DNA of 64,000 nt from assembly GCF_001542875.1 (NCBI RefSeq), contig NZ_LMAF01000002.1, forward strand, positions 372,001-436,000. The letters run 5' to 3'. Below are positions 1 through 64,000 of this stretch, in pieces (the stretch's first letter is position 1; the number at the start of each line of letters is the position of its first letter). The position numbers and the translations under genes were made by a program. The notes below the pieces were generated by a model. That model saw only the letters and a list, made by a program, of their open reading frames with translations, ran no database searches and was not told the origin of the DNA. This DNA is from Erythrobacter sp. YT30 (GTDB lineage: Bacteria > Pseudomonadota > Alphaproteobacteria > Sphingomonadales > Sphingomonadaceae).

Positions 1-1
1 C

Positions 2-826
2 CTGGTGATTGATGATCATTCGAGCGATCAGAGCATGCAATTGGCGCAGGAATGGGCGCGCCGCGATCCGCGAGTAAGAGTATTTCAAACCGCACAGAAC
101 TCAGGTCCGGGCGGTGCACGCAATGTTGGGATCGAGCATATGCGCGGGCGCTGGTATGCAATGCTCGACTGCGACGATGCGTTTGAACCGGAACGATGTC
201 GGAGATTGGTTGACGCGGCGGAATCGTGGGGCGCCGATATGATAGCTGATGACTTACGCGTGTTTGGTGATGAAATTGAAACATGCCGGCACCTCGGCGA
301 TACCTTCCGTCCCCAATCAGACACTATTTCGCTTGAAGCATATTTTGCGGGGACAGTGATGTTCTCATCCGAGCCCAATCTTGGCTTCTTGAAACCCATA
401 ATTCGCCGCGACGCACTCAGCTCTGAACGATACCGCACCGATTTGCGTATTGGCGAAGATGATGAGCTTGTCATCCGTCTCCTGCTAGGCGGTGCGCACT
501 ATGCTTATTTTCCCAAACCGCTTTATCGATATCGCAAGCACGATGCGTCGATCTCACACCGATTGTCAGCGAAAAACAGCGCCCTGATGGTGCAGTCGGA
601 AAAGGATATTCGCGCAAAGGTTCAGGCGGCTGGCAAGGCTTCGAATGCGTATGATGCGCGTTATGCCTCCATCCTTGATGCTGCAGCGTTTTCGCGCAGC
701 ATTGATGCTTTGAAAGCGAAGAGATTCGCAGCGGCTCTTGGCGCTATCATCGAGCGGCCTTCAGCTTTGCGTCATTTTGCAATGCCTATCGCAGCGCGGT
801 GGAGGCGGCTGACGGGCAACGCCTGA
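2..826 (+). CDS. Family 2 glycosyltransferase, 5' end outside window
   Basis: This is the C-terminal part of a GT-A fold glycosyltransferase; the reading frame is open to the window edge, so the true start lies upstream. The first visible residues (L-V-I-D-D-H-S-S-D) match the strand and loop of GT2 enzymes that bind the nucleotide sugar, followed by S-G-P-G-G-A-R-N-V-G and the D-x-D-like metal site L-D-C-D-D at about residue 60. A later G-E-D-D-E-L is in the place of the acceptor-side catalytic acid. It probably adds a sugar to a lipid-linked or exopolysaccharide intermediate at the cytoplasmic face of the membrane. The next gene on the same strand is a polysaccharide-export lipoprotein, which supports an exopolysaccharide role. 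The sugar and acceptor cannot be told. Confidence 0.85.
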   Translation: MVIDDHSSDQSMQLAQEWARRDPRVRVFQTAQNSGPGGARNVGIEHMRGRWYAMLDCDDAFEPERCRRLVDAAESWGADMIADDLRVFGDEIETCRHLGDTFRPQSDTISLEAYFAGTVMFSSEPNLGFLKPIIRRDALSSERYRTDLRIGEDDELVIRLLLGGAHYAYFPKPLYRYRKHDASISHRLSAKNSALMVQSEKDIRAKVQAAGKASNAYDARYASILDAAAFSRSIDALKAKRFAAALGAIIERPSALRHFAMPIAARWRRLTGNA

Positions 827-893
827 CAGACGCACATATTGCGCGAGCGCACGCCGATGATTAAGGCCGCTCGCAACAATTGGAGTGAAGCAC

Positions 894-1466
894 ATGAACA
901 AACGCCATGCCGTGATATGCGCTGCGTCATTGGCCCTGACGGGAAGCCTGGCGGGTTGCGTTGGCGGCACGCCTCCGCTTGCTCTGGATCCGTACGCAAC
1001 CAATGAATATCGGTTGGAAGCGGCAGATCAGTTGCGGATCACCGTCTTCGGTGAACCCGCTCTATCGCGCAATTACGTCATCACGACGGCTGGAGATATC
1101 GCCTTCCCACTGCTCGGTGATGTTCCAGCATCGGGTAAAACCGCGAACGAGTTTTCAGCCTTTCTGACCAGCAAACTTGCCGATGGTTACCTCAATGATC
1201 CGAGGGTCAATGTCGAAGTGCTGAATTTCCGCCCGGTCTACGTCCTCGGCGAAGTCGGACGATCAGGCGAGTTCAAATATAAACCTGAACTCACCGCGCT
1301 TCAGGCTGTCGCGCTCGCAGGTGGATTCACCTATCGCGCCGATCGCCGACGCGTCTTCATCCGGCGCGCGGGCGATGACAAGGAATTCACTTACGAGCTT
1401 GACCAAGGCCGCGCGATTTACCTGCGCCCCGGCGATACGATCCGCGTGGGTGAGCGCTACTTCTAA
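894..1466 (+). CDS. Wza/BexD-type polysaccharide export lipoprotein
   Basis: An outer-membrane-directed lipoprotein of 190 residues. It has a short basic N terminus, a hydrophobic stretch and a lipobox (S-L-A-G-C, Cys at about residue 22). A polysaccharide export domain (Y-R-L-E-A-A-D-Q-L-R-I-T-V-F-G) follows, then a SLBB-type segment (V-Y-V-L-G-E-V-G-R-S-G). Wza-family proteins form the channel through which capsule or exopolysaccharide leaves the cell. At 190 residues it matches the short alphaproteobacterial form rather than the roughly 380-residue E. coli Wza. A GTG at 885 is also in frame, but the GGAG at 882-885 sits correctly only for the ATG at 894, so I chose that. Its stop lies 4 nt from the convergent stop of the nucleotidyltransferase. 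Confidence 0.88.
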   Translation: MNKRHAVICAASLALTGSLAGCVGGTPPLALDPYATNEYRLEAADQLRITVFGEPALSRNYVITTAGDIAFPLLGDVPASGKTANEFSAFLTSKLADGYLNDPRVNVEVLNFRPVYVLGEVGRSGEFKYKPELTALQAVALAGGFTYRADRRRVFIRRAGDDKEFTYELDQGRAIYLRPGDTIRVGERYF

Positions 1467-1470
1467 ACGT

Positions 1471-2529
1471 TCACGTCTTCCAGCGGCGGCTGGCGAACAG
1501 GTCGTGCTGAATATCTGCGAGTGTCACCCAGCCAAGTTCGCGCAGGAATGTGAACGGGCGGATGATACTGCCTTCGCTCCAGCGCCACAGCAGCTTTGAT
1601 CGGTACATGGGGACGGGTTCGGGCAAGAAATTGATGCGGGCCAAATCGATCAGGGCGCGCTCCCGCTTGGCTTTGGAAGCGTCTTCGCCAAACACTGCAT
1701 CGCCCGCCTTCTTCGCATGCTCCCATAGCCTGCTCATGCCTGATTGCGCAGCGTGTTCATCAAGGACGTCATCGGTCATTTCAGGATCGTTTGCGCGGGC
1801 AAACGCGATCTCATGCGCATAGCTCAGCCAAGGTTGGCGCGCTCTGATCGCTTTGCCGAAGCTGTTCGCCGTCAGCATCATCGCATCGCGCTTGTCCAGC
1901 ATGGGAAGCGAGAAATTACCAAGTTGGCGCGTTACCCGGCGCTCATGAAGCGGATCGAGATGTGTAAGCGCTGGTGTTCCGGGCTGGTGCAGCTTGTGGT
2001 GGAGATCGACCGTCGGCCCGGTCGTGTCGACCGGAAGATATGGCGATTCTCCGAGAAAATCGTGCCACCACACATCGCTCTCTGAGATAGGTGCATCATA
2101 GCCGATTTTTGTGAGGACTTTAGCAGCGCCCCGATAGTCTCGGCTGCGAACGAGCAAATCGATGTCATGCGTGAAACGTGCATCCCATTTGCCATAGACC
2201 TCAAAGGCGCGCGCCGTCCCTTTCACACAGATCACATCAATCCCATGCGTGTGGAAATTCCGGCATAATCTAACAGCGGCCGCGATATGCCCCATGGCCT
2301 TTGAAAAGCAATCAGAGCGCATCTGGGCCATGCTTTCCTCAGCTCTGGGTGGCAGCTGAATACCGAGCGACTCGACAGCATGCGACAGCAGCGGAAAGAC
2401 GTTGTTCTGACGTGCGGTGGCCTCCAAGGCCCGCCATTCCGCGTCCTCCAGACCCGAAAACGTCTGTGAAGCGTTGCAAATCCCCGTTGAAAGGAAAGAA
2501 ATCAGAGTCTCTTGTGCTTTCGCTGACAT
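1471..2529 (-). CDS. Family 5 nucleotidyltransferase of the lasso cluster
   Basis: A 352-residue protein of the NTP_transf_5 family. The nucleotidyltransferase core is visible as V-K-G at residues 102-104, Arg118, and H-D-I-D-L-L-V with the metal-binding pair Asp122 and Asp124. Homologues accompany lasso-peptide kinases in the Paenibacillus (paeninodin) and Bacillus pseudomycoides (pseudomycoidin) clusters. In pseudomycoidin, from memory of published work, the homologue was linked to sugar addition on the phosphorylated C terminus. Here it is divergent from the two precursor genes, with 218 nt between the starts. I infer that it acts on the phosphorylated C-terminal Ser; the chemistry in this organism is unknown. 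It could also transfer a nucleotide to another acceptor. Confidence 0.82.
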   Translation of the reverse strand: MSAKAQETLISFLSTGICNASQTFSGLEDAEWRALEATARQNNVFPLLSHAVESLGIQLPPRAEESMAQMRSDCFSKAMGHIAAAVRLCRNFHTHGIDVICVKGTARAFEVYGKWDARFTHDIDLLVRSRDYRGAAKVLTKIGYDAPISESDVWWHDFLGESPYLPVDTTGPTVDLHHKLHQPGTPALTHLDPLHERRVTRQLGNFSLPMLDKRDAMMLTANSFGKAIRARQPWLSYAHEIAFARANDPEMTDDVLDEHAAQSGMSRLWEHAKKAGDAVFGEDASKAKRERALIDLARINFLPEPVPMYRSKLLWRWSEGSIIRPFTFLRELGWVTLADIQHDLFASRRWKT

Positions 2530-2747
2530 TAAAATCGCTTTAGGTTAATAGTTGGGAAAAGGAAACGCTCGGCTGCGAGAAATTTGAGGCGTCATAACCT
2601 CTACGCTGCCAATTGTCCCATTTTGGGATTGCCTCGGGTTCTGGAAATATTGCGATTGCGAAATCGTAAAATTTTTGGAAATCGGGACGCTCACAGTGGG
2701 TTAACTAATTTTTGGATCGATTCGATCTTCTCGACACGGAGCGCTCT
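2530..2747. promoter_or_regulatory. Divergent promoter region of the lasso cluster
   Basis: The 218-nt gap between the nucleotidyltransferase and the first precursor gene must hold promoters for both directions. It is clearly more A/T-rich than its flanks, especially at 2640-2715. A 13-nt palindrome, GATCGA-T-TCGATC, lies at 2715-2727, about 20 nt before the precursor start, and could be an operator or chance. I could not find a convincing -35/-10 pair with 16-18 nt spacing. Confidence 0.4.
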
Positions 2748-2894
2748 ATGAAGAAAGCGTATGAAAAGCCGGCAATTGAAAAGCTGGGTTCGTTTGAAAC
2801 AATGACACAAGCAGCCAATCCCGGCGGCAGCGACGACATGGGATTTGCACGCACAGGCGGCGGCGACGGCCCGCCGGACATGACCTTTTCATAA
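2748..2894 (+). CDS. Lasso peptide precursor A1
   Basis: A 48-residue precursor. The leader (1-21) carries Tyr5, Pro8, Ile10 and Gly14, matching the Y-x-x-P-x-L-x-x-x-G motif that RRE proteins bind. Thr20 is at -2 from the predicted cleavage after Gln21. The predicted core (22-48, 27 residues) starts A-A-N-P-G-G-S-D-D. Asp at core position 9 (residue 30) is the likely macrolactam partner of Ala1, with Asp8 as the alternative. The tail is Gly/Pro-rich, has an Arg at core position 14 and ends D-M-T-F-S. A C-terminal Ser is the site phosphorylated by lasso kinases. An upstream in-frame start at 2712 exists, but CGGAG at 2737-2741 and the match to A2 favour 2748. Core boundaries are inferred from motifs. 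Confidence 0.9.
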   Translation: MKKAYEKPAIEKLGSFETMTQAANPGGSDDMGFARTGGGDGPPDMTFS

Positions 2895-2999
2895 CAATTC
2901 GGGCAGCGGCTGAAAAACTAAAGACAAGGCCGATTACTGCGCGGGAGACCGTGGGTTGCACACATAATCAAACACGAAATTCCGACACGGAGCTGACCA

Positions 3000-3137
3000 A
3001 TGAAAAAGACATACGAAAAGCCTGAGTTTAACAAGCTCGGTTCTTTTGAAGCCATGACAAAAGCTGCTGGCACGGGTGACAACCTTGACCAGGCTTTTCC
3101 AGATGGCACTCCATTCAGCGATCTGACCTTTTCGTAA
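3000..3137 (+). CDS. Lasso peptide precursor A2
   Basis: A second, 45-residue precursor lying 105 nt after A1. Its leader is nearly the same as that of A1: Tyr5, Pro8, Phe10, Gly14, then S-F-E-A-M-T with Thr20 at -2 and Lys21 at -1. The predicted core (22-45, 24 residues) begins A-A-G-T-G-D-N-L-D, so Asp9 again suits an Ala1-Asp9 nine-membered ring (Asp6 is too close). Phe12 and the last three residues T-F-S match A1 while the middle of the core differs. Both genes have the same ribosome-binding stretch GACACGGAGC before the start, so they look like a tandem duplication that diverged in the core. It should share one set of processing enzymes with A1. Confidence 0.9.
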   Translation: MKKTYEKPEFNKLGSFEAMTKAAGTGDNLDQAFPDGTPFSDLTFS

Positions 3138-3158
3138 GGCGATCAATCAGCTATTAAG

Positions 3159-3186
3159 AAAACGGCCGCATTTTGCGGCCGTTTTT
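3159..3186 (+). terminator. Intrinsic terminator between lasso precursors and enzymes
   Basis: A perfect 8-bp GC-rich stem (ACGGCCGC at 3162-3169, GCGGCCGT at 3175-3182) with a 5-nt loop is followed directly by a T run to 3186. It lies 22 nt after the A2 stop and 52 nt before the B1 start. This layout would give abundant precursor mRNA and a smaller amount of read-through into the enzyme operon, as is known for several lasso clusters. Confidence 0.88.
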
Positions 3187-3238
3187 GATGGTGGGCCCAA
3201 AATGTCCGCTGCTGATCTGAAGGTGTATTGACCACACT

Positions 3239-3523
3239 ATGACAATCGACGAAAAACAAGGATTCGTCCGATCCGACCATGTGGTGGTGTGCGAGATAAA
3301 GGATGGCGGGGCGCTGCTTGACCTTGAAACCAGCACCTATTTCCAGCTCAACGGCACCGCCAATTTTATCTGGGAGCAACTGGCCGACGGTCCGATGAGC
3401 GGATCGCAGATTGCCGGTAAACTGTCTCAGACATACGATGTTGACGATGAAACCGCCCTTGCCGACGTCCTTTTCATGCTAGACCAGTTTTCCACTGCAG
3501 GGCTCATCATCGCGCGAGGATAA
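3239..3523 (+). CDS. Lasso B1: PqqD-like leader-recognition protein
   Basis: A 94-residue stand-alone RiPP recognition element of the PqqD family. The fold signature is visible: a three-strand N-terminal segment ending in G-A-L-L-D-L-E-T-S-T-Y-F-Q-L-N, then N-F-I-W-E-Q-L and helices rich in Leu (residues 40-90). B1 proteins hold the precursor leader against the B2 protease by binding its Tyr/Pro motif, which is present in both precursors. The coding sequence ends exactly at the B2 start codon, and its last codons (GAGGATAA) supply the B2 ribosome-binding site, so the two are translationally coupled. Length and position are typical for clusters where B is split into B1 and B2. Confidence 0.93.
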   Translation: MTIDEKQGFVRSDHVVVCEIKDGGALLDLETSTYFQLNGTANFIWEQLADGPMSGSQIAGKLSQTYDVDDETALADVLFMLDQFSTAGLIIARG

Positions 3524-3949
3524 ATGAAGCTGCGGCGATACTGGATATTGGGCAGGCGCCACTTCTTCTTGCTGTGCCGGGCATTGTGCGTCGTCATCTA
3601 TTTTCGGATCGCTTTGTGCTTCGTCAAATACAAGCGCCTTTCTCGATCAATCAGCGTTGCGTCAGAAGGCGACATCCCGTCAGAGCCATCGGCTGGGGCG
3701 ATTGCCTGGGCGGTCAAGAACACATCCCGCATTGTTCCTTTTGCAACTTGCCTCACACAGGCGCTTGCATTGCAGCATATGCTTGGGAAGCGCGGCGAGG
3801 AAGCGGTCATCCGCATTGGCGTCAGGACTAATGGTGCGGGCCGGATCATGGCGCATGCCTGGGTCATTTTTCAGGGCGCAATCCTGATCGGGGGGCCGCA
3901 ATCGAATATTGATCGCTACACCGTGATGACTGATCTGAAACCCGGCTGA
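3524..3949 (+). CDS. Lasso B2: transglutaminase-like leader protease
   Basis: A 141-residue cysteine protease of the lasso B2 family that removes the leader after the -1 residue of the precursor. The catalytic Cys76 sits in the family motif F-A-T-C-L-T-Q-A-L-A, and His111 is in M-A-H-A-W-V. Asp130 near I-D-R-Y could complete the triad, but I am less sure of it. Residues 5-35 are hydrophobic with basic residues, a usual N-terminal helix of B2 proteins that may sit at the membrane. The stop overlaps the start of the cyclase gene (TGATG), so B1, B2 and C are made in step. It must handle Gln and Lys at -1 in the two precursors. Confidence 0.92.
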   Translation: MKLRRYWILGRRHFFLLCRALCVVIYFRIALCFVKYKRLSRSISVASEGDIPSEPSAGAIAWAVKNTSRIVPFATCLTQALALQHMLGKRGEEAVIRIGVRTNGAGRIMAHAWVIFQGAILIGGPQSNIDRYTVMTDLKPG

Positions 3950-5760
3950 TGCCCGGACACCAGATGACAGCATCGCTTGAATGGACATTCTCGGTAAACC
4001 GGAGGGAAGGCAAGGCGGTCTGCCATCACAGCAGTTCTCTTGCCGAAGCCACCGGCGCATTCAGCCACATTGATCCAAACACGGGACTTTGCGTTGCGGG
4101 GATGTGGCGCGCGGACAATGCGGAAGATCTGCGTGCGAAGTTGGACACGGGCGAGAGCTCAGAAACCGCGCCAATCATCAAGGCCGCATGGAATAAGTGG
4201 GGCTTGCAACTGGCCACACATCTTCGCGGACCATTCGCGATTGCGGTGTTCGATCCCAAGACTCACCAGACATACTTGGCGCGTGACGCTTTGGGAGTGG
4301 AGCCGCTCTTCCTAGCGCGCGAGGCATCCACGATTTCCGCGGCATCCTGTCCCCGCGCGGCGCGGCGGGGGGCACAGCTATCCTCGATCCCCGATCTTCA
4401 GATGGTCGCCGATTTCGTACGCGGAGAGATCACGAGCAATAGTGGCACGTTCCACCAAGGGCTGACGCGATTGCCGCCCGGCCACTGGATGGTGATATGC
4501 CCCGATGAAGAAAGATGCGAGCGCTACTGGTCTCTCGAGGCGATTGCCCCCACTGAACCTTCAAGTGATGCAGTAAGCCATTTCCGAGAACTTCTGGCGA
4601 AAGAAACCCGATTGAGCGGCGGATTGGATGACGAACTCGCCGTGCTTCTCAGTGGCGGTCTCGATTCCTCGGCTGTTGCCGCACTGGTCGCTAATATGCG
4701 CAAGCGGGCCCAAGACATCACTACACTCTCGCTCACCTACGAAGGCAACCCGGACTGGGTCGACCGCCCGCACATCGACGCAATGCGCCAAACGCTCGCA
4801 ATGGAACATCGCAGCCTGCCAAGCGGCGCACGCGATCCTTTTGCAGACATGGACGATCTGCTCACCGCATTGGATGGGCCATGCTTTGGTTACGGCGTTT
4901 CGGTCAGCACATCGCTGTTCGAATACGCAAAGGGCCATAACCTCAAAACCGTACTCCACGGACATGGAGGGGATGAGATTGTCTCCTATGGTATCGGCCG
5001 ATTGAACGAGCTGGCCGCTGCGGGTCAATGGCTCACCCTGTGGCGCGAGACAGCCGGGGCCTCTGCTCTTACCCTGCAGCCAAGGTGGAAAATGTTCGAA
5101 CGATATCTGGTGCACCGGTCGGAATGGCGCTGGCTGAAATCAAAGATCAAACGCGAGAAATCTGCCGTTCAAGAGGGTACTGACATACCGGCCGCCGGCA
5201 TGCCGCCTCCTTGCCCACCTGAAGACGACGACCCGCGCCCAATCCAGGCACGTCCCGAACATACTGAGCGAGATGTTCACATCGCAGCACTCTCCAATCC
5301 GCTTCAACCCCATGCACTCGAAACCATAATGCTCACCGGTCGCTTTCATGGTCTCAAGATCGGCATGCCGTTCATGTCGCGCGACTTGGCGGAATTCAGC
5401 GTGTCCCTCCCTTCCCACTGGAAATTGCGCAATGGCTTTACGCGCTATATCCTTCGCGAAGCAATCCGGCCGCTTGTCCCCGCATCAGTAGCGAACCGGC
5501 GTGACAAGAATGATTTTTCGCAGGATTTCGTCAACGGATTTTGCGCGAGCTCTTTTGCCCGTAAATGGGCTGATCCCGATAATCCGGTTCTGACCCAATA
5601 CGTTAGTCGGCAATGGCTCACGGAAAACTGGGCCAAAGTGGAGCGGGAAGGCGCAAACATTTCCATTGCTACCGCTCGCGGGCTATGGCGCGCGGCGGTT
5701 CTGGGACGCTGGCTGGCAATGGATAGGGATGCTGGTATTCTGGCCGAAACGCAGGGGTAA
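3949..5760 (+). CDS. Lasso C: macrolactam synthetase (AsnB-like)
   Basis: A 603-residue ATP-dependent cyclase that adenylates the side-chain carboxylate of the core Asp and joins it to the N-terminal amine of Ala1, closing the ring around the tail. Residues 1-200 form an amidotransferase-like domain lacking the N-terminal catalytic Cys of true asparagine synthetases. Residues 205-600 form the synthetase domain, with the PP-loop S-G-G-L-D-S at 235-240 and H-G-H-G-G-D-E at 337-343. A Pro/Glu/Asp-rich insert near 405-435 probably forms a loop. ATG 3949 overlaps the B2 stop; Met6 is an alternative start. Its place after B1-B2 and the missing Cys rule out a role in asparagine synthesis. Confidence 0.95.
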   Translation: MPGHQMTASLEWTFSVNRREGKAVCHHSSSLAEATGAFSHIDPNTGLCVAGMWRADNAEDLRAKLDTGESSETAPIIKAAWNKWGLQLATHLRGPFAIAVFDPKTHQTYLARDALGVEPLFLAREASTISAASCPRAARRGAQLSSIPDLQMVADFVRGEITSNSGTFHQGLTRLPPGHWMVICPDEERCERYWSLEAIAPTEPSSDAVSHFRELLAKETRLSGGLDDELAVLLSGGLDSSAVAALVANMRKRAQDITTLSLTYEGNPDWVDRPHIDAMRQTLAMEHRSLPSGARDPFADMDDLLTALDGPCFGYGVSVSTSLFEYAKGHNLKTVLHGHGGDEIVSYGIGRLNELAAAGQWLTLWRETAGASALTLQPRWKMFERYLVHRSEWRWLKSKIKREKSAVQEGTDIPAAGMPPPCPPEDDDPRPIQARPEHTERDVHIAALSNPLQPHALETIMLTGRFHGLKIGMPFMSRDLAEFSVSLPSHWKLRNGFTRYILREAIRPLVPASVANRRDKNDFSQDFVNGFCASSFARKWADPDNPVLTQYVSRQWLTENWAKVEREGANISIATARGLWRAAVLGRWLAMDRDAGILAETQG

Positions 5761-5771
5761 CTTCAGACCGT

Positions 5772-6701
5772 ATGACCGCATCAAGCGCCCATTATTACGA
5801 AGCCTTCGGGCTGCTGATCGAAAGCGATTTCCCACTGCACGAATTGCGCACCGGTAAAGCTACACGAGAACCAGATCTCAGCATTCGCAATAACCCGATT
5901 GGCCGCCCTATGCCTACGCGCACAGACGGCGTTGTGATGGATTACTCCGATCCCGATGGCGTGGTGATGGCTTGGCCGGATGTCGCGGGCTTTCGATTTG
6001 CCGACGAGCGGACGATCTGGGCGGAAAAGCCGGAGGCTACGACCGATCGCATGCTGGCCTTTCCACTGCTCGGCCCCGTCATGGCCTGGGCCTTGAACAG
6101 CCTCGGTCTGTTCGTGTTGCATGCGAGCGCTGTCCAGGTGAACGGTCGCACAATTGCCTTTCTGGGTGATAAGCTTGCGGGCAAGTCGACCACCGCTGCG
6201 GCATTCATCCGGGCAGGTCATGCGCTTGTGACCGATGATCTGCTGGCGATTTCGATGGAGAACAGGGAACGGCCGATGTGCCTTCCAGCTTTCCCGCAAG
6301 TCAAACTCGAAGACAAAGCCGCCGAGCAGGTCAGGATTGCAAGCGCAGATGCGCAGCCGCTGGTGATGGAGGGCTTCCCAAAGCGGCAGCATAAGCTTGA
6401 AAGCATGGCCACAGCACCGACCACCATAGATTGCCTTGTGCGATTGGAGCGCGGCAGCGATGCACCTTCGTTCGAACCCTTGCCAGTTCCCGGCGCGATC
6501 GAATGTCTCGCTCGCTATAGCTACATGCCGCGCTTTGCAGATGCGCCTTGGACAAAACAAGACGACCATCGGCATTTCAGCCAATGCGTTGGTCTCGTCG
6601 ATGCGGCGAAGGTGGGCCGCCTACAGGTGCCTGCCGATCTTTTGCGACTTGATGAAACAGTCGAATATGTATCCGAAATGCTGGACGGCTTGCCCGGATG
6701 A
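5772..6701 (+). CDS. Lasso kinase (HPr kinase-like)
   Basis: A 309-residue P-loop kinase related to the C-terminal domain of HPr kinase. Motifs seen are H-A-S-A at 117-120, Walker A G-D-K-L-A-G-K-S-T at 132-140, and L-V-T-D-D-L-L-A-I at 152-160 (Asp155/Asp156, metal and catalysis). A basic K-R-Q-H-K-L at 204-209 may contact phosphate. Members in lasso clusters (PadeK, ThcoK, PsmK) phosphorylate the C-terminal Ser of the precursor. Both precursors here end in Ser, which supports the same reaction. It starts 11 nt after the cyclase and overlaps the exporter by 4 nt. It is unlikely to regulate sugar transport: no HPr gene is near, and the operon context is specific. Confidence 0.9.
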   Translation: MTASSAHYYEAFGLLIESDFPLHELRTGKATREPDLSIRNNPIGRPMPTRTDGVVMDYSDPDGVVMAWPDVAGFRFADERTIWAEKPEATTDRMLAFPLLGPVMAWALNSLGLFVLHASAVQVNGRTIAFLGDKLAGKSTTAAAFIRAGHALVTDDLLAISMENRERPMCLPAFPQVKLEDKAAEQVRIASADAQPLVMEGFPKRQHKLESMATAPTTIDCLVRLERGSDAPSFEPLPVPGAIECLARYSYMPRFADAPWTKQDDHRHFSQCVGLVDAAKVGRLQVPADLLRLDETVEYVSEMLDGLPG

Positions 6702-8482
6702 TTGCTCGCTCGGTCCAGTTCCTGCGCTACATGATGCACCTCACCGAAGGTCGTCTGGCATTCGCAATTGGGCTCAATTTTCTCTCCAGCCTGACAGAAG
6801 GCATTTCGCTATTTCTGCTAATCCCGCTGGTGGCGCTGATAGATGCAAGCGATGCGGCGGGGTTTGAAGCGATCCCCGTGGTCGGCCCTATGCTAGCCGA
6901 GATCAATCCTACGTTGGAAATGCTGCTCGGCGGCTTTCTGGTGCTTATCATCGTGCAGGCCGTGCTGGTGCGCGTGAAGAGCATGTACCTTGCCAGCATC
7001 ATGCAGCGAGCGATTGACAATATGCGGGTGCGTTTCTTCGCGAGCGTTGGCGCGGCGCGTTGGGATGTAGTGCAGCAATCTCGCGTTTCGGACCTTCAGA
7101 ACGTGCTCGTGCAAGAAGCGGGCCGCGCCCATGTCGCAGCAACCAACCTGACGACCCTGCTGCAATCCTTCATATTGGCCGCGACATACTTCCTGCTGGC
7201 GACACTTGTTTCATGGCAGATGGCGCTATTTGCCGCTTTGGCAGGCGTCGTCATGCTGGCTGTGTTGTTTCCGCTAAGACGCAAGGCCACCCAATACGGG
7301 CAAGAGCTTAGTGAGCTTTATCGCGGCGAAAACCAGACACTGCTCGATTTTTTGACCGGTATTCGCGTCGCCAAAAGCTTTGTCGCTGAACCCCGCTACG
7401 CAGATGCATTTGGAACCCGGGTCATGAAGCTGCGCGAAGGGCTTCTTGGTGTGCAAGGCCTCAATGCGACGAGCTCAATGGCGTTTCAGATCCTCAGCGC
7501 TATCGCCGCTGTCATCTTCATTTGGGTGGCGGTTGTGTGGGTTGAGTTGGAGCTCGCCTCGCTCATTATTCTGATCCTTATTTTCCTGCGCCTTGCGCCG
7601 CGTTTCGGGACAATCCAGAACTCAATGCAGGCGCTTCTTGGCAATATGGCAGCCTACGAAAATATCCGCGCGCAGATCGACTATTTTGAAGGATCTGCTG
7701 AGCCGAAGGGCAGTGCAGGCGCCAAGGCACCAACCTTCGCAGATGCCATTCGCTTTGAAGGTGTCTCGCTCACTTACCCCAATTCGAGTGCCCCAGCAGT
7801 CAGCGAAATTGATCTCGAGATTGCGAAGGGAAGATTCACTGCGATCATTGGTCCATCAGGAAGCGGGAAAAGCACGATTGCCGATATGCTGATGGGCTTG
7901 CTCCGTCCGTCAGAAGGCAGGATCACTGTCGATGACACTCCCATCACAGAGGAAATCCGGCGCTTGTGGCGCGGCTCTGTCGCGTTCGTACCGCAAGAGG
8001 CTTTCCTCCTAAACGACACCATTCGTACCAACCTCGCCATCGCCCAACCCGATGCGAGCGATGAAGCGATGTGGGACGCCATTCGCCGCTCCAAAGCGGA
8101 AGAGTTTGTGCGCCAAACACCGAGCGGGCTCGATACAATCGTGGGCGAGCGCGGCACCAAATTATCGGGTGGAGAGCGCCAACGCATTGCCCTTGCAAGA
8201 GCGCTGCTCCGCAATCCTTCGCTGCTGATCCTTGATGAAGCAACGAGCGCGCTCGATTGGGAAAACCAGAAAGCCATCGCCGCTGATATCGAGGCGATGC
8301 GCGGTGATATAACCATCGTCACCATAGCCCACCGGCCATCCATGATCCGCTTTGCCGACGATGTCATCGCGATTGAAGCGGGTAAGGTGGTGGAGCGAGG
8401 TGCATTTGCCGATCTCGCCAAGCGCCCTGGTTCAAGACTGCGCGATATGCTCGAAGGTGAGAATTCGGGCGATACGGTATGA
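6698..8482 (+). CDS. Lasso D: ABC exporter with fused membrane and ATPase domains
   Basis: A 594-residue half-transporter that would work as a homodimer to export the mature lasso peptide and give self-protection. Residues 1-320 hold about six membrane helices of the exporter type. Residues 345-590 hold the ATPase: Walker A G-P-S-G-S-G-K-S-T near 384-392, Q-loop in F-V-P-Q-E-A-F, signature L-S-G-G-E-R-Q near 489, Walker B and D-loop L-L-I-L-D-E-A-T-S-A-L-D, and the switch His in I-A-H-R-P. There is no C39 peptidase domain, as expected since B2 removes the leader. It overlaps the kinase and the following glycosyltransferase by 4 nt on each side (ATGA), a strong sign of one functional unit. Confidence 0.93.
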   Translation: MIARSVQFLRYMMHLTEGRLAFAIGLNFLSSLTEGISLFLLIPLVALIDASDAAGFEAIPVVGPMLAEINPTLEMLLGGFLVLIIVQAVLVRVKSMYLASIMQRAIDNMRVRFFASVGAARWDVVQQSRVSDLQNVLVQEAGRAHVAATNLTTLLQSFILAATYFLLATLVSWQMALFAALAGVVMLAVLFPLRRKATQYGQELSELYRGENQTLLDFLTGIRVAKSFVAEPRYADAFGTRVMKLREGLLGVQGLNATSSMAFQILSAIAAVIFIWVAVVWVELELASLIILILIFLRLAPRFGTIQNSMQALLGNMAAYENIRAQIDYFEGSAEPKGSAGAKAPTFADAIRFEGVSLTYPNSSAPAVSEIDLEIAKGRFTAIIGPSGSGKSTIADMLMGLLRPSEGRITVDDTPITEEIRRLWRGSVAFVPQEAFLLNDTIRTNLAIAQPDASDEAMWDAIRRSKAEEFVRQTPSGLDTIVGERGTKLSGGERQRIALARALLRNPSLLILDEATSALDWENQKAIAADIEAMRGDITIVTIAHRPSMIRFADDVIAIEAGKVVERGAFADLAKRPGSRLRDMLEGENSGDTV

Positions 8483-9717
8483 ATGCGGCCCAGTCCGGTC
8501 GCCCGGTCATCACCATCATAAGCAAACAGCGCGTGGCTGGCGCCTTGAACGGCTCATCAGCGTATCTGATCGCAATTGCCAATTCACTTGCGGAAGTGGG
8601 CTTTGACGTCGAACTGATCCAGCCTTCGCCTGCTATAGCCGGACGCTCTCCATACGTACGAATGCGTCCGGAAATGAGAGTCTTTACCCGGCACTTGGTT
8701 CGGGGAGCTTCTCAAGTAGGTAACTACCTTGTCTTTGCTGATCCATCAGTGCTTTGGGGTGCAGTGAGAGGCATCGCAGCGCGGCTTTCAAAGAGACTAC
8801 CTGTTGCCGCCCTGCACGTTGAGGATAAACCAGCGCCTTACGCCATCGCCACCAAGTGGCTTGATGAGGATCGCGCATTCCTGCGCGCCAATATCTCACC
8901 CGACACGCGCGCAATAATCGCAGATTATATGTTCTGCGCCGAAGGGTTCTGTGAAGGACCCGGCGGGCTTCCGACCGCGATTGTGATGCACGACCTGTTC
9001 CACGCCCGTGCAGGTGGGGACAAAGACTCAGTGGCGCTTGTCACCCGCGAAGAAGAGATCGCTGCCCTTTCAAAAGCGGACAGTGTGTTCGCAATTCAGC
9101 AGAATGAGGAGGCGTTTCTTAAAAACCACGTTCCTGCCACAAATCCCATCCTCGTACCCATGCCCGCCTTCCCTGTGGACGCCCCGCAGCCCGGCATAAA
9201 AGACAAATTGCTCTTTATCGGGAGCAACACCGCGCCCAATGTGGAAGGGTTGAAGGACTTCCTCCTGCAAACGTGGCCGCTAATCCTCGCGCGCCGCCCC
9301 AATGCGAAGCTTGACGTCGCAGGCACCATGAACCGCGCCTTCCCCAACCCCGATTATCGCGGCGTGCGTTTTCTTGGAATCGTGGACGATCTTGCACCGC
9401 TATACCGCGATGCCGGGGTCGTGATATCGCCGCTGACGTTCGGTTCAGGCCTCAAGATCAAGCTTGTCGAAGCGATGGCTCAAGGCAAAGCCATGGTGGT
9501 CTCACCCATAACGCTCCAAGGCGTGGAGGATGTATGCGGTCCCGGCGTAAAGCTTGCTGAAACACCGCAATCGACCGCGAACGCCATTTGCGATTTGATG
9601 GATGATGAAACTGCTCGCACCGATCTAGCAAGCCGCGCGCTTGCCATCGCGAGAGACCACTTCTCTGCGCAAGCCGTCCACGCCGATTTGCGCGCGTGGG
9701 CGCAGAACCTTCTCTAA
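8479..9717 (+). CDS. GT4-type glycosyltransferase coupled to the lasso exporter
   Basis: A 412-residue GT-B fold protein. The C-terminal half has the family 4 layout: L-L-F-I-G-S-N near residue 245, R-F-L-G-I-V-D near 298, and the nucleotide-sugar site G-S-G-L-K-I-K-L-V-E-A-M-A-Q-G-K near 322-337. The N-terminal half begins with I-T-I-I-S-K-Q-R-V-A-G-A-L-N-G-S-S-A-Y-L and has no predicted export signal. ATG 8479 overlaps the exporter stop by ATGA, so it is probably co-translated with lasso genes. It could add sugar to the lasso peptide, or belong to the surrounding exopolysaccharide locus and share a transcript. Its last 4 nt overlap the convergent GH16 gene. Confidence 0.85.
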   Translation: MNAAQSGRPVITIISKQRVAGALNGSSAYLIAIANSLAEVGFDVELIQPSPAIAGRSPYVRMRPEMRVFTRHLVRGASQVGNYLVFADPSVLWGAVRGIAARLSKRLPVAALHVEDKPAPYAIATKWLDEDRAFLRANISPDTRAIIADYMFCAEGFCEGPGGLPTAIVMHDLFHARAGGDKDSVALVTREEEIAALSKADSVFAIQQNEEAFLKNHVPATNPILVPMPAFPVDAPQPGIKDKLLFIGSNTAPNVEGLKDFLLQTWPLILARRPNAKLDVAGTMNRAFPNPDYRGVRFLGIVDDLAPLYRDAGVVISPLTFGSGLKIKLVEAMAQGKAMVVSPITLQGVEDVCGPGVKLAETPQSTANAICDLMDDETARTDLASRALAIARDHFSAQAVHADLRAWAQNLL

Positions 9718-10529
9718 TTGCAGGGCTGACGCTGTTCAAAGCTGGGCGAATAGCTCGCGCATTCAATCACCATCATTGACGGCAATTGAGCCGGATCGAA
9801 CGGTCCCACCCAGTCGGTAAGCGTTCGCGACCCCCAAAGCGACATCATCAATTTCTGGGTGTTGATGGGGAGCGGCAAAGTCTCGCCGCGCGCCTCATGC
9901 GCCAGTTCACCATCGACATACCAGCGGATATAGTCGGGCTGCCAGTCAAAGCCGTAGGAGTGCGTTTCCTTCGTCGCGTCGTAATCGAGCTTGTGGATGT
10001 GCTCTATCTTTTCGCTGTTGCGGAAATAGGTGAACATCACTTCACGCGGCTTTGCGCCAAGGATTTCGACATCGATCTCATCCCATTCCTTGCCGAAGGC
10101 CGGACCCGTGTAGGTAAAAAACCCGCTGACTGTGCCCGATGCAGGCGCAGCGCGCATGCGCACTTCGAAATAGCCGTGGCCGTAATTTTTGTCGCTTTGC
10201 ACTTCAGCGCCGACAAAATTCGCGAGGTTTGTCTTTCGCTGCTCAAGCATCATTTTGAGCGATCCATCAAAACGCACTTGCGACCGGCGCCAGTCATTGA
10301 CTGTCCATTTGCCGTTGCGCCAGCCATGCGAAACGTTCCATCGCGGCTTGTCCAAATTATCGAAAGTATCGACAAACGGCTCACCCCCGCCAACCAGGCG
10401 GGGAGGTGATTTGATTTTTGAAGAGCTAACATCGCTCGGCTGAGAATGGGATTTGAACACCAATGGAAGCCCGGCGAGTGATACGCCAAGCACGATGATA
10501 AGAGGTATCAGAACCCGTCGAATCTCCAT
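9714..10529 (-). CDS. Family 16 glycoside hydrolase (ExoK/ExsH-like)
   Basis: A 271-residue secreted or membrane-anchored endo-glycanase. The first 27 residues form a signal or anchor sequence (basic start, then Ile/Leu/Val-rich). The GH16 active-site motif E-W-D-E-I-D-V-E lies near residues 149-156, with nucleophile Glu, assisting Asp and acid/base Glu intact. F-V-G-A-E-V, the repeated aromatic residues and Y-G-F-D-W-Q-P-D-Y-I-R-W-Y are standard in the jelly-roll fold. ExoK-type enzymes cut newly made exopolysaccharide to set chain length. Its place beside glycosyltransferases and the Wza-like lipoprotein fits that. It is convergent with the GT4 gene. Substrate could be a beta-glucan, succinoglycan-like polymer or galactan. 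Confidence 0.85.
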   Translation of the reverse strand: MEIRRVLIPLIIVLGVSLAGLPLVFKSHSQPSDVSSSKIKSPPRLVGGGEPFVDTFDNLDKPRWNVSHGWRNGKWTVNDWRRSQVRFDGSLKMMLEQRKTNLANFVGAEVQSDKNYGHGYFEVRMRAAPASGTVSGFFTYTGPAFGKEWDEIDVEILGAKPREVMFTYFRNSEKIEHIHKLDYDATKETHSYGFDWQPDYIRWYVDGELAHEARGETLPLPINTQKLMMSLWGSRTLTDWVGPFDPAQLPSMMVIECASYSPSFEQRQPCN

Positions 10530-10622
10530 GATTGCCGAGCTATCAGCAAGTCCGCCTCTTCCTCAACACGCAATCGAGGGAACTCCAGCCAAAGCGGGTT
10601 AACGCTGCGATAGCTGCCCTGA

Positions 10623-11561
10623 TCAGGCCGCGCGCGGTTCGCCAGCTCTTTCGCCGGCAGGAAAGCCACCCGCCCGAATTAGCATGGCCGGGACGCGGCC
10701 CGGTAGCTTATCAGCGAGCCATTGGCCCGCCGTTATCGCGGCATCGAGGTCGAGCCCCGTCTCAAACCCGCCGCGATCCAGCATATAGAGCAAGTCTTCC
10801 AGAGGAATATTGCCCGTCGCCGCAGGTGCAAAAGGGCAGCCTCCAATTCCTCCAAAGCTCGCATCAATAGTTGTGACACCCGACTCTATAGCGGCGAAGG
10901 CATTGGCGATGCCGGTATTGCGCGTGTTGTGGAAGTGAGCGCGGAGAGGGATCTCACCAGTCACATCGCGGACCTTTCCGAACAATTCGCGCACTGACCA
11001 TGGATCACCCACTCCGATCGTATCGGCGAGAGAGATTTCATCCGCACCAGCTTCTGCGGCCATCTTGGCAAGCTCCAACACGTTGTCATGCGGCACTTCG
11101 CCTTCAAATGGGCACCCCCATGACGCAGCTATAGTGACAGAGGCTCGTTTCCCATTCTCTTTGGCGAGAGCGACAATCTCGGCAGCGCTTTCGCCGGAGC
11201 CAATTCGGGTCTGCCCCTGGTTCTTCATCGCAAAAGTCTCCGACGCGACGCAGACAGCACCAAATTCATCAAGATCAGCTGCCAGTGCTCGCTCCGCTCC
11301 GCGCAGATTAAGCACTAGGCCGATATATTCGACACCCTCGCGGCGAGGCATCTGTTCGCACAGCGCATCGGCATCCGCCATTTGCGGCACGCGCTTGGGA
11401 TTGACGAAGCTTGTTACCTCGACCCGCGTGACGCCTGCCGCCAGCCCGAGATCAATGAGCTCCAGCTTCTCCTCAGTTGAAAACACGCGCTGCTCGTTCT
11501 GAAGCCCATCGCGGGGGCTTACATCGACGATGGTGATATCGGGTTTGTTGGAGGAGATCAT
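10623..11561 (-). CDS. HMG-CoA lyase-like enzyme of the hyu operon
   Basis: A 312-residue TIM-barrel carbon-carbon lyase of the HMGL family, which cuts 3-hydroxyacyl-CoA compounds into acetyl-CoA and a keto product. Seen are V-D-V-S-P-R-D-G-L-Q-N-E near residues 9-20 (metal Asp and catalytic Arg), H-F-H-N-T-R-N-T-G near 205 (metal His pair), and the signature G-G-C-P-F-A-P-A-A-T-G-N with active-site Cys. The frame extends upstream to 11642, but the ATG at 11561 follows the GntR stop by 4 nt and is preceded by AGGA, so it is the likely start. Last gene of the operon. The substrate could be HMG-CoA, citramalyl-CoA or another 3-hydroxy-3-methyl diacid. Confidence 0.85.
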   Translation of the reverse strand: MISSNKPDITIVDVSPRDGLQNEQRVFSTEEKLELIDLGLAAGVTRVEVTSFVNPKRVPQMADADALCEQMPRREGVEYIGLVLNLRGAERALAADLDEFGAVCVASETFAMKNQGQTRIGSGESAAEIVALAKENGKRASVTIAASWGCPFEGEVPHDNVLELAKMAAEAGADEISLADTIGVGDPWSVRELFGKVRDVTGEIPLRAHFHNTRNTGIANAFAAIESGVTTIDASFGGIGGCPFAPAATGNIPLEDLLYMLDRGGFETGLDLDAAITAGQWLADKLPGRVPAMLIRAGGFPAGERAGEPRAA

Positions 11562-11565
11562 GATA

Positions 11566-12255
11566 TCAGTCCTGCTTTGAAAAATAGCTGTTCGCAGCGG
11601 CGCGGATATGAACTTGCATGATCGAATCCGCCAGCTGCGCATCCCGGTTGCGAAGGGCTTCGATCAGCTCGCGGTGGTGCTCATTGCTGCGGCGCAGATC
11701 GGCTCTCGAATAATGATCAGCCGTCCTTGAAACGATGGCCGGCGCGATGAGATTGCCCAGAGTGGCACTTAATCGGGGGCTGTCGGCTGCCTCCAGAATA
11801 GCGCGGTGGAAGGCGGTGTTGTCAGCGAGAAACTGTGCAACGTCGGGTTCGGGTTCGGCGTTCACAGCCATGTCGATCCGCTCGACACACTGTTCCAGGT
11901 GGGCAAGGCATGCCTCATCTCGGCGCGAAGCCGCGCGCGCCGCTGCCATACCTTCCAGCAAAGCGCGCATGTGGAACAAGTCTTCGATATCCTGCCGTTT
12001 CCAAACGGCCACCTGCGCGCCCTGATTAGGCCGGATCACGACGAAGTATTCTGCAGCCAGACGGCGCAAGGCATCGCGCACAGGCGTTCGGCTGACCCCG
12101 CAAAGACGTGACAATTCTTCCTCGCTCAGCCGATCTCCAGGTTTGTACTGTCCGCCAAGGATCAGCCCGCCTATGGTGTCATACGCACGATCTGCGGCTT
12201 TGGAGAGCGTGGGCTTTCCATTGTCATCGTTTGCGGGGGAATGCCGGGTTGCCAT
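11566..12255 (-). CDS. GntR/FCD-family transcription regulator
   Basis: A 229-residue regulator of the FadR subgroup. Residues 20-85 form the winged helix-turn-helix (K-P-G-D-R-L-S-E-E-E-L-S-R-L-C-G-V-S-R-T-P-V-R-D-A-L). Residues 95-225 form the all-helical FCD ligand domain, with its metal ligands seen as Asp in A-D-N-T-A-F-H-R-A-I, His in the same helix, and His in N-E-H-H-R-E-L-I-E-A-L and V-H-I-R-A-A. FCD regulators usually bind a carboxylate and release DNA. It sits inside the catabolic operon, between the CoA-transferase and lyase genes. Probable targets are the TGTATACA palindromes upstream of hyuA and of the divergent TonB receptor. It is most likely a repressor relieved by the pathway substrate. 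Confidence 0.9.
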   Translation of the reverse strand: MATRHSPANDDNGKPTLSKAADRAYDTIGGLILGGQYKPGDRLSEEELSRLCGVSRTPVRDALRRLAAEYFVVIRPNQGAQVAVWKRQDIEDLFHMRALLEGMAAARAASRRDEACLAHLEQCVERIDMAVNAEPEPDVAQFLADNTAFHRAILEAADSPRLSATLGNLIAPAIVSRTADHYSRADLRRSNEHHRELIEALRNRDAQLADSIMQVHIRAAANSYFSKQD

Positions 12256-12279
12256 CGTCTCATGCTGCGGCTTGAAAGC

Positions 12280-13479
12280 CTACACCAACCCCTTTTCCTG
12301 ATGCTCTGCGAGCGCCTTTTCGTCCCACCCAAGCAGCTCTCCATAAATATCGGCGTTGTGCTGTCCCGGCGTGACGGGCGCGGAACGGCGGAAGCCTGAA
12401 AAGCTTTTCGAAAACTTCGGGAAAGCGTTTTGCATTTTGAGCTTGCCGCGCCCTTCGGTTTCCACCTCGATTATGGCCTCGCGCGCTTTGAAATGCGGAT
12501 CTTCGAGCATGTCTTTCGCGGTGAAAACGCGGCCCGCGGGGATCGAATATTCGATCATCAAGGCTTCAACCTCGTCAATGGTATGCTTAGCCGTCCATTC
12601 ATTGATGATTTCATCAAGCTCGGTCTGGTTTTCGCCCCGCGCCAGATGCGTTTTGTATCGCTCGTCCTCAGCCATTGCGGGCTTGCCCATGGCCTTGGCG
12701 AGCCGCGCGAATATCGCATCGCCATTCCCGCCGATCATGAATGGCCCGTCCTTACAGGAGTAGACATTGGAAGGCGCGATGCCGGGGAGGATTGAGCCAG
12801 AGCGTTCTCGGATAAAGCCGTTATAGTCGTATTCGGGAACAAGGCCTTCCATCACCTGCAAAACCGCCTCGTAAAGCGCGGTATCAATCACTTGGCCTTC
12901 GCCAGTTTTGTCGCGGTGGCGCAGTGCAGCAAGCACGCCCATACAGCCATAGCTTGCACACAACGTGTCTCCGATGGAAATGCCCATACGTGCAGGCGGG
13001 CGATCGGGATCGCCGACGATATAGCGCCATCCGCCCATCGCCTCGCCAATGCCGCCGAAACCTGCGCGAGTGGAATAGGGCCCAGTTTGGCCATAGCCCG
13101 ACATACGCGCGATAATGAGGCCCGGATTGTCTTTGTGGAGTTCCTCAGGCGACAGCCCCCAGCGCTCCAAAGTGCCGGGTTTGAAATTCTCTATCAGCAC
13201 ATCGGCAGTCGCGATGAGTTTGCGCGCTATCGCTTGTCCTTCAGGTTCGCGCAGATTGCAGGTCACCGATTGCTTGTTTCGCGCAATGACTTCCCATTGC
13301 ACTTTCGTCTCGCCCTGCCCCCAATTGCGCATTGGATCGCCTGCGCCGGGCGGCTCTATCTTGATAACTTCCGCGCCCATATCGCCGAGCAGCTGCCCGC
13401 AGAAAGGGCCGGCGAGAAGCTGACCCATTTCCACCACGCGGAGCCCGTCAAGCGCGCCTACTTTGTCGGCGTTGCTCAT
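12280..13479 (-). CDS. Family III CoA-transferase (CaiB/BaiF)
   Basis: A 399-residue CoA-transferase that moves CoA between carboxylic acids through an aspartyl-CoA intermediate. The N terminus has L-R-V-V-E-M-G-Q-L-L-A-G-P-F-C-G-Q-L-L-G-D-M-G-A-E, typical of the family. The catalytic Asp is expected near residue 167, where I-G-D-T-L-C-A-S-Y-G is seen. The interlocked two-domain fold needs the full length, which is present. The frame extends to 13551, but ATG 13479 overlaps the hyuB stop (ATGA) with GGAGG upstream. In this operon it most likely activates the acid released by HyuAB so that the HMGL-type lyase can cut it. Donor and acceptor are unknown. Confidence 0.9.
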   Translation of the reverse strand: MSNADKVGALDGLRVVEMGQLLAGPFCGQLLGDMGAEVIKIEPPGAGDPMRNWGQGETKVQWEVIARNKQSVTCNLREPEGQAIARKLIATADVLIENFKPGTLERWGLSPEELHKDNPGLIIARMSGYGQTGPYSTRAGFGGIGEAMGGWRYIVGDPDRPPARMGISIGDTLCASYGCMGVLAALRHRDKTGEGQVIDTALYEAVLQVMEGLVPEYDYNGFIRERSGSILPGIAPSNVYSCKDGPFMIGGNGDAIFARLAKAMGKPAMAEDERYKTHLARGENQTELDEIINEWTAKHTIDEVEALMIEYSIPAGRVFTAKDMLEDPHFKAREAIIEVETEGRGKLKMQNAFPKFSKSFSGFRRSAPVTPGQHNADIYGELLGWDEKALAEHQEKGLV

Positions 13480-15365
13480 TCTGCCGCCTCCGCCATTTGA
13501 TCGTGCCATTCGGGCTGGATGGGGGCTGGAAGGCCTGTTTCCTCCTCGCAATTGGCGCGCAGGGTTTCGATGCCGGGGCCATAATCGAAGAGCGGCAAGT
13601 CGCCACGCTCTGACCTGATTTTGCTGCGCATAGCCTCGGTCGCGGCAGTATCAACCGCGCCGTCTTCGTCCGCAACCACGCCGTATGCCTTTGCGCCTTC
13701 TGGCGTCACAAGGCCCTGTCGGATTTCAAGGCCAACCAGATCCGGATCACGCTCCAACGGATCGCCCCATCCACCGCCTCCCCAGGTGATGAAATGGAGA
13801 AGATCGCCCGCTTTCACCGGCACATCTTCGACTTTGTTGCCCACAATTACAGAAGTGCCATCGGCGCGTTCGAGGACTTTCTTGGCGCGCGCGCCCGGAT
13901 GCCCTCCATTCACGCCCCATGGCGGCACGAACCAGCGATCATCGTGGATCGCAATCTCACCATCGGCAAGGAAACGATAGGTCATGTGGATGCCATTGCC
14001 ACCACGGTGCTTGCCCGCGCCGCCACTGTCCGGCTCGGTCGAATACCGCTCGATCCGCAAGGGGAAGTAGCGTTCGAGAAATTCGTTGGGCACGTTGGTA
14101 AAGCCCGGCCAGAGCGAATGGCCATCGGGGCCATCGCCCAAGGGCCTGCCGGGAATGCCGCCAAAGCCAATCTGGAAAAGCTGGAACCAATCCCTCCGGT
14201 CTTTGCTCGTATCCCAGCCGGAATAGAACAGGTGCGGAGAGGAACTGAAGCCAGCAGCGTTCAGGAATTCTGGCGTACCCTGCCCAAGCAGACCGCCCAG
14301 AATGTCAAAAATCCGGCCCAAGGCATGCGTGCGGCCTGAGAGTGCCGCTGGGAATTGCGGCTTCAAGAGTGATCCTTCAGGAATTCGAACTTCGATCAGA
14401 TCGTAGAACCCATCATTGAACAGGATTTGCGGATCGAAGACCATAATCATGTAGATGCCGAAGAACATCTTGAACATGTTCTCGTTGAGGAAGAAGTTGA
14501 TCGAAGCAGCCGATTGCGGATCTGTCCCATCAAAATCGAGGATGACTTTGTCCCCCTCGCGCCACATGGTGCATTTGATCTTGTACGGGCCATAGCCCTT
14601 CCCATCATCGCAGATGTAATCTTCGAAGCTCGCCTTCGCCTCTGGAATGGCTTGCGCGATCAAGGCTTTCATTGCGCGATGATTGCGGGCGAGGAGCTCT
14701 TGTGTGGCCGAAACATAGACATCATCACCAAACCGCTCGGCCATTTCGATGATGCGTTTCGAAGCCACGCGGCAGCTAGCGATAAGCGCGTTCAAATCGG
14801 CCTGACACCAGTCGCGCTTGCGCGTCTGGTGCATCACCAGCTTCATCAGGTCTTCGTTGTATTCGCCCTTGCGCCAGATTTTGACAGGCGGAATGCGCAC
14901 CCCTTCTTCGAAAATCGAACTGGCATTGATAGGCATGGAACCGGGCACGCTGCCGCCGATGTCGGACTGGTGGCCGAACATGGCGGTGTAAGCGATAAGT
15001 CGCCCGTCCTTGAACACAGGCAGCAGGACAAGCCAATCGTTTGAGTGGCTTACCGCGCCATCGCAGGAATAAGGATCGGACAAGAAAATCATGTCCCCAT
15101 CCTCAATCGTGCCGTCAAATTGCGTCAGGAACCCATCGATAAAGCTGCCGAACTGGCCGACAATCATCTTGCCAGATGGGTCTGCGATCAGCGGAAAGGC
15201 ATCACCTTGCTCCCGAATGCCGGGAGACATGGCGGTCCGCACAAGCGTCGCGTCCATTTCAATGCGGGCATTGCGCAGCGCGTTTTCGATGATGTCCAGA
15301 GTGACCGGATCAATCTCTACCGACTGAAAAGTGGTCTGGTTCGTTTCGATGATTTCTGCTGGCAT
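13476..15365 (-). CDS. Hydantoinase B/oxoprolinase family protein (HyuB-like)
   Basis: A 629-residue homologue of N-methylhydantoinase beta subunits and acetone/acetophenone carboxylase subunits. The N terminus has D-P-V-T-L-D-I-I-E-N-A-L and R-T-A-M-S-P-G-I-R-E-Q-G-D-A-F, hallmarks of the family. G-G-A-G-K-H-R-G-G-N-G near residue 460 and H-F-I-T-W-G-G-G-G-W-G-D-P near the C terminus are also conserved. With HyuA it would form an ATP-driven amidohydrolase (ring opening of a cyclic amide) or a carboxylase. It lies 4 nt after hyuA and overlaps the CoA-transferase by 4 nt. Sequence alone does not tell hydantoinase, oxoprolinase and carboxylase apart. Confidence 0.9.
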   Translation of the reverse strand: MPAEIIETNQTTFQSVEIDPVTLDIIENALRNARIEMDATLVRTAMSPGIREQGDAFPLIADPSGKMIVGQFGSFIDGFLTQFDGTIEDGDMIFLSDPYSCDGAVSHSNDWLVLLPVFKDGRLIAYTAMFGHQSDIGGSVPGSMPINASSIFEEGVRIPPVKIWRKGEYNEDLMKLVMHQTRKRDWCQADLNALIASCRVASKRIIEMAERFGDDVYVSATQELLARNHRAMKALIAQAIPEAKASFEDYICDDGKGYGPYKIKCTMWREGDKVILDFDGTDPQSAASINFFLNENMFKMFFGIYMIMVFDPQILFNDGFYDLIEVRIPEGSLLKPQFPAALSGRTHALGRIFDILGGLLGQGTPEFLNAAGFSSSPHLFYSGWDTSKDRRDWFQLFQIGFGGIPGRPLGDGPDGHSLWPGFTNVPNEFLERYFPLRIERYSTEPDSGGAGKHRGGNGIHMTYRFLADGEIAIHDDRWFVPPWGVNGGHPGARAKKVLERADGTSVIVGNKVEDVPVKAGDLLHFITWGGGGWGDPLERDPDLVGLEIRQGLVTPEGAKAYGVVADEDGAVDTAATEAMRSKIRSERGDLPLFDYGPGIETLRANCEEETGLPAPIQPEWHDQMAEAAE

Positions 15366-15369
15366 CGTT

Positions 15370-17427
15370 TCAGCCCTCTTCCGTGAGATTGATCAAGATG
15401 TTGCCGACCTTGTCGACGCTCGCCGTGCAACCGTTTTCAACCAATGTGGTCGAATCCATCTCGGTAATGATGGCTGGGCCAGGGATGATATCGCCCTGTT
15501 TCAGCTTCGCACGATCATAGATGACGGCGGCGCGTTCTTCACCGTCCATCCAGAGCGTGTGGTCGCGGATTTTTGCGGCCGCAGGATCACCGTCGCCTTT
15601 GGGCAATTCGTTCGCTGGAAGATCAGGGGCAATGCCCAATGCGACCGCGCGAAGGTTCACAATTTCGTGCGGGGTTTCCATATTGAATGTAAACAACCGC
15701 AGGTGTTCAGCATCAAATCGGGCAAGCAGCCCCTCGATGCCGTCCTTCTCGAGCGTTGCCCGATCAATCGTCAGCGGCACTTCAAAAGCTTGCCCTGCAT
15801 AGCGCACATCGACTTCAAATTCGGATGTGATCGCGCTTTCGGGCACTCCGTCGGCAAGCAATTCGCCGCGGGTCTGGTTTTCCATTTCATCGAGAACCGC
15901 CATCAATTCGCTGACATCTGTGTCCCTCGCAAGCTTGCTGAAGGACCGAGCGGTCTCGGTTCGCATCCGTGTGGTCGCATCGCCCAGCGCACAGAGCACA
16001 CCGGGGGAGACGGGGCTGATCGCAGGCCAGCTGCCCATCAGTTTGGCAACAGCGTTCACGTGCAGCGGCCCCGCCCCGCCAAAACCCATGACTGCAAAAT
16101 CGCGCGGGTCGTAACCTTGCTGAACCGAGATCATGCGCAGCGCGCCGAACATGTTCTCATTGACGATATCGATGATCCCGCGCGCTGCCTCCATCAGGCT
16201 GACACCGAGCGCGTCCGCGATTGTTTGTACGGCTTTTTTCGCACCTTCGCGGTCGAGTTGGAAACTGCCGCCGAGCAGGTCTTCGGGAAGATAGCCGAGC
16301 ACTACATTTGCATCGGTTACGGTCGGCAATTCGCCGCCTTTGTTATAGGCGACCGGTCCGGGAACCGCGCCTGCGCTTTCCGGGCCCACGCGAAGCGCGC
16401 CGGTTAACTCGGGCACATGCGCGATTGACCCGCCGCCTGCACCCACGGTCTTCACATCCAATGCAGAAGCCCGCACCGACAAGTGCCCAACTTCCGTCGT
16501 GCGCTGTCGGCGCGGCTCCAGCCCCTCGATCAGCGCCACATCGGTCGAGGTGCCACCCACATCAAGCGTGAGGATGTTTTTGACGCCAGCATTCTTTCCC
16601 ACCCAAAGCGCGCCGGTAACGCCGCCAGCAGGTCCAGACATGAGGATATTGACGGGATGCTCTTCAGCTTTCTGGCTCGACATCAAACCGCCATCTGAGC
16701 GCAGAAGCGACAAGCGCCCTTTCATCTCTTGCGCTTCGAGTTTGTCGCGGAGGTTCGAAACATAATTGCTCACAACCGGCCGCACGGCCGCATTGGCAAC
16801 CGTCGAGAGCGTGCGCTCATATTCCTGCATTTCGGGGAGCACTTCGTGGCTGAGGCTCACCGGAATATTGGGCAGCTCTTCTGCGGCAATATCGCCAATT
16901 CGAGTTTCGTGCGCGCCATTGACGTATGCGTTGATCAGGCTGACAGTGAGCGCTTCAACCCCCTGTGCTTTGAGCTTGCGCATGGCTGCGCGCACAGCGT
17001 CTTCGTTAAGATCGCGCACGACGTCGCCATCGGCTCCCATGCGCTCTGGCACTTCGACGGTGTCTTCAAGATGTGCGAGCGGTTGCGGTTTGGGCCAGAC
17101 AATCCAAGCCGCAAGGCCGCCGGGGACAAAGCTTCGAGCGATTTGCATCACATCGCGATACCCTTCGGTCACGATCAGGCCGACTTTTGCGCCCTTCCCC
17201 TCCAGCACCGCATTTGTGGCAACGGTTGTGCCGTGCAGGAAATACTCAATTTCCGAAGCAGCCACCCCAGCTTCCTGGGTGATTGCTTCAACGCCGTTCA
17301 AGATTCCTTCGGAGCTGTCATGAGGTGTCGATGGCGTTTTGTGCCGCCAGAATGCACCAGTATCCTCATTGAAAAGCAGGAGATCGGTAAATGTCCCTCC
17401 CACATCTACTCCCAAGCGATAACCCAT
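15370..17427 (-). CDS. Hydantoinase A/oxoprolinase family protein (HyuA-like)
   Basis: A 685-residue ATPase subunit of the hydantoinase/oxoprolinase/acetone carboxylase family. The N terminus shows the phosphate-binding G-V-D-V-G-G-T-F-T-D-L, and the middle has L-T-L-D-V-G-G-T-S-T-D-V near residue 285, both of the actin/hexokinase-like ATPase fold. G-A-G-G-G-S-I and G-F-G-G-A-G-P-L-H are further family motifs. It is thought to phosphorylate the substrate so that HyuB can open or carboxylate it. It is the first gene of the five-gene operon and divergent from a TonB receptor, with a candidate operator 120 nt upstream. The long open frames on the opposite strand are shadows of this GC-rich gene. 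Confidence 0.9.
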   Translation of the reverse strand: MGYRLGVDVGGTFTDLLLFNEDTGAFWRHKTPSTPHDSSEGILNGVEAITQEAGVAASEIEYFLHGTTVATNAVLEGKGAKVGLIVTEGYRDVMQIARSFVPGGLAAWIVWPKPQPLAHLEDTVEVPERMGADGDVVRDLNEDAVRAAMRKLKAQGVEALTVSLINAYVNGAHETRIGDIAAEELPNIPVSLSHEVLPEMQEYERTLSTVANAAVRPVVSNYVSNLRDKLEAQEMKGRLSLLRSDGGLMSSQKAEEHPVNILMSGPAGGVTGALWVGKNAGVKNILTLDVGGTSTDVALIEGLEPRRQRTTEVGHLSVRASALDVKTVGAGGGSIAHVPELTGALRVGPESAGAVPGPVAYNKGGELPTVTDANVVLGYLPEDLLGGSFQLDREGAKKAVQTIADALGVSLMEAARGIIDIVNENMFGALRMISVQQGYDPRDFAVMGFGGAGPLHVNAVAKLMGSWPAISPVSPGVLCALGDATTRMRTETARSFSKLARDTDVSELMAVLDEMENQTRGELLADGVPESAITSEFEVDVRYAGQAFEVPLTIDRATLEKDGIEGLLARFDAEHLRLFTFNMETPHEIVNLRAVALGIAPDLPANELPKGDGDPAAAKIRDHTLWMDGEERAAVIYDRAKLKQGDIIPGPAIITEMDSTTLVENGCTASVDKVGNILINLTEEG

Positions 17428-17546
17428 AGCGGCGTTTGTCCTTTTTGTTGTCCGTCTCGCTGTATGGCGGCAGCGATGGTGAATGAGCCCCGCGCAACGC
17501 AGGATGCAGATGAATTAGTGAGGCAGCATGGTCATTCCGCTCAAAG

Positions 17547-17554
17547 TGTATACA
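17547..17554. promoter_or_regulatory. Candidate GntR operator upstream of hyuA
   Basis: Perfect 8-nt palindrome TGTATACA within AGTGTATACAAAT, 120 nt upstream of the hyuA start. It repeats the core of the site at 17761-17772. Short A/T palindromes with a TATA centre are common targets of FCD-type GntR proteins, one of which is encoded in this operon. Assignment is inference. Confidence 0.5.
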
Positions 17555-17760
17555 AATTGTCACACTTGTCCGACTAACCGCGCCACTCTGAATATCGCCC
17601 TGACATCAGAGGCGATGCGACCCGAAGAGCCCACTGCTCGGAAAATAGCAGAAATTGCTGGATTTCTGGGAATCTTTCAGCAGTCGCCTAGGCCTTCGTT
17701 CGATTTCCTGTAAAGCTCCTGTGAAATTTAAGGGGGCGAATCTGCGTTGACTCTATTCAA

Positions 17761-17772
17761 ATTGTATACAAT
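17761..17772. promoter_or_regulatory. Candidate GntR operator upstream of the TonB receptor
   Basis: Perfect 12-nt palindrome ATTGTATACAAT, about 100 nt upstream of the receptor start and preceded by TTGACT at 17747-17752. It contains the same TGTATACA core as the site before hyuA, so one regulator could control both directions. If TTGACT is a -35 element, the palindrome covers the spacer and -10 area, a good position for repression. Confidence 0.55.
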
Positions 17773-17869
17773 GTCGCTCGCGGGGCGCAACGGTCTTTCG
17801 TTAGGGATGCGAAAGAAGGGGCGCATTACGAAGCACATCAAACGTGCCAAGCTTAAGGATCTCATCGCA

Positions 17870-20392
17870 ATGCATTGTCGCAAAAGCCACCTGCTCGCAG
17901 CCGCCGCTTTTATCCCAGTTCTCTCCACCCCAGCGCTGGCGCAAACCGCACCTGACGCAGCCGAAGCGCAGGCGGAGGAAGAAGAAGGCGCGATTATCGT
18001 CACGGCCCGTCGTCAAAGTGAGACACTGGCCGAGGTGCCGGCGTCGGTGACTGTTCTGTCTGCCGACACGATCGAGAAAACAGGCATTCAGAACGCTGAC
18101 GATTTTGTCCAGCTTACCCCTGGCGTCACCATTGTGACTGGCACAGCTGAAGCAGGCGACACGCAAATCAACATTCGCGGCATCAATGGCGCGCGCGATG
18201 CGGAAAGCTCAGTTGCGCTGGTGGTTGACGGGATTCTCAAAACGAACACCGCTCAGCTGAACCAGGATCAGGGAACGCTCCGTCAGGTCGAAATCCTGAA
18301 AGGTCCACAGGGCGCTTTGTATGGCCGCAACGCAGCAGCCGGTGCAATCGTGATCCAGACGGTAAAGCCTGAAGGTTTTCTCGAAGGCGGGATCGAAGTG
18401 AGCGCGGCAGAAGACAACACCTACCGCGCGAACGGCTATATCTCTACGCCCTTGGGTGAGAGCGCTGGCCTGGTTCTATCAGGCAGCTATTTTCACACGG
18501 ACGGGTTCTTCTTCAACGACTTCCTCAATGACAATGTCGTCGACAATCAAGAGACATGGTCTGTCGATGGTCGTTTTGTAGTCGATCTTGGCACCAATAC
18601 AGAGCTCGATATCAAGGCGCGCTATGCTGATCTCAATGGCGCATCAATCAACTACAATTCCTCGTTCCACCTACCCAATTTCGCCGGCGTGGACCCAGCG
18701 TTTTTCGAGGATGTGAACGAGCATCCCTTCAACTTCTTCGGGAATATCCGCCCGGTCAATGAACAGCAGACTTTTGAAATCTCGGCCAAAGTTGAACACC
18801 AATTCGAAGGAGCCATCCTCACGGCTTGGGCGCTTTACAGCGATGTTGAACAATTGCTGATTGCGGACGGCACATCTGCCGACTTTGCGCGCTTCACGTT
18901 CCCGGGCGCAACGCAGGCATCGATTGATGCGTCCAATGCCTGTTTTGCATCCACGGCCGAGCTTACCGGCTTCCCGATCAATCCTCCGACATTCATCGGC
19001 CAAACGCCCGTGCCATTTATCTTCGATCCCGCAACAGGCTCGACTTTCGGTGCGTTCAGCCCGACAACCTGCGATGGGACGCAGCTGCAAACACGCGATC
19101 AAAGCGACATCAGCGCAGAGATCCGCCTTGCATCCGATACAGATTCCCCCCTGCAATGGCAGATCGGAGCGTATTACCTGCACATCGACCGTGAAACCGG
19201 TGTTTCCCTGGGTGCGGATTTAGGCCTTGGCGTGAGCCGGGAGCTGTTCAATGGACCGGATTCAATAAATCCAACAACGCTCCTCTATAATGATGATTTT
19301 TCGACCGACGTTTATGCTGTGTTCGGCTCACTCGAATGGGAGATCACCGAGGATGCCCAGCTGGGTCTCGCGCTGAGATACGATATCGAGGATCGCAGCG
19401 TGACCAATCTGGTCCCAAACGTGAACGATCCCTTCACAGGTGGCCCGATCAATCCGGGGCAAGCATTTGGCCCGATCGCCCCGCAATCGGAATCTTTCAA
19501 GCAATTGCAGCCGAAACTGACGTTCCGCTACTCGATCAGCGACGATATCAATTTCTACGCCAACTGGGGTATCGGCTTTAAGTCGGGCGGCTTCAACAAT
19601 CAGGGCTCTGCCGCGATTGTCGATCAGAACTTCAACCAGTTCATCGGCACTTCGGTCCTCATCACCGATCTGTTCGACAAGGAAACATCAAGCGCATTCG
19701 AAGCCGGTTTCAAAGGATCGGTTCTCGATGGCCGCGTCACGTTTGATCTTGCAGGCTACTACACCGAGATCGACGATATGCAGTTCTTCGAGTTTTTCGT
19801 GGGACCGTTTGGGTTGCTCCGCGTTGTCTCGAACATTGATGAGGTCGAAGTCATTGGTGCCGAGCTGGACCTGACAGCAGAAGTCATAGATGGGTGGACC
19901 GTGTTTGGCTCTGCCAACGTGACAGGCAGCGAGATACTTGCCAATTCCTCGCGCCCGATCACAGTCGGGAACCAAAGCCCCTACACCTCCGATTACACCA
20001 TCAATATCGGCACACAGATTGATCAGCCTTTGACTGACACGATCAATTTCGTGGGCCGCGCGGATTATCGGATCACAGGGCCAACCTGGTTCCACACCGT
20101 GCAGGATGATACGAGCCCGACGCTCTTCAGCGGCCTTCTGCCAGGATCAGCGCTCGCACTGCCTTCGTTTGTGGGGGACGCTGATTACTCGGTAACCGAG
20201 CGCGACACCTTTGCGGTGCTGGATGTACGCGTAGGTCTTGAGATTGACAGCTTCCGCATCACCGCCTTTGCGGACAACCTCCTCAACGAGAAGTACTTGA
20301 ACGAAGTCATCCCGGCGATTGAATTTGGCGGTTCGTTCATTTCACCCGGCGGCCTGCGCCGTCTGGGTGTTGAGGTTGGCTACAGCTTCTAA
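17870..20392 (+). CDS. TonB-dependent outer-membrane receptor
   Basis: An 840-residue receptor that imports a ligand across the outer membrane with energy from TonB. The start at 17870 gives a clean signal peptide (H-C-R-K-S-H, Leu/Ala core, cleavage after A-L-A-Q). The TonB box may be E-G-A-I-I-V-T-A-R near residue 40. The plug domain follows (S-V-T-V-L-S-A-D-T-I-E-K-T-G; L-K-G-P-Q-G-A-L-Y-G-R-N-A-A-A-G), then a 22-strand barrel ending in G-V-E-V-G-Y-S-F with terminal Phe. It resembles the FecA/IroN-like and catabolic receptors abundant in sphingomonads. Divergence from the hyu operon and the shared palindromes suggest that it takes up the substrate of that pathway rather than iron. Confidence 0.92.
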   Translation: MHCRKSHLLAAAAFIPVLSTPALAQTAPDAAEAQAEEEEGAIIVTARRQSETLAEVPASVTVLSADTIEKTGIQNADDFVQLTPGVTIVTGTAEAGDTQINIRGINGARDAESSVALVVDGILKTNTAQLNQDQGTLRQVEILKGPQGALYGRNAAAGAIVIQTVKPEGFLEGGIEVSAAEDNTYRANGYISTPLGESAGLVLSGSYFHTDGFFFNDFLNDNVVDNQETWSVDGRFVVDLGTNTELDIKARYADLNGASINYNSSFHLPNFAGVDPAFFEDVNEHPFNFFGNIRPVNEQQTFEISAKVEHQFEGAILTAWALYSDVEQLLIADGTSADFARFTFPGATQASIDASNACFASTAELTGFPINPPTFIGQTPVPFIFDPATGSTFGAFSPTTCDGTQLQTRDQSDISAEIRLASDTDSPLQWQIGAYYLHIDRETGVSLGADLGLGVSRELFNGPDSINPTTLLYNDDFSTDVYAVFGSLEWEITEDAQLGLALRYDIEDRSVTNLVPNVNDPFTGGPINPGQAFGPIAPQSESFKQLQPKLTFRYSISDDINFYANWGIGFKSGGFNNQGSAAIVDQNFNQFIGTSVLITDLFDKETSSAFEAGFKGSVLDGRVTFDLAGYYTEIDDMQFFEFFVGPFGLLRVVSNIDEVEVIGAELDLTAEVIDGWTVFGSANVTGSEILANSSRPITVGNQSPYTSDYTINIGTQIDQPLTDTINFVGRADYRITGPTWFHTVQDDTSPTLFSGLLPGSALALPSFVGDADYSVTERDTFAVLDVRVGLEIDSFRITAFADNLLNEKYLNEVIPAIEFGGSFISPGGLRRLGVEVGYSF

Positions 20393-20442
20393 TCGCGCCG
20401 CAAATACCAGCCCTTTGGGCGTCGCAACGATAACAAGACAAT

Positions 20443-20482
20443 AAAAAGGCCGGGATGCTCGATTGGGAGCATCCCGGCCTTT
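20443..20482. terminator. Bidirectional terminator between TonB receptor and doxX
   Basis: A very stable hairpin: AAAGGCCGGGATGCTC (20445-20460) pairs with GAGCATCCCGGCCTTT (20467-20482) around a 6-nt loop. A/T tracts at both ends let it work in both directions. It separates the convergent receptor gene and the doxX gene. Confidence 0.9.
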
Positions 20483-20505
20483 CCGTGCGACCCAATTGGG
20501 CCCAC

Positions 20506-20934
20506 TTATTTGCGATCAATCGACAGGCGACCAGCCCCGAAGGCTGCGACCTGAAGCAGGCCACCTGCCAACGCCAGGTTCTTGAGGAAGTGGATCATCT
20601 GATTCTGATCGGCAAAGTCAGAGTGGAAGACGATTGCCGCAACGATTGAGAAAACCGCCAGCGCGACTGCCGTAAGGCGCGGTTTCACGCCAACGACAAG
20701 CATGACGCCGCCGACGATTTCGAGCGCGACAACAGCATAGAAAGTCGCAGTGGCAAACGGCAGGCCTGCGCTGGCGATATAGCCTATCGTCCCTTCGACA
20801 GCGCCTAGCTTGTTGACGCCTGATAGGATGAAAATTGCGGCGAGAAGCAACCGACCACCAAGGGCGAGCATGTCTTGCGAAGTGAACTTGCTTGTCTCGA
20901 TTGAGGAACCGGCATCTTGTGCGAGAGTGTTCAT
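20506..20934 (-). CDS. DoxX family membrane protein
   Basis: A 142-residue inner-membrane protein with four predicted helices (A-L-G-G-R-L-L-L-A-A-I-F-I-L-S-G near residue 25, then near 60, 85 and 115). DoxX proteins are linked to redox balance and thiol stress; the biochemical role is not settled. The longer frame to 21057 is set aside because ATG 20934 has GGAG 8 nt upstream and begins just before the first helix. It lies 34 nt downstream of azoR on the same strand, and the trio pirin-azoR-doxX next to a divergent LysR gene is a common electrophile-response arrangement. Confidence 0.88.
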   Translation of the reverse strand: MNTLAQDAGSSIETSKFTSQDMLALGGRLLLAAIFILSGVNKLGAVEGTIGYIASAGLPFATATFYAVVALEIVGGVMLVVGVKPRLTAVALAVFSIVAAIVFHSDFADQNQMIHFLKNLALAGGLLQVAAFGAGRLSIDRK

Positions 20935-20968
20935 GGGATTTCTCCAATTGCAGTGGGTTAGAGGGAGG

Positions 20969-21562
20969 TCATGCGGGTACAGAAACATTGGAAGCTCTCT
21001 CGATCGCTGCAGCGATCTTGGCTTCGCCATCGGCGCCCATGATGCCGTCGGCGGCAATCACGTGCGTCTCGTTGATACCGAGAAAGCCAAGGAAGAATTT
21101 GAGCCAGCTGGACATGAAATCCATGTCAGACCCAATCGGAGTGCCCCCTGATGCCGCTGCGATGAATGCTTTCTTGCCTTCAAGCTGACCAACTGGGCCG
21201 TTTTCGGTGTACTTGAACGTAGTGCCGGCGCGAGCAACCAGATCGGCCCATGCCTTTACGACGGCCGGAACACCGAAATTGTAGACGGGCACACTGAAAA
21301 CGATGGTGTCAGCCGCCTGCAATTCCGCGATCAGTGTATCAGCGATTGCAGCCAGTTCGGCCTGCTCTGGCGTGCGTTCAGCAGCTGGCGTCAGGTTCGC
21401 GTCAAAACGGGCAGCATCGACATAGGGAATATCATTGGCGCTCAGATCACGGGTGGTGATCGTCGCACCATCGCCAATGCTGGAGAGGATTGCGTCACCA
21501 ATCTTGTTCGAAACACTCTCGGATCCGCGAATGCTGGATTTGATGTGGAGGATATTGGTCAT
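20969..21562 (-). CDS. azoR: FMN-dependent NADH-azoreductase
   Basis: A 197-residue flavodoxin-fold quinone/azo reductase. Seen are the FMN phosphate loop I-K-S-S-I-R-G-S-E-S-V-S near residues 7-18, P-V-Y-N-F-G-V-P-A near 95, and F-K-Y-T-E-N-G-P-V-G near 120 plus A-A-S-G-G-T. It reduces quinones and azo compounds by two electrons at a time with NADH, avoiding semiquinone radicals. It lies between pirin and doxX and is probably under the divergent LysR regulator. A hairpin with a T run lies between pirin and this gene, so it may depend on read-through or its own promoter. Confidence 0.93.
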   Translation of the reverse strand: MTNILHIKSSIRGSESVSNKIGDAILSSIGDGATITTRDLSANDIPYVDAARFDANLTPAAERTPEQAELAAIADTLIAELQAADTIVFSVPVYNFGVPAVVKAWADLVARAGTTFKYTENGPVGQLEGKKAFIAAASGGTPIGSDMDFMSSWLKFFLGFLGINETHVIAADGIMGADGEAKIAAAIERASNVSVPA

Positions 21563-21596
21563 GACGGGATTCCTTATTCTTCAAGCGTGAGGGGGA

Positions 21597-21634
21597 GAAA
21601 AAGTGGAGCCGACCAGCGGGGACTGATCGGCTCC
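21597..21634 (-). terminator. Intrinsic terminator after the pirin gene
   Basis: Read on the minus strand, GGAGCCGA and TCGGCTCC pair (21605-21612 with 21627-21634, with further CAG/CTG pairing inside). On that strand the hairpin is followed by ACTTTTTC (21596-21603 complement). It lies 8 nt after the pirin stop and 35 nt before the azoR start, so it may limit transcription into azoR-doxX. Confidence 0.75.
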
Positions 21635-21642
21635 GTCGGGGG

Positions 21643-22344
21643 TTATGCGGCGTCCACCAGGACAAGCTCGCTGTCTTCGAGCGCGGTGATGGTCACGGTT
21701 TCAAGGTCTGTGATGGCGACACCATCGCGTGCGTGTGCTTCAACATCTCCGATCTGCACTTTGCCGGTGGCAGGCACGAGATAGAGGTGCCGATCAGCGG
21801 CGGAGGGCGAGTAAGTCACGCTTTCCCCGGCCTTGATCGTCGCACCCAGAACACGGGCATCTGTCCGGATGGGGAGCGCGTCATTGTCATTCGCAGTTCC
21901 ACTGGCGAGGGGCACAAAGCTTCCTGCCCGATCACCTTTGGGAAATGGACGGGCACCCCAGCTTGGCTCACCGCCACGCTTTTCCGGGATGATCCAGATT
22001 TGGAAGATTTGCGTGTCTTCATCTTCCAGATTGTATTCTGAATGCGCGATGCCAGAACCGGCACTCATCACCTGGACATCGCCCGCTTCGGTGCGGCCTT
22101 CATTGCCCTGGTTGTCGCGGTGCGTGATTGCGCCTTTGCGGACATAGGTGACAATTTCCATGTCGTTGTGCGGGTGGGTGGGAAAGCCCGTGCCAGCAGC
22201 AATCGTGTCATCGTTCCAGACGCGAAGGCTACCCCAGTGCATCCGCGAGGGATCGTGATAGCCAGCGAAGGAAAAGTGGTGGTGCGCATCCAGCCAACCG
22301 TGATTAGCAGCGCCAAGGCTTTCAAAGGGACGAAGTTCAATCAT
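21643..22344 (-). CDS. Pirin family protein (quercetinase-type)
   Basis: A 233-residue bicupin. The N-terminal cupin holds the metal ligands in H-A-H-H, T-H-P-H-N-D-M-E and S-G-I-A-H-S-E-Y-N, the normal pirin set of three His and one Glu. Bacterial pirins such as E. coli YhhW cut quercetin and respond to electrophile stress. The C-terminal cupin (from about residue 140) has no clear metal site, as usual. Divergent from a LysR gene, with 134 nt between starts. Confidence 0.92.
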   Translation of the reverse strand: MIELRPFESLGAANHGWLDAHHHFSFAGYHDPSRMHWGSLRVWNDDTIAAGTGFPTHPHNDMEIVTYVRKGAITHRDNQGNEGRTEAGDVQVMSAGSGIAHSEYNLEDEDTQIFQIWIIPEKRGGEPSWGARPFPKGDRAGSFVPLASGTANDNDALPIRTDARVLGATIKAGESVTYSPSAADRHLYLVPATGKVQIGDVEAHARDGVAITDLETVTITALEDSELVLVDAA

Positions 22345-22451
22345 GATATGTCTCCTTTATCTGTGGGCTCGCTCTTTGTTCCGAGTGCCCGTCTTGAGAG
22401 CTGAAATAGGCGTGCATATTACTTCCGAATAGTGCGATAAAATTTGCACAA

Positions 22452-22472
22452 ATGTTCAAATTATGCGAACAT
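22452..22472. promoter_or_regulatory. Candidate LysR operator
   Basis: Inverted repeat ATGTTC-N9-GAACAT, inside a longer imperfect palindrome with CAAA and TTTG outer arms, ending 6 nt before the LysR start. Dyads of this size are typical LysR-type sites and would allow autoregulation and control of the divergent pirin gene. No good ribosome-binding site precedes the LysR start, in keeping with weak expression. Confidence 0.55.
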
Positions 22473-22478
22473 ATTTGA

Positions 22479-23372
22479 ATGAAGCTCGGCGAACCCAGCC
22501 TCGATCAACTGCGCATCTTTCTCGCTGTGGTGGATAAGGGCAGCTTTGGCGGGGCAGCACGGCGAATGGGCCGGGCGATCTCCGCAATCAGCTATGGCAT
22601 TGCGCAAATGGAAGCGATGCTGGGCATCACTCTGTTTGATCGAGAGGGATCTCGCAAACCCGTGCTGACCGATGCTGGTCGCGGCATCCTCGCCGAAGCG
22701 CGCGCAGTGGTCGATCGCTCCGACGGGCTTTTGGCCAAAACGCAAAGCCTGCACGAGGGGCTGGAAAGCTCAGTTGGGCTGGCCATTGATGTGATGGTGC
22801 CGGGAGAAGCTAGCGCGCGTGTATTGCGCGAGTTTCGCGAGCAGTTTCCGACTGTGGCTTTACGCCTCCAGGTTGAAGCGCTCGGCGCTTTGGCAGCGTG
22901 CCTGCTCAACGAAGAATCCGAACTGGCGATTGGCGGCCCCGTGATCGGCGATATGCCTGAGCTGGAGCGTAGAGCAATTGGCGAGGTCGCGTTGGTGCCA
23001 GTCGCATCGCCAAGCCACCCGCTGGCGGCTGGAACAGCAAAACCCGGCGAAAGCCGAGAACATTTGCAGTTAGTCCTGTCAGATCGATCTGCCCTCACCG
23101 AAGGACGAGAGTTTTCGGTGCTAAGCCCCCTCAATTGGCGGCTGGGTGATCTGGGCGCGAAGCACGCTTTGCTGCGACAGGGGATCGGCTGGGGCAATAT
23201 GCCCGAATGGATGATCGAAAGCGATCTTCAGACGGGCACACTGACTGTGCTCGAACTGCCTGAAAAGCCGGGCGCTGACTACACGCTCAGCGCAATTTGG
23301 AGGCGAGACACGGTACCCGGCCCAGCCGCCACATGGCTGATTGAAGCGTTCGAAAACGCGCTTTGCGGCTGA
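22479..23372 (+). CDS. LysR-family transcription regulator
   Basis: A 297-residue LysR-type protein. Residues 5-64 form the helix-turn-helix (L-D-Q-L-R-I-F-L-A-V-V-D-K-G-S-F-G-G-A-A-R-R-M-G), residues 65-90 the linker helix and 95-297 the inducer-binding domain. It lacks the two-Cys pattern of OxyR, so direct peroxide sensing is not suggested. Divergent from pirin-azoR-doxX, it most likely activates that group in response to a quinone or other electrophile. Its stop directly abuts the convergent DUF1501 stop. Confidence 0.92.
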   Translation: MKLGEPSLDQLRIFLAVVDKGSFGGAARRMGRAISAISYGIAQMEAMLGITLFDREGSRKPVLTDAGRGILAEARAVVDRSDGLLAKTQSLHEGLESSVGLAIDVMVPGEASARVLREFREQFPTVALRLQVEALGALAACLLNEESELAIGGPVIGDMPELERRAIGEVALVPVASPSHPLAAGTAKPGESREHLQLVLSDRSALTEGREFSVLSPLNWRLGDLGAKHALLRQGIGWGNMPEWMIESDLQTGTLTVLELPEKPGADYTLSAIWRRDTVPGPAATWLIEAFENALCG

Positions 23373-24800
23373 TCAGACGGTCGGTTGCATGAAGCCGAGA
23401 TCGCTCGAAGCGAACCGGCCGATATTTGGCGAGACGCTTGGCAACTCGCTGTTCGAAACGCCAAACCAGCGCGCAAGGGTCGCTGAGTATTCATCAACCG
23501 AAGTAGTAGGCAGCAGGCGTCCGCGTCCGACCTGATCAGGAGTGTCGACAGAAACGCTAGGCGCGGTGCCATAAAAACGTCCGCCATTGACCGCACCGCC
23601 CATAACGAAGTGGTGGGAACCCCAGCCATGGTCTGACCCATCGCCATTCGAAGCCAATGTCCGGCCAAAGTCCGAAGCGGTGAATGTCGTCACCTGATTG
23701 GCGACGCCCAATTCGACTGTCGCTTGGTAGAACGCATCCATCGCGGCATCGACACCAGAAAGTAGTCCCTCATGCGTGCCGATAAGACCATCGTGGTTAT
23801 CGAAGCCGCCCGTTGAAACGAGGAAGACCTGACGCGTTACACCCAGCGAATTGCGCGCCGCGATCAGCGAGGCAACCGCGCGAAGCTGATCGGCAAGGCG
23901 ATTGCCGCTGCCAAAATCAGTGCTGACATTGGCATTTTCCAGCGCATCATTGACGAATTGCCCGTATTGGATCGAACGGTCATTCACCATTGCATGATCG
24001 GCTGCGAGGACATTGCCGCTGCCCGAACGAAGGATCGTATCGAGTGCCGCAGGTGTCTCGCGCGAGCCGAACAGGCGGTTGCGACGCAACGGCCGAAACA
24101 AAGTCGCGCCATTGGACGAGACTTGATACGGAACAGCATCCCTGCCGCTCAAGAAAATAGCATTGCCGGACACGTTGATGCCGGTAAACATCGCGTTTGT
24201 GTTCGAGCTTTGCGCAAGATCGGCCATCCGGCCACCCCATCCTGATGGAGCGCCCTCTGGCGCGGAGCTTTGCCAAGTGGATTGCTGGTCATTGTGCGAG
24301 AACAATTTGGCAGGAATCGGAACGCTGCGGTTTTGATATTGCGCCAATGTGGTGGGCGCCTCTAGCGGGCCCACATTGAGCAGCGGAGCCATGTTGCCCT
24401 GATCATAGAGCGCTTTCATCCCCGGCATGGTCGGGGCAAGCGCATACGTGATGTCGTCCGTCAGCGTTTGACCCTGCGGTGCTTGCAGCACCGAACCAGC
24501 AAGCGACGCGCGCGGCAAAGCGATACCGCCACCGGCTTCGGATCCTTCACCGCCTCGGATTTCCGAATAACGGGTGTAATTCGGCAAATCGTAGGGGATC
24601 AGCGTATTGCCGTGGTCATTCCCGCCATAAAGGAAAATGCAGACAAGCGCCTTGTACCCGCCAGCATTGGAAAAGGCGGCTGCCTCTCCAAGGCCAGCAA
24701 GCCCCATTGCATAAGAAGATGCAGCCCCTATCGCGGCCAACTGGCTTGACCGGCGCATAAAGGCCCGGCGCGACAGCTCGGATTGTTTACCAATAAACAT
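23373..24800 (-). CDS. DUF1501 protein, Tat-exported
   Basis: A 475-residue protein of the DUF1501 family (alkaline-phosphatase/sulfatase-like fold). The N terminus has a twin-arginine signal S-R-R-A-F-M-R-R followed by an Ala/Gly-rich stretch, so it should be exported folded. Family motifs are Y-K-A-L-V-C-I-F-L-Y-G-G-N-D-H-G-N, S-H-N-D-Q-Q-S-T-W-Q and the near C-terminal F-G-R-T-L-A-S-N-G-D-G-S-D-H-G-W-G-S-H. The metal-binding Asp/His residues that can be judged are present. It nearly always follows a DUF1800 gene, as here with a 12-nt gap. The function of the pair is unknown; a surface or periplasmic complex is likely. Confidence 0.9.
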   Translation of the reverse strand: MFIGKQSELSRRAFMRRSSQLAAIGAASSYAMGLAGLGEAAAFSNAGGYKALVCIFLYGGNDHGNTLIPYDLPNYTRYSEIRGGEGSEAGGGIALPRASLAGSVLQAPQGQTLTDDITYALAPTMPGMKALYDQGNMAPLLNVGPLEAPTTLAQYQNRSVPIPAKLFSHNDQQSTWQSSAPEGAPSGWGGRMADLAQSSNTNAMFTGINVSGNAIFLSGRDAVPYQVSSNGATLFRPLRRNRLFGSRETPAALDTILRSGSGNVLAADHAMVNDRSIQYGQFVNDALENANVSTDFGSGNRLADQLRAVASLIAARNSLGVTRQVFLVSTGGFDNHDGLIGTHEGLLSGVDAAMDAFYQATVELGVANQVTTFTASDFGRTLASNGDGSDHGWGSHHFVMGGAVNGGRFYGTAPSVSVDTPDQVGRGRLLPTTSVDEYSATLARWFGVSNSELPSVSPNIGRFASSDLGFMQPTV

Positions 24801-24812
24801 TGCGCGAACCCC

Positions 24813-26687
24813 TTATTTCTGAACCAGATAATCGGTGGATGCCATCACCAGAAGAACAGCCGTGTGAACGCGCTGCAGGCGATCTTCGGCTTCACTGCCG
24901 GCATCAATGGTGATCGTATCGAGCGCACCAATAATGGTGGAACGGACGTCATCAGACAGCTGGTTGGCTGTCAGCAACAGATCCAGCCGGTCGACAAGCG
25001 CGGTACTGTCATCGGCGATGGCAGTTTCAGCCGAATAATCGAGTTCAACATCATCAAGATACCAAACCGAGTTATCAATCGCTCGCTCGAGGAAGTTCAC
25101 ATATCCTGCTACCGAGGTTTCGTTGACGATCTGGAATTCAGGAGCGACCAGATTGTTGGCAGCTGCTTGTGACATCGTCGGGAAATATGTCGGGCGGAAG
25201 AAGTTGAAAACCGAGGGCGGGCGCAGGGGAGACTGGCCCAAACGGCTTGCCGGATCGGACAGTTCGCGAATCTCGAAATTACCACTCGTCGAACGGATGC
25301 CGAATGTCCGGCCCAACTGGACGAAGCGCAGCATTGGTTCGCGCAGTTTGCCGAACGCAGGATCGGAAGCGTTGGCGATATTGAGTGCCTCATCATCAAG
25401 CAGGATCGCTTTGAAGACGGCGCGCAAATCGCCGCGTGTGCCGCTGCCATTGTTGGCGAAGACATCGGCAACTCGCTGAACATAGGCTGGGCTCGGATTA
25501 CTAGTCACGAGACGCTGGATCATCTGTCTGGAGAAGAACGGCCCGACATTGGGATGTTCGACCAAGTGATCTAGCGCGAGACGCAAGCTTTCCTCGGGCC
25601 CGGTTCCTGCCGGAATGGTGAGGCCAAGGAACGTTTTTTCCTCTTCGGAATGGAAGCTCTGATTGGTAGTCCAGCGCCAGCGCGATCCATCAGCTGTCAT
25701 GGGCTGGCGCACATAAAGCGCATCGGGCACCATCCAGGTTCCGTTGAAGGCCTGCGTTTCGCTGACATTCGTGAAATCGTAATCGTAGCCAGTGAAGACC
25801 TTCGCGATGCCAGTTACATCATCGTTGTCATAGGTCTCAATCGGATTGCCGCCATTGAGGCGTTCTGTGCCATCCGGATTAAGCTCGAAAAGGCCAATGG
25901 AGAACAATTGCATGATCTCGCGGCCATAATTCTCATCAGGAACGCGGCCCTTGTTGGGATCAGCCTTGCGATTGCCCCGAGTGTTGAGAAACACACCCAT
26001 CGCCGGATTGAGCGTGATGTCCTCAAGCAATTGACGATAACTGCCAAACGCGTTGCGATTGAGGATATCCCAGTACTCGCCGATGGCAGGCGAACGGTGC
26101 GCGATGCCGATGCTGTTGAAGGAGACCACAAAGAATTCGGACATTGCCAGCGCAACGCGTTTGCGTACCGAGCTGCCACCGCTCATCAATTGTGACCAGA
26201 TCATGTAGTCGCCTGGGTCGCGGCGATTGTACCATTGATTGCTATCGACCTGATCGTAGCCACGCGCCGCAAAATATTGCTGGGCGGTCTGGCTGTTCTG
26301 CTGGTTCATTTGTGCATCAAGCCAGGGCTCGTATCCCTGATCCTGCACCTGTTGAATGGCTGCAGGGCTCGCTGCGAAAGAGGTTTGCAGGAGGAAGCGC
26401 GCTGCCTCAGTATCGTTCTGCGGCGCAGCGACAGTTGGCGCAGGAGTCCCGCCACCGCCGCCGGCGAATGCGCCGCCGCCACCACCGCCGCCATCGCCAC
26501 CGCCGCCTCCGCAGGCGGCAACGCCCAGTGCCAGCGTGCTTACCGCTGCTGCACGCGCTGGCGCCGTTGCGATGGCAGGCGCAATCGGCTCTGCAGCCTC
26601 CGCGCGAGCTTCGACGTTTGAAGCGATTTCCTGATTTGGCTGGTCTTTCGCCGTGGTCTTCGGCTTGGTGGTCGTCGTGGTCGTCAT
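24813..26687 (-). CDS. DUF1800 protein with Gly-rich N-terminal linker
   Basis: A 624-residue protein of the DUF1800 family. The N terminus is unusual: a poly-Thr start, an Ala/Glu-rich stretch, then L-A-L-G-V-A-A-C near residue 59 followed by a long Gly run with a few Asp. L-G-V-A-A-C resembles a lipobox but lies far from the start; no internal Met is near it, so lipidation is uncertain. The DUF1800 domain covers about 90-620, with A-A-R-F-L-L-Q-T-S-F near its start, E-N-Y-G-R-E-I-M-Q-L-F-S-I-G-L near 250 and P-P-S-V-F-N-F-F-R-P near 510. It forms an operon with the DUF1501 gene. The biochemical role is unknown. Confidence 0.88.
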   Translation of the reverse strand: MTTTTTTKPKTTAKDQPNQEIASNVEARAEAAEPIAPAIATAPARAAAVSTLALGVAACGGGGGDGGGGGGGAFAGGGGGTPAPTVAAPQNDTEAARFLLQTSFAASPAAIQQVQDQGYEPWLDAQMNQQNSQTAQQYFAARGYDQVDSNQWYNRRDPGDYMIWSQLMSGGSSVRKRVALAMSEFFVVSFNSIGIAHRSPAIGEYWDILNRNAFGSYRQLLEDITLNPAMGVFLNTRGNRKADPNKGRVPDENYGREIMQLFSIGLFELNPDGTERLNGGNPIETYDNDDVTGIAKVFTGYDYDFTNVSETQAFNGTWMVPDALYVRQPMTADGSRWRWTTNQSFHSEEEKTFLGLTIPAGTGPEESLRLALDHLVEHPNVGPFFSRQMIQRLVTSNPSPAYVQRVADVFANNGSGTRGDLRAVFKAILLDDEALNIANASDPAFGKLREPMLRFVQLGRTFGIRSTSGNFEIRELSDPASRLGQSPLRPPSVFNFFRPTYFPTMSQAAANNLVAPEFQIVNETSVAGYVNFLERAIDNSVWYLDDVELDYSAETAIADDSTALVDRLDLLLTANQLSDDVRSTIIGALDTITIDAGSEAEDRLQRVHTAVLLVMASTDYLVQK

Positions 26688-26834
26688 TTCCCGTCCCTAA
26701 CGTTGGAGACACGCAATCCCTTCGTTGCGGCGACAACCTTGACCATATTGTGTCGAATTAGTGTTAACCGCATAGAAACCTTCGCGTTTCGGGGACAGGC
26801 TGTGGTATTTTTGTGGCTGACTGACGGGTGAAAG

Positions 26835-27851
26835 TCAGAAACTGAAGCGCAGTGATGAGACCGCCGTCACCTCGTCTACATCGATCAAGGTTGCGCCATT
26901 GGGCGAAAGCGTCGCATTGGCGTAATTGCCGCCGAGATTGAGCGAGAGTCCGCGCGCCAGCGCATATGAAGCACCCACCGCGCCAGATACTTCAGATGCG
27001 CCGTCAATCTCGCCATAGTGCCCTTCTACGGAGAGTTGAAGCGGGCCGAACTGCGATTGTCCTCCAGCGGACACGAACCAACGATCGATTTCGATCAATG
27101 CTCCATCAAGCCGCTCATAACCGGCGCCCAGATCGTATAGCGAACTGCCATAAACGAGTTCGCCGACAAGCCCGATGCCGCGCGTATCGAAGCGGGTGAT
27201 GCCATCTGGCGCATTGAAGCGAGCCTGACGATAGCGCCCCGTAAAGCGAACATCGCGCTCTCCGATCGGACGCTGGAATTGCGCGCCGACTTCGAAATCG
27301 CCGTTCGCATCGACAACCGCACCAATAATACTTGGACCGAACCGGCCAACATAGGCCCCACCCCAATTATCGAGCTGTCCATAGAAATCATCGAACGCGA
27401 GGAACGAATTGCCTACACCGCGGCGGCGACGGGTCAATTCGCGCACCTGCTGATTTACGTTGCCGCCGATAAACGTGCCGAAACTGGTGCCGATAAAGCC
27501 CGCGACATTGTCTGTGTAATCATCGGGCACGCCGATTGTGTTGTCGGAATATTGCCCAAAATAAGCAGCGCCAATGGTCCATCGATTGGCAAGCTGAGTT
27601 TCGGCGGCCACCTGCACGTTGGTTACGAAACCTAGGGTCACCTCGTCATCATCGATCAGATTGTCGAAGTCAGCGGTTATGTTTGCATCGGCAAGTCCCG
27701 TCACCGAGATCGTCACATTGCCTGCTTCGAGTGAGAGCGGTTCTTCGAATGAGGAGAGGTTATCGTAATTTAGGTTGATATCTTGCGAGAATGCCGCGCC
27801 CGGCATGATTGCAAAGGCAGCCGCGCTGCCAAGGAAGAGAGGGCGGATCAT
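26835..27851 (-). CDS. Porin-like outer-membrane beta-barrel protein
   Basis: A 338-residue exported protein. It has a signal peptide (A-A-A-F-A-I-M-P-G-A-A-F-S-Q), alternating strand patterns throughout, and a C-terminal strand ending S-L-R-F-S-F with the terminal Phe needed for barrel insertion. The middle region (F-D-D-F-Y-G-Q-L-D-N-W-G-G-A-Y-V-G-R-F-G) resembles general porins. It begins 6 nt after the haloperoxidase-like gene stops, so the two are probably co-transcribed. The substrate that it passes is unknown. Confidence 0.7.
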   Translation of the reverse strand: MIRPLFLGSAAAFAIMPGAAFSQDINLNYDNLSSFEEPLSLEAGNVTISVTGLADANITADFDNLIDDDEVTLGFVTNVQVAAETQLANRWTIGAAYFGQYSDNTIGVPDDYTDNVAGFIGTSFGTFIGGNVNQQVRELTRRRRGVGNSFLAFDDFYGQLDNWGGAYVGRFGPSIIGAVVDANGDFEVGAQFQRPIGERDVRFTGRYRQARFNAPDGITRFDTRGIGLVGELVYGSSLYDLGAGYERLDGALIEIDRWFVSAGGQSQFGPLQLSVEGHYGEIDGASEVSGAVGASYALARGLSLNLGGNYANATLSPNGATLIDVDEVTAVSSLRFSF

Positions 27852-27857
27852 GGAGCT

Positions 27858-29240
27858 TTACGCCCTTTTCCGGAACATCGTTTGGAAAGCATGCCGCGCA
27901 ATTTTTCTGCCTGCATCGTCGGCAGCCTCATGATCGGCGAGCCAGTGCACACCGCCATAGATGCGGCTCCACCCGTTTTCGTAAGCGGCTTGATCGAGGC
28001 TGGTGAAATAGCGTCGCTTTCCCGTCAGGCTGGGCCAAAGCACCTGATCGGGGCTCTCTTGGCTGAAGCTGACCTCGTCTGTTCCGATCAGCAGCTTGAT
28101 CATCTCAACGCCAACCGCGCCGAAGGTTGAATGCCCTGACGTGTAGGCCGGGAAATTGGGTGTCGGGATCAGGCTTTCCCAATTGGGTTGCTGGACAATG
28201 CGCGGATCGGTGCTGCCGAACTGGCTTGAGCGATGCTTGATCGCGGTTTCAGGGCGCAGAATATCGTGGTGATACTTGCTATCCCAAGCGTTGATCGAAG
28301 CATCGGCCTGCGTCGCGCCCATCAGGGCGAAATGGCGTGCATGGTCGAGGAAGTCGAAGCCGCGATCCTGCATCACCTGCAGCCCAATGTACAAGAAATG
28401 CCCTGGCGGTGTGATGCCCCATGGGCCATCTTCCCAAAACAGAGCGATCTCGGCTTGATCATCAGTGCGGTGGGTTGAATCCTTGCCGCCAAGTTTGCGC
28501 ACCAACTCGTACTGAGCTGCAAATGCGGAGCTTTTGGGGTCGAGAAAGTCGGCGACGCGGAATTGCGATGGGCTGGTCATCGTCCAGGGCGTGATCGCGC
28601 CATGCCCTGGAAACAGGCCCCGCTCATACGCGCCAATCGCCGGGCCGGGTCCTGCCGAATAGCTTGGCCCGGTGGGCGTCCAGCGCAGCACATCATCGCG
28701 GCGCGGATAGCGGTCGTGGTAAAAGTTCACCCGGTGCGGCTCTGCCCCATCATGGGTGCGCATCTTGTTGATCTGAAGCCCGACATGACGGCCCCATTTA
28801 ACCCCCTGATCCTTCGCCTCCCCATCGGGAAAGCGGGATTTGAATGCGCGCCTCTCCCACAGGAAAGGCTGCTGGAAACACTCAGATGCCGCGGTTGCAA
28901 AAGCAACGCCATAGGCGATCTCGGGATCAGCGCCGCTGGGCGCTTCGCCAAAATCATAAGGCATTTCAAATCGTCCAATGATCGCGTTGGCAGCGGCAAA
29001 ACCTGCGACCATGGGCGCTGCAAAATTATACGCAGCGCGCGGGGGCGCGACGCGTTGATCGCGCACCTGCTGCATGACGATATCGACCCAGTGATAGACG
29101 GTGTTCACATTCTGGGGCTCAACGATGTTGGTGAGATAGCTTGAACGGCTGCCCATACGCGCAGTCGAGCAGCCGCCAAGTGCGCTCGCAGCAATTCCAG
29201 CCGCGGCACCCGCCATCAGATTTCGCCGCGAAACCCGCAT
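27858..29240 (-). CDS. Vanadium-dependent haloperoxidase-like, exported
   Basis: A 460-residue PAP2-superfamily protein with the full vanadate-binding set: K-x6-R-P (Lys then L-R-P-E), T-S-G-H-S-T, and S-R-x-x-x-G-x-H-x-x-x-D (G-W-S-R-I-Y-G-G-V-H-W-L-A-D). This supports vanadium haloperoxidase chemistry (oxidising halide with peroxide), though acid phosphatases share the site. The N terminus has S-R-R-N-L-M and an Ala-rich stretch ending L-G-G-C, so a Tat lipoprotein signal is likely. I chose Met at 29240; Met codons at 29258, 29267 and 29318 are also in frame, and GGAGG lies 11 nt before 29240. Co-transcribed with the barrel gene. Confidence 0.82.
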   Translation of the reverse strand: MRVSRRNLMAGAAAGIAASALGGCSTARMGSRSSYLTNIVEPQNVNTVYHWVDIVMQQVRDQRVAPPRAAYNFAAPMVAGFAAANAIIGRFEMPYDFGEAPSGADPEIAYGVAFATAASECFQQPFLWERRAFKSRFPDGEAKDQGVKWGRHVGLQINKMRTHDGAEPHRVNFYHDRYPRRDDVLRWTPTGPSYSAGPGPAIGAYERGLFPGHGAITPWTMTSPSQFRVADFLDPKSSAFAAQYELVRKLGGKDSTHRTDDQAEIALFWEDGPWGITPPGHFLYIGLQVMQDRGFDFLDHARHFALMGATQADASINAWDSKYHHDILRPETAIKHRSSQFGSTDPRIVQQPNWESLIPTPNFPAYTSGHSTFGAVGVEMIKLLIGTDEVSFSQESPDQVLWPSLTGKRRYFTSLDQAAYENGWSRIYGGVHWLADHEAADDAGRKIARHAFQTMFRKRA

Positions 29241-29571
29241 TTTTCGCTTTTCCTCCATGCGGATCATCCCGCGTGTATAATCGCAAAACCAGCCTTTGAC
29301 GGACTGCCTAATGTCCATTTCGGCTTATTGGTTCTTCTTATCGGAGAGCGAATTACGGCAAAAAAGTCAGCGAGTGATTAACCGCTCTGAGACGCAGAAT
29401 TGCGGGGCTAAAGTGCAGCAGGCACCATGATGTTAGCGAAGCATCGTTAATCAAGCTGATGCATGTCGGATGTGCTCATTGGCACAGCGCCTTAAGTTGG
29501 CTCGAGCAGCGCTCCTATGTGTCAATAGGCTGAGGGTTTCGCGTGTGTCCAAATGTCTATACACATGCGCC

Positions 29572-30336
29572 ATGGACCTCTTCACGTTCCTCGTCATCCT
29601 GCATGTGATCACCGGGTTGACCGGCCTCATCGCGTTTTGGGTACCGATTGCGACGAAGAAAGGGGCAAGGACCCACCGCACGGGCGGGAAATGGGCGTGC
29701 TATGGATTTATGGGAGCAGGCGCGCTCGCTGTCGCGATGGCTCTCCTGACACTTTACGCACCCGACAAACGCCATCCAGAAATCGCGGATAGAGAGCTGT
29801 TCGAAGGGCTGTTTGTCTGGATGATGCTTTATCTCGGCATCCTCACCATTGGTTTTGCTGACTATGGATTGAGCGTTGTCAAACACGCCCGGTCTCGCGA
29901 ACAATTGCGTCGTCCAAGGACGCAGATCGTGATCGCAGCCGTCGTGGCCTCGGGCCTTTATTGCGGGTACTACGGCTGGCGCGTGGGCGATCCGCTGATG
30001 ATGGCTCTATGTGTGCTGGGCGTTGTCTCCATGGCAATCCAGCAGCTGTTCATTTGGCGCAGGGAAGCCCCCTCTCCCAAAGCGTATGTCGGCGAACATT
30101 TCCGCGCGCTTATTGGCATGGGGATTTCAGCCTACACGGCATTCATGTCGGTGGGGCTTATTCGGTGGGTGCCTGAACACGTCTTCAATCCGCTGGTGTG
30201 GGCAGGCCCCAGTATCGTTGGCGTCAGCCTGATCATTTACTTCACCGCCAAGGGCAAAGGTCACTTTGCCTCAAAGACTAAAGCAAAGTCGGGCTCAAAA
30301 TCCGCCAGCGTCAAACCACGGCCCACATCCGTTTGA
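29572..30336 (+). CDS. DUF2306-like multi-pass membrane protein
   Basis: A 254-residue integral membrane protein with about seven helices. L-H-V-I-T-G-L-T-G-L-I-A-F-W-V-P near residue 10 and A-R-T-H-R-T-G-G-K-W near 33 match the DUF2306 pattern, where conserved His residues may hold a haem or metal. The C terminus is a Lys/Ser-rich cytoplasmic tail. The frame extends back to 29470, but the ATG at 29572 precedes the first helix. Its 3' end overlaps the convergent dioxygenase gene by 26 nt. The function is unknown. Confidence 0.65.
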   Translation: MDLFTFLVILHVITGLTGLIAFWVPIATKKGARTHRTGGKWACYGFMGAGALAVAMALLTLYAPDKRHPEIADRELFEGLFVWMMLYLGILTIGFADYGLSVVKHARSREQLRRPRTQIVIAAVVASGLYCGYYGWRVGDPLMMALCVLGVVSMAIQQLFIWRREAPSPKAYVGEHFRALIGMGISAYTAFMSVGLIRWVPEHVFNPLVWAGPSIVGVSLIIYFTAKGKGHFASKTKAKSGSKSASVKPRPTSV

Positions 30337-30988
30337 GATTTGCGATCGTCTTGTCGACGGTCAAAAGCTCTCGCGATTGTGCGGGTAGCGCAGCGCGCAG
30401 GCTGACCCGCAGGTTTTCAAGATCAAACAGCACCTCACGCTGAGTTGGATCGGCGACAAGGCTCTCAATCCATCCAACGCTCACGATCCGCGTGCCTTTG
30501 GTGACGGGGCGAACTTCGTGAATGCTTGTGCTGGGATACAGCACCAATTCACCCGGCTTTCCTTTGACAGTATAGTCCATGCCTGCGCTGTTGATCATCA
30601 ATTCGCCGCCTTCGTAATCCTCTGGCGGTGTGAGGAAGAGCGTGAAGGACAAATCAGTGCGCATCCGCCCCGCCCCTGCGCCCATCAGCGCGTTATCGAT
30701 GTGAGAGCCATAGTGCCCACCGCCTTGGGTTTTACTGATGAGCAGATGCGAAAACCGACGCGGTTGGGCAGCGGCTTGCAGCACGGCATTGTCGTTGAGA
30801 AATGGCATGATCAGCGCTTGCGCCGCCTTGCCAGCTTCATCCTGCATCACCGCCTGTTCGTTTTCTTTGACAGCACTTGCGGTTTTGCCCGCTGTCTCCT
30901 TGCCATCGCGCCATTCAAGCTTTGCCACCGCGGCGTTCACTTCGGCCAGTTTTTCCGCATCAGGAATGGCCGCGATGGTTAAGATCAT
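30311..30988 (-). CDS. PKHD-type Fe(II)/2-oxoglutarate dioxygenase (PiuC/YbiX-like)
   Basis: A 225-residue dioxygenase. The iron site is seen as H-Y-G-S-H-I-D-N near residue 96 (His-x-Asp) and the distal His in T-S-I-H-E-V near 158, followed by Arg for 2-oxoglutarate in K-G-T-R-I-V-S-V-G-W. PiuC proteins are usually iron-regulated and coupled to siderophore receptors; none is next to it here. It is divergent from the Gly-rich lipoprotein, with 97 nt between starts. The substrate of the family is not known. Confidence 0.9.
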   Translation of the reverse strand: MILTIAAIPDAEKLAEVNAAVAKLEWRDGKETAGKTASAVKENEQAVMQDEAGKAAQALIMPFLNDNAVLQAAAQPRRFSHLLISKTQGGGHYGSHIDNALMGAGAGRMRTDLSFTLFLTPPEDYEGGELMINSAGMDYTVKGKPGELVLYPSTSIHEVRPVTKGTRIVSVGWIESLVADPTQREVLFDLENLRVSLRAALPAQSRELLTVDKTIANLKRMWAVV

Positions 30989-31085
30989 GGGAAACCGTCC
31001 GCTTGCTTGTGATAATGAGTTGCATCAACGCCGACCTGCCTTATGACAGACAGAACGCAATCCAACTATCGCGCGAGGCATCCAA

Positions 31086-31937
31086 ATGAAAGTCACCACG
31101 AAAACCTGGACCACACTTGGGCTTGCGACAGCGCTCGCGGGCGCAGGTCTTGCCGGATGCTCAGGCGAAGCTGGCAGCAGTGGCGAAGGCGGTGAGGCAG
31201 CCCAAAGCGGCGAATCTGGCGCCGGTGGTGAAGGCGAAGGCGGCGAAGGTGCTGGCGGAGAGGGCGAAGGCGCTGGCGGAGAAGGTGAAGGTGGCGTCTC
31301 CGTGGGTGCTGCGGGCACTGATCCCGTGGTATATAGATCAGCCCTCGCCATTGCTGAGGCGCACGTGATCGCCGCACGCGATGCGTTTGCAGCCGGCAAC
31401 ACAGAGGCCGCAGCCGAGATGTTCGGGCACCCCGTTTCTGAAGTTCTTGCTGATCTAGACCCTGTGTTTGAAGAGCTTGGCGTTGAAGATATGAAGCCGA
31501 TGTTTAACGCAGCGTCTCAAGGTGTTCTCAACGGTGAAGATGCGGCGAAAGTCAACGAGCGTGCCGACGAGATCATCGCCGCTCTAAGGGCCGCAGCAGC
31601 CAAAGCGCCTGACGACGGTACCAGCGCAGCTATGATCGCAGCAGGCGTTGCATCCGACCAGATTGAGCGCGCAGCCGATATGTATGGCGAAGCAGTGGAG
31701 GGCAAAATTTACGGTCCCTATCTTGACGGCTATGGCTTTTATAAGTCAGCCGAAGCTGCCTTTGATGGGTCATCGGATGCAATTGCTGCTGAAAATGCTG
31801 ACCTAGCAGGAAAGATCACCGCTGCCCTTGGGCTGCTTGGCAAAGCCTATCTAAGTGCAGAACTTCCCGAAAACCTCGATGCCAATCAAGGTGAATTACA
31901 GGGCGCGTCTTCCGCAGTCATGCTGGCGACAAGCTAG
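31086..31937 (+). CDS. Lipoprotein with Gly/Glu-rich linker, unknown function
   Basis: A 283-residue lipoprotein not recognised beyond its architecture. A signal with lipobox L-A-G-C (Cys25) is followed by about 45 residues made almost wholly of Gly, Glu, Ala and Ser in loose G-E-G repeats. A predicted all-helical domain (residues 78-283) follows, with A-I-A-E-A-H-V-I-A-A-R-D-A-F, P-V-S-E-V-L-A-D-L-D-P and I-Y-G-P-Y-L-D-G-Y-G-F-Y. The acidic linker would hold the helical domain away from the membrane. The helical bundle vaguely recalls imelysin or EfeO-type periplasmic proteins, but I cannot see their metal motif. Divergence from a PiuC-type gene makes an iron-linked role possible but unproven. 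Confidence 0.7.
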   Translation: MKVTTKTWTTLGLATALAGAGLAGCSGEAGSSGEGGEAAQSGESGAGGEGEGGEGAGGEGEGAGGEGEGGVSVGAAGTDPVVYRSALAIAEAHVIAARDAFAAGNTEAAAEMFGHPVSEVLADLDPVFEELGVEDMKPMFNAASQGVLNGEDAAKVNERADEIIAALRAAAAKAPDDGTSAAMIAAGVASDQIERAADMYGEAVEGKIYGPYLDGYGFYKSAEAAFDGSSDAIAAENADLAGKITAALGLLGKAYLSAELPENLDANQGELQGASSAVMLATS

Positions 31938-31994
31938 GCTTTAGGGCCAAAGCACCCTTCCCAATCTTCCGCGAAATCGGCATAGGCGCTGCCC

Positions 31995-33275
31995 ATGCAT
32001 GATATTCGCCTGATCCGAGACGACCCGGCCGCTTTTGACGTCATTATGGCGCGCCGCGGCCTTGAACCTGTGGCTGCGCAAATCCTTGCGCTTGACGAAG
32101 AACGCCGCGCTCTCACCACACGCCTGCAAGAAGCGCAATCACGTCGTAACGAAGCATCTAAAGCCATTGGCAAAGCGATGGGCCAAGGCGACACAGAAAC
32201 GGCTGAAGCGCTGAAGGCTGAAGTCGCCGAGCTTAAGAAGACGATGCCTGATTTGGAAGATCAGGATCGCAGCGTTGCCAAACGTCTTGAAGATATGATG
32301 CTCGCCCTTCCCAACGTTCTCGACCCGTCAGTGCCGGATGGCGAGAGCGAAGAAGACAATGTCTATCTGCGCGAATGGGGCGAGAAACCGAACTTTGATT
32401 TCGACCCGCAAGAACACGCCGATATGGCCCCCGCGCTCGGCATGGATTTCGAAACGGCAGCCAGAATTTCCGGGGCGCGCTTCACCTTCCTGCGCGGAGA
32501 TATGGCGCGCCTTCACCGGGCGCTCGGCCAATTTATGCTCGACAACAACACTCAGCATCATGGCTTTACCGAATGCAACCCGCCGCTCCTCATCAATGAA
32601 GAGGCAGGATATGGCACCGGGCAATTGCCCAAATTCGGCGAAGACCTGTTTCGCACGACTGACAATCGCCTGCTGATCTCAACTTCGGAAATGGTTCTGG
32701 GCAATTCCTTCCGCGAACAATTGTTTGCCGAAGAGGATTTTCCGATGCGCCTTACCGCGCTCACGCCGTGCTTTCGTTCTGAAGCTGGTTCTGCCGGGCG
32801 CGATACGCGCGGTTTCATCCGCCAGCACCAGTTTGAAAAAGTCGAAATGATTGTCGCCTCACTGCCTGAAAAGGCGGAAGAGGAATTGGACCGGATCACC
32901 GCAGTAGCCGAAGGCCTGCTGCAAAAGCTGGGCCTTCACTACCGCGTTATGGCGCTGTGTTCGGGTGACATGGGCGCAGCGATGATGAAGACTTATGATC
33001 TGGAAGTTTGGCTGCCCGGTCAGGGCGCCTATCGCGAAATCAGCTCGTGCTCCAACGGTGGCACTTACCAGCCGCGCCGGATGAATGCGCGTTATCGCCC
33101 GGAAGGTTCGAAGAAGAGCGAGTACTTCCACCTCTTGAACGGCTCGGGTCTCGCTGTTGGACGCACATTGGTCGCTATCATTGAAAATTATCAGCAGGCA
33201 GATGGGAGCGTGATCGTTCCTGAAGTGTTGCATCCCTATATTGGCGGCGTCACAAAACTGGAGCCACGCGACTAA
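31995..33275 (+). CDS. serS: Seryl-tRNA synthetase
   Basis: A 426-residue class II synthetase that charges tRNA-Ser. Residues 1-110 form the coiled-coil arm that grips the long variable loop of tRNA-Ser. Motif 2 is seen as F-R-S-E-A-G-S-A-G-R-D-T-R-G-F-I-R-Q-H-Q-F near residue 255, and motif 3 as G-L-A-V-G-R-T-L-V-A-I-I-E-N near 385. The length is normal. Its TAA shares one base with the surE ATG, so the two are coupled. Confidence 0.98.
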   Translation: MHDIRLIRDDPAAFDVIMARRGLEPVAAQILALDEERRALTTRLQEAQSRRNEASKAIGKAMGQGDTETAEALKAEVAELKKTMPDLEDQDRSVAKRLEDMMLALPNVLDPSVPDGESEEDNVYLREWGEKPNFDFDPQEHADMAPALGMDFETAARISGARFTFLRGDMARLHRALGQFMLDNNTQHHGFTECNPPLLINEEAGYGTGQLPKFGEDLFRTTDNRLLISTSEMVLGNSFREQLFAEEDFPMRLTALTPCFRSEAGSAGRDTRGFIRQHQFEKVEMIVASLPEKAEEELDRITAVAEGLLQKLGLHYRVMALCSGDMGAAMMKTYDLEVWLPGQGAYREISSCSNGGTYQPRRMNARYRPEGSKKSEYFHLLNGSGLAVGRTLVAIIENYQQADGSVIVPEVLHPYIGGVTKLEPRD

Positions 33276-34033
33276 TGCGCATTCTTGTCACCAATGATGA
33301 TGGATATCACGCCCCTGGCCTTGAAGTGCTTGAGGCAATTGCCGAGCAGCTTTCCGACGATATCTGGATCTGCGCGCCGTCAGAGGAGCAATCGGGCGCA
33401 GGCCATTCGCTCACGCTGAACCAGCCTGTCCGTCTTCAGAAATTCGGTCATCGCCGCTTTGCTGTAACCGGCACGCCCACAGACAGCGTAATGATGGCCC
33501 TGCGCGAAGTCATGGACGCGCCGCCTGATCTCGTCTTGTCCGGTGTCAATCGCGGGGCAAATCTGGGCGATGACATCACTTATTCGGGCACCGTTTCAGC
33601 CGCTATTGAAGGCGCTTTGGCTGGCGTGCGCTCCATTGCTCTTAGCCAAGTCTACAGAAGCGGAGACAATGCGCCGGCTGACACTTTCGAGGCGGCCAGA
33701 GTGTGGGGCAAGCGCGTAATAGAGCCACTGCTTGAGGTGACCTTCGATCCGCGCACTCTCATCAACATCAATTTTCCTCCGGTTGCTGCCGACGCTGTTA
33801 AAGGCACGCGCGTCGTACGGCAGGGTTTTCATGATTATTCGCGCGGCAGCATCGTCGAAGGCAAAGATCCGCGCGGACAACGATATTTCTGGTTCGGTCT
33901 CCACGCGATTGAGCATACGCCCGACAATGGTACCGATCTGGAAGCGATCGACGAGGGTTTCGTTGCGATCACACCGCTGCAACTTGACCTAACCCACTAC
34001 CCCACAATCGAAAAACTGACCGAGCGGTTTTGA
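33275..34033 (+). CDS. surE: 5'/3'-nucleotidase SurE
   Basis: A 252-residue metal-dependent nucleotidase that removes phosphate from nucleoside monophosphates and is linked to stationary-phase survival. The N terminus I-L-V-T-N-D-D-G-Y holds the metal Asp8/Asp9. S-G-A-G-H-S-L-T near residue 38 and S-G-V-N-R-G-A-N-L-G-D-D-I-T-Y-S-G-T-V near 89 complete the site. The serS-surE order is common in alphaproteobacteria, often followed by pcm, which is not here. Confidence 0.97.
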   Translation: MRILVTNDDGYHAPGLEVLEAIAEQLSDDIWICAPSEEQSGAGHSLTLNQPVRLQKFGHRRFAVTGTPTDSVMMALREVMDAPPDLVLSGVNRGANLGDDITYSGTVSAAIEGALAGVRSIALSQVYRSGDNAPADTFEAARVWGKRVIEPLLEVTFDPRTLININFPPVAADAVKGTRVVRQGFHDYSRGSIVEGKDPRGQRYFWFGLHAIEHTPDNGTDLEAIDEGFVAITPLQLDLTHYPTIEKLTERF

Positions 34034-34076
34034 GCACCGTTTTGCGCAGTGGAACGATGGCTGTTATCGCACTGTC

Positions 34077-35180
34077 ATGAAGGGGGATAGTCCTGACAAG
34101 AATGCCGCTGCGCGCTCAAGAGAGGCAAAGCGAGCGGCTCGCAAGCGGTTCAAGCCCTTACGGCGTGCTGTAAAGCTGCCTGTTTGGGGCGATTTGAGCC
34201 TTCGCATCGGCGCTGCTCTGTTTCTCATCATGGTCGTGGTGATGATCCACTGGTGGGATCGCGAAGGCCTCGTCGATAGTGTCGATGGGCATGTCAGCTT
34301 TCTCGACGTCGTGTACTTCACTATGATCTCAATTACGACTACGGGCTTTGGTGATATCGCACCTGTTACCGACAGCGCGCGGTTGAAAGAGGCGATAATC
34401 GTCACGCCGATCCGGTTTGCCGTGTTCTTTATCTTTGTCGGTACCGCCTATAACTTCATCATCAAGCGTTCATGGGAGAAATGGCGCATGTCCAGAATTC
34501 AGGACACTCTGTCAGGCCACGTGGTCGTTTTGGGATACGGCGTATCAGGTTCGCAAAGCGTCGAGGAATTAATCCAGCGCGGCACCGATGCGAGCAGTAT
34601 CGTGGTGGTCGATCCAAGCGAGGAACGCTTGGCCGAGGCTGAAAAGCTGGGCGCCAATGTCATGGCGGCAGACGCAACTCGCGATGAGACCTTGCGCGCC
34701 GTGCGCATTGAAGAGGCGGGCAGTGTCCTCGTTTCTGCAGGCCGCGATGACACATCGATCCTGATCGTGTTGACCGTCCGTCACCTCGCGCCAAAGGTGC
34801 CGATCAGCGTCGTCGTGCGCGCCAATGACAATGAACTGCTAGCCCGCCAGGCAGGCGCGGACAATGTCATCAATCCTGTACGCTTTACCGGGCTGCTGCT
34901 TGCCGGTTCTGCGCAAGGCGCGCACATTTCCGATTACCTGGCAGACCTCGCATCCGTTTCCGGCCGCGTGCAATTGGTTGAACGCGTCGTTGAAGAGAAT
35001 GAATGCGGCCTATCCATTGCCGAGCTAAAAAGCGGCGGACGCGGCCTTCGCATCTACAGAAACGGACGCGCCATCGGTTACTGGGAAGACGAATGCCAAA
35101 ACCTGCAAAAAGGCGATGTGATCGTTGAAATCGTTCCGACCGAAAATGGCGATAGCAGCGGAGTTGGCCTGCGGGTTTGA
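34077..35180 (+). CDS. Potassium channel with RCK (TrkA-N) domain
   Basis: A 367-residue two-helix potassium channel. Residues 1-35 are strongly basic and cytoplasmic. TM1 is at about 40-60, the pore helix and filter T-T-T-G-F-G-D near 81-87 (the filter TxGFGD is a usual variant of TVGYGD), and TM2 near 103-125. The RCK domain starts at about 140 with H-V-V-V-L-G-Y-G-V-S-G-S, the Rossmann nucleotide loop, and a TrkA-C-like end follows from about 285. It likely forms a tetramer gated by ligand or nucleotide binding. The long basic N terminus is unusual. Confidence 0.9.
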   Translation: MKGDSPDKNAAARSREAKRAARKRFKPLRRAVKLPVWGDLSLRIGAALFLIMVVVMIHWWDREGLVDSVDGHVSFLDVVYFTMISITTTGFGDIAPVTDSARLKEAIIVTPIRFAVFFIFVGTAYNFIIKRSWEKWRMSRIQDTLSGHVVVLGYGVSGSQSVEELIQRGTDASSIVVVDPSEERLAEAEKLGANVMAADATRDETLRAVRIEEAGSVLVSAGRDDTSILIVLTVRHLAPKVPISVVVRANDNELLARQAGADNVINPVRFTGLLLAGSAQGAHISDYLADLASVSGRVQLVERVVEENECGLSIAELKSGGRGLRIYRNGRAIGYWEDECQNLQKGDVIVEIVPTENGDSSGVGLRV

Positions 35181-35198
35181 GCGCATAGCACCCTAACG

Positions 35199-35600
35199 TT
35201 ACCCTCTAAACCACAGAAACACACCGCCCATGGCCGCCATGCCGAGCAGGAAATGGCCGCTATCGATCAGGAAAAGCGTGAAGCTTTTGCGCTGGAACAG
35301 GTAATTGATGCCCATAGCCGGGATCATGATGCCGCCTGCAAATCCTATCGCCATCATCATCACGACATGCGGCGCAGGGTTCACCCGGGCAAGCAAGTGC
35401 CACAGCACCATTGCGATCAGCATTTCGAACAGAAAACAAAGGCCGAAGATCACAGCCATATTGCCGCCCTCGACATCGGCGTCGGATAGGCCTGCCGCTT
35501 TTTGCCAGGTTTTGCCGAACAGCGCGCCGTACCAGATCGCGCCGACGATGAAGAAAGCGGCAGAGCCAGCTAGAACAGGCCAGAGTGCAAAATCATTCAT
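35199..35600 (-). CDS. DUF1761 family membrane protein
   Basis: A 133-residue inner-membrane protein with four predicted helices. The family pattern A-I-W-Y-G-x-L-F-G-K-T-W near residue 20 is present. ATG 35600 was chosen over the upstream start because AGGGAGGG lies just before it. Convergent with the potassium-channel gene. The function of DUF1761 is unknown. Confidence 0.82.
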   Translation of the reverse strand: MNDFALWPVLAGSAAFFIVGAIWYGALFGKTWQKAAGLSDADVEGGNMAVIFGLCFLFEMLIAMVLWHLLARVNPAPHVVMMMAIGFAGGIMIPAMGINYLFQRKSFTLFLIDSGHFLLGMAAMGGVFLWFRG

Positions 35601-35664
35601 GGTTTCATCCCTCCCTAGAGGCATTCATCTAGCGCAATCGGGTGTGCCAGTGTAGGGGGCCGCC

Positions 35665-37038
35665 ATGAACACCCCCACCACTTCACTTCCTGATGCCAAG
35701 AAAGTCGGCATGGTATCGCTTGGATGCCCAAAGGCGCTTGTCGATTCCGAGCGTATTCTCACGCGCTTGCGCGCCGATGGATACGCGATGAGCCCCGATT
35801 ATGCGGGCGCTGACGTTGTGCTGGTGAACACGTGCGGCTTTCTCGATTCTGCCAAGGAAGAGAGCCTTGCAGCTATTGGGGAAGCGATTGCAGAAAATGG
35901 CCGCGTCATTGTGACCGGCTGTATGGGCGAAGAGGCTGACGCGATCCGCGCAGCGCATCCGCAAGTGCTCGCTGTAACGGGTGCGCATCAATACGAACAA
36001 GTGGTTGAAGCCGTCCATGAACATGCACCGCCAAGCCAAGGGCCGTTCGTCGATCTGATACCGCAGCCGGATGTAAAGCTTACACCGCGCCACTACAGCT
36101 ATCTGAAAATATCTGAGGGCTGCAATCACTCGTGCTCCTTTTGCATAATCCCGGACTTACGCGGGAAACTGGCCAGCCGCCGGATTGATGCGGTTTTGCG
36201 CGAGGCGGAAAAGCTGGTGGCTGCGGGCACGAAAGAACTATTGGTCATATCTCAAGACACCTCCGCTTATGGTGTCGATACAAAGCACGATCCGCGCGAC
36301 TGGAAGGGGCGCGAAGTGCGCGCGCATATGACCGATCTTGCGCGCGAACTTGGCCAGCTTGATACCGGCAACGGGGCTCCGCCGTGGGTGCGTCTGCACT
36401 ATGTCTACCCCTACCCCCATGTCGACAAGGTTATCCCGCTGATGGCTGAAGGGCTTTTAACGCCCTATCTCGACATCCCGTTCCAGCACGCATCACCCAA
36501 AGTGCTCAAAGCCATGCGCCGCCCCGCCAATGAATCGAAAGTGCTCGACCGGCTAAAAAGCTGGCGCGAGATTTGCCCCGATATCGCCGTGCGATCTTCC
36601 TTCGTGGTCGGCTTTCCCGGCGAGACTGAAGAAGATTTTCAGTACCTAGTCGATTGGCTGGAAGAGGCTCAATTGGACCGGGTTGGCGCTTTCCGTTTCG
36701 AACCCGTCGAGGGCGCGCGTGCCAATGATCTGCCCGACCCTGTGCCCGAGGCGATCAAGGAAGAGCGCTATGCCCGTCTGATGGAAGTTACCGAGCGGAT
36801 CAGCGCTGCAAAGCTCGCGGCCAAGGTCGGCCGTACGCTGCCCGTCATCATCGATGAAGTGGGCGAACCTGATGAGGATGGTGATATAGGTGCCACCGGG
36901 CGGTCACAAGCTGATGCCCCTGAAATCGACGGTGCCGTCTACCTACGCAATGTGCCGGAAAGCACAGAAACAGGAGACATTGTCGAGGTTCAGGTTGAGG
37001 ACGCCGATGCGCACGATCTTTTCGGGGTGATCGCCTGA
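35665..37038 (+). CDS. rimO: Ribosomal protein uS12 methylthiotransferase RimO
   Basis: A 457-residue radical-SAM enzyme that adds a methylthio group to the conserved Asp of ribosomal protein S12. The N-terminal UPF0004 domain has Cys21, Cys57 and Cys86 for the auxiliary iron-sulfur cluster (L-G-C-P-K, N-T-C-G-F, T-G-C-M-G). The radical-SAM cluster C-x3-C-x2-C is at 153-160 (C-N-H-S-C-S-F-C). The C-terminal TRAM domain starts near 390. [11 protein letters not shown] is diagnostic for RimO rather than MiaB. Confidence 0.97.
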
Positions 37039-37096
37039 CGTCGACCCCGCGCACGCAAAATTTGAAACTCGAACGTGCTTGAGTGATTGCTCTGAT

Positions 37097-37897
37097 ATGC
37101 CGGTGACCATCCAATCCTCGATCATTTTTGAAAGCGACACCCCCGCTGACGTAATGCTTCAGTTCGAAGCGGCAGAGCTACCCGAGCAACATCTTAGCGA
37201 TCTTTCGACGCTGGTCACAAAGGGCACCGACTTCGTTCGCATCCCCGCGCATGACGATATCGGAGAGCGCGCCTGGCTGCATTGCAATGGCCAGGTGCAA
37301 ATCGATTATTCGGCGAGCGTAGAGGTCATCAGGGAAACCGACGATCTGGATGATCTCTATGCCCTGCCGCATAATCAGATGCCGGGAGAAACAGTGCAAT
37401 ATCTGCTCGATTCCCGTTACTGCCACGGACAGGAATTCCAGTCGCTTGTCGCATCCGAATTTGCAGGCACTGAAGGCGGCGCGCGGATTGCCGCTATTCT
37501 CGCATGGATTGGCAACCAGTTCGAGTACGCACCAGGATCGAGCGATCCGAATACGGATGCGACCCGCTCCTTCATCCAGCGACAAGGGATCTGCCGCGAC
37601 TTTGCGCATGTCCTTATCGCCATGGCCCGCGCTTCGGCGATCCCTGCGCGCTATGTCGCGTGCTATGCGCCCGGCGTAACGCCGCAGGATTTCCACGCTG
37701 TCGCCGAAGTGTTTCTCGCCAATCCGCGCATTCCGGGCGGAGGCATCTGGCAAATGGTTGATCCCACAGGGATGGCAAACCCTACTGAAACCGTCAAAAT
37801 CGGCGTGGGGCGCGATGCGGCTGATGTGAGTTTCCTCACCAGTTTCGCTCCGATCCAGTTTATCGGAAGCAACGTCGAGGTCAGCCGCAATGACTAA
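37097..37897 (+). CDS. Transglutaminase-like cysteine protease family protein
   Basis: A 266-residue protein of the transglutaminase-like superfamily. An N-terminal beta domain (1-120) precedes the catalytic domain, with Cys in Q-G-I-C-R-D-F-A-H, His in D-F-H-A-V-A-E-V and Asp in W-Q-M-V-D-P-T, so the triad is complete. No signal peptide is seen, so it acts in the cytoplasm. Relatives often sit with circularly permuted ATP-grasp and alpha-E genes, which are absent here. ATG 37097 was chosen over TTG 37079. The substrate is unknown. Confidence 0.85.
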   Translation: MPVTIQSSIIFESDTPADVMLQFEAAELPEQHLSDLSTLVTKGTDFVRIPAHDDIGERAWLHCNGQVQIDYSASVEVIRETDDLDDLYALPHNQMPGETVQYLLDSRYCHGQEFQSLVASEFAGTEGGARIAAILAWIGNQFEYAPGSSDPNTDATRSFIQRQGICRDFAHVLIAMARASAIPARYVACYAPGVTPQDFHAVAEVFLANPRIPGGGIWQMVDPTGMANPTETVKIGVGRDAADVSFLTSFAPIQFIGSNVEVSRND

Positions 37898-37947
37898 ATA
37901 CGTATGCTTGATTGCCCCTACGGCAAATTGAATTGAAGCAAACGCTG

Positions 37948-37987
37948 CAATTGGGTAGCAGCGAAGGCTCATCGCTGCTCCTCAATT
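37948..37987 (+). promoter_or_regulatory. Hairpin in the zwf leader
   Basis: Perfect 8-bp arms AGCAGCGA (37957-37964) and TCGCTGCT (37972-37979) around a 7-nt loop, extended by AATTG/CAATT outer arms with small bulges. It ends 38 nt before the zwf GTG. There is no long T run, so a plain terminator is doubtful; a leader structure acting on zwf or an operator are other readings. Confidence 0.45.
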
Positions 37988-38024
37988 TGCCCCGCAAAGG
38001 GCTGTTCGCCAACAGGGATCGTTC

Positions 38025-39473
38025 GTGACTCAATTCGCTGCTGACAGGCTTCTTCTATTTGGAGCGACCGGAGACCTCTCCCGGCGCAAACTCCTGCCAT
38101 CCTTGTGCGCGCTTGATGCAGATGGGCTCCTTCCTGAAGGTCTGAACATTATCGGCACAGCGCGCAGCGATCTCGATGATGCAGGCTTTCGCGATATGGC
38201 TCGTGAAGCTCTTGAGGCGCATCTTGAACCAGACCGGCGCGGGGGCATGGCAGGATTTCTCAACCGGCTGAGCTACCAGCGATTGGATGCGTCCACTGTC
38301 GAAGGGTTCGATGATCTCGCGACCAAGGTGGGCGATTATTCGTCCAAAGGGCTTGCGATCTTCCTATCTACAGCGCCCAGCCTGTTTGGCCCCACAATCG
38401 CCGGCTTGCGTCATGCAGGTCTGACCGGCGAAAAGGTGCGTATGTGCCTCGAAAAGCCGTTGGGCACCGATCTCGATACATCTGCCGTCATCAATGATGC
38501 GGTAGCGGACGCTTTTCCGGAAGAGCGGATTTTCCGCATTGATCACTATCTTGGCAAAGAGACGGTGCAGAACCTGCTTGCACTGCGCTTTGCCAATATC
38601 CTGTTCGAACCGATCTGGAATTCGAACTATATTGAGCATGTCCAGATAACCGTTGCCGAAACGGTTGGCCTCGAAGGACGCGTCAGTTTCTATGATGATG
38701 CAGGCGCGCTGCGCGACATGGTGCAGAACCATATGCTCCAGCTCCTTAGCCTTGTCGCGATGGAGCCCCCCACCAGCTTTGATGCGACAGCCGTTCGCGA
38801 TGAGAAGGTGAAAGTCTTGCGCGCGATGCGCCCTGTGCTCGCCAATGAAACGGTGACCGGGCAATATCGCGCCGGTGCAATCAATGGTCAGGCGGTGCCA
38901 GGCTATGATGATGAGCTCGGCAAACCATCGAACACGGAAACCTTCACCGCGATAAAGGCGCATGTCGACAATTGGCGCTGGAAAGGCGTCCCGTTTTACC
39001 TGCGTACGGGCAAACGCCTGCCCGAACGCGTCACCGAAATCCTGGTCCAGTTTCGCTGCGTTCCGCACTCGATCTTCGGGGGCACGTCGGGCGCAGGATT
39101 GCAGCCCAATTCGCTGCTGATCGGTATCCAGCCCGAAGAGAACATCACGCTGTCGCTGATGGCGAAGGTTCCGGGGCTTGAGGCGACCGGCAATGCCCTT
39201 CGCGAAGTGCCGCTCGAAATCACCATGCCTGATGCCTTCGTCGGGCAATATCGCCGGATCGCGTACGAAAGACTGCTGCTCGACCTGATCAAAGGCGATC
39301 AGACACTGTTTGTACGGCGTGACGAGGTTGAGGCACAGTGGGAATGGGTCGATGCGATCCGCGAAGTGTGGGAAGAAGAAGGCATGACGCCCAAAACCTA
39401 CACCGCAGGCAGTTGGGGGCCGAGCGCGGCAATTGCTTTGGCCGAACGCGACGGAGTGAGTTGGCATGAGTGA
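38025..39473 (+). CDS. zwf: Glucose-6-phosphate 1-dehydrogenase
   Basis: A 482-residue enzyme that oxidises glucose 6-phosphate to 6-phosphogluconolactone, the first step of the Entner-Doudoroff route. The NADP loop G-A-T-G-D-L-S-R-R-K-L is at residues 13-23, and the active-site R-I-D-H-Y-L-G-K-E is near 177. The GTG start is the only one that keeps the nucleotide loop at its usual distance from the N terminus. It overlaps edd by 8 nt, giving a zwf-edd-glk operon. The 6-phosphogluconolactonase (pgl) gene usual at this position in many relatives is missing. Confidence 0.97.
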   Translation: MTQFAADRLLLFGATGDLSRRKLLPSLCALDADGLLPEGLNIIGTARSDLDDAGFRDMAREALEAHLEPDRRGGMAGFLNRLSYQRLDASTVEGFDDLATKVGDYSSKGLAIFLSTAPSLFGPTIAGLRHAGLTGEKVRMCLEKPLGTDLDTSAVINDAVADAFPEERIFRIDHYLGKETVQNLLALRFANILFEPIWNSNYIEHVQITVAETVGLEGRVSFYDDAGALRDMVQNHMLQLLSLVAMEPPTSFDATAVRDEKVKVLRAMRPVLANETVTGQYRAGAINGQAVPGYDDELGKPSNTETFTAIKAHVDNWRWKGVPFYLRTGKRLPERVTEILVQFRCVPHSIFGGTSGAGLQPNSLLIGIQPEENITLSLMAKVPGLEATGNALREVPLEITMPDAFVGQYRRIAYERLLLDLIKGDQTLFVRRDEVEAQWEWVDAIREVWEEEGMTPKTYTAGSWGPSAAIALAERDGVSWHE

Positions 39474-41271
39474 TCTTCACCCCACCATTCGCAAAGTGAC
39501 TGAGCGCGTTATCGAGCGCTCCAAGCCTGGCAGGCAATCCTATCTCGACCTGATGAAGCGCGAAGCAGATCGCCGGCCAGAGCGCGAGGCAGTATCATGT
39601 TCTGTGTTAGCGCATGCCTTTGCTGGGGCGGAGGAAGATCAGGACGCGCTTAAAAACAATCGCGGGCCCAATATCGGCATAGTCACCGCGTACAACGATA
39701 TGCTGTCCGCGCATCAGCCTTATGGCCGCTATCCCGATCGCATGAAAATCTACGCCCGCGAAGTGGGCGCAACGGCGCAAGTTGCGGGCGGCACGCCTGC
39801 GATGTGCGATGGCGTGACGCAGGGCGAAGACGGGATGGAACTCTCGCTGTTCAGCCGCGACAATATCGCGATGGCAACAGGCGTTGCTCTCTCTCACCAG
39901 ATGTATGACGGCATTGCCTGCCTTGGGATTTGCGACAAGATCGTACCCGGCCTTGTCATGGGCGCGCTGCGCTTTGGGCATTTGCCAGCAGTGTTCGTTC
40001 CATCAGGCCCCATGCCCAGCGGCATTTCGAACAAACAGAAGCAGGAAACTCGCCAAAAATTTGCCGCAGGCGAAGTCGGCCGTGATGCTCTGCTCGAAAG
40101 CGAACTGGCCAGTTACCACTCACCGGGCACCTGCACATTCTACGGTACTGCCAATTCCAATCAGATGATGATGGAAATGATGGGCCTGCATGTACCGGGC
40201 GCTGCGTTTGTCCAGCCGGGCTCGAAACTGCGTCAGGGATTGGACCGCGCGGCGGTCCACCGGCTTGCCGAATTGGCCGGAACAACCGACCGCACGCTCG
40301 CGCAAGTGGTGGATGAAAAGGCGATCATCAACGCAATGATTGGCCTGCTTGCAACCGGCGGCTCGACCAACCACGCAATTCATATCCCAGCCATGGCGCG
40401 TGCGGCGGGCATCCATGTCGACTGGACCGATCTTGCCGAGCTTTCGAGCGTCGTGCCCCTGCTTGCCCGCGTCTATCCCAACGGATCGGGCGATGTGAAC
40501 CAATTCCACCATGCTGGCGGCATGGGATATATCATCGGCGAATTGCTTGAAGCAGGCCTAGCCCACCGCGATATCCTGACTGTCTGGGAAGGCGGTTTCG
40601 ATGCCTACACCGCCGAACCGATTTGGGAGGATGACGCCCTTAATTGGACCCGCGTCACTGAAACGCGCGATGACACTATGCTGCGCCCCGCCTCTGAACC
40701 ATTCCAGCCCGATGGCGGGATGAAGCTGCTCAACGGCAATCTGGGCCGCGCGTGCTTCAAATCCTCTGCGGTCGACAAATCACGCTGGACCATCGAAGCA
40801 CCGGCGCGCGTGTTCGAAAATCAGGCTGATGTGTCCGTCGCCTTCAAAGCTGGTGAGCTGGACCGGGATGTAGTGGTCGTTGTGCGGTTTCAGGGACCGC
40901 GCGCAAACGGCATGCCCGAATTGCACTCGCTCACTCCAGCACTCGCGGTGTTGCAAGATCGTGGGCACAATGTCGCGCTTGTCACCGATGGCCGCATGTC
41001 TGGCGCGTCAGGCAAAGTGCCTGCCGCGATCCATTGCACTCCCGAAGCGATTGGCGGCGGGCCGCTCAGCCTTTTGCGGGATGGCGATATGGTGAAGGTT
41101 TGCGCCGAGACTGGCGAGCTATCAACGACCGCTGATCTCGCCAGTCGCATCCCTGCCCCTGACCCCGCGCCCGAATGGGGTGTTGGCCGCGAGCTTTACC
41201 GCATGATGCAAGCCCAAGCCGATGGCGCAGAACAAGGCGCATCAGCCATGCTCAAGGCGGCGGGTCTTTAA
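39466..41271 (+). CDS. edd: Phosphogluconate dehydratase
   Basis: A 601-residue iron-sulfur dehydratase (IlvD/Edd family) that turns 6-phosphogluconate into KDPG. Seen are G-I-V-T-A-Y-N-D-M-L-S-A-H-Q-P near residue 68, A-M-C-D-G-V-T-Q-G near 107, C-L-G-I-C-D-K near 150 and G-T-C-T-F-Y-G-T-A-N-S-N-Q near 220, which hold the cluster Cys residues. T-D-G-R-M-S-G-A-S-G-K near 507 is the C-terminal signature. It is the central gene of the operon and shares its last base with glk. The KDPG aldolase gene (eda) is not in the window. Confidence 0.97.
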   Translation: MSDLHPTIRKVTERVIERSKPGRQSYLDLMKREADRRPEREAVSCSVLAHAFAGAEEDQDALKNNRGPNIGIVTAYNDMLSAHQPYGRYPDRMKIYAREVGATAQVAGGTPAMCDGVTQGEDGMELSLFSRDNIAMATGVALSHQMYDGIACLGICDKIVPGLVMGALRFGHLPAVFVPSGPMPSGISNKQKQETRQKFAAGEVGRDALLESELASYHSPGTCTFYGTANSNQMMMEMMGLHVPGAAFVQPGSKLRQGLDRAAVHRLAELAGTTDRTLAQVVDEKAIINAMIGLLATGGSTNHAIHIPAMARAAGIHVDWTDLAELSSVVPLLARVYPNGSGDVNQFHHAGGMGYIIGELLEAGLAHRDILTVWEGGFDAYTAEPIWEDDALNWTRVTETRDDTMLRPASEPFQPDGGMKLLNGNLGRACFKSSAVDKSRWTIEAPARVFENQADVSVAFKAGELDRDVVVVVRFQGPRANGMPELHSLTPALAVLQDRGHNVALVTDGRMSGASGKVPAAIHCTPEAIGGGPLSLLRDGDMVKVCAETGELSTTADLASRIPAPDPAPEWGVGRELYRMMQAQADGAEQGASAMLKAAGL

Positions 41272-42251
41272 TGAGCACTGACATTGTCGCGGTCGACATT
41301 GGCGGTACGCATGCCCGATTTGCGATCGCCGCGATTGAGGACAACGACACGATCACGCTCGGAGAACCCGTCACGCTCCACACCGAAGCGCATGCCAGTT
41401 TCCAGACAGCATGGGAGCATTACCGCGAGGAAATGGGCGGCGCCCTGCCTGAGAAAGTGGCAATGGCGGTCGCGGGTCAAATCAAGCCTGATCTTATTCG
41501 CTTCACCAACAATCCATGGATAATTCGTCCTCCTCTTATCGCCGAGAAGCTGGGCTGCGCAGCTCATGTGATCGTCAACGATTTCGAAGCGGTCGCCCAT
41601 GCTGCCGCGCGTGCTCCATCCGGCCAATTCCTTCATCTGACCGGCCCCGATGGTGATCTGCCAGAGACTGGAACGATCAGCGTTCTTGGCCCCGGTACCG
41701 GGCTTGGTGTGGCGCATTTCTGGCGCAGCACGGCGGGCGAATATCGCGTGCAGGCAACCGAAGGCGGACATGGGGATTTCGCGCCGCTCGACGCCATTGA
41801 AGACTCAATTCTCGCGCGGCTGCGCAAACGTCATACACGCGTTTCAACCGAGCGCGTCGTATCCGGCCCAGCCATTGTCGATATCTATCAGGCCCTTGCC
41901 GCGATGGAGGGCCGCGCAGTTGTCGAAATGGATGATGTCGCGATCTGGACAGCGGGCACTAGCGGCGAAGATAGCTTGGCCGCCGCTGCGGTCGATCGCT
42001 TCTGTCTTTCGCTTGGTTCGGTTGCAGGCGATATCGCGCTTGTGCAGGGGGCGAGCGGTGTCGTGATTGCGGGTGGGCTTGGTTACCGCATTCGCGAAAC
42101 ATTGCTCGCATCAGGCTTTGCCGACAGGTTCCGCGCCAAGGGGCGCTTTTCTGGTCTCATGGCAACAATCCCGGTCAAGCTCATCACGCATCCGCAGCCC
42201 GGCCTTTTGGGAGCCGCAGCCGCCTTTGCGCAAGTCCATGGCACATCCTGA
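41271..42251 (+). CDS. glk: Glucokinase
   Basis: A 326-residue ATP-dependent glucokinase of the Glk family. A phosphate loop D-I-G-G-T-H-A-R-F is at residues 7-15, V-N-D-F-E-A-V-A-H near 101 holds the catalytic Asp, L-G-P-G-T-G-L-G-V-A near 140 is the second ATP loop, and E-G-G-H-G-D-F-A-P is near 164. A longer frame opens at 41175, but the ATG at 41271 overlaps the edd stop (TAATG) and begins right before the fold. It feeds glucose 6-phosphate to Zwf, so uptake-phosphorylation and the two oxidative steps are co-expressed. Confidence 0.97.
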   Translation: MSTDIVAVDIGGTHARFAIAAIEDNDTITLGEPVTLHTEAHASFQTAWEHYREEMGGALPEKVAMAVAGQIKPDLIRFTNNPWIIRPPLIAEKLGCAAHVIVNDFEAVAHAAARAPSGQFLHLTGPDGDLPETGTISVLGPGTGLGVAHFWRSTAGEYRVQATEGGHGDFAPLDAIEDSILARLRKRHTRVSTERVVSGPAIVDIYQALAAMEGRAVVEMDDVAIWTAGTSGEDSLAAAAVDRFCLSLGSVAGDIALVQGASGVVIAGGLGYRIRETLLASGFADRFRAKGRFSGLMATIPVKLITHPQPGLLGAAAAFAQVHGTS

Positions 42252-42331
42252 TCGCATCTGAAGCCAAGAACGCCAAGCTGTTAACACTTGCGAAGCCGCC
42301 GTCTCGACTAGGGACCAGGCATCTTTCGTCT

Positions 42332-43267
42332 ATGGTGAATCAATCGTTAAACATGCATAATAGTCGCATGAAAAAAAGACGCGTTCCAATCCGACTCGCT
42401 AGCGGTTTGGCCTTTGCGGCCGCCCTTATGGTGACGCCGCTTTCCGCGCAGGACGCCCTTGAAGAAATTGGCGATGAGGCGGAACAGTTCGCACAGGAAG
42501 AGTACGACGCGATCCGCGCCATTGATCCAACAACCGGCGGACCATCCGAGGTCGTCGATCCGAGCCTTCCTACGCCTTATGGTGCGGAGGTCACTTCGCA
42601 CGAGGAAGCCGCAAACACTATCGCTTCGCTTCCCCCGCTCACCGATCAAGCACGCGCTCCGGCGGCCCGGACAATTCCAGCGCGGCCAGCCCTGGCTAGC
42701 AATTCGGTAACCGCTTTGCCCATCGCGCCACCGCCTCCGCGCCCTTCTCCATCGCAGGCCTATCTCAATGAGGCTGCGCCTGCGGAAGTGTTTGAAAGCG
42801 ATGATCCGTTTGTGATCAAGAGCATTCTCCCGATTGAGGGATCAATTCGCTATGGCGAATGGGCGTGGGATGAAAGTCGCGCGCCTACAACCGGCAAGTT
42901 GGTAATTACAGTCGATCTTGACGCGCGGATCATCTCTGTCTTCCGCGATGGCCACGAAATCGGCACCGCCGTGGCATTGCTCGGCACAAAAAAGCATCCG
43001 ACACCGCTTGGCACGTTCCCGATCCTAACCAAGGAAAAGGACAATATTTCAGAGAAATACAACAACGCGCCGATGCCGTGGACCTTGCGCCTCACATGGA
43101 GCGGTATTGCGATCCACGGATCACCCGTCGTCAACGGCTATGCCAGCCATGGCTGCATTGGCGTACCCGATGACTTTGCCGAAAAGCTGTTCGAGATTGC
43201 CAAACGCGGCGATAAAGTGGTGATCACCAAGGGCAATATTGTTGGTCTCGGCCACAAAATGCTCTGA
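42332..43267 (+). CDS. L,D-transpeptidase (YkuD domain), exported
   Basis: A cell-wall cross-linking enzyme of up to 311 residues. A basic signal peptide (K-K-R-R-V-P-I-R, cleavage after L-S-A-Q) starts best from the Met at 42368, but 42332 is kept because there is no clear ribosome-binding site to decide. Residues 35-145 are a Pro/Ala-rich stretch, probably a flexible linker. The YkuD domain covers about 180-311, with I-H-G-S-P then the catalytic S-H-G-C-I-G. It forms 3-3 cross-links or attaches proteins to peptidoglycan in the periplasm. Confidence 0.9.
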   Translation: MVNQSLNMHNSRMKKRRVPIRLASGLAFAAALMVTPLSAQDALEEIGDEAEQFAQEEYDAIRAIDPTTGGPSEVVDPSLPTPYGAEVTSHEEAANTIASLPPLTDQARAPAARTIPARPALASNSVTALPIAPPPPRPSPSQAYLNEAAPAEVFESDDPFVIKSILPIEGSIRYGEWAWDESRAPTTGKLVITVDLDARIISVFRDGHEIGTAVALLGTKKHPTPLGTFPILTKEKDNISEKYNNAPMPWTLRLTWSGIAIHGSPVVNGYASHGCIGVPDDFAEKLFEIAKRGDKVVITKGNIVGLGHKML

Positions 43268-43312
43268 CCGATCTCGGTCGTGAGCAGAGCCTTAGGTAGG
43301 CTCGGCTTCAAT

Positions 43313-44335
43313 TCAATGCACAGCGCGCGGTGGCTCGGGTGAGAACCTCCAGGCGCGCATATCCACGCCGATCTTGTCCAGTTTTTCGATGCCGGGAATG
43401 GCGAGCACCCCGCCAAGGGATGCATTCTCCCCCTGCCACAAACGATCAAAGGCTCGGCCTGCCTCTGCGCGGCTCACCATCCCACCCAGCTCGCCCACAA
43501 TCCGCATGATCGTTTCCACTGCAATCGCGCGGGGAACATTAGCATAATAGGTGATTGTCATTTGCCCGTTGGGATCGCGGTGAACCATGTCCTCCCAATC
43601 GATCTCGGCAAACCATTGGAGAGCCAGCCACGCCTCACCCAGATTGGAGGCGCTTTGCGCAAGTTGTTTGGGATCGAGCCACTGGTGCTCAGCCAGATGC
43701 TCGCGCACGCGGACACGGTCAAAGCTGGGGTCTTGGTTGGATGGATCGAGCGCTGGAGTGATACCGGCTGACGCGACGATTTCCTGTAGCTCCGCCTTGC
43801 GCCAACCCAGCAAAGGCCGGATTAAGAGCACGTCTTCATGTCCGGGCACATGCGAGCTGGCCCGCACACCGGCTAGGCCCGCCAAGCCGCTGCCCCGCGA
43901 GAGCCGCATCAGCAGCGTTTCGGCTTGGTCATCGGCATGGTGCGCTGTCGCAAGCGCACCTAGCTCGCGTTTTTCGGCCCATTCGCCCAGTGCCTGATAC
44001 CGCGCCTCCCTCGCTCGGGCTTGCAAGTTTCCTTGAGAGATCTCCACTTTAAGCGGTGTGAACGGCACATCGAGCGCGGCGCAAATCTCCCCGACCAAAG
44101 CAACTTCGCTTGCCGCTTCCTCGCGCAGGCCATGGTCGACGCTCGCCACAGCGATTTCTCCAGGCAAAGCGGCATGGGCGAGGAGCAGCAGGGCAAGACT
44201 GTCTGGCCCGCCGGAAACTGCAAGGCCGAGCGGGCCTGTCCTCGCCGCCTTTGGCCACAGCAAAGCGACGTCGCGCTCGATCCGCGCGATAGCCTCGTCA
44301 TCGCTGACAGGCACAATAGTACGAGGCAAAGTCAT
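43313..44335 (-). CDS. tilS: tRNA(Ile)-lysidine synthase
   Basis: A 340-residue PP-loop ATPase that attaches lysine to C34 of tRNA-Ile(CAU), so that it reads AUA and not AUG. The PP-loop S-G-G-P-D-S is at residues 41-46; V-D-H-G-L-R near 72 and T-A-H-H-A-D-D-Q-A-E-T near 136 are further signature motifs. The C-terminal tRNA-binding part is short, as in other alphaproteobacteria. It lies 27 nt after cpoB, the conserved order (pal-)cpoB-tilS-(ftsH), although pal and ftsH are not here. Confidence 0.95.
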   Translation of the reverse strand: MTLPRTIVPVSDDEAIARIERDVALLWPKAARTGPLGLAVSGGPDSLALLLLAHAALPGEIAVASVDHGLREEAASEVALVGEICAALDVPFTPLKVEISQGNLQARAREARYQALGEWAEKRELGALATAHHADDQAETLLMRLSRGSGLAGLAGVRASSHVPGHEDVLLIRPLLGWRKAELQEIVASAGITPALDPSNQDPSFDRVRVREHLAEHQWLDPKQLAQSASNLGEAWLALQWFAEIDWEDMVHRDPNGQMTITYYANVPRAIAVETIMRIVGELGGMVSRAEAGRAFDRLWQGENASLGGVLAIPGIEKLDKIGVDMRAWRFSPEPPRAVH

Positions 44336-44362
44336 CGCCCCGATTGCTGGATCAGCGAGTGA

Positions 44363-45346
44363 TTAAGTGCAAGTGACCTTTTGCCGATTGGACTGGTATT
44401 GATCAGCCAAACGCCCGGTGGCGACCGCCGGATATGTCTCTGCAAATTCCGCCAAGGCGATGCAGGCGCGCGTGGTATCGTTCAGCTCGATCATGCTTTC
44501 AGCCAGGAAAAGGAGACTATCAGGCGCGCGGCGCGCAGTCTTGTCCGCCTGATAATTGCGGAGGAACCAACGCGCTGCATCTTCAGGCATTCCATCATCA
44601 AGATACGCCCTGCCCAGTAGATTGCGCCCATACGTCACGCGGAAATGCGAGGGATACTCTTTGACATACTTGGTGAGCTGTTGGCGCGCTTCCGGGTAGA
44701 AGCCTGCATCCCACAAGCGAAAACCGTAAGAGTATTCATCATCGCCCGCGTCATCGGTCTGGGGCTTGGTGATGGCCTGTACGGCGGCAAGCCGCTCTGC
44801 CGATGGGCCTGACACACTAGTCGCCCCCGCATCAACCACATCGCCGGCCCCTTGCGCCGAAAGATTGCTGTCGACTGCGCTCGTGGTTTCTGCCGGCTCG
44901 CTGGCATCGCTCGAAAGGTCTCCGATTGGATCGGGCAGTGTGCCCGCCGTTTCCATTGCGGTGATCCGCTCATCCATCAAGGCGATGGCGTTGGACTGCT
45001 CTTCACTAACAGCGGTAAGGCGCTGCAATTGCGCTTCCATCGCATCGAGCCGGGCGAGAATATCGGTGACGGCAGTGGTCGATGGACGGTTTGCCGTGTT
45101 GGCTGCCCCTTCCTGAGCGCCCGTTTCCGGCGAGATCTGCGGTTCAAAAAAGCGCCCGTCGCCGCCGGGGAATACGTTGCGCTGCAAGGCGCGGATTTCG
45201 GCTTCAATTTTGCGCAGGCGCGCTTCTGAATTGTCCTGTGCGACGGACGGAACTGGCAGCGCGAGCACAGCCAGGGCAGCGCAGCCTGCGCCAATTGTAT
45301 GGGCGAGCTGACGTGGCGACATCAACGATTTCCTTGCAATGGGCAT
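44363..45346 (-). CDS. cpoB: Cell division coordinator CpoB/YbgF-like protein
   Basis: A 327-residue periplasmic protein. It has a signal peptide (cleavage after V-A-Q near residue 36), a coiled-coil segment (40-135, E-A-R-L-R-K-I-E-A-E-I-R-A-L-Q and L-D-A-M-E-A-Q-L-Q-R-L), a low-complexity linker, and three TPR-like repeats (205-327, Y-S-Y-G-F-R-L-W-D-A-G-F-Y and later H-F-R-V-T-Y-G-R-N-L-L-G-R-A-Y). CpoB links Tol-Pal constriction to peptidoglycan synthesis. Upstream tolB/pal genes are not adjacent, which is somewhat unusual. Confidence 0.88.
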   Translation of the reverse strand: MPIARKSLMSPRQLAHTIGAGCAALAVLALPVPSVAQDNSEARLRKIEAEIRALQRNVFPGGDGRFFEPQISPETGAQEGAANTANRPSTTAVTDILARLDAMEAQLQRLTAVSEEQSNAIALMDERITAMETAGTLPDPIGDLSSDASEPAETTSAVDSNLSAQGAGDVVDAGATSVSGPSAERLAAVQAITKPQTDDAGDDEYSYGFRLWDAGFYPEARQQLTKYVKEYPSHFRVTYGRNLLGRAYLDDGMPEDAARWFLRNYQADKTARRAPDSLLFLAESMIELNDTTRACIALAEFAETYPAVATGRLADQYQSNRQKVTCT

Positions 45347-45511
45347 GGCTTGATCTTGCTCCTAATCTCGTGGCCGCTGGAATGTGCCGATTATGGCAGC
45401 GCGCGCCTGAACATGGGCCGAATCCTTGCGCCCACGCTGCGGCCAAGTCGAGAGCGGCATACGCGAAATCCCAAGGAAATCGGGTTCAATTCGGTGGGAT
45501 TTTTACCCAGG

Positions 45512-46630
45512 TCAGCGCGTGGGCGGGGTTTCTTCGACTTCCGGGGTGGGCTCGCTTGCAGGCGGGCTCGTCTCTTGCGGGGCAGGTGCAGGCGCGGTTT
45601 GAGCTGGCTCGGTTTCCGTTTCTGCCGGAGCAGCCTGCGGAGGCGCCTCCGCTTCAGGCTCAGCCGTGTTTGACGGTGCAGGCTGGGTCGGAGATGGCCG
45701 CGGCGTTGGCTGTGTTGGAGCGGATTGCGTTGGCCGCGCGGCAGGTGCGGTGCTCGGCGTCGGATTGGGGCTGGCGACTGGAGCCGTATTTGTTTCGGCG
45801 GGTGCAGGTGCCGCCGTGTTCAGCGCAAATCGTTCAATCAGGGCAGCCGCAGACACGGGTTCAACCAGAGTTACCTGCTGATCAGCCAGCTTTGGAACTG
45901 GCTGTCCGTCGATCGTGATCTGAAGGAATTGCGGACGGCCTGTATTGAGCTGCACGTCAGGGACATTGCGCGGCACTTCAAACGTGTCGCCGCGCATCAA
46001 TGTTTTTTCGAGCAGCACATCGCCATCTTCAACGAAGAAACGAACCCAGATCTCATCATCGAGCGCGGTGAACACCACTTGGCCATCTGCGCTTATTGCC
46101 TCTTCCTGCGGGGTAGAAGCGGTTTCCGTTTCGCCTTCGGCGGCCTCGTCTCCATCCGCCAGGAGCGATCCCAGGCCCGGGCCGGATGCGTAATAGGTTG
46201 TGTAGAAAGCATAGACGCCGGCTGCGAGAATGATCGCGGCAATCGCGCCAAACCATGCAAGCCCTGCCGATGGCAGCTTTGCCGGATCGCCCGGCTCCAT
46301 CCCGCCGGTGATAGCTGCGCGGCGCTCGCTTTCATCGGCCATTTCAGCGCGCACGGCATCGGTGATCTCGGTTTCATCGAGACCTACGGCGCGGGCATAA
46401 TTGCGCGCAAACCCGATCGCGTAGGCACGCGATGCCATATGGTCGAAGTCTTCCTTCTCGAGCGCTTCGAGATGGTGGGTCGCTATGCGGGTCTCAGCGG
46501 CGATAAAGGCGAGGTCCCAACCTTTTTCGAGCCGTGCAGCGCGCAGCTTTTCACCTGGCCCCAGAGGAGCGCCAGCAGGCTCGTTTTCGGCGATGGATTC
46601 GCCCTCGCCTGTTTCTTGCTCGCTATCCAT
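45512..46630 (-). CDS. RodZ-like helix-turn-helix membrane protein
   Basis: A 372-residue protein with a cytoplasmic helix-turn-helix (about 27-95, G-E-K-L-R-A-A-R-L-E-K-G-W-D-L), a single membrane helix (about 123-147) and a periplasmic DUF4115 domain (about 190-265). RodZ binds MreB through the first domain and sets rod shape. An unusual C-terminal tail of about 100 residues is nearly all Pro, Ala, Thr, Gln and Glu. In E. coli RodZ such low-complexity sequence comes between the membrane helix and DUF4115, so the order is partly changed here. The acidic N-terminal 20 residues are also typical of the alphaproteobacterial form. Confidence 0.88.
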   Translation of the reverse strand: MDSEQETGEGESIAENEPAGAPLGPGEKLRAARLEKGWDLAFIAAETRIATHHLEALEKEDFDHMASRAYAIGFARNYARAVGLDETEITDAVRAEMADESERRAAITGGMEPGDPAKLPSAGLAWFGAIAAIILAAGVYAFYTTYYASGPGLGSLLADGDEAAEGETETASTPQEEAISADGQVVFTALDDEIWVRFFVEDGDVLLEKTLMRGDTFEVPRNVPDVQLNTGRPQFLQITIDGQPVPKLADQQVTLVEPVSAAALIERFALNTAAPAPAETNTAPVASPNPTPSTAPAARPTQSAPTQPTPRPSPTQPAPSNTAEPEAEAPPQAAPAETETEPAQTAPAPAPQETSPPASEPTPEVEETPPTR

Positions 46631-46665
46631 GACCCGGTCTTATCGTCCGCAATTGATTGATCCGC

Positions 46666-46729
46666 TTGCGCGTTACCACACCAGTACAGGTATGTCTGTC
46701 AAGGATTGTGAAGTTATGTCAACGCGCAA
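46666..46729 (-). promoter_or_regulatory. Promoter region with long inverted repeat upstream of the RodZ-like gene
   Basis: In the 134-nt gap between ptsP and the RodZ-like gene, the minus strand has TTGACA (complement of 46697-46702) and TGGTAA (complement of 46673-46678) 18 nt apart, a possible promoter ending about 43 nt from the start codon. The same area is framed by 9-nt inverted arms TTGCGCGTT (46666-46674) and AACGCGCAA (46721-46729), with ATTGATT/TCAAT extensions. The arms could be a pair of operator half-sites around the promoter. Confidence 0.4.
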
Positions 46730-46764
46730 TCAATGTTTATGCGCTGCGCAATGAATCGACACTA

Positions 46765-49035
46765 TCAGTCGAATTCTATGCCTTGCTGTGCCGCCCAATC
46801 GCTTAAGGCGCTGCGCAAATGCACGCCGGGATCGGCGAGGAACTTTTCCATCGCGCTTTCAAGCTCGGCCAGATCGACTTGGCAGATAAGCTCCTTGATC
46901 GGGCCGACAGCGGCAGGCGTGATCGACAATCGGCGAAACCCGATGCCAAGAAGCGCCAAAGCTTCCAACCGGCGTCCGCCCATCTCCCCGCACACGCCAA
47001 GCGAGATGCCGCTGCCCTCGGTATCGCGTGTGACACGGCGCAAAAACCGGATAATGGGTCGGCTCAGCCAGTCATAGCGTTCAGCCAGCATTGGGTTCGC
47101 CCGGTCAGCCGCGAACAGGAATTGGGTGAGATCATTGGTCCCGACCGATAGGAAACTAAGTTTGGGCAAAAGCAGATCGAGCATTTCGGCGAGGGCTGGC
47201 ACTTCCAACATCGCGCCATAATGGATCGCATCGGGCACTTGTTTTTTCTTCGAACGAAGGAATTGCAATTGTTCGTCGAACACCGCTTTTGCCGCGTCGA
47301 ATTCCCACACTTCGGAAACCATGGGGAACATCACATAAAGCGATCGGCCCGCGCCAGCTTCCAAAAGAGCGCGCGCTTGCGCTTTCATCAGACCTTCGCG
47401 TTCAAGCGCCAGTCGCAAGGCGCGCCAGCCCATAGCCGGGTTCTCATCATTGTTCGCCACATCGGAGGCGAGATAGGGCACCGCCTTATCACCGCCGATA
47501 TCAACAGTGCGAAAGATGACGGGCTTATCGCCCGCTGCGTCAATGACGTCGCGGTAGAGCTTCATCTGGCGTTCGCGCTGGGGCAGTGTGGCGGAGACGA
47601 GGAATTGAAATTCTGTCCGGAACAGCCCGACGCCGTCTGCACCGGTCATCGCAAGCGCGCTCATATCATCGCGCAGGCCTGCATTCATCATCACTTCGAT
47701 ACGCGTGCCGCACTTGGTCGTCGGCTCGACATCGCGCAATTCAGCGTATGCCGCCTGCTTTTCGCGCGACTTGGCAAAGCGCGCGGCGAATGCCTCCGAA
47801 ACGGAAGTCGATGGGCGCACGGTGACTTGCCCGGCGGTGGCATCGAGCAGCACTTCATCGCCTTCGCGCACAGCGCCTCTCACGCCCTGAGTGCGGCCCA
47901 GGACGGGCACGCCCATGGCCCGCGCAACAATCACGACGTGCGCGGTGAGCGACCCCTCTTCCAGGATCACGCCTTTCAAGCGGCGACGGTCGTATTCGAG
48001 CAATTCCGCAGGGCCAAGATTGCGAGCGATCAGGATCGTGTCACGGCGAAGGCCTTGCGATGCGGCGGTGCCCAATTGGCCCGACACGATGCGAAGCAAG
48101 CGATTGGCGAGGTCTTCCAGATCGTGCATCCGATCAGCCAGCAGCGCATCGTCAATCTCGCGCATGCGCATGCGGGTGTGTTGCTGCACGCGTTCGATGG
48201 CCGCTTCAGCTGTCAGACCTGAATCAATCGCTTCGTTGATGCGGCGTGACCAACCTTCGTCATAGGCGAACATCTTGTAGGTCTCGAGCACCTCTTCATG
48301 TTCGCCGCCCACACCGAATTCCGCCTGACCGGCGAGGTGATCGATCTGCTCGCGCATCTTGTCGAACGCGCGGTAAACGCGCTGTCGCTCGGCCTCGATA
48401 TCCTCAGCCATCACCTGTGTGATCTGAACGCGAGGCTGGTGGTACACGGCCTGTCCGGTCCCAAGCCCCTTTACAAGGGTCAGACCCGTCAGCGTCTGCG
48501 GCCCAGTCTCACGTCCACCAAGACTTAAAACGTCTTCCTCATCGACCAGTTCAGCATTGGCGATCAGCTCTGAAAGCACCATAGCTGTGGTCTGCAAGGC
48601 TTCAATTTCTACGTCTTCATATCGGCGCGGATCGACATGCTGGACGCACAAAACGCCCACAGCGCGCTCACGATAGACGATCGGAACACCTGCGAAGGAA
48701 TGGAATTTGTCTTCGCCGGTTTCGGGCCGATATTGAAAGTCAGGGTGCGCCTTTGCTTCTGCAAGGTTCAGCGTTTCTACATTGTCGGCAATCGTCCCTG
48801 TCAGCCCCTCACCTATCGCCATGCGGGTGACGTGAACCGCGCTTTGATTGAGTCCGCGTGTCGCAAAAAGCTCCAACATGCCTTCGCGCAGCAAATAGAT
48901 TGAGCAAACCTCGGATGTCAGGCTTTCGCCGACAATCTGAACGACGCGATCAAGCTTGCCCTGCGCATGCATGCGCGAGGCCATCACCTCGTGTAGGCGT
49001 GTGAGAATCTGACGGGCGGAAGCTGCTGCACTCAT
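46765..49035 (-). CDS. ptsP: Phosphoenolpyruvate-protein phosphotransferase PtsP (EI-Ntr)
   Basis: A 756-residue enzyme I of the nitrogen PTS, which takes phosphate from PEP and gives it to NPr. An N-terminal GAF domain (about 1-165) senses small molecules; in known PtsP proteins glutamine lowers activity. The active His lies in S-L-T-A-H-V-V-I-V-A-R near residue 366. The PEP-binding barrel follows with G-V-G-L-F-R-T-E-F near 475, G-T-N-D-L-T-Q-F near 645 and the catalytic Cys in G-V-C-G-E-M-G-G near 690. Length and domain order are normal. It has no link to the lasso kinase. NPr and EIIA genes are not in the window. Confidence 0.96.
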   Translation of the reverse strand: MSAAASARQILTRLHEVMASRMHAQGKLDRVVQIVGESLTSEVCSIYLLREGMLELFATRGLNQSAVHVTRMAIGEGLTGTIADNVETLNLAEAKAHPDFQYRPETGEDKFHSFAGVPIVYRERAVGVLCVQHVDPRRYEDVEIEALQTTAMVLSELIANAELVDEEDVLSLGGRETGPQTLTGLTLVKGLGTGQAVYHQPRVQITQVMAEDIEAERQRVYRAFDKMREQIDHLAGQAEFGVGGEHEEVLETYKMFAYDEGWSRRINEAIDSGLTAEAAIERVQQHTRMRMREIDDALLADRMHDLEDLANRLLRIVSGQLGTAASQGLRRDTILIARNLGPAELLEYDRRRLKGVILEEGSLTAHVVIVARAMGVPVLGRTQGVRGAVREGDEVLLDATAGQVTVRPSTSVSEAFAARFAKSREKQAAYAELRDVEPTTKCGTRIEVMMNAGLRDDMSALAMTGADGVGLFRTEFQFLVSATLPQRERQMKLYRDVIDAAGDKPVIFRTVDIGGDKAVPYLASDVANNDENPAMGWRALRLALEREGLMKAQARALLEAGAGRSLYVMFPMVSEVWEFDAAKAVFDEQLQFLRSKKKQVPDAIHYGAMLEVPALAEMLDLLLPKLSFLSVGTNDLTQFLFAADRANPMLAERYDWLSRPIIRFLRRVTRDTEGSGISLGVCGEMGGRRLEALALLGIGFRRLSITPAAVGPIKELICQVDLAELESAMEKFLADPGVHLRSALSDWAAQQGIEFD

Positions 49036-49159
49036 GCAATGACTGGTCTAGCCAGAGCGGCATATAAAATCAAAGTGGGACAGCCCTTATGCAGCCGGGA
49101 ATGCGAGCTTTCACCCGCAGACCCGGCGTTGAAATCGCCAGAAAAGAAAAGCGCTTAGG

Positions 49160-49315
49160 CTAATTTCGTGCGATTTCTTCCTTCAATCGCAATTTCTGCT
49201 TTTTAAGAGACTGGATCATCGCTGCGTCTGGTGCGGGGCGGGCCATTTCATCGCGCAATTTCGCTTCGAGGCCTGCATGTTTGGATTGGAGTGCATTGAC
49301 GTGTGACGATGCCAT
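49160..49315 (-). CDS. DUF465 (YdcH-like) small protein
   Basis: A 51-residue coiled-coil protein of the DUF465 family, ending Q-K-L-R-L-K-E-E-I-A-R-N, which matches the diagnostic K-K-x-K-L-R-L-K-D-E-I pattern. ATG 49315 is preceded by AGGAG; the longer frame to 49402 covers two hairpins and is rejected. The family is widespread in proteobacteria and its function is unknown. A second member lies 324 nt away in the opposite direction. Confidence 0.85.
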   Translation of the reverse strand: MASSHVNALQSKHAGLEAKLRDEMARPAPDAAMIQSLKKQKLRLKEEIARN

Positions 49316-49639
49316 ATAGTTTCTCCTGTCATTGCGGGGGGATGCCCCCGTTGGAGCGACTCGGCAGTCAAGCGAGCGAGTCGCCAGACACAAGAAAACC
49401 ACATGCGACCCGTCTTGAAAAGCTCTTACAATAAACGAATGCGAACCGCCGTTGGAAATGCGCGGTCAATTGTGTGGGTTACGTATGTCAGAGCTTTGAA
49501 AAAGAACCTGATGACCGCAGAATCAATGGGCAATGGGCCCTTATTCCAGTTGCATTCAAACGCTGCGGCAGACACATAGGTCTGCATACTCTGGTTCTCG
49601 CAAAGCCAGTCTGAAAGAACCTCATAAGGGCGCGACTAA
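49316..49639. other. 324-nt gap between two DUF465 genes, with hairpins
   Basis: No credible gene. Two hairpins stand out: CGGGGG/CCCCCG at 49335-49350 with a 4-nt loop, and GCGACTCG (49356-49363) pairing with CGAGTCGC (49377-49384). Both lie in the leader of the minus-strand DUF465 gene, within 70 nt of its start, and could affect its translation or be remnants of a REP-like repeat. The rest (49400-49639) must hold the divergent promoters; I see no clear boxes. Confidence 0.5.
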
Positions 49640-49837
49640 ATGAATGAGGCTGAGCTTAAAAAACAGCTCGAATTGCTCCGCACGGAACACAGCGATCTTG
49701 ATGCTGCGATCACCGCGCTCACGGAAGCGGGAGCGAAGGACCAACTGCAGATCGCTCGCCTTAAAAAACGCAAATTGCGGCTGAAAGATCAGATCGCCGT
49801 GATTGAGGATAATCTGCTGCCCGATATCATCGCATAA
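49640..49837 (+). CDS. DUF465 (YdcH-like) small protein
   Basis: A 65-residue protein of the DUF465 family. It is predicted to be two helices forming a coiled coil (L-K-K-Q-L-E-L-L-R-T-E-H-S-D-L-D and L-K-K-R-K-L-R-L-K-D-Q-I-A), with the family C-terminal motif intact. It is divergent from the other DUF465 gene and followed by a structured noncoding region. The function is unknown. Confidence 0.9.
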   Translation: MNEAELKKQLELLRTEHSDLDAAITALTEAGAKDQLQIARLKKRKLRLKDQIAVIEDNLLPDIIA

Positions 49838-49847
49838 CCGGAAACCC

Positions 49848-50016
49848 ACTGATCGTCCCCCCCAAGACAATACATTTTTTCGAAATGTTCGCTTGGGCTG
49901 CCGCCTGTGGATTGCAACCTTTCCCGCCGCCAATTCGTTGGCATCAAAGGCATTCTGCACGATGTAATGGTTAAGGCGATGCTACCGCGTTTGTCCCGCT
50001 GAGGGACGGTCCCAGT
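49848..50016 (+). ncRNA. Candidate structured RNA (6S-size)
   Basis: The 244-nt gap after the DUF465 gene contains a possible closing stem: ACT-GATCGTCCC (49848-49859) pairs with GGGACGGTC-CC-AGT (50003-50016) with one G-U pair and a two-base bulge. Inside lies a local stem CCCAAG (49861-49866)/CTTGGG (49892-49897) enclosing ACATTT (49872-49877)/AAATGT (49883-49888). The enclosed length of about 169 nt and the stretch ATGTTCGC recall 6S RNA, but I cannot confirm the family. A competing hairpin GTCCC/GGGAC lies at 49993-50007. The strand is a guess. Confidence 0.35.
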
Positions 50017-50081
50017 TTAGGTCGGGATAGTCCAAGAAGTGCGCTGGCGATTGCGCCATCATCTGACTAGCTCAAACAGAT

Positions 50082-50543
50082 ATGCCGCGCACATCCAGCC
50101 TTTCCCGCCCGATTATCGAGGCACTTTATACAGAAGCGCTCGTCCTGACTGACGACGTGCGCGCGGTGTTTGCTCTTGGCGCGAAACAGCCGGATGAGGG
50201 GCAGGATTCGATGGTGCGTCTGGCGCTTTCCACCGAAGGCCTGCGCACCACAACCCGCATGATGCATGTGCTTGCATGGCTGCTAAACCAGCGCGCTTTC
50301 TTCGCTGGCGAATTGAGCGAGCAGCAGGTGCGAAAGCATGGAGCCTTACCCGCCGATCGCGGCGCTGATCCTGAACAATTGGAACGGCTGGAGCCTGAGA
50401 CGTGCGAACTGATCGCGGAAACGGAAAAACTGCACCAGCGTATTGCCCGGCTCGATCAGGCGTGGCGCCAAAATTTTGAGGTTAGCTCGCCTGCCCGCGC
50501 CTTTCAGGGGCGACTTGAGCGGCGGCTGAGCGATTTCGCTTAA
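50082..50543 (+). CDS. DUF1465 family protein (RcdA-like)
   Basis: A 153-residue helical protein of the DUF1465 family, the family of Caulobacter RcdA, an adaptor that helps ClpXP degrade the cell-cycle regulator CtrA. Seen are I-E-A-L-Y-T-E-A-L-V-L near residue 10, R-L-A-L-S-T-E-G-L-R-T-T-T-R-M-M and V-L-A-W-L-L-N-Q-R-A-F-F-A-G-E-L near 45-80. Its 3' end overlaps the convergent glpK gene by 4 nt. Whether it keeps the RcdA role in this organism is inference. Confidence 0.85.
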   Translation: MPRTSSLSRPIIEALYTEALVLTDDVRAVFALGAKQPDEGQDSMVRLALSTEGLRTTTRMMHVLAWLLNQRAFFAGELSEQQVRKHGALPADRGADPEQLERLEPETCELIAETEKLHQRIARLDQAWRQNFEVSSPARAFQGRLERRLSDFA

Positions 50544-52012
50544 GCTGCTTTCAGCGCTTTTCGCCAGCGTTCCAATCGATCGCTTCTGACATCCTCGCTC
50601 ATATCTGGCGTGAATTGCGTCAGCTTGCCGCGCATCGCTTCTGCCGCTTCGTTGATGTCAGCGCAAAGCCCAACGCCAGCCGCTGCGAGCATGGCCGCGC
50701 CCAGTGCAGTGGTTTCGACAAAGTCAGGTCTCTCAACTCTTAAGCCCAGCACGTTGGCGATATCCTGCGCCATCCAATTGTTAGCGGCCATCCCGCCATC
50801 AATCCGCAGAGTTTCCCATTCCGCGCCATCGGCGGCAAAGGCTTGGGCGAGATCGTGGGTTTGGTGAGCCATTGCCTCCAAGGCTGCGCGCGCCAGTTCG
50901 GCCTTGCCGCTTGCGAAACTCAGCCCTGTGATGACGCCGCGTGCATCGGCCCGCCAGTGGGGCGCGCCAAGGCCTGCAAGCGCGGGCACAATTGTCACGC
51001 CGCCGCTATCGGGAATTGATCGGGCGAGTTCCTCAGTTTGGCTGGCTACATCGACGATCCCCAGGGAATCGCGAAGCCACTGAACGAGCGATCCGGCGAC
51101 AAACACTGACCCTTCAATCGCATAGGTGCGCTCCCCGCCAATCTGCATCAAAACCGTAGTGAGCAGGCGATGATCGGATTTGGTCGGCGTTTTACCCGCA
51201 TTGGCGAGCACAAACGCGCCTGTGCCGTAGGTCGCTTTGGTTTCTCCCGGTGACAGGCAGGCCTGCCCAATCGTTGCGGCCTGTTGATCGCCGGCAATTC
51301 CTGTAATCGGAATTTCGCGCCCGAACAGGCGAACACCAGTTGTCCCGAGTGCGCCCGACATGTCGACCACTTCCGGTAAAGCGGCATGAGGAACGCCGAA
51401 CATATCGCACAGCCCCTTATCAAAGCCGCTGCTCGAAAGCTCCATCAGCAAAGTCCGGCTCGCATTGCTCGCATCGCTGATATGCTTGTCCCCACCAGTC
51501 AGCTTATAGATAAGCCAGCTTTCGATCGTGCCAAATGCCAAAGTGCCATTGTCAGCAGCAGCGCGAACCTCGGGCACATTGTCGAGCATCCAGCGCATCT
51601 TGGTGCCTGAGAAGTAAGGGTCGAGCAGCAGGCCGGTGCGGCTTTGAATGTCGGCTTCGCGGCCCGCATCGCGCAATTCGGCACAGAACCCCTCGGTACG
51701 CCGATCCTGCCACACGATTGCGCGGGTCAAAGGCTCTCCAGTGGATGTGTCCCAGGCGACGACCGTTTCGCGCTGATTGGTGATACCGATGGCAGCAATA
51801 CAAGCGGCCCCGCCCACCCGCGGGATTACATCGCGCGCGCATTGAAGTGTCTTGTCCCAGATTTCGGCGGCGTCATGTTCGACCCAGCCGGCCTTGGGAT
51901 AGTGCTGCGTGATTTCAGCCTGTGCGCTTGCGGCGAGAACACCGTCGCTGGCGAATGCCATGGCGCGGGTCGAGGTTGTGCCTTCGTCCAGAACCAAGAT
52001 GTAGTCAGCCAT
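50540..52012 (-). CDS. glpK: Glycerol kinase
   Basis: A 490-residue FGGY-family kinase that makes glycerol 3-phosphate. The ATP loop D-E-G-T-T-S-T-R-A-M is at residues 8-17, I-T-N-Q-R-E-T near 77 binds glycerol, G-D-Q-Q-A-A near 255 and A-L-A-G-L-G-A-P-H-W near 345 are diagnostic for GlpK. The length is typical. No glpF or glpD neighbour is present, so it may be expressed alone. Confidence 0.96.
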   Translation of the reverse strand: MADYILVLDEGTTSTRAMAFASDGVLAASAQAEITQHYPKAGWVEHDAAEIWDKTLQCARDVIPRVGGAACIAAIGITNQRETVVAWDTSTGEPLTRAIVWQDRRTEGFCAELRDAGREADIQSRTGLLLDPYFSGTKMRWMLDNVPEVRAAADNGTLAFGTIESWLIYKLTGGDKHISDASNASRTLLMELSSSGFDKGLCDMFGVPHAALPEVVDMSGALGTTGVRLFGREIPITGIAGDQQAATIGQACLSPGETKATYGTGAFVLANAGKTPTKSDHRLLTTVLMQIGGERTYAIEGSVFVAGSLVQWLRDSLGIVDVASQTEELARSIPDSGGVTIVPALAGLGAPHWRADARGVITGLSFASGKAELARAALEAMAHQTHDLAQAFAADGAEWETLRIDGGMAANNWMAQDIANVLGLRVERPDFVETTALGAAMLAAAGVGLCADINEAAEAMRGKLTQFTPDMSEDVRSDRLERWRKALKAA

Positions 52013-52174
52013 GCTCTCTCCGGTGATGCTACTTCACTTTATTTCCGGTCGCTTACCCACCCCTACCCCCTCTCGCAAGCGCAAGGGATAGTGGTGCATG
52101 TAAGCTTGCTCGTCAGTTGCTGCTGGTGGGCGGCATCTCGACAGGATGGCTGCTGACCTGCATAGGTTAATGCG

Positions 52175-53053
52175 ATGCCCAAGATACCTCCCAAGCCATG
52201 GCCCACCGGCAAAGCTGAACTGGTCGAACCGCTGGTTGCAAGGGTGCTCGCGCCCAATCCGTCGCCCTATACCTTCACCGGCACTCAAACCTATGTAGTG
52301 GGCGAAGAGCACGGCCCAGATTGCGCGGTGATTGATCCGGGGCCCAACGAGGGCAACCATATCGACGCGATCGAAGCGGCAATTGCCGGGCGCAAGATCA
52401 TCGCGATCATGTGCACGCATACGCACCGTGATCACTCACCGGCCGCCGCGCCGCTTGCCGAACGAACAGGCGCTCCGATTGTTGGTTGCGCGCCGCTGGT
52501 TTTAAAAAGCGATCATCCGCGCGCTGATGAAGCCTTTGATGAGACTTACGCGCCAGACCGTGTGCTGGAAGATGGCGAGCAGATGCGCGGCACCGGCTGG
52601 ACGCTTACTGCAGTTGCCACACCCGGCCACACATCGAATCATCTGTGTTTTGCATTGGAGGAATCGGGCGCACTTTTTACCGGCGATCACGTGATGGGAT
52701 GGTCCACCAGTGTCGTCATCCCGCCCGATGGCGATATGGGCGATTACATGGCGAGCCTTGAAAAACTGATGGCGCGCGATGATCAAACGTACCACTCCGC
52801 CCATGGCGAAGCGATCACCAAGCCCAAACAATTGGTGCGCGGCATGATCGGCCACCGCCGTCAGCGTGAAAACCAGATCTTGCGGCTGCTGGGAGAGCGG
52901 GCAAGGCCGGTCGAAGAGTTCATCCCGGAGATGTACAAAGGCCTCGACGAACGCCTGATCCCCGCAGCGGAATTGAGCGTGACCGCGCATTTGATTGATC
53001 TCGACAGACGGGGAATGGCCACCGCCGAGGGCGAGGTATGGCGAGCGGTCTGA
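52175..53053 (+). CDS. Metallo-beta-lactamase fold hydrolase (LACTB2-like)
   Basis: A 292-residue metallo-hydrolase. The two-metal motif C-T-H-T-H-R-D-H is near residue 86, T-P-G-H-T-S-N-H near 150 and F-T-G-D-H-V-M-G-W near 170. A C-terminal winged-helix-like segment (220-292, R-R-Q-R-E-N-Q-I-L) is usual in the LACTB2 group, whose members include single-strand RNases and thioester or lactone hydrolases. The substrate cannot be told. It stands alone on the plus strand. Confidence 0.87.
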   Translation: MPKIPPKPWPTGKAELVEPLVARVLAPNPSPYTFTGTQTYVVGEEHGPDCAVIDPGPNEGNHIDAIEAAIAGRKIIAIMCTHTHRDHSPAAAPLAERTGAPIVGCAPLVLKSDHPRADEAFDETYAPDRVLEDGEQMRGTGWTLTAVATPGHTSNHLCFALEESGALFTGDHVMGWSTSVVIPPDGDMGDYMASLEKLMARDDQTYHSAHGEAITKPKQLVRGMIGHRRQRENQILRLLGERARPVEEFIPEMYKGLDERLIPAAELSVTAHLIDLDRRGMATAEGEVWRAV

Positions 53054-53139
53054 CTGGAGCCAACGTCAGGCTAGATTGTTCTAAGATTGGGTGGCAAGCG
53101 GACATTGTTGTTAAACGCTAATTGAGCAGTAGTCGTGCG

Positions 53140-53499
53140 ATGCATTCATTCCCAAGTCCCGACGAAATTAGGTATCTGGTGGGATGCGAGTTGAGGACTG
53201 TTACGCTAATGCGTTGGCAAACTCATTTCGACTTTGATCAAGCGCAGCTGAACGTCGAGTGGGCGTTTGAGCATATAGATCGAATGGGAAAGGTGTGGCG
53301 CCATCATCACGATGGCGACGGTTTGGAGCCGGTCAGTCTGCGGCGGCTGTGTCAACAAAAGGTGAGCATGATTTCAGTAGAGCCGCTAACTCTTACTATT
53401 GGATTTGGCGACGGTGACGTTCTCAAGGTTTTCACCGAAGTCGGAATGTATGAGTGCGGCCATATCTTCGACGCCGACGGAAAGATCACTGTGTTCTAA
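53140..53499 (+). CDS. Hypothetical protein
   Basis: A 119-residue cytoplasmic protein that I do not recognise. It has no signal peptide or membrane helix. It is rich in aromatic and acidic residues, with W-Q-T-H-F-D-F-D and W-R-H-H-H-D-G-D in the middle, and looks like an alpha/beta immunity-type or SUKH-like small domain, which is only an impression. An in-frame TTG at 53122 is a possible earlier start. Codon use is less GC-biased than that of its neighbours, which could mean recent acquisition. Convergent with the acyl-CoA synthetase gene. Confidence 0.6.
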   Translation: MHSFPSPDEIRYLVGCELRTVTLMRWQTHFDFDQAQLNVEWAFEHIDRMGKVWRHHHDGDGLEPVSLRRLCQQKVSMISVEPLTLTIGFGDGDVLKVFTEVGMYECGHIFDADGKITVF

Positions 53500-53525
53500 C
53501 TTCGCAATCTGGATCGCCAGCGGAC

Positions 53526-55133
53526 CTAACCCAATTCCCCTTTCACAAAGCTCTCAGCAAGCGCGAACTTCTGAATTTTTCCCGATCCCGTGAGGGGAAA
53601 TTCCGTTATCCACACCCAGTGCGCAGGGGTCTTTTGCGGTGACAAACGCTCGCGCACAAACGCCTTCAGCTCATCATCGGAAGGCCGCTCAGCGCCTTCG
53701 GCCAGCCGCATAAAGCACGCGACAATCTCGCCCCATTTTTCATCAGGCACGCCTGCAACCGCCACATCGGCAATGGCAGGATGTTCGAGCATCTGAGCTT
53801 CGATTTCGGCGGGGAACAGGTTTTCGCCGCCCCTGATGATCATCTCTTTGACGCGCCCTGTAATCTTCACATAGCCGCGCGACGACATGCTGCCCAAATC
53901 GCCTGTATGCAGCCAGCCATCTTCATCGATCGTCTCCGCTGTTGCCTTGGGGTTGTCGTTATAACCGACCATCATGTTGTATCCGCGCATGCAGATCTCG
54001 CCCTGCTCATCGACAGCGCAAACCTCTTTCGAATCTGGGTTTTTGATCGCGACTTCCATGTGCGAGCACGGCTGGCCAATCGTCTCGGTTAACTCGGCGC
54101 CTGTGTCGGTCGGCCACGCAGCCGTGATTGCGGGCGATGTTTCCGTCTGGCCGTAAACGATCAGTATCGGCACGCCGAACACCTCTTGCGATGCGCGGTT
54201 CAGTTCGGGCTGCACCATCGCACCGCCACTGATGATTTGTTCGACAACTTTGACATTTGTGCCGGTTGCTTTGGCCGCTTCGATGATAGCGAAGATCATA
54301 GTTGATACACCGCCGACAATTTCGGGCTTCTCGCGCTCAATCGCTTTGGCCACAGCCACAGGATCGAAGACCGACACCAGCATCAGGCACGCGCCATGCG
54401 ATAAGGTGCCGAGCACGCAGACTGCGCTGCCTGCTGTGTGGAAAAGCGGGAACGGGCAGACCACCGTCTTGCCAGCCGACAATCCCCAGCGATGGAACAC
54501 ATCGTAATTGCTTTGGACAAGGCCGTGCTGGTGCAGCAGCACTCCTTTGGGAAAGCCGGTTGTGCCCGACGTGTACTGGATCATCACTATGTCTTTGGGG
54601 TCGCTTGGCCTGAATTCCCCGTCATGCTCGCCTGCGAACAAATCGCCGTGATCCTCAATATCGATGATATGCCCTGATGCGGGAAGGCCAGCGGCTGCTT
54701 CATCGACAATCGGGCGCAGCGCGGATCCGCGCACATTCGTTTGATAATAGACCGCCTCAGCCCCCGATTGCTCAAGCACATAGCGCACCTCGCGCGCCAG
54801 AAAACTGGGATTGACGGTGACAATGGTCAGCCCGGCGAGTGCCGCGCCCAATTGCACCATCACCCATTCAGGACAATTGCCCGCCATAATGGCAATCCGC
54901 GTGCCAGCAGGATGGCGCGAGGCCAGCGCTCGCCCTGCGCGCTCGGCTTCGGACAGCAGCTCGGCAAAGGTCCATTCGCGCCCCACACTGCCATCTGCCA
55001 CTAGTTCGCGCAAAGCCAATCCATCGGGCCGCAGCTCCGCCTGTTCGCGCAGCATCCCTTCGATTGTGCGCTCGGCATAGTCCGTATCAGCCTGCGCCGG
55101 ACAATAGGCCTCTTTCAAATCGAGTGCGTACAT
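53526..55133 (-). CDS. AMP-forming acyl-CoA synthetase
   Basis: A 535-residue member of the ANL superfamily that joins a fatty or aromatic acid to CoA through an acyl-AMP. The P-loop Y-T-S-G-T-T-G-F-P-K-G is near residue 185, Y-G-Q-T-E-T-S-P near 325, T-G-D-L-G near 415, and the C-terminal catalytic Lys in T-G-S-G-K-I-Q-K near 520. The start at 55133 follows GGGGAG; the frame to 55175 has no such site. It resembles medium- or long-chain FadD-like enzymes (FadK/AcsM type), but the chain length cannot be judged. Confidence 0.92.
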   Translation of the reverse strand: MYALDLKEAYCPAQADTDYAERTIEGMLREQAELRPDGLALRELVADGSVGREWTFAELLSEAERAGRALASRHPAGTRIAIMAGNCPEWVMVQLGAALAGLTIVTVNPSFLAREVRYVLEQSGAEAVYYQTNVRGSALRPIVDEAAAGLPASGHIIDIEDHGDLFAGEHDGEFRPSDPKDIVMIQYTSGTTGFPKGVLLHQHGLVQSNYDVFHRWGLSAGKTVVCPFPLFHTAGSAVCVLGTLSHGACLMLVSVFDPVAVAKAIEREKPEIVGGVSTMIFAIIEAAKATGTNVKVVEQIISGGAMVQPELNRASQEVFGVPILIVYGQTETSPAITAAWPTDTGAELTETIGQPCSHMEVAIKNPDSKEVCAVDEQGEICMRGYNMMVGYNDNPKATAETIDEDGWLHTGDLGSMSSRGYVKITGRVKEMIIRGGENLFPAEIEAQMLEHPAIADVAVAGVPDEKWGEIVACFMRLAEGAERPSDDELKAFVRERLSPQKTPAHWVWITEFPLTGSGKIQKFALAESFVKGELG

Positions 55134-55238
55134 GTCTCTCTCCCCTGTGCGGAGGCTAGCACAACTCACCGCCAAAACACTCGCAAAACTGTGCAGTCCT
55201 GCCTATATCGCGGGCGATTCCAATTACGGGGCCTAAGC

Positions 55239-56243
55239 ATGAGCGTTGAATCCAAAATCCCTAGCGGAGCAGATCTCCTCGCCGAGATTGATCGCCTGCG
55301 CAAAGAACGCAACGCCGTCATCCTCGCGCATTATTACCAGACGCCCGATATTCAGGACATCGCCGATTTCATCGGAGATTCGCTGCAGCTCTCGCAATTG
55401 GCTGCCGATACCGATGCTGATGTGATCGCGTTTTGCGGTGTGAAGTTCATGGCAGATACGGCGAAAATCCTGTCGCCTGATAAGACAGTTGTGCTGCCCG
55501 ATATGGATGCTGGATGCAGCCTTGAAGACAGCTGCCCGCCGGAAAAATTTAAGGCCTTCCGCGAAGCGCACCCGGATCACATTGCGCTCACTTACATCAA
55601 TTGTTCGACCGAGGTGAAAGCCTTGTCGGATGTGATTGTGACGAGTTCGAGCGCGGAGACAATCCTCGAGCAAATCCCCAAGGATCAGAAGATCATCTTC
55701 GGCCCTGACCGGCACCTTGGCGGATATCTCAGCCGCAAGTTTGATCGCGAAATGCTGCTTTGGCCTGGCGTATGCATCGTGCATGAAGCTTTCAGCGAAA
55801 CCGAATTGCTGAAGCTTAAAGAGCAGCACCCCGATGCGCCGATAGCAGCGCACCCTGAATGCCCGCCGACGATTGTCGATCATGCTGACTATGTGGGTTC
55901 AACAAGCGGTATCCTGAAATTCGCCAAGGAATTCGAAGGCGACACGCTGATCGTCGCGACCGAGCCGCACATCATGCACCAGATGGAAAAGGCGCTGCCG
56001 GAAAAGACCTTTATCGGAGCGCCTGGCGCAGACGGAAATTGTTCGTGCAATATCTGCCCGTACATGGCGCTCAACACGATGGAAAAGCTCTATGTCGCGC
56101 TGCGCGATCTGGAACCCCGGATCGAGATCGAGGAAGAGCTTCGACTGAAAGCGAAGAAGAGTCTCGATGCCATGCTCGAACTTGCCAAAGGCACTGTCGG
56201 TCAGGGCGATCTCGGCCGTATCCTTTCGAAGTCGGACGGCTAG
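55239..56243 (+). CDS. nadA: Quinolinate synthase
   Basis: A 334-residue iron-sulfur enzyme that condenses iminoaspartate and dihydroxyacetone phosphate to quinolinate for NAD synthesis. Seen are L-A-H-Y-Y-Q near residue 32, F-C-G-V-K-F-M-A-D-T-A-K near 67, A-H-P-E-C-P near 204 and C-N-I-C-P-Y-M-A-L-N near 270, giving the three cluster Cys residues. The longer frame from 55191 lacks a ribosome-binding site. nadB and nadC are not adjacent. It is followed after 11 nt by an exported protein gene. Confidence 0.96.
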   Translation: MSVESKIPSGADLLAEIDRLRKERNAVILAHYYQTPDIQDIADFIGDSLQLSQLAADTDADVIAFCGVKFMADTAKILSPDKTVVLPDMDAGCSLEDSCPPEKFKAFREAHPDHIALTYINCSTEVKALSDVIVTSSSAETILEQIPKDQKIIFGPDRHLGGYLSRKFDREMLLWPGVCIVHEAFSETELLKLKEQHPDAPIAAHPECPPTIVDHADYVGSTSGILKFAKEFEGDTLIVATEPHIMHQMEKALPEKTFIGAPGADGNCSCNICPYMALNTMEKLYVALRDLEPRIEIEEELRLKAKKSLDAMLELAKGTVGQGDLGRILSKSDG

Positions 56244-56254
56244 GGATACCGGTG

Positions 56255-57082
56255 ATGAGCATGCGCGCGGCCCTTTGCGGCCTTTTGGCCCTTGCGGCAC
56301 CCATTTTTGCGGCCGCGCCCGTCAGCGCGCAATCGACGACCAATTTCTCAATGATCGGCTTCGACGTCGATCTCTCCGATGCCGACAGCTATCACGCCGC
56401 GATCAGCGATGTCGTCGCGAATTGCGAGATGCACGAGCTGGATGGCGGCAATGCGGCCTGTGTGCAGCAAAAGGATAATGGCGGTCAGGTCTGGGTGGGC
56501 CTGCGCATCGATGGAGACGATGCCACCATCATCACGGCAAATCCCGCCTTTGTCGGGAAAAGCCGCTTCCCCGCCACCGTCGAAGGCCGTGTATCGGATA
56601 AGGAATGGGAGCCGTTTGAATACCAGCTCGCTGTCACTTTCAGCGATCTCGAAATCCCCTTGATAGTGGAACTCGCCGATCCGCGTGAAGCGGCGAATTT
56701 TCCCAAGGATGGCCCTCGACGCGACGTTGTGCTTGACCTCACCGCGTTCGTCTTTGCCCCTCAAATCTATTCGTCGGCCGAGGATTTCCTGAAAGCGCAG
56801 GCTTCACGCAAAGCGGAATTGCAGCTTGCCTCTGATTTCTTCATCCCGTCAGGCCTTTTCGGAGAAATCACTCACTCGCGCGCCAGCTTTGCCGGCAAAG
56901 TGATCGAAGCCGAATTGATGACAACCGAAGACGAGGTGAGCCATTGGCGGACCCTCGTTGAGGTTCAGGGTGGTGGCACCATCAATGTCGTGTTCGACGA
57001 TAATGCGGTCGATACGCCGCCCAAGCGCGGCAATGTGATCGTGGGTGATTACTGGCTGAGCGCTCGGGTCATCGGCAAGTAA
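56255..57082 (+). CDS. Exported protein of unknown function
   Basis: A 275-residue protein with a clear signal peptide (M-R-A-A-L-C-G-L-L-A-L-A-A-P, cleavage after V-S-A-Q). The mature part looks all-beta with alternating acidic and hydrophobic residues and has one Cys pair (C-E-M-H and A-C-V-Q) that could form a disulfide. I do not recognise the family. The frame runs back into nadA, but ATG 56255 is the first that gives a signal peptide. Probably co-transcribed with nadA, without an obvious functional link. Confidence 0.75.
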   Translation: MSMRAALCGLLALAAPIFAAAPVSAQSTTNFSMIGFDVDLSDADSYHAAISDVVANCEMHELDGGNAACVQQKDNGGQVWVGLRIDGDDATIITANPAFVGKSRFPATVEGRVSDKEWEPFEYQLAVTFSDLEIPLIVELADPREAANFPKDGPRRDVVLDLTAFVFAPQIYSSAEDFLKAQASRKAELQLASDFFIPSGLFGEITHSRASFAGKVIEAELMTTEDEVSHWRTLVEVQGGGTINVVFDDNAVDTPPKRGNVIVGDYWLSARVIGK

Positions 57083-57168
57083 CCGCCGCACTGTAGCACT
57101 CGTCTGGCGCTGATCTGACATCCCGCAACATTGATGCCCGATTTGCACAGTCGTGCGTTGCATTGCGT

Positions 57169-58488
57169 ATGACCGCTGAAATCCGTTTCTTTTGGGCACG
57201 GCTAAACGCCAATTACTGGTTTTATCCGGCGCTGTTTTCAGCTCTCGCGGCCTTGCTTGCGATCGCCATGGTCGCAATTGACCGCTCAGGCGGTGCGCAG
57301 TTCCTCAACGACTATGATTGGCTGGTGCCGATCAGGCCCAAAGGGGCCGCCGATATCCTGACGCTTATTGCAGGCAGCATGATCGGCGTTGCTTCCACCG
57401 TTTTCTCGATCACGCTGGTCGCGGTCACCTATGCCAGCGGCACGTACGGTCCGCGTCTCCTCACCAATTTTCTGGAGGACAAAGGCAATCAGATCAGCCT
57501 TGGCACGTTTATCGGCAGCTTTGTCTATGCCCTGATCGTCCTAAGAAGTGTGCGGGCCGAAGATGAAACGCCAAGCTCCAGTATCGATGCCGCGGCCACC
57601 GCCCTACCTGGATTTGCGCCCCAGCTTTCGCTGCTGGTCGCTTATGTTCTCATGGGGTTGTGCGTGGGAGTGCTCGTATTCTTTCTGCACCATGTCCCAA
57701 GCTCCATTCGGATCAACAAGGTTCTTGAGCGGATCGGGCAGCGCCTCCTCAGCACTATCAAGAAAACATACCCGGTAGAAGACGAATTCAGCGATGCGCG
57801 CGAAGCTGAAGGCGGGGAAGCAATCAAGGCGCGCGATGTCGGCTATGTCCAGATGATCGATTTTGCCGATCTGGAAGAAAAGGCGCGCGAATTTGGCTGC
57901 GTGGTCTCGCTCAAAGTGAGGACGGGTGACTTCGTCCACCGCGATCTTGTGTTGATGGATGTGAAGGGAGGCGATGTGGAAGCCTTTGCCAAAGCCGCTC
58001 GAGAATACTTCACATTGGGCCCCACCCGAACACCGGAACAAGATCCTCAATTCCTGATCGATGAACTGGTCGAGATTGGGCTTCGAGCGCTCTCACCCGG
58101 CATCAATGATCCCTTCACCGCGATCACCGCGCTGCATTGGTTGGGCGCTTCGGTAAGCGAGATCGCGCGGCGCGATTTGCGCAAGGACGTGTGCAGCGAG
58201 GATGCCGAGGACTGCCCGATCATACCCTGTCCCGATGATTTTGAGCACTATGCAATGCGCAGCTTTGGATCGATCCGCAGCGCCGTAGCGCAGAGCCCCA
58301 ATGCGGCCCGCGTCATGCTCGACGTGATTGCCAACGCGGCTGCACCCCTGTCCCACCAACCGCGCATTGATGTGCTGCGCGATCAGGCACGCTTGCTGGT
58401 CGAACAGGCGCGAATGGCGCTGGTCGGGCCTGATCTCGCCATGGTTGAGGCGCGCTATCGCGAATTTGACGACGCCATGCGCGGTTGA
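57169..58488 (+). CDS. DUF2254 family membrane protein
   Basis: A 439-residue inner-membrane protein. About four helices lie in the first 180 residues (Y-W-F-Y-P-A-L-F-S-A-L-A-A-L; A-S-T-V-F-S-I-T-L-V-A-V-T-Y-A-S), and a soluble C-terminal domain follows. The conserved S-P-G-I-N-D-P-F-T-A near residue 308 and the F-S-I-T-L-V motif are marks of DUF2254. The function is unknown; a channel or transport role is sometimes supposed. ATG 57169 was chosen over TTG 57163. The 3' end overlaps the convergent EamA gene by 34 nt. Confidence 0.88.
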   Translation: MTAEIRFFWARLNANYWFYPALFSALAALLAIAMVAIDRSGGAQFLNDYDWLVPIRPKGAADILTLIAGSMIGVASTVFSITLVAVTYASGTYGPRLLTNFLEDKGNQISLGTFIGSFVYALIVLRSVRAEDETPSSSIDAAATALPGFAPQLSLLVAYVLMGLCVGVLVFFLHHVPSSIRINKVLERIGQRLLSTIKKTYPVEDEFSDAREAEGGEAIKARDVGYVQMIDFADLEEKAREFGCVVSLKVRTGDFVHRDLVLMDVKGGDVEAFAKAAREYFTLGPTRTPEQDPQFLIDELVEIGLRALSPGINDPFTAITALHWLGASVSEIARRDLRKDVCSEDAEDCPIIPCPDDFEHYAMRSFGSIRSAVAQSPNAARVMLDVIANAAAPLSHQPRIDVLRDQARLLVEQARMALVGPDLAMVEARYREFDDAMRG

Positions 58489-59384
58489 GCCGCACGCACC
58501 CCGCCAGCCCGCGCAATGGCGAGCGCACTACCAAGCAATATCATCCCCAGAATATCAATCGCACTCAGAACCTCTTCAAAAACGCTCCACCCGATGATTG
58601 CGGCGATGACTGGCTGCGTCAGCAGGGCAAGGCCGATCACTAGCGGCGGGAAATGGCCAAGCGAATAGACAAGCAATCCCTGCCCGATGAGCTGGCTGGT
58701 GATGAAGAGGATGAGTATCGGGGTCCAATCGGTGGGCCAGACAGGCTCTCCCAATATAAGCGCCAGACCCAGCAGGACGGGGCACGCGAATAAGCTTACC
58801 CAGACAAGCAGGCTCCACGATCCGAATTGGCCGCGCGCATTTTGCAGATTGAGAAGGTAGACGGCGTAGAGAAGGCCAGCCGTCAGACAGAAGAAATCCC
58901 CGATCAGCGTTTCGGTCGAGATCTCAAGGCTTCTGCCCATCAGGATGGCGGCCCCGGCCACAGCACAGACAATCGCCACCCATTCGGCCCCGCGCGGCAG
59001 GCTGCGCGCGATCAGGAAACCCCAGACGAGCAGCACGAAAGATCCAGCATTGCCAAACAGGGTCGCATTGCCGAGCCGCGTCATGCCAATACCGATATGC
59101 CAGCTTGCAAGATCGAGCGCGAACGCCACCGATCCAATCGCCACAAAGAAAAGCGTGCGGCGCGGCATTCCGCCCAGTTTCTGACCGGCCGCCCGCGCAA
59201 ACACGATCACAAATGGCAGCGCCAAAAGAACGCGCCAGAACCCGGCTGAAACTGGACCGGTATCGCTTAATCTCACAAGCCACGGCCCCAAAGCCAGCGC
59301 CGCATTGCCCAAAAGCAGGCCCGCAAGCAGGAGGGCTGAGCGGCCAAGAGATAGATTTGCTTTTGGCGATGCAGCGTTTTGCAT
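58455..59384 (-). CDS. DMT superfamily transporter (EamA)
   Basis: A 309-residue carrier with ten predicted helices in two EamA repeats (about 15-145 and 160-295). The first repeat has V-S-A-G-F-W-R-V-L-L-A-L-P-F, the standard P-x-x-x-x-x-x-R-x motif region of the family. Members export amino acids, purines or other metabolites; the substrate is unknown. Convergent with DUF2254, divergent from the old-yellow-enzyme gene with 66 nt between. Confidence 0.9.
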   Translation of the reverse strand: MQNAASPKANLSLGRSALLLAGLLLGNAALALGPWLVRLSDTGPVSAGFWRVLLALPFVIVFARAAGQKLGGMPRRTLFFVAIGSVAFALDLASWHIGIGMTRLGNATLFGNAGSFVLLVWGFLIARSLPRGAEWVAIVCAVAGAAILMGRSLEISTETLIGDFFCLTAGLLYAVYLLNLQNARGQFGSWSLLVWVSLFACPVLLGLALILGEPVWPTDWTPILILFITSQLIGQGLLVYSLGHFPPLVIGLALLTQPVIAAIIGWSVFEEVLSAIDILGMILLGSALAIARAGGVRAAQPRMASSNSR

Positions 59385-59450
59385 ACTTGCGCCCTAGCCA
59401 GCCCCACGCCAAGTGAACAGCCAAGACGAATATGACACAAGGGGTAAGTA

Positions 59451-60563
59451 ATGCACGATTCGCTGTTTGAACCGCTGAAAATGGGCGCGCTTGAGGCGAA
59501 AAATCGCATCTTTATGGCGCCGCTAACCCGCGGGCGTGCGGCCGATCCGATGTTTGAACCCAACGAATTGATGGCGACGTATTACCGCCAGCGCTCCAAT
59601 GCGGGGATGATCCTGACCGAGGCGACCGGGATCAGCACCGAAGGATTGGGATGGCCATCTGCGCCCGGTATTTGGAGCGCTGAACAGACCGAAGCCTGGA
59701 AAGCGAGCACCGAAGCTGTCCATGCGGAAGGTGGCCTGATCGTGTGCCAGCTGTGGCATATGGGCCGGATTGTTGCGCCATATTTTCTTGGCGGCGAACG
59801 CCCGTTTTCAGCCAGCGAAACGAAAGCGCCGGGCGAAGCGCACACTCCCGAAGGGCGGCAGGAATACGCCACCGCGCGCGCAATGACACATGAGGATATC
59901 CAGCGCACGATCGGCGACTATCGCCGCGCTGCAGAGAACGCGAAAATCGCAGGCTTTGATGGCGTCCAATTGCACAGCGCCAACGGCTATCTGGTCGATC
60001 AATTCCTGCGCAACGGGACCAATCACCGCACGGATGAATATGGCGGCAGCCCGGAAAACCGCACCCGCTTCATGCGCGAGATTTTGGAAGCGCTGATTGA
60101 TGTGTGGGGAGCAGACCGTGTCGGCATTCGATTGTCGCCCAATGGCGACAGCCAAGGCACAGACGACAGCGATCCAGCATCCATCTTTGGCGCGGCGGCG
60201 AAAGTTTGCGAGGAATTGGGCCTCGCCTTTGTCGAGCTGCGTCAGCCCGGCCCCGATGGTACATTTGGTCAAACCGATGTGCCTAAACAGGACGCACTGA
60301 TCCGCGAAATCTATAAAGGCGCTCTTATCCTCAACTCGGACTATTCCGCAGAAGAAGCAGACGCCGATGTATCAAGCGGACGCTGCGACGCGGTCAGTTT
60401 TGGCCGTCCCTATATCTCCAATCCTGACCTCGCTCATAGGATCAAGGTTGGCGCAGAATTTGCGCCTAACAAGGACGTGCCCAAAAGCTGGTATTTCCCA
60501 ATTCCCGAAGGATATGTCGACTATCCAACGCTCGCCGAACAGCAAGCTGCGCAGGCGAGCTAA
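59451..60563 (+). CDS. Old yellow enzyme family alkene reductase (NemA-like)
   Basis: A 370-residue FMN-dependent TIM-barrel reductase that reduces activated C=C bonds, nitro compounds and nitrate esters with NAD(P)H. N-terminal N-R-I-F-M-A-P-L-T-R-G-R binds FMN, and L-H-S-A-N-G-Y-L-V-D-Q-F-L-R near residue 180 has the substrate-binding His and Asn. Y-G-G-S-P-E-N-R-T-R-F and the near C-terminal S-F-G-R-P-Y-I-S-N-P-D-L (FMN phosphate) are diagnostic. No TetR-type nemR is adjacent. Confidence 0.94.
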   Translation: MHDSLFEPLKMGALEAKNRIFMAPLTRGRAADPMFEPNELMATYYRQRSNAGMILTEATGISTEGLGWPSAPGIWSAEQTEAWKASTEAVHAEGGLIVCQLWHMGRIVAPYFLGGERPFSASETKAPGEAHTPEGRQEYATARAMTHEDIQRTIGDYRRAAENAKIAGFDGVQLHSANGYLVDQFLRNGTNHRTDEYGGSPENRTRFMREILEALIDVWGADRVGIRLSPNGDSQGTDDSDPASIFGAAAKVCEELGLAFVELRQPGPDGTFGQTDVPKQDALIREIYKGALILNSDYSAEEADADVSSGRCDAVSFGRPYISNPDLAHRIKVGAEFAPNKDVPKSWYFPIPEGYVDYPTLAEQQAAQAS

Positions 60564-60579
60564 ACGCTTGAAGCGCTGA

Positions 60580-60999
60580 CTACTGTCCGTCGCCGTCTGT
60601 CGGCGGCGCGACAGTTGGTGCTGCGCTGGTCGGACGCGGCGCGATGGGTTGCGCTGGCGTGGGAGTGGCTGCGGGAGCAACTGCGGGTGTAGACGTTTCG
60701 GTGCTTTGCGTGCTCTGTTCGGGAGAAGGCGCAGATGTGTTCTCTCCCGACGATTGCGATGATCCGCTGCTCTCGCTTTGAGTGGTGCTAGCTGCGCCTT
60801 CAGGATCTTCCTGCGCCGATGGGGATTGCGATGTGAGTTGATCGAGCGGCAGCATATCATCGCTGATTGATCCGCCCAGCACATCGCCCACGACTTCGCC
60901 TTCCTCTGCGGTGCCGCTGCCATCAGACGCAGCCTCATCGCTACATGCCGCGAGAGCAAACAAGGGAGCAGAGAACAGGGCAAGCACGTTTTTCTTCAT
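60580..60999 (-). CDS. Ser/Pro/Thr-rich lipoprotein
   Basis: A 139-residue lipoprotein with lipobox F-A-L-A-A-C (Cys19). Almost the whole mature part is low complexity, rich in Ser, Thr, Gln, Pro and Ala, with a short acidic stretch at 25-60. No domain can be seen, so it may be a spacer or surface protein. ATG 60999 overlaps the lipB stop (ATGA); the upstream TTG at 61005 is less likely. Confidence 0.65.
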
Positions 61000-61688
61000 G
61001 CGCAACCCTTTCGGGCATCACCGCCAAGCGCGTCAAGAAAACCCTCTTCGTTCGCTTTCAACGCCGCATGCCATTCGGCATTCGATACTGTCTTGCCAAG
61101 GCGAGCCATGCTGGTGACGCCGAATTCGTCAATCCCGCACGGGACAATGCCGCTGAAATGCGAAAGATCGGGATCGAGATTGACCGAAAATCCGTGCATT
61201 GTCACCCAGCGCCGCACCCGTACTCCGATTGCGCCAATCTTGGCCTCGCGCCCGTCAATATCCTTGGTCCAGATGCCTACCCGCCCCTCTGCGCGCCAGG
61301 CAGTCACTCCGAACTCGGCCAATGTCGCAATCACCCAGCCTTCAATCGCGTGGACAAAGCAGCGTACATCCTTGCCGCGGCTGTTGAGATTGAGCATCAG
61401 ATAGCCAACGCGCTGGCCCGGCCCGTGATAAGTGTAACGCCCACCGCGCCCGGCCTTTATCACATCAAATTGCGGATTGATGAGCTCGGCAGGATCAGCG
61501 CTGGTCCCGGCGGTGTAGACGGGCGGATGTTCGAGCAACCACACCATTTCCGACGCCGTGCCCTCGGCAATCGCCGCATTACGCTCTTCCATCACCTCGA
61601 GCGCGCGCGTGTAGGGCACAAGGGTTTCCTCGCGCCGCCATTCAATCGGCATTGCCACGTTTGCTGTGTCTGTAGACAGGCTGGCCAT
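60996..61688 (-). CDS. lipB: Octanoyl-(acyl carrier protein):protein transferase
   Basis: A 230-residue enzyme that moves octanoate from ACP to lipoyl domains, the first step of lipoate formation. [12 protein letters not shown] near residue 82 is the diagnostic signature, K-I-G-A-I-G-V near 150 holds the catalytic Lys, and S-G-I-V-P-C-G-I near 180 the catalytic Cys. The frame extends to 61841, but Met at 61688 fits the family length. It is coupled to a small lipoprotein gene, which seems unrelated in function. lipA is not in the window. Confidence 0.95.
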
Positions 61689-61768
61689 GTGTGTGCGCTT
61701 GCTTGCAATGGCGCGATAAGGCAAGGGCGATTTGCACTTCGCGACAATTCGCGAAAAGGGGATTTGCA

Positions 61769-62611
61769 ATGAAACTCGACATGGGAAAAGCCTGGACCGA
61801 AACGGCAAATATGCTTGGTGCCAACTTGGTGACCGTCTCAACGATAGCAGGCTTGTTTCTGTTTCTGCCCTATTTCGCGATGGCTCTTCTCGCGCCGGAA
61901 ACGATCACACCCGAACAGCCCGACATTCCTACAGGGGCCGATCCCGAAACCGTCTTTAAGATCATGCAGGAAAGCATGATGCAAATGTATGCCGATTTTT
62001 GGCCTTTCATTGTGAGTGTTACGCTGATCCAGTTCTTTGGCACTCTTAGCCTGATCGCGCTGCTTACCGATCGCCGTAAGCCCACGGTCGCAGAGGCCCT
62101 GATGACGGGGCTGAAATCGATGCCGATCTATATCGTCACGCTTATCCTGATGGCTCTGATCGGCGGTATCATCATTGGACTTCCGCTTGGCCTTGCTACC
62201 GCCTTCCTCCCGCCTGCCGTGGCCGTTTTGCTCGTCTTGGTGGGTGCCGTTGCCATTTTCTACATGGTGATCAAATTCACGCTCGTTTTGCCCGTCATCG
62301 CGATTGAGGAAGAGTTTAACCCATTAAAGGCGCTAAGCCGGTCATGGCGCCTTACGAAAGGCAATTCGCTGCGCATTCTTCTGTTTCTGGCGCTGCTTTT
62401 CCTGCTGGTCGGGATCATTTCTGCGCTGGTGCAGTCGCTGTTTGGAGTCGTATTTGCAGCACTTGGCGGAAGCGTGGCCGCGATTGGAAATGGCTTTGTC
62501 ACCGCGCTTGCCAATGGCGTCGTTGGTGCGCTTTTTGCTGCGATCTACGCAGCGATACATCGACAACTTGCCGGCCCCAGCGAAGACGAGCTTGCCGCGA
62601 CATTTGAGTAA
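61769..62611 (+). CDS. Membrane protein, GDPD membrane-domain-like
   Basis: A 280-residue protein with six predicted helices (about 18-45, 80-102, 115-145, 150-175, 205-235, 240-265). [19 protein letters not shown] near residue 182 is the amphipathic cytoplasmic loop seen in the glycerophosphodiester-phosphodiesterase membrane-domain family and related YciC-like proteins. The function is unknown. ATG 61769 follows AAGGGG at good distance; the frame from 61691 overlaps the divergent lipB start. Confidence 0.78.
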
Positions 62612-62667
62612 ATTACGCAAACCGCGTGATTGAAAGCGCGCGCGCCCTCGCCTAGCGGTGCTGCGCA

Positions 62668-63990
62668 ATGGCGCATTCTTCGGGCATTTCCAACGCGCGT
62701 ATGGCGCTTCTGTTCTCGGTCATGCTGGTGACCGCGGCGGGCAACACCGCGATGCAATCGGTGATGCCATCAATAGGCACGGCTCTGCGCGTCGACGATG
62801 TGTGGATTAGCCTCGCTTATTCGTGGTCGGCCTTGCTGTGGGTGGTGTGCGCACCGATCTGGGCTCGGCGTTCCGATAGGCGCGGACGCAAAGCGATGAT
62901 GGCGCTTGGGCTTATCGGATTTGTCGTGTCGATGGCGCTATGCGGCGCGGTGCTGTGGGCGGGCCTGTCGGGCTGGATCACCGCGTTCTGGACCCTGCTG
63001 GCATTTGCGGCCGCGCGCAGCCTTTATGGCGGGTTCGGAAGCGCGGCACCACCAGCTGTCCAAGCCTATGTCGCATCGCGAACACCCCGATCAGAGCGGA
63101 CCAACGCCTTATCGCTCATCGCATCCAGCTTTGGCCTTGGCACTGTGATTGGACCTGTTCTTGCGCCTTTAATGGTGGTCTCGTTTCTCAACCTCGGGCT
63201 GGTTGGGCCATTCATGGGATTTGCTGCGGTTGGCATCATTGCGCTCACATTGCTGCGGCTGCGTCTCCCGAATGACGAACCGCAATTCGCCGCGCGGGGC
63301 CGAGCGGCACCCTATTCGAGCACATCCGAAGGCCTGGAAGTCGATGAGGATGGCGAGGATGAGCCAGTCGAGAAAGAGCCGGCACTTCTCAAATGGTCCG
63401 ATGAACGCGTGCGCCCGTGGGTGATGGCGGGGCTTTTGGGTGGCCATGCGCACGCGATGATCATGGGCATTGCGGGGTTTCTGGTGCTCGATCGGTTGGG
63501 CCTTCGCAGCGATCCAGAACAGGGGGCTACGTATGTCAGCCTAGTACTGGTGTTCGGCGCGGTGGCGACGCTGCTCGCGCAATGGGGCATTATCCCGCGT
63601 TTCCAGATGGGGCCGCGATTGGCGACGCTTTCAGGTGTGATGGTGGCAGCCTTTGGGACCGCCATATTGGGAGCGGCTAACACTGTTTTCGGATTGTCGC
63701 TGGGATATGCGATTGCATCTCTGGGCTTTGGACTGTTCCGTCCGGGCACCACGGCGGGAACATCGCTTGCAGTGACGCGGGCGGAGCAAGGGCAGGCATC
63801 GGGCATTGTAGCAAGCGTTGCGGGTGCAAGCTTTATCTACGCACCTGCACTGGGCGTATGGCTCTACAACGTCAGTGACTGGCTGGGCTTCGGCCTTGTT
63901 ATCGTGTTCTGCCTGATAGTTGCGATCCTCGGCTGGCGGGGCTTGCAGGCGGATGCAAGCCTGACCGCCGAACGCGAAGTCTTCGATTAA
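62668..63990 (+). CDS. Major facilitator superfamily transporter
   Basis: A 440-residue carrier with twelve predicted helices. The signature loop between helices 2 and 3 is W-A-R-R-S-D-R-R-G-R-K near residue 67. A central cytoplasmic loop (about 205-245) is acidic (E-V-D-E-D-G-E-D-E-P). It looks like the drug/proton antiporter group (TetA-like), with the G-x-x-x-G-P-x-x-G-type motif C region G-L-G-T-V-I-G-P-V near 153. The substrate is unknown. It is the last gene in the window. Confidence 0.9.
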   Translation: MAHSSGISNARMALLFSVMLVTAAGNTAMQSVMPSIGTALRVDDVWISLAYSWSALLWVVCAPIWARRSDRRGRKAMMALGLIGFVVSMALCGAVLWAGLSGWITAFWTLLAFAAARSLYGGFGSAAPPAVQAYVASRTPRSERTNALSLIASSFGLGTVIGPVLAPLMVVSFLNLGLVGPFMGFAAVGIIALTLLRLRLPNDEPQFAARGRAAPYSSTSEGLEVDEDGEDEPVEKEPALLKWSDERVRPWVMAGLLGGHAHAMIMGIAGFLVLDRLGLRSDPEQGATYVSLVLVFGAVATLLAQWGIIPRFQMGPRLATLSGVMVAAFGTAILGAANTVFGLSLGYAIASLGFGLFRPGTTAGTSLAVTRAEQGQASGIVASVAGASFIYAPALGVWLYNVSDWLGFGLVIVFCLIVAILGWRGLQADASLTAEREVFD

Positions 63991-64000
63991 AGCAGTTTGA

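What the first reader, a model, noticed from the sequence alone, without database searches (positions are those of the whole stretch)
1471..9717. Two-precursor lasso cluster with kinase, nucleotidyltransferase and coupled glycosyltransferase
Seen directly: two short precursors with the RRE-binding leader motif, split B1/B2, a cyclase without the amidotransferase Cys, an HPr-kinase-like protein, an ABC exporter, a GT4 protein and a divergent family-5 nucleotidyltransferase. Known from family work (paeninodin, pseudomycoidin, from memory): the kinase phosphorylates the C-terminal Ser and the nucleotidyltransferase homologue was tied to later sugar addition. Inference: the product is a phosphorylated, possibly glycosylated lasso peptide. 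The known kinase clusters that I recall are mostly from Firmicutes; a version with a GT4 gene inside the operon in an alphaproteobacterium appears unusual.
Basis: partly seen in the sequence, partly recalled or inferred. Interest (0 to 1): 0.93.

Follow-up and report, generated by a model that had tools for sequence, protein, structure and literature searches.

The report
Phospho-lasso peptide cassette inside exopolysaccharide locus
This bacterial DNA carries a gene cassette predicted to make two knot-shaped (lasso) peptides that are likely phosphorylated and likely sugar-tagged; the cassette sits among genes for the cell's sugar coat here and in nearly all the related loci examined, so the peptides may work together with the coat, and the neighbouring glycosyltransferase is more likely a coat-building enzyme than part of the peptide pathway.

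Summary
In detail: window 1471-8482 holds a complete lasso-peptide cassette of the paeninodin/pseudomycoidin kind: nucleotidyltransferase-fold protein N (divergent), precursors A1 and A2, B1, B2, C, HPr-kinase-like K, exporter D. Both precursors keep Thr(-2), Asp9 and C-terminal Ser; K keeps its His/Lys/Ser/Asp/Asp residues. Kinase-bearing lasso cassettes are common in Alphaproteobacteria: 80 related loci were fetched, 64 titled Mesorhizobium. The GT4 gene is not a constant cassette gene: a homologue lies near only 4 of these 80, and elsewhere it sits among exopolysaccharide (EPS) genes without such a cassette. The new point is the setting. The window's cassette lies inside an EPS locus, and 78 of 80 relatives have an EPS marker gene within about 10 kb, against 0 of 20 lasso loci without this kinase and 4 of 20 with a distant kinase. 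A 2026 paper reports similar co-localisation with capsule loci in Bacilli (PMC13381572). One precursor was found in 79 of 80 relatives; this window has two. No product has been seen; phosphorylation, glycosylation and any role with EPS are inferred.

The parts
1471..2529 (-). N: nucleotidyltransferase-fold protein, 352 aa, divergent from the precursors
2748..2894 (+). A1: lasso precursor, predicted core AANPGGSDDMGFARTGGGDGPPDMTFS
   Evidence: divergent second copy that keeps Thr(-2), Asp9 and C-terminal Ser
3000..3137 (+). A2: lasso precursor, predicted core AAGTGDNLDQAFPDGTPFSDLTFS
   Evidence: the form shared with relatives
3160..3184 (+). strong stem-loop followed by T run between A2 and B1
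   Evidence: fold z-score -5.2 for 3150-3196; stem found; not listed by the simple terminator scan
3239..3523 (+). B1: PqqD-like leader-binding protein
   Evidence: PF05402 66.7 bits
3524..3949 (+). B2: leader peptidase
   Evidence: NF033537 85.4 bits; only B2 match in the genome
3949..5760 (+). C: lasso cyclase, asparagine-synthetase-like, with SGGLDS motif
   Evidence: PF00733 132.6 bits; sequence
5772..6701 (+). K: HPr-kinase-like precursor kinase
   Evidence: PF07475 27.3 bits, under cut-off 33.3; H117, K138, S139, D155, D156 invariant in 9 of 9
6698..8482 (+). D: ABC exporter
   Evidence: PF00005/PF00664
8479..9717 (+). GT4 glycosyltransferase, read as a gene of the surrounding EPS locus, not of the cassette
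   Evidence: PF13692 73.7 bits; contexts
885..1466 (+). polysaccharide-export protein (Wza-like), EPS locus
   Evidence: PF02563 82.0 bits
5..826 (+). GT2 glycosyltransferase (cut by the window's start), EPS locus
   Evidence: PF00535 77.5 bits
9714..10529 (-). GH16 glycanase resembling ExoK/BglS, EPS locus
   Evidence: PF00722 112.6 bits; NF052392 197.6 bits, under its cut-off 350

Best explanation
The window carries a complete lasso-peptide cassette (N, A1, A2, B1, B2, C, K, D) set inside an exopolysaccharide (EPS) locus, predicted to make two lasso peptides that are likely phosphorylated on the C-terminal serine and likely glycosylated through N, while the GT4 protein probably builds the EPS. 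Predicted route: B1 presents the leader; K phosphorylates the C-terminal Ser of the linear precursor; B2 cuts one residue after the leader Thr(-2); C closes a nine-residue ring between the N-terminal amine and Asp9; N adds a hexose or hexose-phosphate to the phosphate, using sugar nucleotides that the EPS pathway also uses; D exports the product. Shown here: the genes, their motifs, the conserved Asp9 and terminal Ser, and the recurrent EPS setting. Inferred: every enzymatic step, the order of steps, and that the EPS setting is functional (a peptide that acts on, in or with the extracellular matrix) and not mere neighbourhood; this last inference is the weakest and is weighed as a rival below.
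For: Family matches. Precursor alignment: Thr(-2), Asp9 and C-terminal Ser invariant in 10 of 10, i.e. the two of the window and eight relatives; across the fetched loci one precursor in 79 of 80, 79 of 79 ending in Ser and 79 of 79 with Asp at core position 9 (37 distinct cores). Kinase residues invariant in 9 of 9. Cassette content in 80 loci: C 80, K 80 (by construction), B1 79, B2 79, D 79, N 75, GT4 4. EPS marker (export protein, Wzz/Wzc, sugar-phosphate transferase, flippase or polymerase at 50 bits or more) within about 10 kb: 78 of 80; the two without are on short contigs (L111 11,062 bp, L116 4,467 bp). Controls: 0 of 20 and 4 of 20. Counting 9 taxa as units (L116 dropped as too short), 9 of 9 against 0 of 20 gives Fisher p about 1e-7, against 4 of 20 p about 7e-5. 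Marker seeds were checked by Pfam. In the sample of 396 genomes of the order, 7 of 7 genomes with K at E<=1e-30 have a Wza homologue 3-30 kb from K (coordinates). Literature passages: PMC9266682, PMC10368454, PMC13381572, PMC8498205.
Against: No product or transcript is known for this locus. K lies below Pfam's cut-off. Lasso kinases differ in target: BsfK phosphorylates Ser3, so the C-terminal site rests on conservation. Deleting lppN, an N-like gene, changed no visible product in a Bacillus host. 64 of the 80 loci are titled Mesorhizobium, i.e. mostly one lineage, and the control loci come from Sphingomonadales only and were hand-picked. GT4 co-occurs with this kinase more than expected (p = 0.011 among 27 genomes with a close Wza), which argues for some link.
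Confidence: 0.78

Rival explanations
1. The GT4 protein is a tailoring enzyme of the lasso pathway and adds the sugar to the (phospho)peptide.
For: Its start codon overlaps the stop of D. Next to D on the same strand also in G295 and G100. Co-occurrence with this kinase: 5 of 7 kinase genomes against 4 of 389 others among 396 (p = 3e-8), and 5 of 7 against 3 of 20 among 27 genomes with a Wza match at E<=1.1e-44 (p = 0.011, hand-tabulated). [quoted passage not shown]
Against: Without a cassette of this kind in the stretch, it lies beside EPS glycosyltransferases in G340 and G407 and near them in G241; fused to a GT2 in G241 and G311; in G288 on the EPS strand next to Wza, opposite to the cassette; about 8 kb from K in G373; at 200 bits or more near only 4 of 80 cassettes, and not in L045, a member of the window's own kinase clade.
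Confidence: 0.15
2. The EPS setting is only neighbourhood: EPS loci are variable regions that collect cassettes, and the lasso peptide is an ordinary antimicrobial or signal with no tie to EPS. (This rivals only the last inference of the best explanation.)
For: EPS loci are often variable (recalled); flanking gene order differs between lineages, as repeated insertion would give; no experiment links the two.
Against: 78 of 80 loci against 0 of 20 lasso loci without this kinase; the link is also reported in Bacilli, with synchronous up-regulation of lasso and EPS genes in Paenibacillus alginolyticus (PMC13381572).
Confidence: 0.4
3. A1 is a decaying duplicate and only A2 yields product.
For: 79 of 80 relatives show a single precursor and none shows two with the pattern used, which finds both in the window; the A1 core is diverged and longer.
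Against: A1 keeps the leader motif, Thr(-2), Asp9 and TFS end and has no internal stop.
Confidence: 0.3

Closest known systems
Paeninodin-type phosphorylated lasso clusters (PadeK, ThcoK; SyanK of Sphingobium yanoikuyae)
   Same: lasso core genes, HPr-kinase-like K with the His-Lys-Asp-Asp residues, precursor with C-terminal Ser (PMC9266682, passages)
   Different: here two precursors and N on the opposite strand, inside an EPS locus; the sequences of PadeK, ThcoK and SyanK were not compared here
Pseudomycoidin cluster (PsmK, PsmN)
   Same: kinase plus nucleotidyltransferase-like protein; PsmN needed for one or two hexoses on the phosphorylated Ser (PMC9266682, passages)
   Different: Bacillus origin; the two N proteins were not compared here by sequence; no product known here
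bsf cluster of Bradymonas sediminis (BsfK, BsfN)
   Same: A, B1, B2, C, D, K, N gene set (PMC10368454, passages)
   Different: BsfK phosphorylates Ser3, leader has Ile(-2), precursor ends in Asp
Linear polyphosphorylated peptides (LPP) and paeninodin-like clusters of Bacilli near capsule loci (PMC13381572, passages)
   Same: kinase + N + MsbA-like exporter, often near polysaccharide genes; biofilm role speculated there
   Different: LPPs lack a cyclase; Bacillota, not Alphaproteobacteria

Membership tests
lasso peptide gene cluster | precursor with leader motif and Thr(-2) | tested here: met
   10 of 10 in alignment; NF033521 hits, A1 over and A2 just under cut-off
lasso peptide gene cluster | B1, B2 and cyclase C without catalytic Cys | tested here: met
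lasso peptide gene cluster | Asp or Glu at core position 7-9 for the ring (rule recalled) | tested here: met
   Asp9 in A1 and A2; 79 of 79 precursors of relatives
lasso peptide gene cluster | threaded product | not testable with these tools
   needs mass spectrometry and NMR
paeninodin-type phosphorylated lasso | kinase with His-Lys-Asp-Asp residues | tested here: met
   H117, K138, D155, D156 invariant in 9 of 9; motif from PMC9266682
paeninodin-type phosphorylated lasso | C-terminal Ser in precursor | tested here: met
   A1, A2; 79 of 79 precursors of relatives
paeninodin-type phosphorylated lasso | phosphorylation of that Ser | not testable with these tools
   no enzyme assay possible
pseudomycoidin-type (phosphoglycosylated) | nucleotidyltransferase-like N in the cluster | tested here: met
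   PF14907, nucleotidyltransferase fold; N in 75 of 80 relatives
pseudomycoidin-type (phosphoglycosylated) | hexose on the phosphate | not testable with these tools
   no product
lasso cluster with its own glycosyltransferase | glycosyltransferase conserved with the cassette | tested here: not met
   GT4 near 4 of 80 cassettes; EPS context without such a cassette

The most novel reading that the evidence does not exclude
A family of phospho-lasso peptides is a standing component of exopolysaccharide loci across several orders of Alphaproteobacteria, including the symbiotic rhizobia Mesorhizobium: N joins the peptide's phosphorylated tail to a sugar or glycan drawn from the EPS pathway, and the tagged peptide is built into or governs the extracellular matrix.
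Probability: 0.2. Interest if true: 0.9.

Novelty: new member of a known kind. Interest (0 to 1): 0.6.

Why it matters
The biological role of paeninodins is unknown (PMC13381572, passage). A cassette tied to EPS loci in Alphaproteobacteria, far from the Bacilli for which the link is in print, makes a role in the matrix directly testable, and in tractable hosts such as Mesorhizobium, where EPS matters for legume symbiosis (recalled).

Tried and rejected
GT4 as a cassette gene: rejected after the context comparison, though its co-occurrence with the kinase is told. 'Unusual in an alphaproteobacterium': rejected. Terminator between A2 and B1 as a conserved feature: a hairpin with T run follows the precursor in only 4 of 79 relatives, against 4 of 200 random pieces; kept as a local feature only. 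An inverted repeat of 31 nt, 77% (6682-6712 / 9650-9680) lies in coding sequence and was taken as chance. Promoter-like sites: 4, against 3.9 in shuffles. Rfam, window 1-12000: no match at gathering score. PDB by sequence: K matches only HPr kinase entries, over 46-56 residues; N has no convincing match. Fold search of N: best rows are nucleotidyltransferases (MenT1, ANT(2''), LnuA) and, lower, FKRP, an enzyme that moves a polyol phosphate (function recalled); this suggests but does not show a sugar-phosphate transfer. My first precursor pattern missed the Mesorhizobium precursors and was widened after reading some of them, so the count of 79 is partly by choice of the leader pattern; the Ser and Asp9 were not in the pattern. 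The overlap-filtered counts printed (K 70, B2 60) are too low because overlapping frames were dropped; one search recounts without that filter. The kinase tree used 35 of 86 kinase rows (Mesorhizobium thinned) and has long branches and open forks; only the six-row clade of the window (100/99) is used.

Full report
What is there. From 1471 to 8482 it holds a lasso-peptide cassette: N on the minus strand, then A1, A2, B1, B2, C, K and D on the plus strand. From B1 to GT4 the genes follow one another with short overlaps or gaps of up to about 12 bases. The genome has no other B2 match. Lasso clusters as such are common in the order: B2 matches in 191 of 396 genomes; this kinase clade (E<=1e-30) is rare there, 7 of 396.

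Precursors. A1 and A2 share the leader MKKxYEKPxxxKLGSFExMT. Taking the leader Thr as residue -2 gives cores with Asp at position 9 and Ser at the end. Eight relatives from the order show the same, and 79 of 79 precursors found in 79 of 80 fetched loci end in Ser and have Asp9 (the one locus without, L118, starts inside C). The core of A2 (AAGTGDNLDQAFPDGTPFSDLTFS) is the common form, e.g. GGGGSTALDASFPAHTPIGELTFS in Mesorhizobium amorphae. A1 is a divergent second copy. None of the 80 loci shows two precursors with the pattern used, so the two-precursor state looks local.

The GT4 gene. A homologue at E<=1e-30 occurs in 9 of 396 genomes of the order, the window's included. I read the surroundings of the other eight, plus G027. 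Cassette next to GT4, same strand: G295, G100. Cassette next to GT4, opposite strand: G288, where GT4 follows GT2 and the export gene. Cassette about 8 kb away: G373, G027. No cassette of this kind in the stretch: G340, G407, G241, G311. In G340 GT4 stands next to two glycosyltransferases whose homologues lie upstream of the window in its own genome (48% and 53% identity); in G241 and G311 it is fused to a GT2. It is near 4 of the 80 kinase loci. So GT4 is best read as an EPS gene that lies beside the cassette in a few relatives. Against this: GT4 and the kinase co-occur (5 of 7 kinase genomes against 4 of 389 others; and 5 of 7 against 3 of 20 when only the 27 genomes with a close Wza are taken, p = 0.011; hand-tabulated, tested). 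Close kinship may explain it, but I did not test that.

The EPS setting. On the left of the cassette lie GT2 and a Wza-like export protein. In the 20 kb before the window lie a glycosyltransferase and a flippase (Pfam), further GT2-like genes (BLAST), and genes that look by eye like a Wzz/Wzc protein and sulfotransferases (not tested). On the right lie GT4 and a GH16 glycanase. The one scan of genome contigs with the kinase alignment gave 80 kept loci of 107 confirmed: 64 titled Mesorhizobium, the rest Erythrobacter, Sphingomonas ursincola, Porphyrobacter, a Hyphomonadaceae bacterium, Asticcacaulis, Pseudaestuariivita, Roseobacter and five further records without a genus. With one set of marker seeds, 78 of 80 have an EPS marker within about 10 kb (64 of 64 Mesorhizobium, 14 of 16 others; L111 and L116 are on contigs of 11 and 4.5 kb), and 73 of 80 have two different ones. 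In M. amorphae the order is ExoK (NF052392, 439.8 bits, above cut-off), GT2, N, then A-B1-B2-C-K-D, then a PF02397 sugar transferase, an export protein and a Wzy-like protein. Controls, same seeds, all from Sphingomonadales: 20 lasso loci hand-picked from the upper part of the list with no kinase hit within 15 kb, 0 of 20 (three of them show a weak K match of 30-37 bits); 20 hand-picked lasso loci with a weaker kinase hit (E above 1e-25) within 15 kb, 4 of 20. Limits: one lineage dominates the test set; seeds come from this order, and one polymerase seed comes from L032, the same region as L044 (which has other markers too); controls were not drawn at random, do not come from Rhizobiales, were centred on B2 and not on K, and two of the 40 were cut by contig ends (L137, L145).

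Literature. Passages of PMC13381572 say that paeninodins and LPPs often co-localise with capsular polysaccharide loci in Bacilli, that the lasso, lpp and an EPS gene of P. alginolyticus rise together in stationary phase, that the N-like LppN may need a partner from outside the core cluster, and that a biofilm role is untested speculation. My searches for 'lasso peptide' with 'exopolysaccharide' (20 of 23 listed, 15 of 785 listed), with 'Mesorhizobium' (6 of 6 listed) and with 'capsular polysaccharide' or 'paeninodin' (15 of 102 listed) showed no other paper whose title or abstract start reports this link in Alphaproteobacteria. The lists were capped, only titles and abstract starts were seen, the library lacks most subscription papers, and the primary papers on paeninodin, pseudomycoidin and the iteratively glycosylated lasso peptide were not held.

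Judgement. The finding is real. Its chemistry is that of a known kind; its claimed oddities (alphaproteobacterial host, coupled GT4) do not hold up, and a different regularity, residence of the cassette in EPS loci, takes their place.

Noticed in passing
L021 12705-12896, L022 9102-9260, L033 4583-4741, L038 12937-13098, L103 7190: A sister group of precursors has two Cys, one at core position 4 in the ring and one in the tail (LTCG...S), which would allow a ring-to-tail disulfide in addition to the terminal Ser.
   Followed up: partly
window 3160-3184: Strong GC-rich hairpin with T run between A2 and B1 (fold z -5.2), similar ones after the precursor in L043, L044 and L112; it could hold down enzyme expression relative to precursor.
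   Followed up: partly
L036 8574-10862 and L037 9703-11916: Homologues of GT2 and GT4 of the window's EPS locus are fused into one protein of 762 and 737 aa in two relatives.
   Followed up: partly
L060 4249-5292 and other Mesorhizobium loci: A GT2-family gene lies directly behind N on the same strand in nearly all listed Mesorhizobium loci and could be N's partner there.
   Followed up: no
L142-L161: Sphingomonadales lasso clusters often carry a more distant HPr-kinase-like protein; of 20 hand-picked ones, 4 had an EPS marker nearby.
   Followed up: partly
window 31086-31937: ORF with a long Gly/Glu-rich low-complexity stretch after a lipoprotein-like start.
   Followed up: no
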